This document shows, piece by piece, positions 1 to 35,192 of a stretch of DNA of 35,192 nt. How positions within the stretch are numbered: position 1 is the stretch's first letter; each line of letters opens with the position of its first letter. The DNA is from Magnetospira sp. (GTDB taxonomy: Bacteria; Pseudomonadota; Alphaproteobacteria; Rhodospirillales; Magnetospiraceae). Location: positions 1 to 35,192 of the forward strand of contig JANQIL010000143.1 in NCBI GenBank assembly GCA_028282245.1, written 5' to 3'. The notes under the pieces are model-generated. The model was not told the origin of the DNA. It did not search any database and worked only from the letters and a program-made list of their open reading frames with translations. The position numbers and the translations under genes were made by a program.

Positions 1-98
1 GGTACCCAAGCTTTGGATCGGTCGATCCACTAAGCTATTGATCTGGTGGTTCGATTCAGCCAACGGATGGGACTCATCCGTTGGCATCGAACCACTAG
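1..98 (-). repeat. Left copy of two-hairpin palindromic repeat (truncated)
   Basis: This is an inverted copy of the element at the right end of the window. Apart from two substitutions and a 3-nt insertion near position 20, positions 1-98 match the reverse complement of about 35067-35161. The copy contains a full hairpin: outer arms TGGTTCGAT (46-54) and ATCGAACCA (86-94), and perfect inner arms CCAACGGATG (60-69) and CATCCGTTGG (75-84). It ends in CTAG at 95-98. The second hairpin is cut by the start of the window. The element ends 10 bp before the likely pyrD start. It encodes no transposase and resembles a non-autonomous MITE or REP-like sequence. Its presence at both window edges suggests a dispersed family that broke the assembly. 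Confidence 0.9.
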
Positions 99-108
99 AC
101 GACGCGCC

Positions 109-1179
109 GTGACCGGCTGGTACGGCCTCGTCTGGCCTTTGGTCCGCCGTCTCGACCCGGAGCGCGCGCACGGCCTCGCCCTGGCGGCCCTTAAGGCGGG
201 GCTGGTTCCGTCCGGGCGGCCGGTCGCCGAGCCGCGCCTGCGCACCACCCTGTGGGGGCTGGAGTTCGCCAACCCGCTGGGTCTCGCGGCCGGCTTCGAC
301 AAGGAAGCCGAGGCGGTGGACGCGGCGCTCGGCCTCGGGTTCGGGTTCGTCGAAATCGGCTCCGTGACGCCCGAGCCGCAGCCGGGCAATCCGCGTCCGC
401 GCCTGTTCCGTCTGCCCGAGGACGGGGCGGTGATCAACCGCATGGGGTTCAACAGCCGGGGCCTTGAGGTGGCGCGGGCCAACCTGGAGCGCCGCCGTCG
501 GCGTGGCGTCGTCGGGATCAATCTCGGCAAGAACAAAACCAGCCAGGACGCCGCCGCCGACTACCGAAAGGGTGTCGTGGCCCTGGGGCCGCTGGCCGAC
601 TACCTGGTGGTCAACGTGTCGTCGCCCAACACTCCCGGCCTCCGTGCCCTGCAGGGCCGGGCTCCGCTGGCCGATCTGCTGGGCGCCGTCAAGGCGGCGC
701 GCGACGGCCTGGAGCGCAAGCCGCCGCTGCTCCTGAAGATCGCTCCGGACCTCACCGACGAGGACAAGGCGGATATCGCCGCCGTCGTGCTCGATCTGGA
801 AATCGACGGCCTGATCGCCACCAATACCACCATCGCCCGTCCGGATGGCCTGCGCGGGACCCGTCGCGGCGAAGCCGGCGGGCTCAGCGGGCGGCCCCTG
901 CTGGCCCCGTCGACCCGGGTGCTGGCCGACATGTATCGGCTGACCGGCGGGCGGATTCCGTTGATCGGGGTCGGTGGCGTGGCGTCGGGGGCCGACGCCT
1001 ATGCCAAGATCCGCGCCGGCGCGTCCCTGGTCCAACTTTATTCGGCCCTCGTCTACGGCGGGCCGGATCTGGTGACGCGCATTCTGCGGGATCTGTCCGC
1101 CCGTCTGGCGGCCGATGGGTTCAACTCGGTGGCCGAAGCGGTGGGAGCCGACGGCGGGCGGACAGTCAGAACGGATTGA
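109..1179 (+). CDS. pyrD: Dihydroorotate dehydrogenase (quinone), class 2
   Basis: PyrD oxidises dihydroorotate to orotate in pyrimidine synthesis and passes electrons to membrane quinone. The protein is 356 aa from GTG 109, normal for class 2. Visible family motifs are NRMGFNSRG (FMN region), [20 protein letters not shown] with the class 2 catalytic Ser, and IGVGGV followed by a phosphate-binding stretch near the C-terminus. The N-terminus, with RLDPERAH after a hydrophobic start, fits the membrane-associating helix of class 2 enzymes. The frame stays open back to ATG 46, but those 21 codons lie in the palindromic repeat, so GTG 109 is preferred. No Shine-Dalgarno sequence is visible before it. 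The 3' end overlaps the convergent eipA-like gene by 14 bp. Confidence 0.95.
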
Positions 1180-1744
1180 CGTGTTTTTCGCGCGTGTAGT
1201 GAAGGTAGCCGACGCTGGCTCCCGCGCGCAGGCCGACGCCGGTGCGAATCGGCGCCAGCACGATGTCATCGGAGCGCTGGTAGTTCAGCCCCAGACCGCC
1301 GACCACGTAGAGGCTGCCGTCGACGCCCGGGAACCGCTGGTAGATGCGGTCCGGATCGCCCAGGTGGTAGACCAGGGTGAACACCTTGGAGGCGTTGCCG
1401 CCCCAGTCGAATCCGACCGATGGACCCTGCCAGTAGAGCTGGCGGGTTTCGCCGGTTTTCTTTTCCAGGCTGCCCTGGCCGTAGCGGGCGCCGACGAAGA
1501 ACGCGCCGCTCGCCTCCTCGCCGACGATGATGGCATTGGGGCGGCCGTGATCGGCGAACGCCTTTTCGATGACGCTGGCCAGGCCCTCGGTGGTGGCGCC
1601 GAAGAAACCCTTGGCCGCCTCCAGGACCTCGTTCTTGTCGTAGGTCTCCTCCTCGGCCGGTGCCGCGTCGGTGGCCCGGGCGATCGAGGGGGCGGCGCCG
1701 ATCAGCAGCATCGCCACGAGGGCGGTCATCAGGATACGGGGCAT
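1166..1744 (-). CDS. DUF1134 / EipA-like periplasmic envelope protein
   Basis: The 192-aa protein has a Sec signal peptide of about 23 residues (hydrophobic core [14 protein letters not shown], then ARA). A glycine-rich domain follows with stretches such as [20 protein letters not shown] and VGGLGLNY, typical of DUF1134. In Brucella the DUF1134 protein EipA supports envelope integrity under stress; the same role is inferred here. The start is ATG 1744, preceded on the minus strand by GGAG about 8 nt away. The intrinsic terminator of the TRAP operon lies only 23 nt upstream of this start, so its own promoter is hard to place. The 3' end is convergent with pyrD and overlaps it. Confidence 0.85.
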
Positions 1745-1767
1745 CGGGGAATCTCCGTGCGCGAATG

Positions 1768-1799
1768 AAAAATCCTGACGGGATCATACCCCGTCAGGA
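1768..1799 (-). terminator. Intrinsic terminator of the dctPQM operon
   Basis: A perfect 10-bp stem, TCCTGACGGG (1773-1782) with CCCGTCAGGA (1790-1799), encloses a 7-nt loop. On the minus strand it is followed by five T (1768-1772). It lies 24 nt beyond the dctM stop and 23 nt before the eipA-like start, so it could also attenuate read-through into that gene. Confidence 0.85.
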
Positions 1800-1823
1800 C
1801 CCGTGATGCCAGCGGGCGGCGTC

Positions 1824-3332
1824 TCAGTTCTTGATGATGATTTCCGGCCCCATCAGGGTGTTGGGAAGCCAGGTGGAGATGGCCGGGATGTAGGTCACCA
1901 GAACCAGGAAGACCAGCAGGATCATCAGCCACGGCAGCGCCGCCTTGACCACCCACAGGATGGATTGTCCGGTGATGCCGGCGGTCACGAACAGATTGAG
2001 GCCGACCGGCGGGGTGATCATGCCGATCTCCATGTTGACCACCATGATGATGCCCAGGTGAATCGGATCGATGCCCAGTTCCATGCCGATCGGGAACAGG
2101 ATCGGCGCCATGATCAGCAGGATCGCCGACGGTTCCATGAAGTTGCCGGCGATCAGCAGCAGGATGTTCACGATGATCAGGAACGACCACCATTCGAATC
2201 CGGCGTCGACGATCATCGACGTGATCTCGTGCGGAATGCGCTCGGTGGTCAGCACGAAGGCGAACAGCATCGCGTTGGCGATGATGAACATCAGCATGAT
2301 CGACACCTTGGCGCCGTCCAGGGTCGTTTTGACGACCTCGCGATGGATCAGCGAAGCCGGCAACCAAGCCAGGCAAATGATGACGTTCACCACCAGTTCG
2401 ACCAGGAAGATCGGCAGTTTAACGAGGATATGGAGGCCGAAATAGGGCAGGCGCCCAACCAGGGGCGAGTCGCCGCCCGCCGCCGACTCGATGAGCCGCC
2501 GGTTGGCATGCCGCAACGACTCGAACTTCCATGAGGCCTTGCCCTTCATGGGACCCATGTCCCGATACACGAAGACGGCGATCAAAAAGGCGTAGACCGC
2601 CGCCACGGCGGCGGCCTCGGTCGGCGTGAAGATGCCGCCGTAGATGCCGCCCAGGATGATGAAGATCAGCATCAGGCCCCAGAACGCGTCGGCGAGGGAA
2701 TCCCAATACTCCAGGAACGGCGGGCGCGGCTGTTTCGGCAGGCCGGTGGCCCGAGCCCGGAAATAGATCGCGATCATCAGCAGCACCCCGGCCAGCAGGC
2801 CCGGGATCACGCCGGCCAGGAACATCCGGCCGACCGAGACCTCGGTCGCCGCCGCGTAGACCACCATCACGATGGACGGCGGGATCAGAATGCCGAGGGT
2901 GCCGGCGTTCGCGATGACGCCGGCCGCGAAGGGTCTCGGATATCCCGACTGCACCATGCCGGCGATGACGATGGAGCCGATCGCCGCCACGGTGGCCGGC
3001 GACGATCCCGACACGGCGGCGAACAGCATGCAGGCGAGAACCGAGGCCATCGCCAGGCCGCCGCGCATGAATCCGACCGTGTTGATGGCGAACCGGATCA
3101 GCCTGCGGGCCACTCCGCCGGTCGACAGGAAGGCGGACGACAGCACGAAGAACGGAATCGCCATCAGGGTGTAGTGGTGCATGGTGTCGAACACGCGGGC
3201 CGACAGGGTGCCCAGGTCATCCGATCCGAAGATCAGGATGGTCATCACGCTGGACAGCCCGAGCGCCATGGCGATCGGGGTGCCGATGAAGATCAGCGCG
3301 AACAGGACGATGAACAGGAAGGCGATGGTCAT
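1824..3332 (-). CDS. dctM: TRAP transporter large permease DctM, with mid-protein insertion
   Basis: This is the large membrane subunit of a tripartite ATP-independent periplasmic transporter, which imports organic acids with the sodium or proton gradient. The 502-aa protein is almost wholly hydrophobic. It has typical DctM stretches such as GTPIAMALG near the N-terminus, MHHYTLMAIPFFVLSSAFL, and ITPPVGLNLFV near the C-terminus. Usual DctM proteins are about 430 aa. The excess is an insertion at roughly residues 256-330, after the FVYRDMGPM stretch, with a charged part (KASWKFESLRHANRR) and one extra hydrophobic segment (ILVKLPIFLVELVVNVII). The start ATG overlaps the dctQ stop by 4 nt (ATGA), which fixes it; a much longer upstream reading frame is a shadow over dctQ. 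Substrate is not predictable. Confidence 0.92.
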   Translation of the reverse strand: MTIAFLFIVLFALIFIGTPIAMALGLSSVMTILIFGSDDLGTLSARVFDTMHHYTLMAIPFFVLSSAFLSTGGVARRLIRFAINTVGFMRGGLAMASVLACMLFAAVSGSSPATVAAIGSIVIAGMVQSGYPRPFAAGVIANAGTLGILIPPSIVMVVYAAATEVSVGRMFLAGVIPGLLAGVLLMIAIYFRARATGLPKQPRPPFLEYWDSLADAFWGLMLIFIILGGIYGGIFTPTEAAAVAAVYAFLIAVFVYRDMGPMKGKASWKFESLRHANRRLIESAAGGDSPLVGRLPYFGLHILVKLPIFLVELVVNVIICLAWLPASLIHREVVKTTLDGAKVSIMLMFIIANAMLFAFVLTTERIPHEITSMIVDAGFEWWSFLIIVNILLLIAGNFMEPSAILLIMAPILFPIGMELGIDPIHLGIIMVVNMEIGMITPPVGLNLFVTAGITGQSILWVVKAALPWLMILLVFLVLVTYIPAISTWLPNTLMGPEIIIKN

Positions 3333-3883
3333 GGCTTGGCCTTCCCGGACGCGCCGCCGTCCTGTTTGAACTGTTTGAGCGCGTCGGCGCTCTCGCTGCC
3401 GATCAGGGTGGTTTCCTTGTGGGTGACGATCTTCCAGGCGACCACCAGCAGCCGCCAGCAGGCGAGGCCGAATCCGAGGATCAACGCCGAGTAGGGAATC
3501 CACTGCGGAATCTTCAGATCCTCGGTTTCCATGCCGATCATGTGCAGGATATCGGCCTGAAGCCAGCCGCCGTAGGCCATCATGCCGCAATAGGTCAGCC
3601 CGGCGGCGATGGCGACGAGGCCGAGGAGCCGCTGCGCCGGGCTCGGCAGCAGGCGGACGATGGCATCCACGCCGATGTGGCTGTGTACCCGGATGCCGTA
3701 GCCGACCCCCATGATCACCAGCCATCCGAACAGGAAGGTGACCAGTTCGAGCGCCCAGATGAAGCCGGACGCGAATACATACCGCAGGACCACCTGCACG
3801 AAGGTGACCAGGGTCATGGCGGCCAGCAGGAAGGCGAGAAAGCCCTCCTCGGCCCGGTGAAATGCTTCGATCGCCTTGCGCAT
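3329..3883 (-). CDS. dctQ: TRAP transporter small permease DctQ
   Basis: This is the small membrane subunit that pairs with DctM and docks the periplasmic binding protein. The 184-aa protein has four hydrophobic segments: the first around FLAFLLAAMTLVTFVQVVLRYVF and the last around YSALILGFGLACWRLLVV. It carries the family pattern of a conserved Arg-Tyr (LRYVF) and an Glu-rich entry to the second helix (WALELVTFLFGW). The hydrophilic 30-residue C-terminal tail is ordinary. Its stop overlaps the dctM start. The start codon lies 8 nt after a strong hairpin that occupies the place of the ribosome binding site. Confidence 0.9.
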   Translation of the reverse strand: MRKAIEAFHRAEEGFLAFLLAAMTLVTFVQVVLRYVFASGFIWALELVTFLFGWLVIMGVGYGIRVHSHIGVDAIVRLLPSPAQRLLGLVAIAAGLTYCGMMAYGGWLQADILHMIGMETEDLKIPQWIPYSALILGFGLACWRLLVVAWKIVTHKETTLIGSESADALKQFKQDGGASGKAKP

Positions 3884-3891
3884 GATGACGA

Positions 3892-3917
3892 ACGGCCCGT
3901 TCTCGCGAACGGGCCGT
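3892..3917 (-). promoter_or_regulatory. Hairpin between dctP and dctQ
   Basis: A perfect 10-bp stem, ACGGCCCGTT (3892-3901) with AACGGGCCGT (3908-3917), encloses a 6-nt loop. No T run follows. It begins 9 nt after the dctP stop and ends 8 nt before the dctQ start. Such elements commonly protect the binding-protein mRNA and lower expression of the membrane subunits. Here it also covers the position where a dctQ Shine-Dalgarno would sit. Confidence 0.75.
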
Positions 3918-3926
3918 CCTTGGCGG

Positions 3927-4922
3927 TCAGTTATTGAAGCCGTCCGCCGCGCGGATCAGATCGGGTCCGATCTCGTCGGCGAAACGATCCCACACCGGCT
4001 GCATGGCGGCTTTCCAGGCCGCGCGCTGGTCGGCGTTCAGGGTGCGCACCACGCCGCCGGCGTCGATGATCTTCTGGCGGTTGTCGAGGTTCAGTTGACG
4101 CGACAGGTCGTTGCGGTCGTTGGTGACCTCCATGAGGATGGCGTGCAGCTCGTCGCGGATGTCGTCGGGCAGCCCTTCCCAGAACCGCTTCGAGACGATG
4201 ACCGCGTAGTCGAGGATGCCGTGGTTGGTCTCGGTCACGCCGTCCTGCACCTCGAAGAATTTCTTGGTGTAGATGTTGGACCAGGTGTTTTCCTGGCCGT
4301 CGACCACGCCGGTCTGAAGGGCGCCGTAGACCTCGGCGAAGGCCATCTTCTGCGGCACCGCGTCGAGCTGTTCGAATTGCGCGACCAGGACGTCGGACTG
4401 CTGAACGCGGAACTTCAGGCCGGCGGCGTCTTCCGGCATCAGCAGCGGCTTGTTGGCCGACATCTGCTTCATGCCGTTGTGCCAGAAGGTCAGGCCCAGG
4501 ATGCCCTTGTTCTCCATCGAGTGGAGGATTTCCTGGCCGTGGTCCGACTGCTGAAAGGCGTTGACGGCCTCGATGTCGTCGAACAGGAACGGCAGGTCGA
4601 AGATGCGGAACTTCTTGGTGATGGTCTCGAACTTCGACAGGGACGGCGAGCCCATCTGCACCGAGGTGCCCTTGATCAGCTCGATCAGCAGCTTGTCGTC
4701 GTTGAACAGTTGCGAGCCGGGATAGACCTCCACGCGGACCCTGCCGGCCATGCGCTCGTTGACCCGCTTGGCGAACTCGTCGGCGGCCAGATACTTGGGA
4801 TGCGTGGTGCCGGAGGTCACGTGGCTGAACTTGATGACGATTTCCTCGGCCTTGGCGATCGGACCGGCGGCCACCAGACCGGCGGCGACAACGGCGGCAA
4901 GGCCGAACTTGATGAAATTCAT
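3927..4922 (-). CDS. dctP: TRAP transporter periplasmic substrate-binding protein DctP
   Basis: This is the soluble receptor that captures the substrate in the periplasm and hands it to DctQM. The 331-aa protein starts with a signal peptide (hydrophobic LAAVVAAGLVAAG, cleavage likely after AKA near residue 25). Family features follow: IKFSHVTSGTTHPKY, the FRVQQSDV segment whose Arg normally binds the substrate carboxylate, and DGQENTWSNIY. ATG 4922 is chosen because AGGGAG lies 8 nt upstream; a GTG three codons earlier (4931) is possible. First gene of the dctPQM operon. The conserved Arg suggests a carboxylate substrate; nothing narrows it further. Confidence 0.93.
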   Translation of the reverse strand: MNFIKFGLAAVVAAGLVAAGPIAKAEEIVIKFSHVTSGTTHPKYLAADEFAKRVNERMAGRVRVEVYPGSQLFNDDKLLIELIKGTSVQMGSPSLSKFETITKKFRIFDLPFLFDDIEAVNAFQQSDHGQEILHSMENKGILGLTFWHNGMKQMSANKPLLMPEDAAGLKFRVQQSDVLVAQFEQLDAVPQKMAFAEVYGALQTGVVDGQENTWSNIYTKKFFEVQDGVTETNHGILDYAVIVSKRFWEGLPDDIRDELHAILMEVTNDRNDLSRQLNLDNRQKIIDAGGVVRTLNADQRAAWKAAMQPVWDRFADEIGPDLIRAADGFNN

Positions 4923-5379
4923 GTACTCCACTCCCTTTATGGCATTCGTTTTTTTTCGACCCGAACGGTCCGTTCCGCCGGGTCCGCCTGTCGACGGTGA
5001 CCCGCTCGTCGAACGCCCGTTACAAGCGCGGTCCCGTTGCCGGGAAAGCCGTGATTGTCACCCTTATGCGTTTGCGAATCAAATGAATTCTGAGGCAAAA
5101 AAGCACGGATTCTGGACATTTAGGAGTGCCGGAGCGAGTTTTTGACCAATCATTCGACGGAAAGCTTGTAATACCAATCAAGGATTGAACCGACTGTTCG
5201 GGGGGCGTCGCGCGGAGACGCCGCCGTTCGTCGCGTCGCGGGCGTTTTTCCGGCGTGGGCGCGATCCGGCGGGTCCGCTCGGGAGCCGATCGGTACAAAA
5301 CCCGTCGCTTGCCCTGGACCGACGGCGGGACCTGTGGTGATGTGGCCGCGAAAAACCCGGATCCGAGGATGCGATACGC
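4923..5379. other. Intergenic region between dctP and the PilZ gene
   Basis: About 450 bp separate the divergent dctP and PilZ genes, and no convincing gene was found. The dctP-proximal side has a run of eight T (4950-4957 region, plus strand) next to GC-rich short inverted repeats around 4960-4985. A TTGACC at 5142-5147 followed by TGTAAT at 5167-5172 is a weak promoter candidate towards PilZ, with a poor 19-nt spacer. Promoters for both genes must lie here, but none can be fixed from sequence. Confidence 0.5.
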
Positions 5380-5733
5380 GTGGCGACCTATCGAATTGCC
5401 GGCTACAAGGAGAGCGAGCGGCGCCGGGACCGGCGTCTGCCGCGGGGCAATCTGCGATTCGAGATCGGCGCGGCCCTGTGTCGCGTCATCGATATCAGCC
5501 TCGGCGGATTCCGGATCGAGGCGCCCGCCGAATCACCGCGTGCCGGCGATCGGTTTCAGGTGACTCTGATCTTGTGCGACGACGGACGACGCGCGGCGGT
5601 GGGCCTGGAGGCCGAGGTGGTGCGGGCCGACGCGGCGGCCGGAACCCTATCGGCCCGCTTCGTCAACCTGAACGGCGCGCGGTTCCGGGTCCTTGAACAA
5701 CTGGTCTTGCGCGGTCGCCTTCCGAGGGTCTAA
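5380..5733 (+). CDS. PilZ-domain protein
   Basis: The 117-aa single-domain protein has both halves of the cyclic-di-GMP binding signature: an Arg-rich N-terminal motif (RRRDRRLPRG, fitting RxxxR) near residue 15, and DISLGGFRIE, fitting [D/N]xSxxG, near residue 35. It is therefore likely a c-di-GMP receptor; its output is unknown. The start is GTG 5380, with GAGGA 10 nt upstream. The downstream ELM1-like gene starts 10 nt after its stop, so the two are probably cotranscribed. The window also encodes a degenerate GGDEF protein but no intact cyclase. Confidence 0.85.
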   Translation: MATYRIAGYKESERRRDRRLPRGNLRFEIGAALCRVIDISLGGFRIEAPAESPRAGDRFQVTLILCDDGRRAAVGLEAEVVRADAAAGTLSARFVNLNGARFRVLEQLVLRGRLPRV

Positions 5734-5743
5734 AGCTCTGCCC

Positions 5744-6730
5744 ATGGCAACCAAACCCCTCATATGGGCGTTGTGCGACGACCGTCCGGGCAACGCCTCG
5801 CAGGTGCGCGGGGTGGCCGAGAGCCTCGGCCTGCCGTTCCTGATCCAGGACCTCGCCTACACCGCCGCCGCGGCGCTGCCCAACTACATGGTCGGGGCCA
5901 GCTTCGGAGGCCTGACCCGCGACGCGCGGGTCAATCTCGGCGCGCCGTGGCCGGATCTTGTGATCGGCGCCGGGCGGCGCACCGCGCCGGTGGCCCGGCA
6001 CATCAAGGCGCTGTCCGACCGGCCGGTGTTTCTGGTCCAGATCATGTTTCCGGGCGAGCCGGGGATCGAGGATTTCGATCTGGTGGCCGTGCCGCGTCAT
6101 GACCAGATGCCGAAACGCGACGGCTTTTTCGAGGTGACCGGCGCGCCGCACCGCCTGAACCCCGGCAACCTGGCCGGCGCGGCGCATGCGTGGGCGGACC
6201 GGTTGTCAAGCCTGCCGGGTCCGCGCCTTGCCCTGGTGGTCGGCGGCTCCACCAAGCGGCGTCGCTTCACCCCGGAGATGGGCCACGACCTAGGCCGGCG
6301 GGCGGCCGCCGAGGCGGCCCGGCTCGGCGGGTCGCTGATGGTCACCACGTCGCGGCGCACCGGCGATGCCGCGCCGGCGGTGGCCGAGGCGGTGGCCGGG
6401 GTGCCGCACCGCCTGTTCCGTTGGGGCGACCCGGGCGACAATCCCTATCTGGGCTTCCTGGCGGTTGCCGACGCGGTGATCGTGACCGGCGATTCGGTGT
6501 CCATGTGCTCGGAGGCCTGCGCGACCGGAAAACCGACCTATATCTTCGCGCCGCGCGCGGCCACGGTGCGCAAGCACGGACTGCTGCACGATGACCTCTA
6601 CGCGGCAGGGCATGCCCGGCCGCTGTATGGTCCGATTGATCTCGACTGGAGCCATCCGCCGCTCAACGCGGCCGACGCGGTGGCGGAGGAGATCATCCGT
6701 CGGATGCGTCTCGGCGGCGCGGCGGAATGA
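5744..6730 (+). CDS. ELM1-like (DUF1022) putative glycosyltransferase-fold protein
   Basis: The 328-aa protein belongs to the bacterial relatives of the plant mitochondrial fission protein ELM1. Visible features are WALCDDRPGNASQ at the N-terminus, LVIGAGRRTAPVA, the central LALVVGGSTKRRRF, and VIVTGDSVSMCSEACATGKPTYI near the C-terminus. The pattern resembles GT-B nucleotide-sugar enzymes, with the last motif in the donor-binding position. Bacterial function is not established. ATG 5744 is chosen because the family's WALxDxRPGN motif follows within a few residues; an upstream TTG would overlap PilZ. A probable two-gene operon with PilZ. Confidence 0.85.
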   Translation: MATKPLIWALCDDRPGNASQVRGVAESLGLPFLIQDLAYTAAAALPNYMVGASFGGLTRDARVNLGAPWPDLVIGAGRRTAPVARHIKALSDRPVFLVQIMFPGEPGIEDFDLVAVPRHDQMPKRDGFFEVTGAPHRLNPGNLAGAAHAWADRLSSLPGPRLALVVGGSTKRRRFTPEMGHDLGRRAAAEAARLGGSLMVTTSRRTGDAAPAVAEAVAGVPHRLFRWGDPGDNPYLGFLAVADAVIVTGDSVSMCSEACATGKPTYIFAPRAATVRKHGLLHDDLYAAGHARPLYGPIDLDWSHPPLNAADAVAEEIIRRMRLGGAAE

Positions 6731-6735
6731 CCGAT

Positions 6736-6759
6736 CGCGCGATGATATCGAGTCGCGCG
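6736..6759. terminator. Hairpin between two convergent genes
   Basis: A perfect 7-bp stem, CGCGCGA (6736-6742) with TCGCGCG (6753-6759), has a 10-nt loop. It begins 5 nt after the ELM1-like stop and lies upstream of the convergent hemN end at 6828. No T run is present, so it may only aid factor-dependent termination or protect the mRNA end. Confidence 0.35.
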
Positions 6760-6827
6760 TCCGGGGTCGCCGGCGCTCGAATTCGACGAAGGTCCCGAAT
6801 GCCGGTGATCGGGGTTTGGGCCGGCCG

Positions 6828-8177
6828 TCAGACCGCCTTCGAATGGCGCTTCTGGCCCTGGTCCAGATAGGCGTCGAAGGCGGCGGCGACGAGGCGCACG
6901 AAGGGCCGGCCGTCCTCGGTGACGGCGATGCGGCTGCCGTCGAAGGTGCAGATTCCATCCTCGACCAGCGGCGCCAGCTTGGCCGCCTCGCCATCGAAAT
7001 GGGAGGTGTCGACGCCGTGCGTCCGCCCGACCTCCGCCAGGTCCACCTCCAGGGTGCACATGACGCGCTCGATGACGTCGGACCGCAGCCGGTCCTCGGC
7101 GGATAGCGCGATCCCCTTGCCGGTGGCCAGGCGGCCATCCTCGATGCGCCGCCCGTAGTCGCGCAACGGCAGGAGGTTCTGCACGTAGCCGTTCGGCAGT
7201 TGCCCGATCGCCGAGGCGCCGATGCCGATCATCGCCGGCGCCTTGTCGGTGGTGTAGCCCTGGAAATTACGGTGCAGGGTGCCGTCCTGGAGCGCCGTCG
7301 CCATGGAGTCCTCGGGATGCGCGAAATGATCCAGGCCGACCTTCACGTAGCCGAGTTCCCGCAGCCGGTCCGAGGCGCGGGTGAACTGCTCCCAGCGCTG
7401 CTCGGTGGTGGGCAGGCTGTCCTCCGGGATCATCTTCTGGTTCGCCTTCATCCACGGCACGTGGGCGTAGCCGAACAGGGCGATGCGGCGCGGCTGCATC
7501 TCGACCGCCTTGTCGACCATGAACAGCACCTTGTCGGTGGTCTGGAACGGCAGGCCGTACATCAGGTCCATGTTGAACGAGGTGATGCCGTGGCCGGCCA
7601 TCCATTCGACCACCTGACGGGTCATCTCGTAGGGTTGAATGCGGTGGATCGCCTTCTGCACCTCGGGGTCGAAGTCCTGTACCCCGACGCTGGCCCGGTT
7701 GACCCCGGCCTCGGCCATCTGCCGCACGTAGTCCTCGGTCGCCGTGCGGGGGTCCATCTCGACCGCCACCTCGGCATCGTCGGTGAAGGTGAATCGCTGG
7801 CGCAGCCGATCGATGATGCGCCGCCAGTCGCCGCCGGCCAGCATGGTCGGGCTGCCGCCGCCGAAATGCATGTGGCGGGCCCGGAACCGCGCGGGCAGGG
7901 TCGACGCCACCAAATCGATCTCGGCCAACAGGTGGTCCAGGTACTCGGAGACCGGCTCGTAGCGCTTGACGATCTTGGTGTAGCAGCCGCAGAACCAGCA
8001 CATCTCGTCGCAGAACGGGATGTGCGAATAGAGCGACAGGGGGGTCGTCGGATCGAGGGCCTTAAGCCAGTCGCCGTACAGTTCGTCGGTCACCGCGTCC
8101 GAGAAATGCGGCGCGGTCGGGTAGCTGGTATAACGGGGGACCCGAAGATCGTATTTGTTCAGCAAATCGGCGCGCAT
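6828..8177 (-). CDS. hemN: Oxygen-independent coproporphyrinogen III oxidase
   Basis: HemN is a radical SAM enzyme that converts coproporphyrinogen III to protoporphyrinogen IX without oxygen. The 449-aa protein carries YTSYPTAPHF near residue 20, the cluster motif CDEMCWFCGC (CxxxCxxC plus the HemN-typical next Cys), and FGGGSPTML for SAM binding. The C-terminal HemN domain is complete. Start ATG 8177 has GAGGA 10 nt upstream and gives the family's usual MRxDLLxKYDxRVPRYTSYP opening; a 15-codon upstream extension is unlikely. It lies 58 nt downstream of the phosphoesterase gene on the same strand. Its presence implies growth at low oxygen, although no FNR-type box was seen upstream. Confidence 0.95.
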   Translation of the reverse strand: MRADLLNKYDLRVPRYTSYPTAPHFSDAVTDELYGDWLKALDPTTPLSLYSHIPFCDEMCWFCGCYTKIVKRYEPVSEYLDHLLAEIDLVASTLPARFRARHMHFGGGSPTMLAGGDWRRIIDRLRQRFTFTDDAEVAVEMDPRTATEDYVRQMAEAGVNRASVGVQDFDPEVQKAIHRIQPYEMTRQVVEWMAGHGITSFNMDLMYGLPFQTTDKVLFMVDKAVEMQPRRIALFGYAHVPWMKANQKMIPEDSLPTTEQRWEQFTRASDRLRELGYVKVGLDHFAHPEDSMATALQDGTLHRNFQGYTTDKAPAMIGIGASAIGQLPNGYVQNLLPLRDYGRRIEDGRLATGKGIALSAEDRLRSDVIERVMCTLEVDLAEVGRTHGVDTSHFDGEAAKLAPLVEDGICTFDGSRIAVTEDGRPFVRLVAAAFDAYLDQGQKRHSKAV

Positions 8178-8235
8178 CGGCGAGGTTCCTCGGTCGGCGG
8201 TCAAAAAGATGTAATTAACCATCCCAAGGTATCAT

Positions 8236-9090
8236 CTATGCGCCCAAGGTCAACATGATGCGGCGGGCCGCCGCGTCGTTGGGATAGCGCGGGCCGAAAT
8301 CGCCGACCGGGCTGCTGTGGGCGATCAGGCCGCCGTCATCGGACCACCGGAACAGCGGCACCGCCGAGGGTTCGCGGACCAGCGACGACGGGGCGGCCGG
8401 AGAGAAATCGAGGCTCATTTGAAACGGCACCGCGGGGGCGGCGCTGGCCAGCACGCCGGCGAGGCAGCACTGGGCCGCGCGGTGCACGTGGCCGCAGATC
8501 AGCCCGCGCACCTGACGGTGCCGGCCGATGATCGCGGCCAGATCCGACGCCCCCTTGAAACGGTGATAGTGCTGATCCAGGTATCCGACCCCGGTGGCGA
8601 ACGGCGGATGATGGAGGAAAATCAGGGTCGGGTGGTCGGGCCGCGCGGCGAGGCGCGCCTCCAGCCAGCCCAGGCGCTCCGCGCAAAGATGGCCCTGGTT
8701 GCCGTCGTCCGCCTTGCTGTCGAGGCCGATCAGGCGCAACGGGTGGGCATCCAGGTCGTGTTGCAGGAAACCCTCGTGGGCCGGCACGTGGCCGCCCGGG
8801 GCGAGGGCCTCGCGCATGGCGTCGCGGTCGTCGTGATTGCCGGGGATGGCGACCCACCGGCAGGGCAGCCGGTCGAGGCGGTCGACCAGCGCCGCGTAAC
8901 TGCGCCGCCGGACGGCTTCCGGGGAATCCCGCTGCACCAGATCACCGGTCACCAGCACGATATCGGGCGGCGGCGTCATCCGGTTGACGTGGGCGACGGC
9001 CGCCTTCAGCGCCGCCTCGGAATCGATCACGTCCTTGAGCGGCACGCCGTCCACCCTGAGGTGTATGTCCGAGAGTTGAGAAACAATCAT
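8236..9090 (-). CDS. CpdA-like metallophosphoesterase
   Basis: This protein belongs to the calcineurin-like class III cyclic nucleotide phosphodiesterase family (CpdA/IcC type). All metal-site motifs are present in order: SDIHLR (DxH), GDLV (GDxx), GNHDD (GNHD), the HHPP segment, and GHVHR (GHxH). From ATG 9090 it is 284 aa and starts MIVSQLSDIH, with the first motif placed as in CpdA. A longer form from GTG 9111 or TTG 9123 cannot be excluded because no clear Shine-Dalgarno precedes ATG 9090. A 15-bp palindrome covers this start codon. Candidate substrate: cAMP; other phosphoesters are possible. Confidence 0.88.
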   Translation of the reverse strand: MIVSQLSDIHLRVDGVPLKDVIDSEAALKAAVAHVNRMTPPPDIVLVTGDLVQRDSPEAVRRRSYAALVDRLDRLPCRWVAIPGNHDDRDAMREALAPGGHVPAHEGFLQHDLDAHPLRLIGLDSKADDGNQGHLCAERLGWLEARLAARPDHPTLIFLHHPPFATGVGYLDQHYHRFKGASDLAAIIGRHRQVRGLICGHVHRAAQCCLAGVLASAAPAVPFQMSLDFSPAAPSSLVREPSAVPLFRWSDDGGLIAHSSPVGDFGPRYPNDAAARRIMLTLGA

Positions 9091-9097
9091 TGATTGT
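9083..9097. promoter_or_regulatory. 15-bp palindrome over the phosphoesterase start codon
   Basis: ACAATCA (9083-9089) and TGATTGT (9091-9097) form a perfect inverted repeat around one central base. The phosphoesterase ATG lies inside it (9088-9090, minus strand). It could be an operator for this gene or the divergent hydroxypyruvate-isomerase-like gene. Chance is also possible. Confidence 0.3.
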
Positions 9098-9186
9098 GAG
9101 ACCGTCGTCACAGCGTTTCCCAAGCCGTTACGTTTTCATAACCGATACGCGCCAGCCGGCGAAAACAAATTTCGGAGACATTCGCG

Positions 9187-9975
9187 ATGCCTCGGTTCTC
9201 GGCCAATCTCTCGTCCATGTTCTCCGGGGTTCCGTTTCTGGATCGTTTTGATTCCGCCGCCGAGTCCGGATTCTGGGCCGTGGAATGCGGGTTTCCCTAT
9301 GACTGGCCGCCGCGCGACGTGCGGGCGCGCCTCGACGGCAACGGCCTCAGCCTGGTGCTCGTCAGCGCCCCGCCCGGCGACTGGGCGATCGGCGAACGCG
9401 GTCTGGCGGCGCTGCCGGGGCGCCAGCGGGAGTTTCGCGACGGCATGTGGCGGGCGGTCGAGTACGCCGACGCGGTCGAGTGCCCGCGCATCCACGTGAT
9501 GGCCGGGGTGGTGCCGGCCGACGCCGACCCCGACGCCTGCTGGGACACCTATCTGGACAATCTGTGCTGGACCGCCGGGCTGGTCGAGGGCACCGGAACC
9601 GAGATCACCCTGGAGCCGATCGGCGGCCTCGACCTGCCGGGGTACTTCCTGGCGTCGAGCGATCTTGCCATCCGGGCCATCGACACCATCCGCTCGAACA
9701 ACCTGTACCTGCAATACGACATCTATCACGGCCTGCGCATGGACGAGGTGCCGGCCGACGTGTTCCGGCGCTATCTCCGGCGAATCCGCCACGTGCAGGT
9801 GGCCGCCGATCCGGATGGCCCGGCATCGCCGGACGGCCGCGCCGAAGTTCCGGCGCTGTTCGATCTGCTGGACGATCTGAACTACAACGGCTGGGTCGGC
9901 TGCCGGCATCTGCCGTACCGCGCCATCGGCGGTCTGGTGTGGGCCGGCCAATTCGCCTTTTCGATGTCGTCCTGA
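9187..9975 (+). CDS. Hydroxypyruvate isomerase family protein, second catalytic Glu replaced by Arg
   Basis: The 262-aa TIM-barrel protein aligns by eye over its full length with Hyi/OtnI enzymes, which interconvert hydroxypyruvate and tartronate semialdehyde or related keto sugars. Visible motifs are FSANLSSMF at the start, LEPIGG with the first catalytic Glu at residue 143, QYDIYH with a metal-binding Asp, and HVQVAADP with His and Gln. Where the family normally has GCEY near residue 240, this protein reads GCRH (codon CGG at 9904-9906), so the second catalytic Glu is missing. GGAG lies 9 nt before ATG 9187. Either it catalyses something else, or it has become a non-catalytic homologue. The gene stands alone, with no glyoxylate-pathway neighbours. 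Confidence 0.85.
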   Translation: MPRFSANLSSMFSGVPFLDRFDSAAESGFWAVECGFPYDWPPRDVRARLDGNGLSLVLVSAPPGDWAIGERGLAALPGRQREFRDGMWRAVEYADAVECPRIHVMAGVVPADADPDACWDTYLDNLCWTAGLVEGTGTEITLEPIGGLDLPGYFLASSDLAIRAIDTIRSNNLYLQYDIYHGLRMDEVPADVFRRYLRRIRHVQVAADPDGPASPDGRAEVPALFDLLDDLNYNGWVGCRHLPYRAIGGLVWAGQFAFSMSS

Positions 9976-9977
9976 AT

Positions 9978-10169
9978 CTATCGAACGCGCGTCACGAAAT
10001 CCTCGACCGATTCCTTCAGGGCATCCAGCGTTTGCTGGAGCCCGGCTGCCGCCTTCCGGTTCACACCGCACGGCGCCGCCGCCGTCCGCGCCTTCGTCCC
10101 GGGAACGAAATGCTCCGTCAGGTGATCCTGTTTCGATCGGTTCGGCCGGCTCTTACGCACAAACCCCAT
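9978..10169 (-). CDS. Possible small protein, 63 aa
   Basis: Not recognised. The reading frame gives a basic N-terminus (MGFVRKSRPNRSKQDH) and a C-terminal amphipathic helix pattern (LQQTLDALKESVEDFVTRV). It has no signal peptide, membrane segment or metal motif. The composition looks more like a real small protein than a random shadow frame, and it is not opposite another gene. A weak GGGA lies upstream of the start. It could equally be a chance frame. Confidence 0.35.
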   Translation of the reverse strand: MGFVRKSRPNRSKQDHLTEHFVPGTKARTAAAPCGVNRKAAAGLQQTLDALKESVEDFVTRVR

Positions 10170-10312
10170 GATAACATCCCGCTGGCGTTATCCGGGACAG
10201 CCCCATGAATTTTCATCCCACGCCAATTTGCCGCCTCGATCGGCCAGTGTCGGCCGTGCCTCTGGTTGCCTCGAAGGCGCCGCGGAACAATCCGGGATTT
10301 CGGAAAATTTTA

Positions 10313-10318
10313 TATAAT
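10313..10318 (+). promoter_or_regulatory. Probable -10 element for the TadE-like pair
   Basis: A perfect TATAAT sits in an AT-rich block about 95 nt before the first TadE-like start. No matching -35 box is seen at the proper distance, so an activator or a different sigma factor may be needed. Confidence 0.45.
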
Positions 10319-10412
10319 ATCCCATATACATAAATGATTCCGGGATACGCGGTTTTGGGGGTTCAATGGGGACCAAGAAAAGTTCTGCTTGGATCGAGTC
10401 CCCGGAGCCCGC

Positions 10413-11000
10413 ATGCCCCATCGGAACACATCGAAACGCGAGGGTTTGTTGCGCGATTGCCGTGCCGGCGTCGCCGTGGAGTTCGCCTTCATTGCCCCGG
10501 TTCTGTTCCTGATGACCGTGGGGGCGATCGAGTTCGGCACCGTGATGCTGACCAGCACGCTGATGGAAAGCGGCCTGCGCGAGGCGGCGCGATTCGGGAT
10601 CACCGGCCGGACACTGGACAACGAGAGCCGCCTTGACCGCATCCTGGCAATCATTGACCAGCGGACCCTCGGGCTGGTTGATCTCGACGAGGCCGACGTG
10701 GAGGTTCTGGTCTATCCCGGTTTCGGCGACATCGGGCGCGGCGAGGATTTCGTTGACGGCAACGGCAATGGATCGTGGGACGCCGGCGAGACGTTCACCG
10801 ACGAGAACGGCAACAGCGCCTACGACGATGACGTGGGGGTCGGCGGGGCCGGCGGCTCGGGCGACATCGTGGTCTACCGGATGTCCTATCTGTGGTCGGC
10901 CTGGACGCCGCTCGCCTCCCGGTTCATCGGCGAGAATGGACACGTCCGTCTCGGCGCCTCCGTGGTGGTGCGCAACGAGCCCTGGGAGACCGATCCATGA
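10413..11000 (+). CDS. TadE-like pseudopilin with acidic EF-hand-like insertion
   Basis: The 195-aa protein has the TadE layout: a short basic N-terminus, AGVAVEFAFIAPVLFLM with the Glu typical of TadE/pseudopilin processing, and one membrane helix (residues about 20-45). A periplasmic domain follows. Residues about 112-140 hold two Asp/Asn-rich repeats (DGNGNGSWDAGE and DENGNSAYDDD) that resemble calcium-binding loops. Start ATG 10413 has GGAG 5 nt upstream. It overlaps the next TadE-like gene by 4 nt. TadE-type proteins help assemble Flp/Tad pili, yet no other tad gene is in the window. Confidence 0.8.
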   Translation: MPHRNTSKREGLLRDCRAGVAVEFAFIAPVLFLMTVGAIEFGTVMLTSTLMESGLREAARFGITGRTLDNESRLDRILAIIDQRTLGLVDLDEADVEVLVYPGFGDIGRGEDFVDGNGNGSWDAGETFTDENGNSAYDDDVGVGGAGGSGDIVVYRMSYLWSAWTPLASRFIGENGHVRLGASVVVRNEPWETDP

Positions 11001-11560
11001 TGCGTGCCTGGATGGCGTTATGGCGTGATCGTCGCGGCTCGATGGCAATTGAACTGGCGTTCGCGGCGCCGGTGGTTCTCTGCCTGATCCTGTCCGGGGT
11101 GGAGATCACCCGCTACGTGCTGCTCAACCAGAAGATCGAGCGCACCACGGCGACCGTGGCCGATTTGGTGTCGCAGGCCGAAACCCTGACCGGGGCCGAG
11201 GTGGACAACCTGTTTCGGGCCGGCCTGTTCGTGATGGATCCCTTCGACATCCTGGCGAGTGGCGACATCGTGGTGTCGTCGATCGTCGGCGAGAACGGTT
11301 CGGCGCGGGTCGATTGGCAGCGCAATCTGGGCCAGGGCGACGGAGGCAGCCGGTTCGGCGCGGCCGGCGCGGCGGCGGCCCTGCCGCCCGGATTCGCGGT
11401 GGGCGACGGCGAAAGCATCGTGGTGACCGAGGTGTTTTTCGAGTACCAGCCGATGTTTAACGGTGGCGGTCTGGTCGATGGAGTGATCGGGCAGGTCGAA
11501 CTCTACAACACGGCGTTGTTCCGGCCGCGATTCACCAGCCGCATCGCCTACACCCCCTGA
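10997..11560 (+). CDS. TadE-like pseudopilin, second of pair
   Basis: The 187-aa protein begins with a basic segment (WRDRRGSMAIELAF), then one membrane helix (APVVLCLILSGVEITRYVLL) carrying the conserved Glu, then a periplasmic domain rich in Gly, Val and Asp. The start overlaps the stop of the first TadE-like gene (ATGA), indicating translational coupling, so the two products probably act as a heterodimer. The periplasmic part lacks the acidic repeats of its partner. Function within a Tad system elsewhere in the genome is inferred. Confidence 0.8.
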   Translation: MMRAWMALWRDRRGSMAIELAFAAPVVLCLILSGVEITRYVLLNQKIERTTATVADLVSQAETLTGAEVDNLFRAGLFVMDPFDILASGDIVVSSIVGENGSARVDWQRNLGQGDGGSRFGAAGAAAALPPGFAVGDGESIVVTEVFFEYQPMFNGGGLVDGVIGQVELYNTALFRPRFTSRIAYTP

Positions 11561-11618
11561 TGCCGCCCGCGTGGCGGGGTGACGAATCCCCGGACCGGGC
11601 AATCTGAACGGATCAATC

Positions 11619-11645
11619 ACGTCGCCATCGGACGCGCGGCGACGT
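11619..11645 (-). terminator. Hairpin downstream of rpsU and the TadE-like pair
   Basis: An 8-bp perfect stem, ACGTCGCC (11619-11626) with GGCGACGT (11638-11645), has an 11-nt loop. It lies between the convergent ends of the TadE-like pair and rpsU. No T run follows on either strand, so intrinsic termination is uncertain. Confidence 0.35.
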
Positions 11646-11673
11646 CGGCGTGCGGAGCGGCGCGCAACGGCGC

Positions 11674-11877
11674 CTAGAAGCCCTCGCGCTCCAGGCGCTT
11701 GCGCTCCAGCTTGCGGGCCCGGCGCACCGCCTCGGCTTTTTCGCGGGCCTTTTTCTCGGACGGCTTTTCGTAGGACCGCCGCAGCTTCATCTCGCGGAAA
11801 ATCCCCTCGCGCTGCATTTTCTTTTTCAGCGCCTTGAGGGCTTGGTCGACGTTGTTATCGCGAACGATCACTTGCAC
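11674..11877 (-). CDS. rpsU: 30S ribosomal protein bS21
   Basis: The 67-aa basic protein has the bS21 opening [20 protein letters not shown] and a Lys/Arg-rich C-terminal helix ([19 protein letters not shown]). The protein sits in the small subunit near the anti-Shine-Dalgarno region. The start is GTG 11877, supported by AGGAG 10 nt upstream and by family length; the frame stays open further upstream without homology. The upstream region (11878-12045) is shared with the divergent def gene and has a TATGAT near 11975 on the minus strand as a possible -10. Confidence 0.95.
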
Positions 11878-12045
11878 GGGACGGCATCTCCTCTGTCGGA
11901 CCCAACCGATGACAAGGTAAAAACACACCTTCCCGTTACGGGGCGACGGGCGGCGCGGGACCCGTTATCTATCATAGGGATTGGGGGTTGTGAAGCGAAA
12001 CCTGTGTCATTTGACCCGCTTCCAGGGCTCGGTCATAGTCGGGCC

Positions 12046-12576
12046 ATGGCCATTCTGAAAATCGCCCGCATGGGGCATCCCGTCCTGGCCCGCGTGGCCG
12101 ATCCGGTGACCGAGCCGTCCGACCCGCGGATCGCCAAGCTGGTGGACGACATGATGGAGACCCTGGCCGATGCCGGCGGAATCGGGCTCGCGGCGCCGCA
12201 GATCCATGTTCCGCTGCGCATCGTCATCTACCGGGTGCCGGCCGGCCGCATGCCGGGGGGCGTCGAGGTGCCGCTCACGGTGCTGATCAATCCGCGCCTC
12301 GCGCCTGTCGGGGAGGCCCGGGAAAGCGACTGGGAGGGGTGTCTGTCGGTGCCCGGGATGACCGGCCGGGTGGCCCGTTGGGCGCGTCTTCGATTCACCG
12401 CGCGGGACCTGAAGGGAGGGACCGTGGAGGGCGAGGCGGATGGCTTCCATGCGCGGGTCCTGCAACACGAATGCGACCACCTGGACGGCATTCTGTATCC
12501 GATGCGGATCGACAGCCTGCGCGATTTCGGGTTCAACGAGGAAATCCTGCGCCGGCGCGAGCAAGAGGAGGCATGA
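12046..12576 (+). CDS. def: Peptide deformylase
   Basis: Peptide deformylase removes the formyl group from the N-terminal Met of new proteins. The 176-aa protein has all three metal-site motifs: GIGLAAPQ (residues about 45-52), EGCLSV with the metal-binding Cys, and HECDHL with the two His ligands and the catalytic Glu. The C-terminus is the usual charged helix. ATG 12046 gives the standard start (MAILKIARMGHPVL); the open frame back to 11650 runs across rpsU and is ignored. No strong Shine-Dalgarno is visible. The COQ9-like gene follows after 3 nt. Genomes often carry several def copies, and which role this one has is unknown. Confidence 0.95.
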   Translation: MAILKIARMGHPVLARVADPVTEPSDPRIAKLVDDMMETLADAGGIGLAAPQIHVPLRIVIYRVPAGRMPGGVEVPLTVLINPRLAPVGEARESDWEGCLSVPGMTGRVARWARLRFTARDLKGGTVEGEADGFHARVLQHECDHLDGILYPMRIDSLRDFGFNEEILRRREQEEA

Positions 12577-12579
12577 CCG

Positions 12580-13311
12580 ATGACCGATGCGGACCACGAC
12601 ACGCCGGAATCCACCCTCGCCGGGGTGCGCGACGGACTCGTCGAGGCGATGCTGCCGCACGTGATGTTCGAGGGCTGGTCGCGGCGCAGCCTGGATGCCG
12701 CGGTGCACGACATGGGATTGGATAAGTCGATGGCCCTGCGCGCCTTCCCGGGCGGCATGGCGCAGGCGGCCGAGCATTATTGCGACTGGCTCGATCGCCG
12801 GATGCTGGAGGCGCTGGCCGATGTCGACCTGGACTCGATGAATATCCGTCAGCGCATCGCCACCGTGGTGCGCACCCGGATCGGGCTGGTCGCCCCGTAC
12901 CGTGAATCGGTGCGCCGCTTGATCTCGTTCCTGTCGCTGCCGATCAACGCCCTGGCGAGCGGGCGCTGCACCTATCGGGCCGTCGATAGCATGTGGTTCG
13001 CGGCCGGCGACACCTCTACCGACTGGAACTTCTATACCAAGCGCGCCCTGCTGGCCGGCGTCTACTCGGCCACCCTTTTATGCTGGTTGGCCGATGACTC
13101 GGAGGATTTCGAGGAAACCTGGGCGTTCCTCGACCGGCGGATCGAGGACGCGCTGAAGCTCCCGCGCTGGCCGCGCCGCGCCGCCGACCTGATGGGGACC
13201 CGGTTCTACGGCAACCCCCTTGCCGCGTTCATGCCGGGGTCGCGACGGCGCGGCGGACGGTCGTTCGGCATGTCGCGCCCGCCGCGCGGCGACGTCAGGC
13301 GCGGGGCCTGA
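12580..13311 (+). CDS. COQ9-like ubiquinone biosynthesis protein
   Basis: The 243-aa protein matches the alphaproteobacterial COQ9 family, whose TetR-like fold binds lipids and supports ubiquinone hydroxylation. Visible signs are MLPHVMFEGWSRRSLDAAVHD at the N-terminus (helix-turn-helix-like but not for DNA), the central VAPYRESVRRLISFLSLP, and DTSTDWNFYTKRALLAGVYSAT, the most conserved part. ATG 12580 has an ideal AGGAGG 8 nt upstream. The 3' end overlaps the convergent purK by 17 bp. The last 30 residues are Arg/Gly-rich and probably disordered. Confidence 0.88.
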   Translation: MTDADHDTPESTLAGVRDGLVEAMLPHVMFEGWSRRSLDAAVHDMGLDKSMALRAFPGGMAQAAEHYCDWLDRRMLEALADVDLDSMNIRQRIATVVRTRIGLVAPYRESVRRLISFLSLPINALASGRCTYRAVDSMWFAAGDTSTDWNFYTKRALLAGVYSATLLCWLADDSEDFEETWAFLDRRIEDALKLPRWPRRAADLMGTRFYGNPLAAFMPGSRRRGGRSFGMSRPPRGDVRRGA

Positions 13312-14389
13312 TCCAGGTTACATGGCCCATCTTGCGACCCGGCCGCGCGTCGCCCTTGCCGTACAGGTGCAGCTTGGCGTCGGGATCGGCCAGGATCGCC
13401 GCCCAGTCCTCGGCGGCGTCGCCCAGCAGGTTTTGCATCTCGGCGTCCGAATGGCGGTCCGGTCTGCCGAGCGGCAGTCCGCAGACGGCGCGCACGAACT
13501 GCTCGAACTGGCTGGTCACGCAGGCATCGAGGGTCCAATGGCCGGAATTGTGTGGCCGTGGCGCCAGTTCGTTGACCAGCAGCCGGCCGTCGCGGGTAAC
13601 GAACATCTCGACCGCCAGCAGGCCCACCAGGTCCATTTCCTGGGCGATATGGCGCGCCGTCTCGGTGGCCGCCCGGACCAGATCGGGCGCGACCGGGGCC
13701 GGGGCCAGGGTGCGCGCGAGAACGTGGTTCTCGTGCATGTTCTCGACCGGATCGTAGGGGGCCGTCGCGCCGTCCGGGCCGCGCGCGACGATCACCGACA
13801 CTTCCCGCTCGAAATCCACGAAGGCCTCCAGGATCGCCTCGTCGCGATCCAGGGCCGTCCAGGCGGCGGCCAAGTCGGTCTCCGGTCCGATGCGCGCCTG
13901 CCCCTTGCCATCGTATCCCAGAGTGCAGGTCTTGAGCACCGCCGGGCGGCCCAGGTCGGCCGCCGCGCGGGCCAGATCGTCGGCGCCGTTAACGGCGCGG
14001 AACGGCGCGGTGGCGACGCCGATGTCGTTGAGGAACCGCTTTTCGACCACCCGGTGGCGGCACAGGCGCAGGCAGTTCCAGCCGGGGCGCAGACAGACGC
14101 GCTCGGCCAGATGGCGCGCCGACTCGGCCGGGACGTTCTCGAATTCGAAGGTCACCACGTCGACCGCCGCCGCGAAACGGGCCAGCGCGTCGAGATCGTC
14201 GAACGGCGCCACCGTCGCCGCCGCCGCCACCTGCTCGGTCGGACTGTCGGGCTGCTGGCAGTAGACGTGGCAGCGATAGCCGAGACGGGCCGCCGCCAGG
14301 GCGGTCATGCGGCCGAGCTGGCCGCCGCCGATGAGTCCGAGGGTGCGGCCCGGCGGCAACGGCCCCGCGAGGTGGACGGAAGCGCCCAT
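13295..14389 (-). CDS. purK: N5-carboxyaminoimidazole ribonucleotide synthase
   Basis: PurK carboxylates AIR with ATP and bicarbonate to give N5-CAIR, the substrate of PurE. The 364-aa ATP-grasp protein has [11 protein letters not shown] at residues about 18-28, TFEFENVP, the ATP-binding [12 protein letters not shown], and [14 protein letters not shown] near the C-terminus. All are family hallmarks. The start region [14 protein letters not shown] is standard, so ATG 14389 is accepted even though it lies 85 nt inside purE. The 3' end is convergent with the COQ9-like gene and overlaps it. Confidence 0.96.
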
Positions 14390-14889
14390 GACCCCCAGCC
14401 GCGCTCCGGCAGATCGGCCACCGCCGCCGTCTGGCGATCCCGGTAGGCACCGAGCGCCGCCGCCACCCCGTCGTCCAGCAGCGCGATCACGGCGGCCGCC
14501 AGCAACGCGGCGTTGATCGCCCCGGCCCGCCCGATGGCCAGCGTGCCGACCGGAACGCCGGCCGGCATCTGGACGATCGACAGCAGGGAGTCCCGGCCTT
14601 TCAGCGCCTTGCTCTCGACCGGCACCCCGAGCACCGGCAGCGGGGTCAGGGCGGCGGTCATGCCCGGCAGATGGGCGGCGCCGCCGGCCCCGGCGACGAT
14701 CGCCTTGAGGCCGCGCGCCCGGGCCTCGGTCGCGTAGGCGTACAGGCGATCGGGGGTCCGGTGCGCCGAGACGATCCGGGCCTCGTTGGCGATCCCGAGT
14801 CCATCAAGGGTCTCCACGGCGTGGCGCATGGTCTCCCAGTCCGATTGCGATCCCATGATCACCCCGACCAGGGGCGCGTCCTTGGTCAT
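14305..14889 (-). CDS. purE: N5-CAIR mutase with C-terminal read-through extension
   Basis: PurE class I converts N5-CAIR to CAIR. The 194-aa protein has [10 protein letters not shown] near residue 12, SAHRTPDRL with the catalytic His, and [11 protein letters not shown]. The normal domain ends near [14 protein letters not shown] at about residue 163. About 30 further residues, rich in Ser, Arg and Ala, are read from the start of purK in another frame. Where a TGA overlapping the purK ATG would be expected, the codon is TCA, so a single base change could have removed the stop. The tail has no recognisable structure. Confidence 0.95.
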
Positions 14890-15001
14890 GCCCGATGAAG
14901 CCTTCCGACGGAAAAACGCGCATTATAGACATCGGAATGGGCCGCGCAAGACATGCCCGGCGGTGGTTTGCGCCGCCGCTCCGGCATGCTAGGCTGGCCG
15001 C

Positions 15002-15775
15002 ATGGCCGAGGTGATCCCCACCGACAAGGTCTCGCCGCTGGCGCCGACCGGAGAGCGGCGCCAGGATCGGCCGCCCGACCCGTATCGGGCGCGCGCGGCA
15101 CGCCCGGCGGCCGACCCGCCCGATCCGGCGTCGACCCTGGACACCGCGTCGATCCTCGGCATTCCGAGCGGCGAGCTGACGCCCGAGGTGTTCGCGGCGA
15201 TCCGCGCCCTGATGGCGGAGACCGAGCGCCTGCGGGCCGACCTGGAGGCCACCCGGCGCCACGAGGCCTATCTGGGGCGCTTGGCCGACCGCCATTCCTG
15301 GCTGCCGCTGTATAACCGCCGCGCCTTCCTACGCGAGATGTCGAGGGCCCTGGTGCGGGCCGAGCACAGCCGCGTGTCCTGCGTGTTCCTGTACCTCAAT
15401 CTGGTCAATCTGGCCGATTTGCGGCGGCGCCACGGCCGCGCGGCCGGCGACCGGGCAATGGTTCACGCAGCGTCGCTGCTGCGCGACCGCCTGCATCCCT
15501 CCGACCTGCTGGGCAGCATGGACGGCTACGATTTCGTTATCCTGCTGATGGCCACCGGCCGCGAGGCGGGAACGGCCGTCGCGCGCGATTTAATCGCGAT
15601 GCTGGAGGCCGATCCGGCCTACTGGTTCGAGCACCCGCTGTCGCTTCACGTGGCCTGCGGCCTGCATGTCTTCGCGGTCGGGGAGTCGGTGCGGCAGGTG
15701 ATCGACGCCGCCGAGACCGACCTGCGCGACGGCGGCGTGGCGCGGTCACCGGCCGGCCAGGGGATCAGGCGATGA
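15002..15775 (+). CDS. Degenerate GGDEF-domain protein
   Basis: The 257-aa protein has a Pro/Arg-rich N-terminus of about 45 residues, a short helical linker (IRALMAETERLRADLEAT), and a GGDEF fold from about residue 98 (LPLYNRRAFLREMSRAL). The motif is broken: the metal-binding LDxDxF reads LNLVNL, and GGDEF itself reads MDGYD within GSMDGYDFVILL. It should therefore not make c-di-GMP; a GTP-sensing or structural role is possible. Start ATG 15002 gives the longest clean frame but has a poor Shine-Dalgarno. The gene is divergent from purE and its end overlaps the first DUF465 gene by 11 bp. Confidence 0.75.
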   Translation: MAEVIPTDKVSPLAPTGERRQDRPPDPYRARAARPAADPPDPASTLDTASILGIPSGELTPEVFAAIRALMAETERLRADLEATRRHEAYLGRLADRHSWLPLYNRRAFLREMSRALVRAEHSRVSCVFLYLNLVNLADLRRRHGRAAGDRAMVHAASLLRDRLHPSDLLGSMDGYDFVILLMATGREAGTAVARDLIAMLEADPAYWFEHPLSLHVACGLHVFAVGESVRQVIDAAETDLRDGGVARSPAGQGIRR

Positions 15776-15965
15776 TGTCCGGGGTGAGGATGTCTTCGAG
15801 GCGGGCGATCTCGTCCTTGAGGCAGAGCTTGCGTTTCTTCATGCGTTGCAGGCGCAGTTGATCGACCGGATGGGCGTCGGCCAGTCGGGCGATGGCGTCG
15901 TCGAGATCGCGATGCTCCGTCTGAAGGTTGATCAGCCTGCGACGCAGGATTGCCTTTTCGTCCAT
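15765..15965 (-). CDS. DUF465 (YdcH-like) small protein
   Basis: The 66-aa protein is a predicted helical hairpin of the DUF465/YdcH family: LRRRLINLQTEHRDLDDAIARL, a short turn with HPVDQ, then RLQRMKKRKLCLKDEIARLE. The HRDLD and KKRKLxLKDEI patterns are family hallmarks. Function is unknown; such proteins are often small and abundant. ATG 15965 has AAGGG 10 nt upstream and removes a 49-codon extension with no family match. Divergent from a second DUF465 gene 146 bp away. Confidence 0.88.
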   Translation of the reverse strand: MDEKAILRRRLINLQTEHRDLDDAIARLADAHPVDQLRLQRMKKRKLCLKDEIARLEDILTPDIIA

Positions 15966-16111
15966 CCCTCGGCCCTTCGCGTTGTTTTCGGCGAGTCTAG
16001 CAAATCCCGAATGGTTTGCAAAAGCGGCGTGCGGAGCCGCGATCTCTGGCATTTCGCCAACCCCGGGTGTATCCTTGAACGGCATTTCATTCGAGAAAGG
16101 GAGAGAGTCCA

Positions 16112-16273
16112 ATGAGCGTTGAGGACCGGATCGCGGCCCTGCGGGCCAAGCATCGCGACCTGGAGACCGCGATCGACGAGGAAAACCGCAGGCCGCATCC
16201 CGACGATAACGTGATCGCCAGCCTCAAACGCCAGAAACTCAAGATCAAGGACGAAATCGCGCAGTTCGGCTGA
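16112..16273 (+). CDS. Second DUF465 (YdcH-like) small protein, 53 aa
   Basis: This short gene begins MSVEDRIAALRAKHRDLETAID and ends KRQKLKIKDEIAQFG. It shares the KHRDLE and KRQKLKIKDEI patterns with its divergent neighbour, so the two are paralogues of the DUF465 family. It lacks about 13 residues compared with that neighbour, mainly at the ends. AGGGAG lies 10 nt before ATG 16112. No gene is seen in the 126 bp between its stop and the MFS gene. Confidence 0.88.
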   Translation: MSVEDRIAALRAKHRDLETAIDEENRRPHPDDNVIASLKRQKLKIKDEIAQFG

Positions 16274-16399
16274 GCGCCGCGCGCGACGGTCCGGCGCATC
16301 CGGACCCGGACGGCCGGCGCCGCGATGGTGGTTGGATGCGGAGTTCGAACGGGCCGTTCGGACTCCGTGCCGTGTCGCCACCACCGAAACGCGGGCGGG

Positions 16400-17671
16400 C
16401 TACGCGGGCGATCGTGGTCGATACCACGCGAACCACGCCAGGCCCGCGATCTGCATCCCCAGCACGATGGCGAAGGCGGCTTGGTAGCCGGCCGCCGCGA
16501 AGCTTCCGTCGTCGCCGCGCGGCCATAGATCGATCACCGTGCCGATTCCCCATTGGACGGCGAACGCGATCACGAACACCAGCAGATTGAGCCCCGTATT
16601 GACCCGGCCGGCGAGGTGCGGCGGGAATCCCTGTGACAGGCTGGCGTAGGTTATGATGCCGGAGGTGCCGAGGAACCCGAACCCGATCCAAAGCGCCACC
16701 GCCGCCGACGTCCAGGGGACCACCAGCCCCGCCTGAAGCAGGATGAAGGCGCACATGCCGGCGACCGCGACGTGGAGGCTTGGGATGCCGCGCCGGGCCA
16801 GCCGCGCGGCGAGGGTGCCCAGCCCCAGATGGCCGGCCAGCATGGCGACGGCGATCCACAGCAGGGTTTGGGCCACCGCGTCGCGCGGCAGCCCGGCAAC
16901 GTCGCGCAGCCACGGCCCCGACCACAGGCTCTGGATCGACAGGAAGGATGCCTGGGTCAGGCAGGTCAAGGGCGCGATCCGCCAGAACGCCGGAGAGGTG
17001 AACACCTCGCCGATGCCTCCGACGGCGTCTCGCCAGTTGGCGTCCCCCGATGGCCGCCGGTGCTCGGGCACCATGGTCCATATGAGCGCCGCCACCGCCA
17101 GGGTGGCCGCCGCCAGGCCCCAGAACAGACCCCGCCAGTCGGTGATCGCGAGGGTCCACTCGACCGGTTGGGTGGCGGCCAGGGCGCCCAGGCTGCCGGC
17201 CGCCATTTGCAGGCCGTTGATCTGCGGCAGGCGGTCGCGCGGGAAGAACCCGACGAAGGCCGTGAAGGCCGCCATCAGGCAAGCCGAGACGCCGAACCCG
17301 ATCAGCGCCCGCCCGATCAGAAGCCCGCCAAGGCCGTCGGCCAGCGCGAACACGGCGGCGCCGAGCGCCGCGAACAGCAGCAGGATCGCCTCGCTGCGCC
17401 GCGCTCCGTAGCGATCGAGCAGAACGCCAAGCGGCAATTGAAACGCCGCGAAGGTCAGGAAATAGGTGCTGGTCAGCAGTCCAAGGGTGCCCGCCGCCAA
17501 ATCCAGGTCGCGGATCAGATCGGGCGCGATGACATTATTAACCGTTCGATACAAATAGGACAGGAAGTACCCGAGGGCGAACGGCAGCAGAACACGCAGA
17601 ACGATCGCCGGGCGCGGCATGCGCCGGGGCTGGGCGTCGGAATCGGACGCGCGGGGGGCGGAAACGGTCAT
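16400..17671 (-). CDS. Major facilitator superfamily permease
   Basis: The 423-aa protein has 12 hydrophobic segments. An MFS motif A (GVLLDRYGARRSE) follows the second segment at about residues 84-96. The beginning, FLSYLYRTVNNVIAPDL, and the FPRDRLPQINGLQMAAGSLGAL region are typical of MFS carriers for organic anions or nitrate-type substrates, but the substrate cannot be named. Start ATG 17671 has AAGGGA upstream. It is divergent from the DUF2062 gene, with a 130-bp gap, and appears to be a single-gene unit. Confidence 0.88.
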   Translation of the reverse strand: MTVSAPRASDSDAQPRRMPRPAIVLRVLLPFALGYFLSYLYRTVNNVIAPDLIRDLDLAAGTLGLLTSTYFLTFAAFQLPLGVLLDRYGARRSEAILLLFAALGAAVFALADGLGGLLIGRALIGFGVSACLMAAFTAFVGFFPRDRLPQINGLQMAAGSLGALAATQPVEWTLAITDWRGLFWGLAAATLAVAALIWTMVPEHRRPSGDANWRDAVGGIGEVFTSPAFWRIAPLTCLTQASFLSIQSLWSGPWLRDVAGLPRDAVAQTLLWIAVAMLAGHLGLGTLAARLARRGIPSLHVAVAGMCAFILLQAGLVVPWTSAAVALWIGFGFLGTSGIITYASLSQGFPPHLAGRVNTGLNLLVFVIAFAVQWGIGTVIDLWPRGDDGSFAAAGYQAAFAIVLGMQIAGLAWFAWYRPRSPA

Positions 17672-17804
17672 GCGTCGGCGTCCCTTGAGCTGAGGCGAGT
17701 CCTTTGTAACAGGAGTTTGGTCCGGATGCGCGAAATGGGTCGAAATCGGTTCGGAAACGCTTTACATGGGTAGGTAATCGAAGACTCACCAAGAGCCTGC
17801 CCAG

Positions 17805-18416
17805 GTGACGTTCCGCCGCCCAAGGTCGCTGATCGATCGCATGCGCCGTCTGGCCCATTTGCGACTGGTCATTCCACTCCAACGCAGCCCGCACCCGCCG
17901 GAGTATACCGCGCGGGCGGCGGCCGTGGGGCTGGCCGTCGCCTTCACGCCGACCGTTGGGCTACAATTGATCGGCGTGGTCGGGTTGTGGCTGCTGGCGC
18001 GCTGGCACCGGCGCACCGATTTCAGTCTGGTGGTCGCCCTGGCCTGGGTTTGGGTCACCAACGCGCTGACCATGCTGCCGATCTACTACACCTTCTATGT
18101 TACCGGTCAGTTCATGCTCGGTCGATGGGACGACCTGTCGGGCTACCAGGGGTTCATCGAGGTGTTCCAGGCCGCGTTCCATCCCGACACCACCTTTCCC
18201 GAGAACATCTGGGCGCTGATCCGGCTGTCGGCCCATGAACAGGGCCTGGCGATGTTCGTCGGCAGCATTCCCTGGGCGGTCGGCACCTCCTGGGTCGGCT
18301 ACGCGTGGTCCCTGAAGCTGCTGCGGGCCCGTCAGGCGGCGCGGCTGAAGCGGTTCAGGGAAACCTCCGAGGCGCCCCACCCGAACGATTCGCGAGGCGA
18401 ACACGGCGACACTTGA
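17805..18416 (+). CDS. DUF2062 membrane protein
   Basis: The 203-aa protein has the DUF2062 pattern: an N-terminal basic stretch, SPHPPEYTARAAAVGLAVAFTPTVGLQ with the first membrane helix, then VTNALTMLPIYYTFYVTGQ and a last hydrophobic segment near residue 160. The family often lies near lipid-A or glycosyltransferase genes; its role is unknown. GTG 17805 is taken as start; ATG 17841 is an alternative because no clear Shine-Dalgarno precedes the GTG. The C-terminal tail is charged and low in hydrophobicity. Confidence 0.82.
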   Translation: MTFRRPRSLIDRMRRLAHLRLVIPLQRSPHPPEYTARAAAVGLAVAFTPTVGLQLIGVVGLWLLARWHRRTDFSLVVALAWVWVTNALTMLPIYYTFYVTGQFMLGRWDDLSGYQGFIEVFQAAFHPDTTFPENIWALIRLSAHEQGLAMFVGSIPWAVGTSWVGYAWSLKLLRARQAARLKRFRETSEAPHPNDSRGEHGDT

Positions 18417-18478
18417 ATTCCCCTATGCGCGTTGTGAGAATGGACAACCGCGCCACGTCCGAAACCAACGGAACCGAC

Positions 18479-19435
18479 ATGCACATCTCGCAACTGGAAC
18501 CCGAAACGCTGACCAACATCTGCATCGAGGTCGACCCGGAGCCGACTCCGGACCGGCTGATGGGTCGGATCGGCGAAGCCTACCCGGCGCTGCGCCTGCG
18601 CCACGTACTGACCGATTCGGACTGGTACCGAATTGGCGGCGTCGTGCGGCCGGATGCGACCCCGGTTGCCGACAACCTGGCCGAATGGGTGGACCGGGAG
18701 TCGGAGGGCAGCCTGGAGACCCTGCTGTCGCGTTACGGCGAGTCCGGGCTGATGGCCACCGCCTTCATCGGCCGAACCCATTATTTCGTCGCCCCGACCG
18801 GCGACGGGGCGATGGATTTCGACCAGATCGAGGTCGAGGAGGTGGAGGAGGTCATCGAGCGCCCGTTGTTCAGCGACTCGATGCTGCCGGACAGCCTGGA
18901 GGACATCATCGATCCGATCCTCACCGCGCACCTGGAGCCACAGCCGCTCGGCGCGTCGCGCTACGTGTTCCGGCGCGCCGTTTCGATGTCCGATCGGGTC
19001 GGCGAGTTGGCTTCCGAATACACCGGCGACGCCCGGTTTCGCCGCTTCCTCGATGACTGGGAACACGCCAGCGCGGTGCAGGCCTCTCGGTTCTGCTATC
19101 AGTTCGTGGTCACCGAGTTCCCCTACCTGTCGGACAGCGGCGACCACCTGCACGAGGTTAAGCTGCTCAGCCCGCTGGCCCGCCTTCTGCCCGGGCTGCG
19201 CGCGGCCGGCGACCAACCGAGCGAGGCCCTGGCCCGGCGTCTGCGCGAGGTGGATCAGGCGGCCGGTTTCCCGATGGCCTGGTACTTCCTGATGATCAGC
19301 AGCAGGTTCATGCCGATCACGACGGTCCAGGCAATTCACCAGGACCTGGAGCGCGCGCGCGGACGGTTCGGGTTCCTCGCCGAGCGCGACATGAAGATCC
19401 TCGGACGCTGGATCGCCAACCCCTATTACTTGTAG
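18479..19435 (+). CDS. Conserved-looking protein of unknown function heading the rseC-apbE-rnf locus
   Basis: Not recognised. From ATG 18479 it is 318 aa, soluble by appearance, with no signal peptide, no clear membrane helix, and only two Cys. An acidic stretch (QIEVEEVEEVIER) lies near residue 120. The C-terminal half is helical and rich in Leu and Arg, with an aromatic-Met segment (FPMAWYFLMISSRFMP) near residue 265. ATG 18440 and 18425 are alternative starts. The rseC-like gene begins 7 nt after its stop, and apbE overlaps that one, so all three are probably one transcript. This ties the protein by context to Rnf flavinylation or SoxR reduction, but nothing in the sequence shows a catalytic site. 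Confidence 0.75.
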   Translation: MHISQLEPETLTNICIEVDPEPTPDRLMGRIGEAYPALRLRHVLTDSDWYRIGGVVRPDATPVADNLAEWVDRESEGSLETLLSRYGESGLMATAFIGRTHYFVAPTGDGAMDFDQIEVEEVEEVIERPLFSDSMLPDSLEDIIDPILTAHLEPQPLGASRYVFRRAVSMSDRVGELASEYTGDARFRRFLDDWEHASAVQASRFCYQFVVTEFPYLSDSGDHLHEVKLLSPLARLLPGLRAAGDQPSEALARRLREVDQAAGFPMAWYFLMISSRFMPITTVQAIHQDLERARGRFGFLAERDMKILGRWIANPYYL

Positions 19436-19442
19436 GCATGCG

Positions 19443-19952
19443 ATGACGCCGGCCCTGATCGCCGATCCCCCGCGCGACCGGCCGGTCGAGGGAGTGGCGC
19501 GGGTAATCGCGGTGTCCGACGAGGCGGCTTGGCTGGAGGCCGAACCGAAGTCCGCCTGCGGCGGTTGCGCCAGCGCGGGACATTGCGGGGTATCGGCGCT
19601 GTCGGGGCTGTTCGGACGCAAGCGGACGCGCTTTCGGCTGGCCAACGATTTCGATGCCCGGCCGGGCGAGCGGGTGGTCATCGGCATCTCCCAATCAATG
19701 GTTCTGAGGGCGTCGCTGATCGCCTACATGGTGCCGCTTCTGGGATTGCTCATCGGTGCCGTCGGCGGCGCCGGACTGGGGGACCCGGGCAGCATCGGTG
19801 GCGCGGTGGCTGGTTTCGCGGCCGGGTTTCTGGCGGCGCGCCGGCTGAGCGCCGGGCGGGGGGCGGCGGGACGACTCGATCCGGTATTCCTGCGCCGCGC
19901 CGCCGCCGATGGCGCCCCGGGCTGCGGTCTCGACGGGCGACCGGGGGGATGA
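19443..19952 (+). CDS. rseC: RseC/MucC-like protein (SoxR reducing system)
   Basis: The 169-aa protein has a cytoplasmic Cys cluster (CGGCASAGHCG, CxxCx5C) near residue 38 and then two membrane helices (LRASLIAYMVPLLGLLIG and the AVAGFAAGFLAA region), the RseC layout. In E. coli RseC acts with RsxABCDGE to reduce the SoxR iron-sulphur cluster and also affects sigma-E. The location beside apbE and the Rnf genes supports the same partnership. Its stop overlaps the apbE start by 4 nt. The C-terminal 35 residues are Gly/Ala/Arg-rich. Confidence 0.85.
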   Translation: MTPALIADPPRDRPVEGVARVIAVSDEAAWLEAEPKSACGGCASAGHCGVSALSGLFGRKRTRFRLANDFDARPGERVVIGISQSMVLRASLIAYMVPLLGLLIGAVGGAGLGDPGSIGGAVAGFAAGFLAARRLSAGRGAAGRLDPVFLRRAAADGAPGCGLDGRPGG

Positions 19953-21007
19953 TCCGGCGTCTTTTGGCGGCGATGGTCCTGGTTCTTCTGGTGACGGCAA
20001 GCTGCGACCGGCCGCCCCGGATCCACAAGGAAACCCTCTACGTCTTCGGCACCCTGGTCGAGATCATTCTGTTCGACGTCGATGCCGAGACGGCAAACCG
20101 CGCGGCGGCCGATTTGTCGAGTGCGTTCCGGGCGATGCACGACGCCTGGCACGCGTGGCGGCCCGGGCAACTGGACACCCTCAATCGGGGATTCGCCGAG
20201 GGCCGGACCGTCGAGGTCAGCCCCGATCTGGCGGCCATGGTCGGCTTGTCCAAGCGCTACTTCGCGGCCAGCGACGGTCTGTTCAACCCGGCGATCGGGC
20301 GGTTGATCGGGCTGTGGGGGTTCCATGCCGACGATCTGCCACAAGGCGCCGCGCCGGACCCGGAGGACGTGCGCCGCCTGGTCGCGGCCGATCCGGGGAT
20401 GGACGACGTGACGCTTGACGGCACCAGGATTTCCAGCCGCAATCCGGCGGTTCAACTGGACTTCGGCGGGTTCGCCAAGGGCGTGGCCATGGATCGGGGG
20501 ATCGCGCTACTGCGGGCGCGCGGCATCGCCAACGCGGTCCTCAACGCCGGCGGCGGACTCGATGTGATCGGCCGCCCGGGCGATCGCGCGTGGCGAATCG
20601 GCATCCGCCACCCGGTCGGCTGGGGCGTGATCGCGTCGGTCGACCTGGGCGACGGCGAAACCCTTTATACATCCGGCAACTATGAACGGTTTCGCGAGCA
20701 CGAAGGTGTCCGCTACGGCCATATCCTCGATCCGCGCACCGGCATGCCGGTGCGCGACATCGTGTCGGCCAGCGTGATCCACGCCAACGGCGGCTTGGCC
20801 GACGCGGCGGCCACCGCCCTGGCCGTCGCCGGGCCGGCGGACTGGGCGCGCATTGCCCGCCGCATGGGAATCGACCAGGCGCTGGTGGTTGACGTGGAGG
20901 GCACGGTCCACGCCACTCCGACCATGGCGGCGCGCATCGATCTGCTCGGCGACCCGCCGCCTCGTCTGGTGGTGGCGGGCGGGACGCCGGTGGCCGCTAA
21001 TCCATAA
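19949..21007 (+). CDS. apbE: FAD:protein FMN transferase, lipoprotein
   Basis: ApbE attaches FMN from FAD to a Thr or Ser of target proteins in the periplasm, with RnfG and RnfD as the classical clients. The 352-aa protein opens with a hydrophobic segment and a lipobox-like TASC (Cys at residue 19). Family features follow: FGTLVEIILFD, FNPAIGRLIGLWGF, LDFGGFAKGVAMDRG, NAGGGLDVIG, and the C-terminal GHILDPRTGMPV with DAAATALAV. Start ATG 19949 overlaps the rseC stop. The location directly before rnfA agrees with its role. A stem-loop follows 21 nt after the stop. Confidence 0.95.
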   Translation: MIRRLLAAMVLVLLVTASCDRPPRIHKETLYVFGTLVEIILFDVDAETANRAAADLSSAFRAMHDAWHAWRPGQLDTLNRGFAEGRTVEVSPDLAAMVGLSKRYFAASDGLFNPAIGRLIGLWGFHADDLPQGAAPDPEDVRRLVAADPGMDDVTLDGTRISSRNPAVQLDFGGFAKGVAMDRGIALLRARGIANAVLNAGGGLDVIGRPGDRAWRIGIRHPVGWGVIASVDLGDGETLYTSGNYERFREHEGVRYGHILDPRTGMPVRDIVSASVIHANGGLADAAATALAVAGPADWARIARRMGIDQALVVDVEGTVHATPTMAARIDLLGDPPPRLVVAGGTPVAANP

Positions 21008-21028
21008 TCTGAGGGCGGGATTCGGACT

Positions 21029-21050
21029 CCCTGCCCATTGTCGGGCAGGG
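21029..21050 (+). terminator. Stem-loop after apbE
   Basis: A perfect 8-bp stem, CCCTGCCC (21029-21036) with GGGCAGGG (21043-21050), has a 6-nt loop and lies 21 nt after the apbE stop. No T run follows, so it may be a partial terminator or a stabilising mRNA end between the apbE unit and the rnf promoter. Confidence 0.5.
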
Positions 21051-21102
21051 CCACCGTTCGTTCGGTCGCGACCCCGGGTTCCCGGGGGCCGCTATCTTGC
21101 AA

Positions 21103-21131
21103 TTGCGAAATCACGTATCTGTCATTATATT
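21103..21131 (+). promoter_or_regulatory. Sigma-70-like promoter for the rnf operon
   Basis: TTGCGA (21103-21108) and TATATT (21126-21131) are separated by exactly 17 nt. The -10 matches the consensus at 5 of 6 positions and the -35 at 4 of 6. The surrounding AT-rich patch stands out in GC-rich DNA. A start near 21138 would give a leader of about 155 nt before rnfA. Confidence 0.65.
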
Positions 21132-21161
21132 GCACGCTTCGTGGTACGCCGTGTTTCAATA

Positions 21162-21195
21162 TGTCCCCGCCGAATGCCGGAACGATACGGGGACA
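21162..21195 (+). promoter_or_regulatory. Leader hairpin upstream of rnfA
   Basis: TGTCCCCG (21162-21169) and CGGGGACA (21188-21195) form a perfect 8-bp stem around an 18-nt loop that contains a smaller CCG/CGG pairing. It lies in the predicted rnf leader, about 100 nt before the start codon. The stretch from 21200 to 21240 is extremely G-rich and can form competing structures. Confidence 0.5.
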
Positions 21196-21291
21196 GCGGG
21201 GGAGGCACGGTTCGGGGGGCGCGCCGCCGCGGGGGGGAACGACGGCGAGCCGGCGTTTCGCGGGCGCAAAAAAAAGGACATTAGGTTTGTC

Positions 21292-21873
21292 ATGCAAGAC
21301 TATCTGCTGATCCTGCTTGGGACAGCCCTGGTCAACAACGTTGTATTGGTCAAGTTTCTTGGCCTTTGCCCGTTCATGGGGGTTTCGAACAAGGTCGACA
21401 CGGCGCTCGGAATGGGCTTCGCGACAACCTTCGTGCTCACCCTCTCGGCCGCCGCGAGCTGGCTTCTGGAGCATTATCTGCTGACTCCCCTGGGGATCGG
21501 TTTCCTGCGCATCCTGACGTTCATCCTGGTCATCGCGGCGGTCGTGCAGTTCACCGAAATGGCGATCCGCAAGCTGTCGCCGGCGCTGTATCAGGTTCTG
21601 GGCATTTTTCTGCCGCTGATCACCACCAACTGCGCGGTGCTCGGGGTCGCCCTGCTGAATCTTCAGGAGGACCACGCGTTCGTGGAAAGCCTGCTGTACG
21701 GGGTCGGCTCGGCGCTCGGCTTCACCCTGGTGATGGTGCTGTTCGCCGGATTGCGCGAACGATTGTCCCTGAGCACCGTGCCGGCGGCGTTCGCCGGGGC
21801 GCCGATCGGGTTCGTGGTGGCCGGACTGCTGGCCCTGGCGTTCATGGGTTTTTCCGGCTTGACGGTGCAATAG
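21292..21873 (+). CDS. rnfA: Rnf complex membrane subunit RnfA
   Basis: RnfA is one of the two paired inverted membrane subunits of the Rnf ferredoxin:NAD+ oxidoreductase. The 193-aa protein has six hydrophobic segments. It shows the family motifs [17 protein letters not shown] at residues about 14-30 and [11 protein letters not shown] near residue 107; each contains a Cys that holds part of the membrane 2Fe-2S centre shared with RnfE. ATG 21292 has AGG 6 nt upstream. First gene of the operon rnfABCDGEH. Confidence 0.96.
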
Positions 21874-21888
21874 GGAAAGGCTGACGAG

Positions 21889-22464
21889 ATGATTGACATG
21901 ATGGGCACCCTGGATCTGCCGATCGAGCCGATCGTCATGCTGACCGGGCTCGGCCTGCTTCTCGGCGTGATGCTTACCATCGCGGCGCGGACCCTCAAGG
22001 TGGAGGGCAATCCGCTGGCCGGCGAGATCGAGCGGATGCTGCCCGGCACCAACTGCGGCCAATGCGGGTTCCCCGGTTGCACGCCGGCCGCCGAGGCGCT
22101 GGCCCGAGGCGAGGCCGATGTTTCCATGTGTCCGCCGGGCGGCCGCACCCTGGCGTCCGAACTGGCCGAGAAGCTGGGTGTCGAGATCAATCTTTCGGCG
22201 ATCGCCGAGAAAAGGCCGATGATTGCCTTCGTGAACGAGGATCTGTGCATCGGATGTTGCCGTTGTTTCCAGAAATGCCATGTCGACGCCATGGTCGGAG
22301 CGCCGAAGCAGAAGCACACCGTGATCGCGGGATTTTGCGACGGTTGCGGCAAATGCGTGAACATTTGCCCCACCGAATGCATCGAGCTGCGCGAGGTCGA
22401 ACCGACGGTTCAAACCTGGTATTGGCCGAAACCGGCCCCGGTCCTGCTCGACATCCCGGCATGA
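21889..22464 (+). CDS. rnfB: Rnf complex iron-sulphur subunit RnfB
   Basis: RnfB takes electrons from or gives them to ferredoxin on the cytoplasmic face. The 191-aa protein has a membrane anchor in the first 35 residues, a CGQCGFPGC four-Cys cluster domain with the fourth Cys in MCPPGG, and two ferredoxin-type 4Fe-4S motifs: CIGCCRCFQKC and CDGCGKCVNICP. In the first ferredoxin motif the usual Pro after the fourth Cys is His (CHVDAM), a mild deviation. It starts 15 nt after rnfA. AAAGG lies 8 nt before ATG 21889. Confidence 0.96.
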   Translation: MIDMMGTLDLPIEPIVMLTGLGLLLGVMLTIAARTLKVEGNPLAGEIERMLPGTNCGQCGFPGCTPAAEALARGEADVSMCPPGGRTLASELAEKLGVEINLSAIAEKRPMIAFVNEDLCIGCCRCFQKCHVDAMVGAPKQKHTVIAGFCDGCGKCVNICPTECIELREVEPTVQTWYWPKPAPVLLDIPA

Positions 22465-22486
22465 GGACGGCGCGGAGAGCCATGCG

Positions 22487-24343
22487 ATGAAACTGTTTCG
22501 AATCCGTGGCGGGGTGCATCCGGAGGAGCGCAAGGTCCTGTCCGCCGAGCATCCGATTCGCGACATCCCGTTGCCCGATGTCCTGCACGTGCCGCTGCAT
22601 CAGCACGTGGGGACGCCGGCGCAGCCGGTGGTCGAGCGCGGCGATCTGGTCAAGAAGGGCCAGCAGTTGGCCAAGGACGACGGCGTGGTCTCGGCCCCGG
22701 TGCACGCGCCGACCTCGGGCAAGGTGATCGGCATCGGCATGTTCGCGGCGCCGCACCCGTCCGGGTTGCCGGTGCGCACCATCACTTTGAAGCCGGACGG
22801 CCTCGACGAATGGGCCGAACTGCCTCCGCCGATCGACGATCCGTTCGCGGCGCCCCCCGAGGAGATCGCCCGGCGGGTCGCCGAAAGCGGCATCGTCGGC
22901 ATGGGCGGGGCGACGTTTCCGTCGGCCATCAAGCTGAACCTGCGGGAACGGTGCGACCTGCATACCCTGGTCATCAACGGGGCCGAGTGCGAACCCTACC
23001 TGACCTGCGACGACCGGCTGATGCGCGAATTCTCCGAACAGGTGATCGACGGCGCGCGTGTCATGGCCCATGCGCTGGGCGTCGGAAGAATCATCTTCGG
23101 GGTCGAACGCAACAAGCCGGGCGCCCTCGACGCCCTGCGCAAGGCGGCCCGCCCGTTCCCCGAGGTCAAGGTGGCCGGACTGCCGACCCGCTATCCGATG
23201 GGATCGGAAAAGCACATGGTGCAGGCCCTGACCGGTCGCGAGACCCCGTCCAGGGGCCTGACCGCCGACATCGGGATCGTGGTCCACAACGTGGCCACCG
23301 CCTTCGCGGCATACGAGGCGGTGCGCCACGGGCGGCCGCTGATCTCGCGCGTCGTGACGGTCAGCGGCGGCGCGATCCGCCACCCGGCCAACCTGCGGGT
23401 GCCGGTCGGCACCTCGGTGCGCGCCCTGCTCGATCACTGCGGCGGTTTCACGGAGAAGCCGACCCGGCTCCTCATCGGCGGCCCGATGATGGGGCAGCCG
23501 CTGCCGTCGGCCGATGTCCCGGTGGTCAAGGGCATGAACGGCCTGCTCGCCCTGACCCGGCGCGAGGCGCCGGACGCGATGGCGATGCCCTGCGTCCGCT
23601 GCGGCACCTGCGTCGACATCTGCCCGTGCGGCCTGGTGCCGCTCGACATGATGGCCCACGTGCGGCGCGACGACATCTCGGCGGCCCTCAAGATCGGGCT
23701 CGGCGAGTGCATGTCCTGCGGGTCCTGCTCCTATGTCTGCCCGTCCCACATCCCGTTGGTCCAGTACTTCAACCATGCCAAGGGGCGCATGAAGGTGATG
23801 GCGGCCGACGAGCAGCGCGCCGAGGGCAGCAAGGCGCTGGCCGCCAAGCGCGCCGAGCGGCTGGAACGCGAACTGCGGGCCAAGAAGGAAATGCTGGCCC
23901 GCCGCAAGGCCGAATCGGCGAAGAAGAAGCGCGCCGCCAAGCCACCGCCGGAGACCATGGCCGCGCCTCCGAAGGCCGCCGCCGCGACGCCGTCGCCACC
24001 CGAAACCGAACCGCCCAAGACCGATCCGACCATGCCCCTTGCCAATGCCGAATCGCGGACCGCGCCGATGCCCGAGACCGCCCCCGCCGCGCCGATCGGC
24101 GACGCCGCCATCGCGGCGGACGAGGCGCCGACGGGTGCCGTGGAGGTCGAGCCGCTGGCCGGAGTGACCGTTTCGGTCGACGATCCGTCCGGGCCGGCGC
24201 TGGCGACCGATGCGGCGCTGTTGCGCACCCTGCAGGAGAAGGCGCTGGAGAAGCGGCGGCAACTGGATGGGGCCTCCGCCCAACCGGAGGCCTCGAACGT
24301 CCATCCCGCGGAGACCGGAAAGGGCGGGAAGGACGATCGATGA
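22487..24343 (+). CDS. rnfC: Rnf complex NADH-binding subunit RnfC
   Basis: RnfC carries the NADH/FMN site and two 4Fe-4S clusters. The 618-aa protein begins with RGGVHPEERK, then GATFPSAIK and INGAECEPYLTCDDRLM, which belong to the nucleotide and FMN sites. Two ferredoxin motifs follow (CVRCGTCVDICP and CMSCGSCSYVCP, about residues 370-420). The last 180 residues are Ala, Pro, Glu and Lys-rich, starting with a charged helix (AKRAERLERELRAKKEML), and look disordered. Such tails occur in RsxC proteins. The stop overlaps the rnfD start (ATGA). Confidence 0.96.
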   Translation: MKLFRIRGGVHPEERKVLSAEHPIRDIPLPDVLHVPLHQHVGTPAQPVVERGDLVKKGQQLAKDDGVVSAPVHAPTSGKVIGIGMFAAPHPSGLPVRTITLKPDGLDEWAELPPPIDDPFAAPPEEIARRVAESGIVGMGGATFPSAIKLNLRERCDLHTLVINGAECEPYLTCDDRLMREFSEQVIDGARVMAHALGVGRIIFGVERNKPGALDALRKAARPFPEVKVAGLPTRYPMGSEKHMVQALTGRETPSRGLTADIGIVVHNVATAFAAYEAVRHGRPLISRVVTVSGGAIRHPANLRVPVGTSVRALLDHCGGFTEKPTRLLIGGPMMGQPLPSADVPVVKGMNGLLALTRREAPDAMAMPCVRCGTCVDICPCGLVPLDMMAHVRRDDISAALKIGLGECMSCGSCSYVCPSHIPLVQYFNHAKGRMKVMAADEQRAEGSKALAAKRAERLERELRAKKEMLARRKAESAKKKRAAKPPPETMAAPPKAAAATPSPPETEPPKTDPTMPLANAESRTAPMPETAPAAPIGDAAIAADEAPTGAVEVEPLAGVTVSVDDPSGPALATDAALLRTLQEKALEKRRQLDGASAQPEASNVHPAETGKGGKDDR

Positions 24344-25440
24344 GCGGCTTGACTCCCCTGGTACCGGCACCGTTCGCCCATCAGGGCGGCGGGGTCACCC
24401 GGCTGATGGTGCTCGTCATGGTGGCCCTGACCCCGGCCACCGGGTACGGATTGTATCTGTTCGGCTGGCCGGCGATTTTCCTGTTTCTGGTCACCGTGCT
24501 GTCGGCGGTGGTGTTCGAGGCGCTGTCCCTGGTCGTCGGCGGCCGCCGGGTGGGGCCGTTCCTGGGCGACGGCTCGGCGGTGCTGACCGGCTGGATTCTG
24601 GCCCTGACCCTGCCGCCCTGGGCGCCCTGGTGGATCGGCGTGGTGGGCGCCTTCATCGCGGTGGTGATCGGCAAGCAGGTGTTCGGGGGCCTCGGCCAGA
24701 ACCTGTTCAACCCGGCGATGGTTGCCCGGGTCGCGCTGCTGATCTCGTTTCCGCTGGAGATGACCCGGTGGATGCAGCCGCTTCCGATCGGCACTCCGGG
24801 GGCGCCCGGCATCCTGGACGGATTGGCGATCACCTTCGGGGGCGGGTCCGGCATCGATCTGGACGCCCTGTCGGGGGCCTCGGCGCTCGGTCACGTGAAG
24901 ACCGAACTGGATCGCGGCCTGGCGTTGCCGGATATCCTGCCCTCCGTGGCGTCCTGGGAGGCCCTCGGTCTCGGCCAGGTGCCCGGCAGCCTGGGCGAGA
25001 CCTCGGCCGCGCTGCTGCTGATCGGCGGCCTGTTCCTGCTGGCGACCCGGGTGATCCGCTGGCAGATTCCGGTCGCGATGCTGGGCAGCCTGGCGCTGGC
25101 CGCGACACTCACCCACCTGATAGACCCCGCCCGTTATCCGGACGCCGTTTTCCACCTGCTGGGCGGTTCGGCGATGCTCGGCGCCTTCTTCATCGCCACC
25201 GACTACGTGACCTCGCCGGTGACGGCGCGCGGCCAGCTCATCTTCGGCGCCGGCTGCGGCGTGCTCGTGTTCGTCATCCGCACCTGGGCCGGCTATCCGG
25301 AAGGGGTCGCCTTCGCGGTTCTGTTGATGAATGCGATGGTGCCGCTGATCGACCGCTGGGTGCGGCCGCGCGTGTTCGGGCGCACCGCCACCGGCAAGCC
25401 GCTCAGCTATCCGTCGAGCAAGGAACCGTCCGATGGCTGA
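24340..25440 (+). CDS. rnfD: Rnf complex membrane subunit RnfD, with Ser at the flavin site
   Basis: RnfD is a membrane subunit with covalently bound FMN. The 366-aa protein has about ten hydrophobic segments and family stretches such as GKQVFGGLGQNLFNPAMVARV and FFIATDYVTSPVT. At the flavinylation site, where RnfD and NqrB usually read SGAT, the sequence is DALSGASALG (Ser at residue 181, codon 24880-24882). ApbE targets allow Thr or Ser by consensus, so flavinylation at Ser is plausible but not certain. The start is fixed by the 4-nt overlap with rnfC; the stop overlaps rnfG by 8 nt. Confidence 0.95.
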   Translation: MSGLTPLVPAPFAHQGGGVTRLMVLVMVALTPATGYGLYLFGWPAIFLFLVTVLSAVVFEALSLVVGGRRVGPFLGDGSAVLTGWILALTLPPWAPWWIGVVGAFIAVVIGKQVFGGLGQNLFNPAMVARVALLISFPLEMTRWMQPLPIGTPGAPGILDGLAITFGGGSGIDLDALSGASALGHVKTELDRGLALPDILPSVASWEALGLGQVPGSLGETSAALLLIGGLFLLATRVIRWQIPVAMLGSLALAATLTHLIDPARYPDAVFHLLGGSAMLGAFFIATDYVTSPVTARGQLIFGAGCGVLVFVIRTWAGYPEGVAFAVLLMNAMVPLIDRWVRPRVFGRTATGKPLSYPSSKEPSDG

Positions 25441-26089
25441 GGGCAAGGACGCCAAGACGCCCGCGCCGGCGGAGGAAAAGCGCGGCATCAAGCAGCACGC
25501 GGTCTACCCGACCCTCATGCTCGGCCTGTTCGCGCTGGTCGCCGCGGCGTTGCTCGGCTGGGGCTACGAGACGACCAAGGATCCGATCGCCGAGCGGCGG
25601 GCCGAGGATCTGCGGGCGTCGCTGTCGCAGGTCATCCCCGAAACCCGCCATGACAACGATCCCTCGGCCGAGACCCTCGTGGTCGACGGCCACACGGTGT
25701 ATCGGGCGATGCGCGACGGGCGGGTGACCGGGATCGCCTTCGAGGTGGTCGGCTATGGCTACGGCGGCGCCATCGTGGTCCTTCTGGGGCTCGACCCGGA
25801 CGGCCGCGTGCTGGGCGCGCGGGTGCTGTCGCACGCCGAGACACCGGGCCTGGGCGACAAGATCGAGGTGGCGCGCGACGATTGGATTCTCGGTTTCGAC
25901 GGCCTGTCGCTGGGTGATCCGCCGTCCGCGAAATGGGCCGTCAAGAAAGACGGCGGTCGGTTCGACCAGTTCAGCGGGGCCACCATCACGCCACGCGCGG
26001 TGGTCAAGGCGATCAAGGGCGGGCTTGAGTTCTTCGAGGCCCGGCGCGCACGACTGCTGGCGGCGGAGATTCTGGAGGCGGGGTCATGA
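25433..26089 (+). CDS. rnfG: Rnf complex flavin subunit RnfG
   Basis: RnfG is a periplasm-facing subunit with covalent FMN. The 218-aa protein has one N-terminal membrane helix (LMLGLFALVAAALLGWGY) and the FMN-binding domain with GYGYGGAIVVLLGLDPDG, HAETPGLGDKI, and the flavinylation motif FSGATITPRAV, in which the Thr is the expected acceptor. It overlaps rnfD and rnfE, as is usual in this operon. An N-terminal Lys/Ala-rich stretch of about 20 residues precedes the helix. Confidence 0.96.
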   Translation: MAEGKDAKTPAPAEEKRGIKQHAVYPTLMLGLFALVAAALLGWGYETTKDPIAERRAEDLRASLSQVIPETRHDNDPSAETLVVDGHTVYRAMRDGRVTGIAFEVVGYGYGGAIVVLLGLDPDGRVLGARVLSHAETPGLGDKIEVARDDWILGFDGLSLGDPPSAKWAVKKDGGRFDQFSGATITPRAVVKAIKGGLEFFEARRARLLAAEILEAGS

Positions 26090-26775
26090 GCCAGGTGGGA
26101 TTCGGCGAAATCACCCGCGAGGGGCTGTGGACCAACAACGTGGTGTTCGCCCAGTTGCTGGCCCTGTGTCCGCTGCTCGCGGTCACCGGCACGGCAACCA
26201 ACGGACTCGGCATGGGCCTCGCCTCGACGGCGGTGCTGATCACCTCCGGCCTGGTGGTGTCTCTGCTGCGCGGCGCGATCGCCACCGATGTGCGGATTCC
26301 CGCCTTCATCCTGATCATCGCCACCCTGGTGACCCTGGTCGACATGGCGATGAACGCCTGGCTGCACGAACTCTACAAGGTGCTCGGGCTGTTCATTCCG
26401 CTGATCGTCACCAACTGCGCTATCCTGGGGCGCGCCGAGGCCTTCGCCTCGCGGCACGATCCGCTCCGCTCCGCCTACGACGGTCTGATGATGGGGGTTG
26501 GCTTCACCCTGGTCCTGGTGCTGTTGGGCGCGGTCCGCGAGATCATCGGCGCCGGGACGCTGTTCGCCGACGCGGCGCTGCTCCTGGGTCCCGGGATGGC
26601 GTTCCTGGAGACCGTGCTGATTCCCGACTACAAGGGATTCCTTCTGTTCGTGCTGCCGCCCGGGGCCTTCATCGTGCTCGGCTTCCTGATGGCCGGAAAG
26701 CGACTCATCGATTTCCGGATCGAGCGCCGCGCCGAGGCGCGGCGGGCGGCGGCGGCCGACGCGATGGAGGTGTGA
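26086..26775 (+). CDS. rnfE: Rnf complex membrane subunit RnfE
   Basis: RnfE pairs with RnfA in opposite membrane orientation. The 229-aa protein has six hydrophobic segments. The conserved Cys motifs TNNVVFAQLLALCPLLAVT near residue 15 and PLIVTNCAILGRAE near residue 105 match the RnfA/RnfE pattern for the shared 2Fe-2S site. The overlap of 4 nt with rnfG fixes the start. A charged C-terminal tail (RRAEARRAAAADAM) follows the last helix. Confidence 0.96.
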   Translation: MSQVGFGEITREGLWTNNVVFAQLLALCPLLAVTGTATNGLGMGLASTAVLITSGLVVSLLRGAIATDVRIPAFILIIATLVTLVDMAMNAWLHELYKVLGLFIPLIVTNCAILGRAEAFASRHDPLRSAYDGLMMGVGFTLVLVLLGAVREIIGAGTLFADAALLLGPGMAFLETVLIPDYKGFLLFVLPPGAFIVLGFLMAGKRLIDFRIERRAEARRAAAADAMEV

Positions 26776-26779
26776 CACG

Positions 26780-27088
26780 ATGCCGGACGGCACGAAAACG
26801 ATCACCGTCGGAGTCTCCTACGCCACCCCGCAGCGGCAGATCTGGCTGCATGTCAAGGTGCCGGAGGGCAGCACGGTGCGCGATGCCATTGAGGCATCCC
26901 TGGTGCTCGACGAGTTTCCCGAGATCGACCTGGACACCCAGAAGGTCGGAGTGTTCGGCAAGGTGGTCAAGCTGACCCAGACGCTCAACGACGAGGATCG
27001 GGTCGAGATCTACCGGCCGATCACCGCCGATCCCAAGGCGGTCAAGCGCAAGCGCGCGGAGACCGACGACGAGGCGGCCGGATCATGA
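26780..27088 (+). CDS. rnfH: RnfH family protein
   Basis: The 102-aa protein belongs to the RnfH/UPF0125 family, a ubiquitin-like fold often encoded beside rnf genes or with ratA. Visible family parts are ITVGVSYATPQRQIWLHVKVPEGSTV, KVGVFGKVVKLTQTLNDEDRVEIYRPI, and a Lys/Arg-rich end. Biochemical role is unknown. It follows rnfE after 4 nt and overlaps the alanyl-tRNA editing gene by 4 nt. Confidence 0.92.
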   Translation: MPDGTKTITVGVSYATPQRQIWLHVKVPEGSTVRDAIEASLVLDEFPEIDLDTQKVGVFGKVVKLTQTLNDEDRVEIYRPITADPKAVKRKRAETDDEAAGS

Positions 27089-27792
27089 CGACCGAGAGCC
27101 TGTTCCGGGGCGAGCCCTATCGCGCCGCGTGCGACGCCCGGGTGCGACGGGCCGACGCGGCGGGGATCGTGCTCGACCGCACGGTGTTCTATCCGGCCGG
27201 AGGGGGCCAGCCGGGGGACAGCGGCGTTCTCGTCATGGCCGACGGCACCCGCGCAGTGGTTGTCGACACGATCAAGGAGGAAGACGGCGGCATCCTGCAC
27301 CTCGTGGCCGAGGGCGCGCCGCTGCCGACCGTCGGCGCGGAGGTCACGGCGGAAATCGACTGGCCGCGCCGCCACCGCCACATGCGCATGCACACCGCCC
27401 TGCACCTGCTGTGCTCCCTGATCGACGCCCCGGTGACCGGCGGCCAGGTCGCCGCCGACAAGGGACGATTGGATTTCGCCCTTGCCGAGTCGCCGGACAA
27501 GCCGACCCTGACCGAGGCCCTCAACCGTCTGGTCGCCGAGGATCACCTGGTCGCCGAGTCATGGATCGATGACGCCGATCTGGATGCCAATCCGGATCTG
27601 GTGCGTACTCTATCGGTACAGCCGCCGCGCGGCTCCGGCCGGGTGCGGCTGATTCGGGTGGCGGGGGTGGACCTGCAACCCTGCGGCGGCACCCACGTCA
27701 AATCGACCGCCGAGATCGGGCGCCTGAAAATCGGCAAGATCGAGAACAAGGGCCGCCAGAACCGCCGCGTCAACATCCTGTTCGACGACTGA
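27085..27792 (+). CDS. Alanyl-tRNA editing protein (AlaX type)
   Basis: This protein removes mischarged Ser or Gly from tRNA-Ala. The 235-aa protein has the two-part zinc site of AlaRS editing domains: HTALH (HxxxH) at residues about 100-104, and CGGTHV near residue 194. The N-terminal region with [17 protein letters not shown] is also diagnostic and marks the medium-length form. ATG 27085 overlaps the rnfH stop, so it is probably translated with the rnf operon. Whether this link is functional is unknown. Confidence 0.94.
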
Positions 27793-27797
27793 AACCG

Positions 27798-28352
27798 ATG
27801 CCGCCCGTCATCGCGCCGGCCCTGCCCGAGGACATGGACGCGGTGCGGGCCCTGTTCCGCGAATACCAGGCGTTCCTGGGCGTCGATCTCTGCTTCCAGG
27901 GGTTCGAGGCCGAACTGGCCGGTCTGCCGGGCCGGTACGCGCCGCCGGCCGGGCGGCTGCTGTTGGCCCGCGACGCCGCGACGGTGGCGGGCTGCGTGGC
28001 CCTGTGGCCGCTCGACGAGCCCGGCACCTGCGAGATGAAGCGGCTGTTCGTGCGCCCGCCGTGGCGCGGCACCGGATTGGGCCGCCGGCTGGCCGAGCGC
28101 GTCATGGACGAGGCGCGGGCGGCCGGCTACCGGCGGATGGTGCTCGACACCCTGTCGCATCTCGACGCCGCCCTGGCCCTCTATCGCGCCTTGGGGTTCA
28201 CCGGGACCCGGCCCTACTACGCCAATCCGCTGGATGGCGTGAGGTACCTGGAAGCGCGGCTGGACGGCCGGCGCGCAAGCATCGCTCAGGCCGGTGATCC
28301 GGCGGCGCCGGAGACGGCGCGCGACGGCAGCGACAGACGCAACACGAGGTAA
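27798..28352 (+). CDS. GNAT-family N-acetyltransferase
   Basis: The 184-aa protein has a GNAT core. The acetyl-CoA loop is [15 protein letters not shown] near residues 91-105, followed by [20 protein letters not shown], the conserved strand and helix. The substrate is unknown. It begins 5 nt after the AlaX-type gene and is likely the last gene of the rnf transcript. Its 3' end runs 67 bp into the convergent nhaA coding sequence; the last 25 residues (after about 158) look like tail rather than fold. Confidence 0.85.
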
Positions 28353-29482
28353 CCGGCGAGTCCCGACAGCAGGGAGCCGGCGATGATCCCCAACCGCTCG
28401 TCGTACAGCAGGTTGACACCCGTGCTTTCGAAGGCCAGCGAGCCGATGAACAGGCTCATGGTGAAACCGACCCCGCACAGCATGGCGGTGCCATATATCT
28501 GCGGCCAGGTCATGCCGTCCGGCAGCCGCGCCAGACGCAGGCGCACCCCAAGCCAGCAGAACCCAAAGATGCCGATCTGCTTGCCCAGGAAGAGGCCAGC
28601 CATGATGCCCAGCGGAACCGGATGAAGCGCCGCCTCGACGCCAATACCGATCAAGGGGATTCCCGCGTTGGCGAACGCGAACAGCGGCAGGATTCCGAAT
28701 CCCACCGCGCCGTGCAGATCATGTTCCATGTCCTTGAGCGGCGACCCCTCGCGGCTCGGCACGCGGATCGGAATGAACATCGCCAGCAGCACGCCGGCCA
28801 GGGTCGCGTGGACTCCGGATTTCAGCATCGCCGCCCACATGATCGCGCCGATCAGCAGATAGGGCGCCGTTTCGGCCACGCCGCGCCGGTTCATGAGCCA
28901 GAGCAACGGCAGGCAGGCCGCCGCCACGCCGAGCGCCACCAGCGACAGATCGCCGCTGTAGAACAGGGCGATGATGACGATCGCGCCGACATCGTCGAAA
29001 ATGGCGACGGTCACCAGGAAGACCCGTAGCGCCAGTGGAACCCGGCTGCCCAGCAGGCCGAGAATGGCGAGCGCGAAGGCAATGTCGGTGGCCGCCGGAA
29101 TCGCCCAGCCCTGAAGGGCCACCGGATCGTTCCAATTGATCGCCACGTAGATCAGGGCGGGGACCGCCATGCCGCCGATCGCCGCCAGTCCCGGCAACAC
29201 CATCTGCCGGGGGTTGGACAGCTCGCCCTCCATGACCTCGCGCTTCAATTCCAGCCCGACCAGGAAAAAGAACACCGCCATCAGGCCGTCGTTGATCCAC
29301 AGCAGCAGGGGCTTGGCAATCTCGAAGCTCCCGAAGCGGATCACCACCGGCAGGTCGATGAAGGTGCCGTAAAGGCTGGCGAGCGGGGAGTTGGCGACGA
29401 TGATCGCGAGCACCGCCATCGCCACCAGGAGCAGTCCGCTCGCATAGTCCAGTTTCAGAAAATCGCGCAAGGCATTCAGCAT
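28286..29482 (-). CDS. nhaA: Na+/H+ antiporter NhaA
   Basis: NhaA exports sodium in exchange for protons. The 398-aa membrane protein has the NhaA hallmark [15 protein letters not shown], whose paired Asp form the ion-binding site, plus [20 protein letters not shown] and [20 protein letters not shown] with the conserved Asp and Thr of the helix IV crossing region. Length fits the family. It is a single gene, antisense-overlapping the end of the GNAT gene by 67 bp. No strong Shine-Dalgarno was seen before ATG 29482. An Rnf complex of the sodium type and NhaA together could share a sodium cycle, but this is only suggested by location. Confidence 0.95.
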
Positions 29483-29626
29483 CTTGGTAACCGTTTATCC
29501 ATCAAGGAGATTCGCTACTGATTTTGGCTGTTCGAGCGGTCGCGTCAAGGGACCTCCGACCGTGATCGTTCGGTACGTCGCCCCCCCGATTCCATGCGAA
29601 CCGAAGGGGTGGACGGTCCCTTCCGG

Positions 29627-30961
29627 CTATTGTCCGGCGACGCTCATGCGGTCGATGCGCAGGGTCGGCGAATCGGTCCCATGGCGCAACATCAGGTCGT
29701 CGGCCGCGACAAGCCGCGCGAACATGTCGAGCAGGTTGCCGGCGATGGTCACCTCGCTCACCGGCTCGGCGATCTCGCCGTTCACGATCCTGAAGCCGGT
29801 GGCGCCGCGACTGTAATCACCGGTCACCATGTTGAGGCCGTGGCCGATCATCTCGGTGACATAAAACCCGTCGCGGATGTCGGCCATCAGGTCGCGCGGC
29901 GACAGCCGCCCCGGGGCCAGATAGAGATTGGTCGACGACGGCGACGGCGGTCCGCCGGCGCCGCGCGCCGCGTGCCCGGTCGGCGCCAGGCCCAATTGCC
30001 GAGCCGAGCGCAGGTCGAGCAGCCAGGTGGTGAGGCGTCCGTCGTCGATCACCCGGCGGGTGGCGGTCGGCAGGCCTTCGGCATCGAACGGCTTGGACCG
30101 CAGGCCGCGCGGTCGGCGGGGCTCGTCGATCACCGACAGACCGTCGGCGAACAGTTTCTCCCCCATCCGCCCGTTCAGGAACGACGTTCCGCGAGCGACC
30201 GCCGGACCCTTGATGGCGGCCGCCAGATGGCCGACGAGGCTGCGCGCCACCCGGGGATCGAACACCACCGGCAGAACCGCCGAGTCGATCTTGCGTGGAC
30301 CGAGGCGGCGCACCGCCCTCTCGCCGGCCGTCCGCCCGACCTCCTCGGGCGACCGGAGGTCCCCGGCGTGGACCGCCGAGGTGTAGTCGTAGTCGCGCTC
30401 CATCGCGGTGCCCTCGCCGGCCAGCACCGAGGTCGCCAGACCGAATCGGGAATCCTCGCGGCGGCCGGCGAACCCGTTGGTCGCGGCCAGGGCGACGCGG
30501 TTGCGGGTCCATGTCGCCTCGGCGCCCTCCGAGTTGGTGACTCCCGGGACCGCGCGCGCCGCGTCCTCGGTCCGTCGTGCCCGTTCGGTCAGGGTTTCGG
30601 CGTCCGTCTCGCGGCCGTCGCAACTGTCGAGCCACGGGATGTCGATCGCCAGTTGTTCGGGATCGGCCAGCCCGCAGTGCGGGTCCTGCGGGACCTCGCG
30701 GGCCATCGCCACGGCCCGACCGGCCAGTTCGTCGAGCGCCGTCGGGGATGGATCGGAACTGGCGACGCAGGCCTGTCGGGTGCCGACCATCACCCGCAAT
30801 CCGATGTCGAGACCTTCCGCCCGTTCCAGTTTTTCGATTTCGCCCAGCCGCACCGCCACCGACAGCGAGGTGCCGGACACGTGGACCGCGTCGGCGGCGT
30901 CGGCGCCGGCCTTGCGGGCCCGGCCGATCAGGTCGGTGATCAGGTCGAGGGGATCGGGCAT
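29627..30961 (-). CDS. pmbA: TldE/PmbA family protein (metalloprotease-partner)
   Basis: The 444-aa protein belongs to the TldD/TldE family that processes peptides such as microcins and CcdA with TldD. It lines up with TldE/PmbA: N-terminal helix (LITDLIGRARKAGADAADAV), LRVMVGTRQACVASSD, SFLNGRMGEKLF, and the C-terminal MIGHGLNMVTGDYSRGATGF. It lacks the HExxxH metal motif of TldD, as expected for TldE. No tldD is in this window. The divergent gene starts 77 bp upstream. Confidence 0.92.
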   Translation of the reverse strand: MPDPLDLITDLIGRARKAGADAADAVHVSGTSLSVAVRLGEIEKLERAEGLDIGLRVMVGTRQACVASSDPSPTALDELAGRAVAMAREVPQDPHCGLADPEQLAIDIPWLDSCDGRETDAETLTERARRTEDAARAVPGVTNSEGAEATWTRNRVALAATNGFAGRREDSRFGLATSVLAGEGTAMERDYDYTSAVHAGDLRSPEEVGRTAGERAVRRLGPRKIDSAVLPVVFDPRVARSLVGHLAAAIKGPAVARGTSFLNGRMGEKLFADGLSVIDEPRRPRGLRSKPFDAEGLPTATRRVIDDGRLTTWLLDLRSARQLGLAPTGHAARGAGGPPSPSSTNLYLAPGRLSPRDLMADIRDGFYVTEMIGHGLNMVTGDYSRGATGFRIVNGEIAEPVSEVTIAGNLLDMFARLVAADDLMLRHGTDSPTLRIDRMSVAGQ

Positions 30962-31038
30962 GGCGATTTTTCCTGGATTGCGTTGCGGTCGTTCTCACAT
31001 AAGGGATCGCCACCGCGCCGCCAAGAGGGCTATCTCCA

Positions 31039-31770
31039 TTGAGCCGCAGGAAATTCTCTCGGGCCGTCCGACGCGCCCTCGACTATCCATACGACGCGCC
31101 GGATCGGTCGTATGTTCTGACCGGCGGCGGACGCTGCCGGCCGTTCGACGGGCCGCCGCCGATCGATGAGCGACGCCCGGTTCTGGCGGTCGGCTCCAAC
31201 CGGTCGCCGCGCCAGTTGGCCCTCAAGTTCCCGACCCTGGCGGCGGGCGAGGAGATACCGGTGCAGTTCGGTCATCTTGACGGCTGCGATGTGGTCTATT
31301 CGGCGCATATCAGCGTTTACGGCGCGATTCCGGCGACCCTGGTGGCGGCGCCGGGGGTCACCGTTCGAGTTGCCGTCACCTGGCTTACCGAGCCGCAGAT
31401 CGCCCATATGCACCGCACCGAGGCGGTTGGTTTCAATTACGATTTCGTCACCTTGCGCGACGCGGTCCTGCGCGCCGACGACGGGGCGACCGTGGCGCCG
31501 CTCGCCGCCTATGTGTCGCGGCGCGGTGCCCTCGCCCTGCGTGGCCGGCCGGTTTGCGTCGCCGCGATCGCCGCCACCGGGCGGATCTGGCCGGCCGCCA
31601 CCCAGCCGCAGGTTCAGGACGCGGTGCGCGGCCGTCTGGCTCCGACTCTCGAACCCGACCAGTTCGTGTCCGGCAACCTGCGCGATGCCGGCCTGCGGGC
31701 CACCCGCACCGCCCGGCTGGCGGCCGAGGCGCTCAGGTTCGAGGACCCGTCATCTCCCGCCGTCGGGTGA
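31039..31770 (+). CDS. Unknown protein, possibly gamma-glutamylcyclotransferase-like fold
   Basis: The 243-aa protein is not firmly recognised. The segment VLAVGSNRSPRQLALKF near residue 48 resembles the glycine-rich YGSN loop of gamma-glutamylcyclotransferase-like folds, where the Ser-Asn binds substrate. Later pieces such as DVVYSAHISVYGAIPATL and GFNYDFV have a similar feel, but the usual catalytic Glu cannot be placed. The start is TTG 31039 with AGAGGG 9 nt upstream. It is divergent from pmbA and its end overlaps the CorC-like gene by 21 bp. Confidence 0.65.
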   Translation: MSRRKFSRAVRRALDYPYDAPDRSYVLTGGGRCRPFDGPPPIDERRPVLAVGSNRSPRQLALKFPTLAAGEEIPVQFGHLDGCDVVYSAHISVYGAIPATLVAAPGVTVRVAVTWLTEPQIAHMHRTEAVGFNYDFVTLRDAVLRADDGATVAPLAAYVSRRGALALRGRPVCVAAIAATGRIWPAATQPQVQDAVRGRLAPTLEPDQFVSGNLRDAGLRATRTARLAAEALRFEDPSSPAVG

Positions 31771-33063
31771 GCCCTGGCCATCCGCGCCGCCGCGCGCCAG
31801 TCCGGGTGGCGCCACGATGCGCACCTGGGTGATCTGGTGCCGGTGGCGGCTCAGGATCTTGAACCGGAAGCCGTGGAAAATGAAGGTCTGGCCGGGTTCC
31901 GGGATGCGCCGCGACTCTTGCAGGATCAGGCCGGCCACGGTCGCCGCCTCCCCGTCGGGCAGCCGCCATTCGAATTCCCGGTTCAGGTCGCGGATGGTCA
32001 CCGTGCCGTCGACCACGTAGGCGCCGTCGGGCTCGGTGGTCACCCCGTTGACCGCCACGTCGTGCTCGTCGTCGATCTCGCCGACGATCTCCTCCAGGAT
32101 GTCCTCCAGGGTGACGATGCCGCGGAGCGCTCCGTATTCGTCGACCACCAGGGCGAAGTGCTCGCGCCGCTTGCGGAATGCCTGCAACTGATGGTGCAGA
32201 AGGGTGGTCTCCGGCACGAACCACGGCGCCGCCGCCAGGCCGACCACGTCCAGGTCGTCCAGGTTGCCGTTGCGCGCCCGCACCTCCCGCAGCAACGCCT
32301 TGACGTGCATCACGCCGACGATGTTGTCGGGATCTCCGCGCCACAGTGGGAGACGGGTGTACGGGCTGGCCAGAACCTGGTCGAGGATGTCGGTGGGCGC
32401 GTCGTCGGCATCGATGGCGACCAGGCCGCGGCGGTGGGTCATGATTTCATGCACCTCCACCTCCTGGAGGTCGAGCACGCTCCGCAGCATCGCGCGCTCG
32501 CGGCGCACCACCTCCTCGTTGTCCAGGTCGCCCTCGTGCAGCTCGATGGCGCCGCGCAGTTCGTCGGCGCTGGTGCCGAGCGCCTCGCCGCTGTCGAATC
32601 GGCCGCCGAACAGCCGGAAGGTGAGTCCGACCACCAGTTGCAGGGCGGTGGTCACCGGCGCCAGGACGTAGACCAGGGCGCCGATCGTCGGCGCGATGCC
32701 GAGGGCGACCCGGTTGGCGTTCCGGAACGCGTAGGTCTTGGGCAGGATCTCGGCGAAGATCAGGACCAGAAGGGTCATCGCGAGGGTCGCGTAGGCGATG
32801 CCCACCTCGCCGAACAGGCTGATCATGATGCCGGTGGCGACCGCCGAGGCCATGATGTTGACCAGATTGTTGCCGAGCAGAATGGCGCCGATCAGGCGCT
32901 CCTTGTGGGCGTGCAGGCGGTTGACGATGGCGGCCCGCAGGTCGCCCTCCTGCTCCAGCTTGTGCATCACCGGTTTCGAGGCCGCCGTCAGCGCCGTCTC
33001 CGAGCCCGAGAAGAAGGCCGAGGTCAGGAGCAGGAAGAGAATCGCGATCAGGGACAGGATCAT
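31750..33063 (-). CDS. CNNM/CorC-type DUF21-CBS transporter-like protein
   Basis: The 437-aa protein has a DUF21 membrane domain (residues 1 to about 190, with AFFSGSETALTAASK and ILLGNNLVNIMASAVAT), a pair of CBS domains (about 200-330, with EIMTHRR and VVDEYGALRGIVTLEDILEEIVGEIDDE), and a C-terminal CorC/HlyC domain (GTVTIRDLNREFEWRLP). Such proteins are linked to magnesium or cobalt efflux. The start ATG overlaps the aroB stop (ATGA), so it is the last gene of aroK-aroB-corC. The 3' end is convergent with the unknown gene at 31039. Confidence 0.92.
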   Translation of the reverse strand: MILSLIAILFLLLTSAFFSGSETALTAASKPVMHKLEQEGDLRAAIVNRLHAHKERLIGAILLGNNLVNIMASAVATGIMISLFGEVGIAYATLAMTLLVLIFAEILPKTYAFRNANRVALGIAPTIGALVYVLAPVTTALQLVVGLTFRLFGGRFDSGEALGTSADELRGAIELHEGDLDNEEVVRRERAMLRSVLDLQEVEVHEIMTHRRGLVAIDADDAPTDILDQVLASPYTRLPLWRGDPDNIVGVMHVKALLREVRARNGNLDDLDVVGLAAAPWFVPETTLLHHQLQAFRKRREHFALVVDEYGALRGIVTLEDILEEIVGEIDDEHDVAVNGVTTEPDGAYVVDGTVTIRDLNREFEWRLPDGEAATVAGLILQESRRIPEPGQTFIFHGFRFKILSRHRHQITQVRIVAPPGLARGGADGQGSPDGGR

Positions 33064-34178
33064 GCGGCGTCTCCCAGATAGTCCGCCAGCAACCACCGCA
33101 GGTCGGCCGCCGGAACGTCGCGGGCGAGGACGGCCGCCCCGATGCCGCGCGCGAGGACGAAGGTTATCCGGCCATCCTGAACCTTCTTGTCCAGGCTCAT
33201 GTGGGCGAGCAGGGTCTCGGGCGAGGGGGGTTGCTCGAACAGGCCGCCCAGCCGGGTCGGCAGTCCGACCGCCTCCAGATGGCCGCGCAGGCGCGCCGCG
33301 TCGGTGTCCGGACACATCCCCAGGCGGGCCGACAGATCGAACGCCATCAGCATGCCCAGCCCCACCGCCTCCCCGTGCAGCAGCCGTTCTCCGTAACCGG
33401 TTTCCGCCTCCAGGGCATGGCCGAAGGTGTGTCCGAGATTGAGCAGGGCGCGTCGCCCCGATTCCCGCTCGTCGGCCGCCACGACCCGCGCCTTGGCGCG
33501 GCAACTGGTCAGCACCGCGTGGCGCCGCGCCGCGTCGTCGCCGTCGATCAGCCGCGTTCCGTTGTGGTCCAGCCAGTCGAAGAACGCCGGATCGTCGATC
33601 AGACCGTATTTCACCACCTCCGCGTAGCCGGCCAGTCGCTGACGACGATCCAGGCTGTCCAGGGTGCCGGTGTCGGCCAGCACCAGGCGCGGCTGATAAA
33701 AGGCGCCGACCAGATTCTTGCCGCGCCGCGTGTTGATGCCGGTCTTGCCGCCGACCGAGCTGTCGACCTGGGCCAGCAGGGTGGTCGGCACCTGGATGAA
33801 GGGCAGGCCGCGCAGGGTCACGGCGGCGGCGAAGCCAGCCAGATCGCCGATCACCCCGCCGCCGAGCGCGAACAGGGTGGTCCGGCGTTCCACCCGGCGT
33901 TCCAGCAGATCGTCGACAAGGCGGTCCAGGTGGTCGAAATCCTTGGTTGCCTCGCCGGCCGGCAGAACGATGCACTCACTCGCCACCCCGGCCGACCGCA
34001 GCGCCGCCCGCAGGCGGTCGGCGAACAGCGGTCCGGTGTTGGAGTCGGCAACGATCACCGCGCGTTCCTGATCCAGCAGCGGCGCCGCCAGCGTGCCCGC
34101 CGCGTCGAGCAGTCCGTCGCCGACCACGATGTCGTAGGAGCGCGGTCCGAGGTCGACTCGCAGCAGGTCGTGGCTCAT
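33060..34178 (-). CDS. aroB: 3-dehydroquinate synthase
   Basis: AroB converts DAHP to 3-dehydroquinate, step two of the shikimate pathway, using NAD+ and a metal. The 372-aa protein shows PAGEATKDFDH, ALGGGVIGDLAGFAAAV (NAD-binding), VPTTLLAQVDSSVGGKTGIN, and NLGHTFGHALE with the metal-binding His. It overlaps aroK and the CorC-like gene by 4 nt at each end, indicating a tightly coupled operon. Confidence 0.97.
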   Translation of the reverse strand: MSHDLLRVDLGPRSYDIVVGDGLLDAAGTLAAPLLDQERAVIVADSNTGPLFADRLRAALRSAGVASECIVLPAGEATKDFDHLDRLVDDLLERRVERRTTLFALGGGVIGDLAGFAAAVTLRGLPFIQVPTTLLAQVDSSVGGKTGINTRRGKNLVGAFYQPRLVLADTGTLDSLDRRQRLAGYAEVVKYGLIDDPAFFDWLDHNGTRLIDGDDAARRHAVLTSCRAKARVVAADERESGRRALLNLGHTFGHALEAETGYGERLLHGEAVGLGMLMAFDLSARLGMCPDTDAARLRGHLEAVGLPTRLGGLFEQPPSPETLLAHMSLDKKVQDGRITFVLARGIGAAVLARDVPAADLRWLLADYLGDAA

Positions 34179-34771
34179 GGGGTCGAGGTCTCCGTTGCGG
34201 GCGGGATGTCGAGGTGGCGGACCAGGGCGTCGAAAGCGCGTTCGGTGGTGATGTCGGGGGTTTCGTGGCCGCTGTCAATCACCGTGTCCGCCTCGGCGTA
34301 GATCGGGTAGCGACGGTCAATGAGATCCTCGAGAATGGCCCGTGGATCGCCGTCGCGCAGCAGTGGCCGGTTGTCGCGGCGGGCGGTCCGCTCGACCAGC
34401 ACCTCCAGCCGGGCGCGCAGCCACAGGCTGACGGCGCGCCGTTTCACCTCGTCGCGGGTCCGTGGATCGACGAAGGCGCCGCCACCGGTCGCCAGCACCG
34501 ACGGCCCCTCGCCGAGCAGGCGCTGAATGACCCGCCGCTCGCCATCCCGGAACGCCGCCTCGCCGTAAAGCTCGAACAACTCGGCGACCGAACGCCCGGA
34601 GACTTTCTCGATCTCGCTGTCGGCGTCGACGAACGGCAGTTGCAGACGGGCCGCCAGCCGCCGACCGACGCTCGACTTGCCGGCCCCCATCAGGCCGACT
34701 AGCACCACCGGGCGCCCGTCGAGGCGGTCGCGCAATACCGCGCCGTAATCTTCGGGCCGGGATTCGTTCAT
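34175..34771 (-). CDS. aroK: Shikimate kinase
   Basis: AroK phosphorylates shikimate with ATP. The 198-aa protein has the P-loop GLMGAGKSSVG near residue 25, the FVDADSEIE segment with the substrate Asp, the FRDGERRV helix, and LATGGGAFV. The N-terminal 20 residues before the P-loop domain are slightly longer than in E. coli. ATG 34771 is preferred over GTG 34822 by family length. First gene of the aroK-aroB-corC-like operon; a small membrane peptide gene is divergent 158 bp away. Confidence 0.95.
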   Translation of the reverse strand: MNESRPEDYGAVLRDRLDGRPVVLVGLMGAGKSSVGRRLAARLQLPFVDADSEIEKVSGRSVAELFELYGEAAFRDGERRVIQRLLGEGPSVLATGGGAFVDPRTRDEVKRRAVSLWLRARLEVLVERTARRDNRPLLRDGDPRAILEDLIDRRYPIYAEADTVIDSGHETPDITTERAFDALVRHLDIPPATETSTP

Positions 34772-34929
34772 CGGGGCACGCGCGCTCCGCGACGTTGAAA
34801 GGGCGTCGGCGGGCCGATACACTGCCGCCGAAATGCCATGCTCGGATCCTACCTAGCACAGACCGTCCGATTTGTGCAGGCGGGGTGGCGGACCGACGGC
34901 CGAATCGATGACAGCGGAGGGCGCGCCCG

Positions 34930-35070
34930 ATGCGGGGCCTGACCAAGTTCCTTCTGATCCTGTTGCTCTTGACCTTCGCGGCGGGCGGCGTGTTCCTCGC
35001 CACCTGGGATATTCCGGCGCCGGTCAGCAAGGTCGAGAAGGTGATCCCCAATGACCGCTTTCCGCGCTAG
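34930..35070 (+). CDS. 46-aa single-pass membrane peptide
   Basis: The short product begins MRGLTKFLLILLLLTFAAGG, a basic start and a membrane helix, then a short periplasmic tail (WDIPAPVSKVEKVIPNDRFP). The pattern of helix plus WDIPAP and VIPxDRFPR looks like a conserved small protein seen before aroK in related genomes; function unknown. ATG 34930 gives the clean hydrophobic start. Its stop TAG (35068-35070) lies in the CTAG that opens the palindromic repeat, so the repeat supplied or replaced the stop codon. Confidence 0.7.
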   Translation: MRGLTKFLLILLLLTFAAGGVFLATWDIPAPVSKVEKVIPNDRFPR

Positions 35071-35184
35071 TGGTTCGATGCCAACGGATGAGTCCCATCC
35101 GCTGGCTGAATCGAACCACCAGATCAATAGCTTAGTGGATCGGATCCAAAGCTTGGGTGCCAAGCGTTGGATCCGATCCACTAG
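35067..35184 (+). repeat. Right copy of two-hairpin palindromic repeat, full length
   Basis: The 118-bp element is bounded by CTAG on both sides (35067-35070 and 35181-35184). Hairpin 1 has outer arms TGGTTCGAT (35071-35079) and ATCGAACCA (35110-35118), and inner arms 35081-35090 with 35096-35105 with one mismatch. Hairpin 2 is a 24-bp stem (35133-35156 with 35160-35183), one mismatch, 3-nt loop. The ends match as CTAGTGG and CCACTAG. It codes for nothing. An IS630-type MITE or a REP-like mosaic element would fit; IS630 elements prefer TA within CTAG. Confidence 0.9.
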
Positions 35185-35192
35185 CGCGCGAT

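Follow-up and report, generated by a model that had tools for sequence, protein, structure and literature searches.

What is the palindromic unit found at both ends of this window, the whole 35,192-nt stretch of Magnetospira sp. DNA analysed here, and where does it come from? The original prediction described a 118-bp unit of two hairpins at the right end. We recovered it at 35067-35184, with CTAG at its start and end and a two-hairpin fold (folding z-score -11.2; 0 of 200 shuffles folded equally well). Twenty pairs are predicted for one hairpin; the longer one, credited earlier with a 24-bp stem, does exist, but 23 pairs are predicted for it. The features are as follows.

35067-35184, forward strand: complete two-hairpin MITE, 118-bp variant, CTAG at each end (the consensus is 121 bp)
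35067-35122, forward strand: hairpin 1; its outer arm (35067-35096) is similar to an IS630 left end
35090-35094, forward strand: GAGTC (GANTC) within the hairpin 1 loop, at position 24, as in IS left ends
35108-35112, forward strand: GAATC (GANTC) at the 3-nt TGA bulge of the hairpin 1 inner arm
35123-35131, forward strand: spacer ATCAATAGC, separating hairpin 1 from hairpin 2
35132-35184, forward strand: hairpin 2, with an outer arm (35155-35184, reverse complement) that matches the right ends of IS630/ISAr1
34930-35070, forward strand: 46-codon ORF ending with a TAG stop inside the left-hand CTAG of the element
1-98, reverse strand: second copy, of the 121-bp form, which the contig edge truncates, with hairpin 1 at 43-98, spacer at 34-42 and part of hairpin 2 at 1-33
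109-1179, forward strand: flanking dihydroorotate dehydrogenase gene, starting 11 bp past the left copy

The left copy agrees in all details with its earlier description as a reversed copy truncated by the window edge, with two substitutions and a 3-nt insertion. No copy had been noticed between the window ends, and no further CTAGTG or CACTAG site is present there. CTAG itself is scarce in the window, with nine sites (six outside the elements) for ~25 expected from trinucleotides, and stop codons account for a good share of the background sites.

BLAST searches with the unit identified more than 40 copies in the genome to which the window belongs. A covariance model built from ten copies gave 147 matches at ~90 places, many of which were hit on either strand owing to the palindromic nature of the hairpins. 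The copies thus far exceed both chance and the two of the window, and their flanks are unrelated. At least 29 contig starts and at least 19 contig ends lie within a copy or no more than 20 bp from one; therefore, the element broke the assembly. Both parts of the original prediction, a dispersed element and its effect on the assembly, are borne out by these numbers, which also explain breaks in short-read assemblies of other genomes bearing such elements. The same 99 bases end contigs C41 and C62, and contigs C37 and C138 overlap by 99 bases as well, which looks like an assembler k-mer of 99.

Copies no more than 86% identical are found in two genomes of the Defluviicoccus group, Defluviicoccus sp. 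SCELSE-4-Def (G048) and DF3PA (G032), and more divergent ones in a genome of the same genus as the window, Magnetospira sp. PL23b_bin.44 (G001). Variant forms include tandem copies with one common CTAG (contigs C56 and C50), single hairpins lying between CTAGs, forms of 89 bp in which hairpin 2 is short, and mosaics with a second family described below. Two single hairpins with CTAG on both sides (L190, G000 C45:26771-26836, and L191, G000 C14:5807-5871) have an identical 14-nt left flank, CAAATGCCGGGACT; they are two copies of one larger repeat, or result from duplication.

We searched for empty sites between the two Defluviicoccus-type genomes G032 and G048 with flank-joined queries. Four were found, in which a CTAG-like tetranucleotide is duplicated upon insertion. 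For L032/L114, the empty sequence is TTCGC-CTAG-CGTTGG; in its filled counterpart, a CTAG flanks the element on each side. This CTAG contains an apparent gene stop codon. A single CTAG is likewise present at the empty site of L041/L112; in its place, L031/L113 has one CCAG and L042/L111 one CTCG. Therefore, the tetranucleotide, or the TA inside it, is duplicated; these sites come from Defluviicoccus rather than from the genus of the window, and TA and CTAG duplications are inseparable there. Empty sites in relatives, at which the original prediction had pointed, thus exist in Defluviicoccus, and one of them shows an exact duplication of CTAG. Short (118-121 bp), devoid of a transposase gene, dispersed and, in the Defluviicoccus relatives, flanked by a target-site duplication, the element has the features of a MITE.

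The element belongs to a superfamily of two-hairpin elements of 110 to 170 bp. Matches were found in 47 of 317 genomes and 19 of 115 genera of the order Rhodospirillales, and among 385 genomes sampled across the class, 12 had matches besides that of the window. The sequences are widely divergent, with a common plan: CTAGTGG, hairpin 1, a short spacer (9-14 nt), hairpin 2 and CCACTAG. The inner arm of hairpin 1 usually carries a 3-nt bulge. No matching family is present in Rfam. BLAST searches of plasmids with the element and several relatives yielded no match except for a 168-bp two-hairpin type (L106:1501-1668), which has CTAG at all four hairpin ends and is also present on Aminobacter and Bradyrhizobium plasmids (NZ_CP062115.1, NZ_CP121651.1). 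Model R1 had no match on S. meliloti pSymB and two other plasmids in a search run without a positive control. A match on a contig of Bacterium HR10 was dismissed as a chance one, since it lies within an apparent coding sequence and has no hairpins.

When 23 representatives are aligned, 15 of the 26 predicted pairs prove to have survived changes in both partners. Such compensating changes, like the conservation of a GANTC in the bulge, could mean that the repeat is retained for a host role, in RNA hairpins at 3' ends, in transcription termination or as a methylation-marked site, and that its mobility belongs to the past. About half of the insertions are also located at the in-frame TAG stop of a long frame. 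Nevertheless, this share (25/48) differs little from the one seen for background CTAG sites (7/16), so that selection is unnecessary to account for it, and we dropped a stop-codon preference for that reason. Correction of one arm by the other could equally maintain pairing, and the presence of copies differs between two related genomes. We thus consider a host role as the reason for these repeats unlikely.

The origin of the element was sought among IS630-type transposons, whose transposases are present in all four core genomes (G000, G001, G032 and G048). By scanning IS630 loci for TA-bounded inverted ends, we identified L145 (genome G130), in which a 378-aa IS630 transposase is encoded between CTAGTGGTAAAAATCTAACGGATGAGTCCC and, reversed, CTAGTGGTCCGAGTCTAATGCTTGGGGCCC. 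These ends are similar to those of the two-hairpin elements of its genus (L084 and L085). The parent transposase matches DDE_3 (PF13358) and NCBIfam transpos_IS630 (NF033545), both above cut-off, and a protein search detected such transposases in 40 of 317 genomes of the order. ISAr1, found on named plasmids, belongs to the same transposase group. CTAGTG bounds most complete ISAr1-like copies, and the IS copies that were read mostly have CTAG at both ends, where again duplications of TA and of CTAG are inseparable.

Beyond CTAG, the outer arm of hairpin 1 of the window matches the left end of L145/L192 at 20 of 26 positions, and that of hairpin 2 matches IS right ends at 22 of 26; no shuffle out of 20,000 was as good in either case. 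Hairpin 1 matches some right ends nearly as well (18/26), and hairpin 2 matches the right end of the ISAr1 copy on pRiA4 at 26 of 30 positions. More generally, outer arms of hairpins and 30-nt ISAr1-like ends agree at 18 to 22 of 26 positions beyond CTAG, and for the eight arms tested between 0 and 7 of 20,000 shuffles were equally good. Based on these matches, each hairpin would be made up of ~30 nt taken from one IS end plus the same stretch repeated in inverse orientation, with hairpin 1 derived mainly from the left end and hairpin 2 from the right end. This folded-back IS end had been missed in the original prediction, as had the GANTC sites.

Other families of DDE transposases, including IS5/IS427 and IS701, are also able to duplicate YTAR or CTAG. 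The element might thus be a MITE of one of those families that resembles IS630 ends by chance, all the more as no matching IS630 copy was detected in its own genome. We regard this as improbable: the likeness spans ~30 nt, few or no shuffles equal it, and the left and right IS ends correspond to separate hairpins, 1 and 2, respectively. Two imperfect hairpins in opposite orientation, a stem bulge and a high copy number are also reminiscent of a REP/REPIN doublet moved by a RAYT, a Y1 tyrosine transposase, as in gammaproteobacteria. RAYTs have the Y1_Tnp Pfam domain, and REPs start with GT(A/G)G (PMC2817692). However, the four element-bearing genomes G000, G001, G032 and G048 have no Y1_Tnp match, while five control genomes had matches; the element ends with CTAGTGG rather than GT(A/G)G and duplicates a tetranucleotide, and its arms match the ends of DDE-type ISs. 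The REP/RAYT origin, given as the alternative in the original prediction, is therefore disfavoured, and we consider it highly improbable.

Thus, the element is very probably a MITE derived from the ISAr1-like branch of IS630, each end of which became a hairpin of its own. The IS630 origin proposed at the outset is supported by the copy number, the contig breaks, the empty sites with a single tetranucleotide and the match between arms and IS630 ends. An IS630 transposase with matching ends, for which the original prediction had suggested a search, was found in other genomes but not in that of the window. No ISAr1-like transposase was found in the latter assembly (93% complete, 168 contigs), and the only two IS630-type genes there are bounded by different ends. 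A DDE_3 match is also missing from nine of the 14 further element-bearing genomes that we examined, so that the present mobilizer is not evident and many copies may be old. As for the mechanism, we infer that an IS630-type transposase acting in trans would bind the outer ends and excise the element, whose insertion at the TA of a CTAG would leave CTAG on both sides. Single hairpins, tandems sharing a CTAG and mosaics may arise because every hairpin has, on its two sides, copies of an IS end in inverted orientation.

Other IS630 copies were found in contact with these repeats. When contigs C37 and C138 are joined, an IS630 copy appears inserted at the spacer TA of a MITE. We considered it as the parent, since it contains TATTGATC, which resembles the MITE spacer, but it is a different IS630, with ends ATACCAAC; this 8-nt likeness was taken as a coincidence. 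IS630 elements of a type with ends ATACCAACCGCCC comprise L057:1384-2558 with L064:1-99 (G000 C37/C138) and L182 (C109), and apparently hit the spacer TA of a MITE at least twice. Their transposase gene is split around a T run that may be a frameshift signal. Another family of two-hairpin CTAG elements, CTAGTGTCCCGAATCCGAAGTTCGG...CCACACTAG, adjoins an IS630 gene and was observed in the genome of the window and in G001 (L053:1233-1398, L064:512-600, L153, L185 and L060). In the genome of the window, this second family (CTAGTGTCC..) resembles the termini of IS630 elements from a more distant subgroup. The two families have CTAGs in common, and mosaics of both occur. The RIME repeats of rhizobia, reportedly described by Osteras et al. 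in 1995, are said to be intergenic mosaics too, and RIME1 to contain two large palindromes.

Lastly, we counted GANTC sites in 21 ISAr1-like elements of Alphaproteobacteria, which are not independent samples. At position 24 of the left end, GANTC is present in 20 of 21 elements, with T (10), G (6) or A (4) as N; at position 11 of the right end, it is present in 19 of 21, with C (7), T (6), A (5) or G (1). The information content of the G, A, T and C columns is 1.7-2.0 bits, against 0.2-0.5 for the N column. In the first 66 nt of the IS left ends of L192 to L281, additional GANTC sites with a variable N occur at positions 37 and 62, or at 49, directly upstream of the likely transposase start. 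In eight relatives from Actinomycetota, Betaproteobacteria and Gammaproteobacteria, the site at left position 24 is absent, and that at position 11 is found in Streptomyces only; these relatives are only ~43-48% identical, so that the effect of the host is not separable from that of phylogeny. GANTC at position 11 is also seen in a P. aeruginosa copy of which a single end was readable. In the MITEs, the bulge site, which is position 11 when hairpin 1 is numbered from its inner side, is GANTC in 22 of 23 representatives (once GAGTC), and the loop site at position 24 is present in eight of 23.

GANTC is the motif of CcrM, a cell-cycle methylase conserved among Alphaproteobacteria (PMC9296519, PMC2877005), and the simplest explanation for the GANTC motifs of the IS ends and of the region close to the transposase start would be that they are CcrM sites. 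In Tn10 and Tn5, Dam exerts control through GATC sites, located at the promoter of the transposase gene and within the downstream end (PMC5390034). Judging by their sequences, ISAr1-like elements would follow a similar layout, one motif being close to the start of the transposase gene and another in the end that lies downstream of it, but with GANTC and CcrM in place of GATC and Dam. The GANTC sites, partly kept in the MITE, may couple transposition to the state of the DNA after replication. Whether ISAr1-like IS630 elements evolved CcrM control independently of the Dam control of Tn10 and Tn5, with two-hairpin MITEs and CIR elements as their rearranged GANTC-bearing offspring, is in our opinion an even call. 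The GANTC count of the window (120 for 124 expected from a second-order model, hence no depletion) is neutral as to CcrM there. In the accessible portions of the open-licence literature on GANTC, IS630 and transposition, we found no report of this GANTC pattern.

The nearest description in the literature, in a comparison by description rather than by sequence, appears to be that of the CIR elements (CIR1-CIR4) of Caulobacter and Brucella (Chen and Shapiro 2003), whose target duplication was listed as unknown and mobility left open (PMC2229807). Like the two-hairpin MITEs, these ~110-bp, intergenic alphaproteobacterial repeats have two inverted-repeat arms with a linker, TA ends and a conserved GANTC. 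The latter is at the terminal loop in CIR elements, whereas the best-conserved GANTC of the MITEs is at the stem bulge, with a second one often in the loop. Furthermore, the review names no parent IS for CIR elements, whereas the MITEs have empty sites and parent ends. The RUP element of S. pneumoniae, a 107-bp, high-copy MITE of IS630-Spn1 with IS630-type ends and TA targets, is a precedent for an IS630 MITE, although it has ordinary terminal inverted repeats rather than a hairpin per end and stems from a different IS630; no functional DNA motif is reported for it in the review (PMC2229807). The Correia/NEMIS elements of Neisseria (~105-155 bp) similarly have TA ends, form hairpins and reach high copy numbers, but they fold end to end as a single structure, and the review names no parent IS ends for them (PMC2229807).

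Our findings thus provide a concrete origin and a transposition target for two-armed, GANTC-bearing repeats of Alphaproteobacteria, and predict the kind of transposase that moves them. They also suggest a possible origin for the CIR repeats of Caulobacter and Brucella, two-armed and so far unexplained. The GANTC wiring is the part most likely to surprise specialists. With GANTC sites at fixed positions, the element and its parent transposons suggest that jumping may be tied to the cell cycle, and this pattern makes methylase-timed jumping in CcrM-bearing bacteria directly testable.
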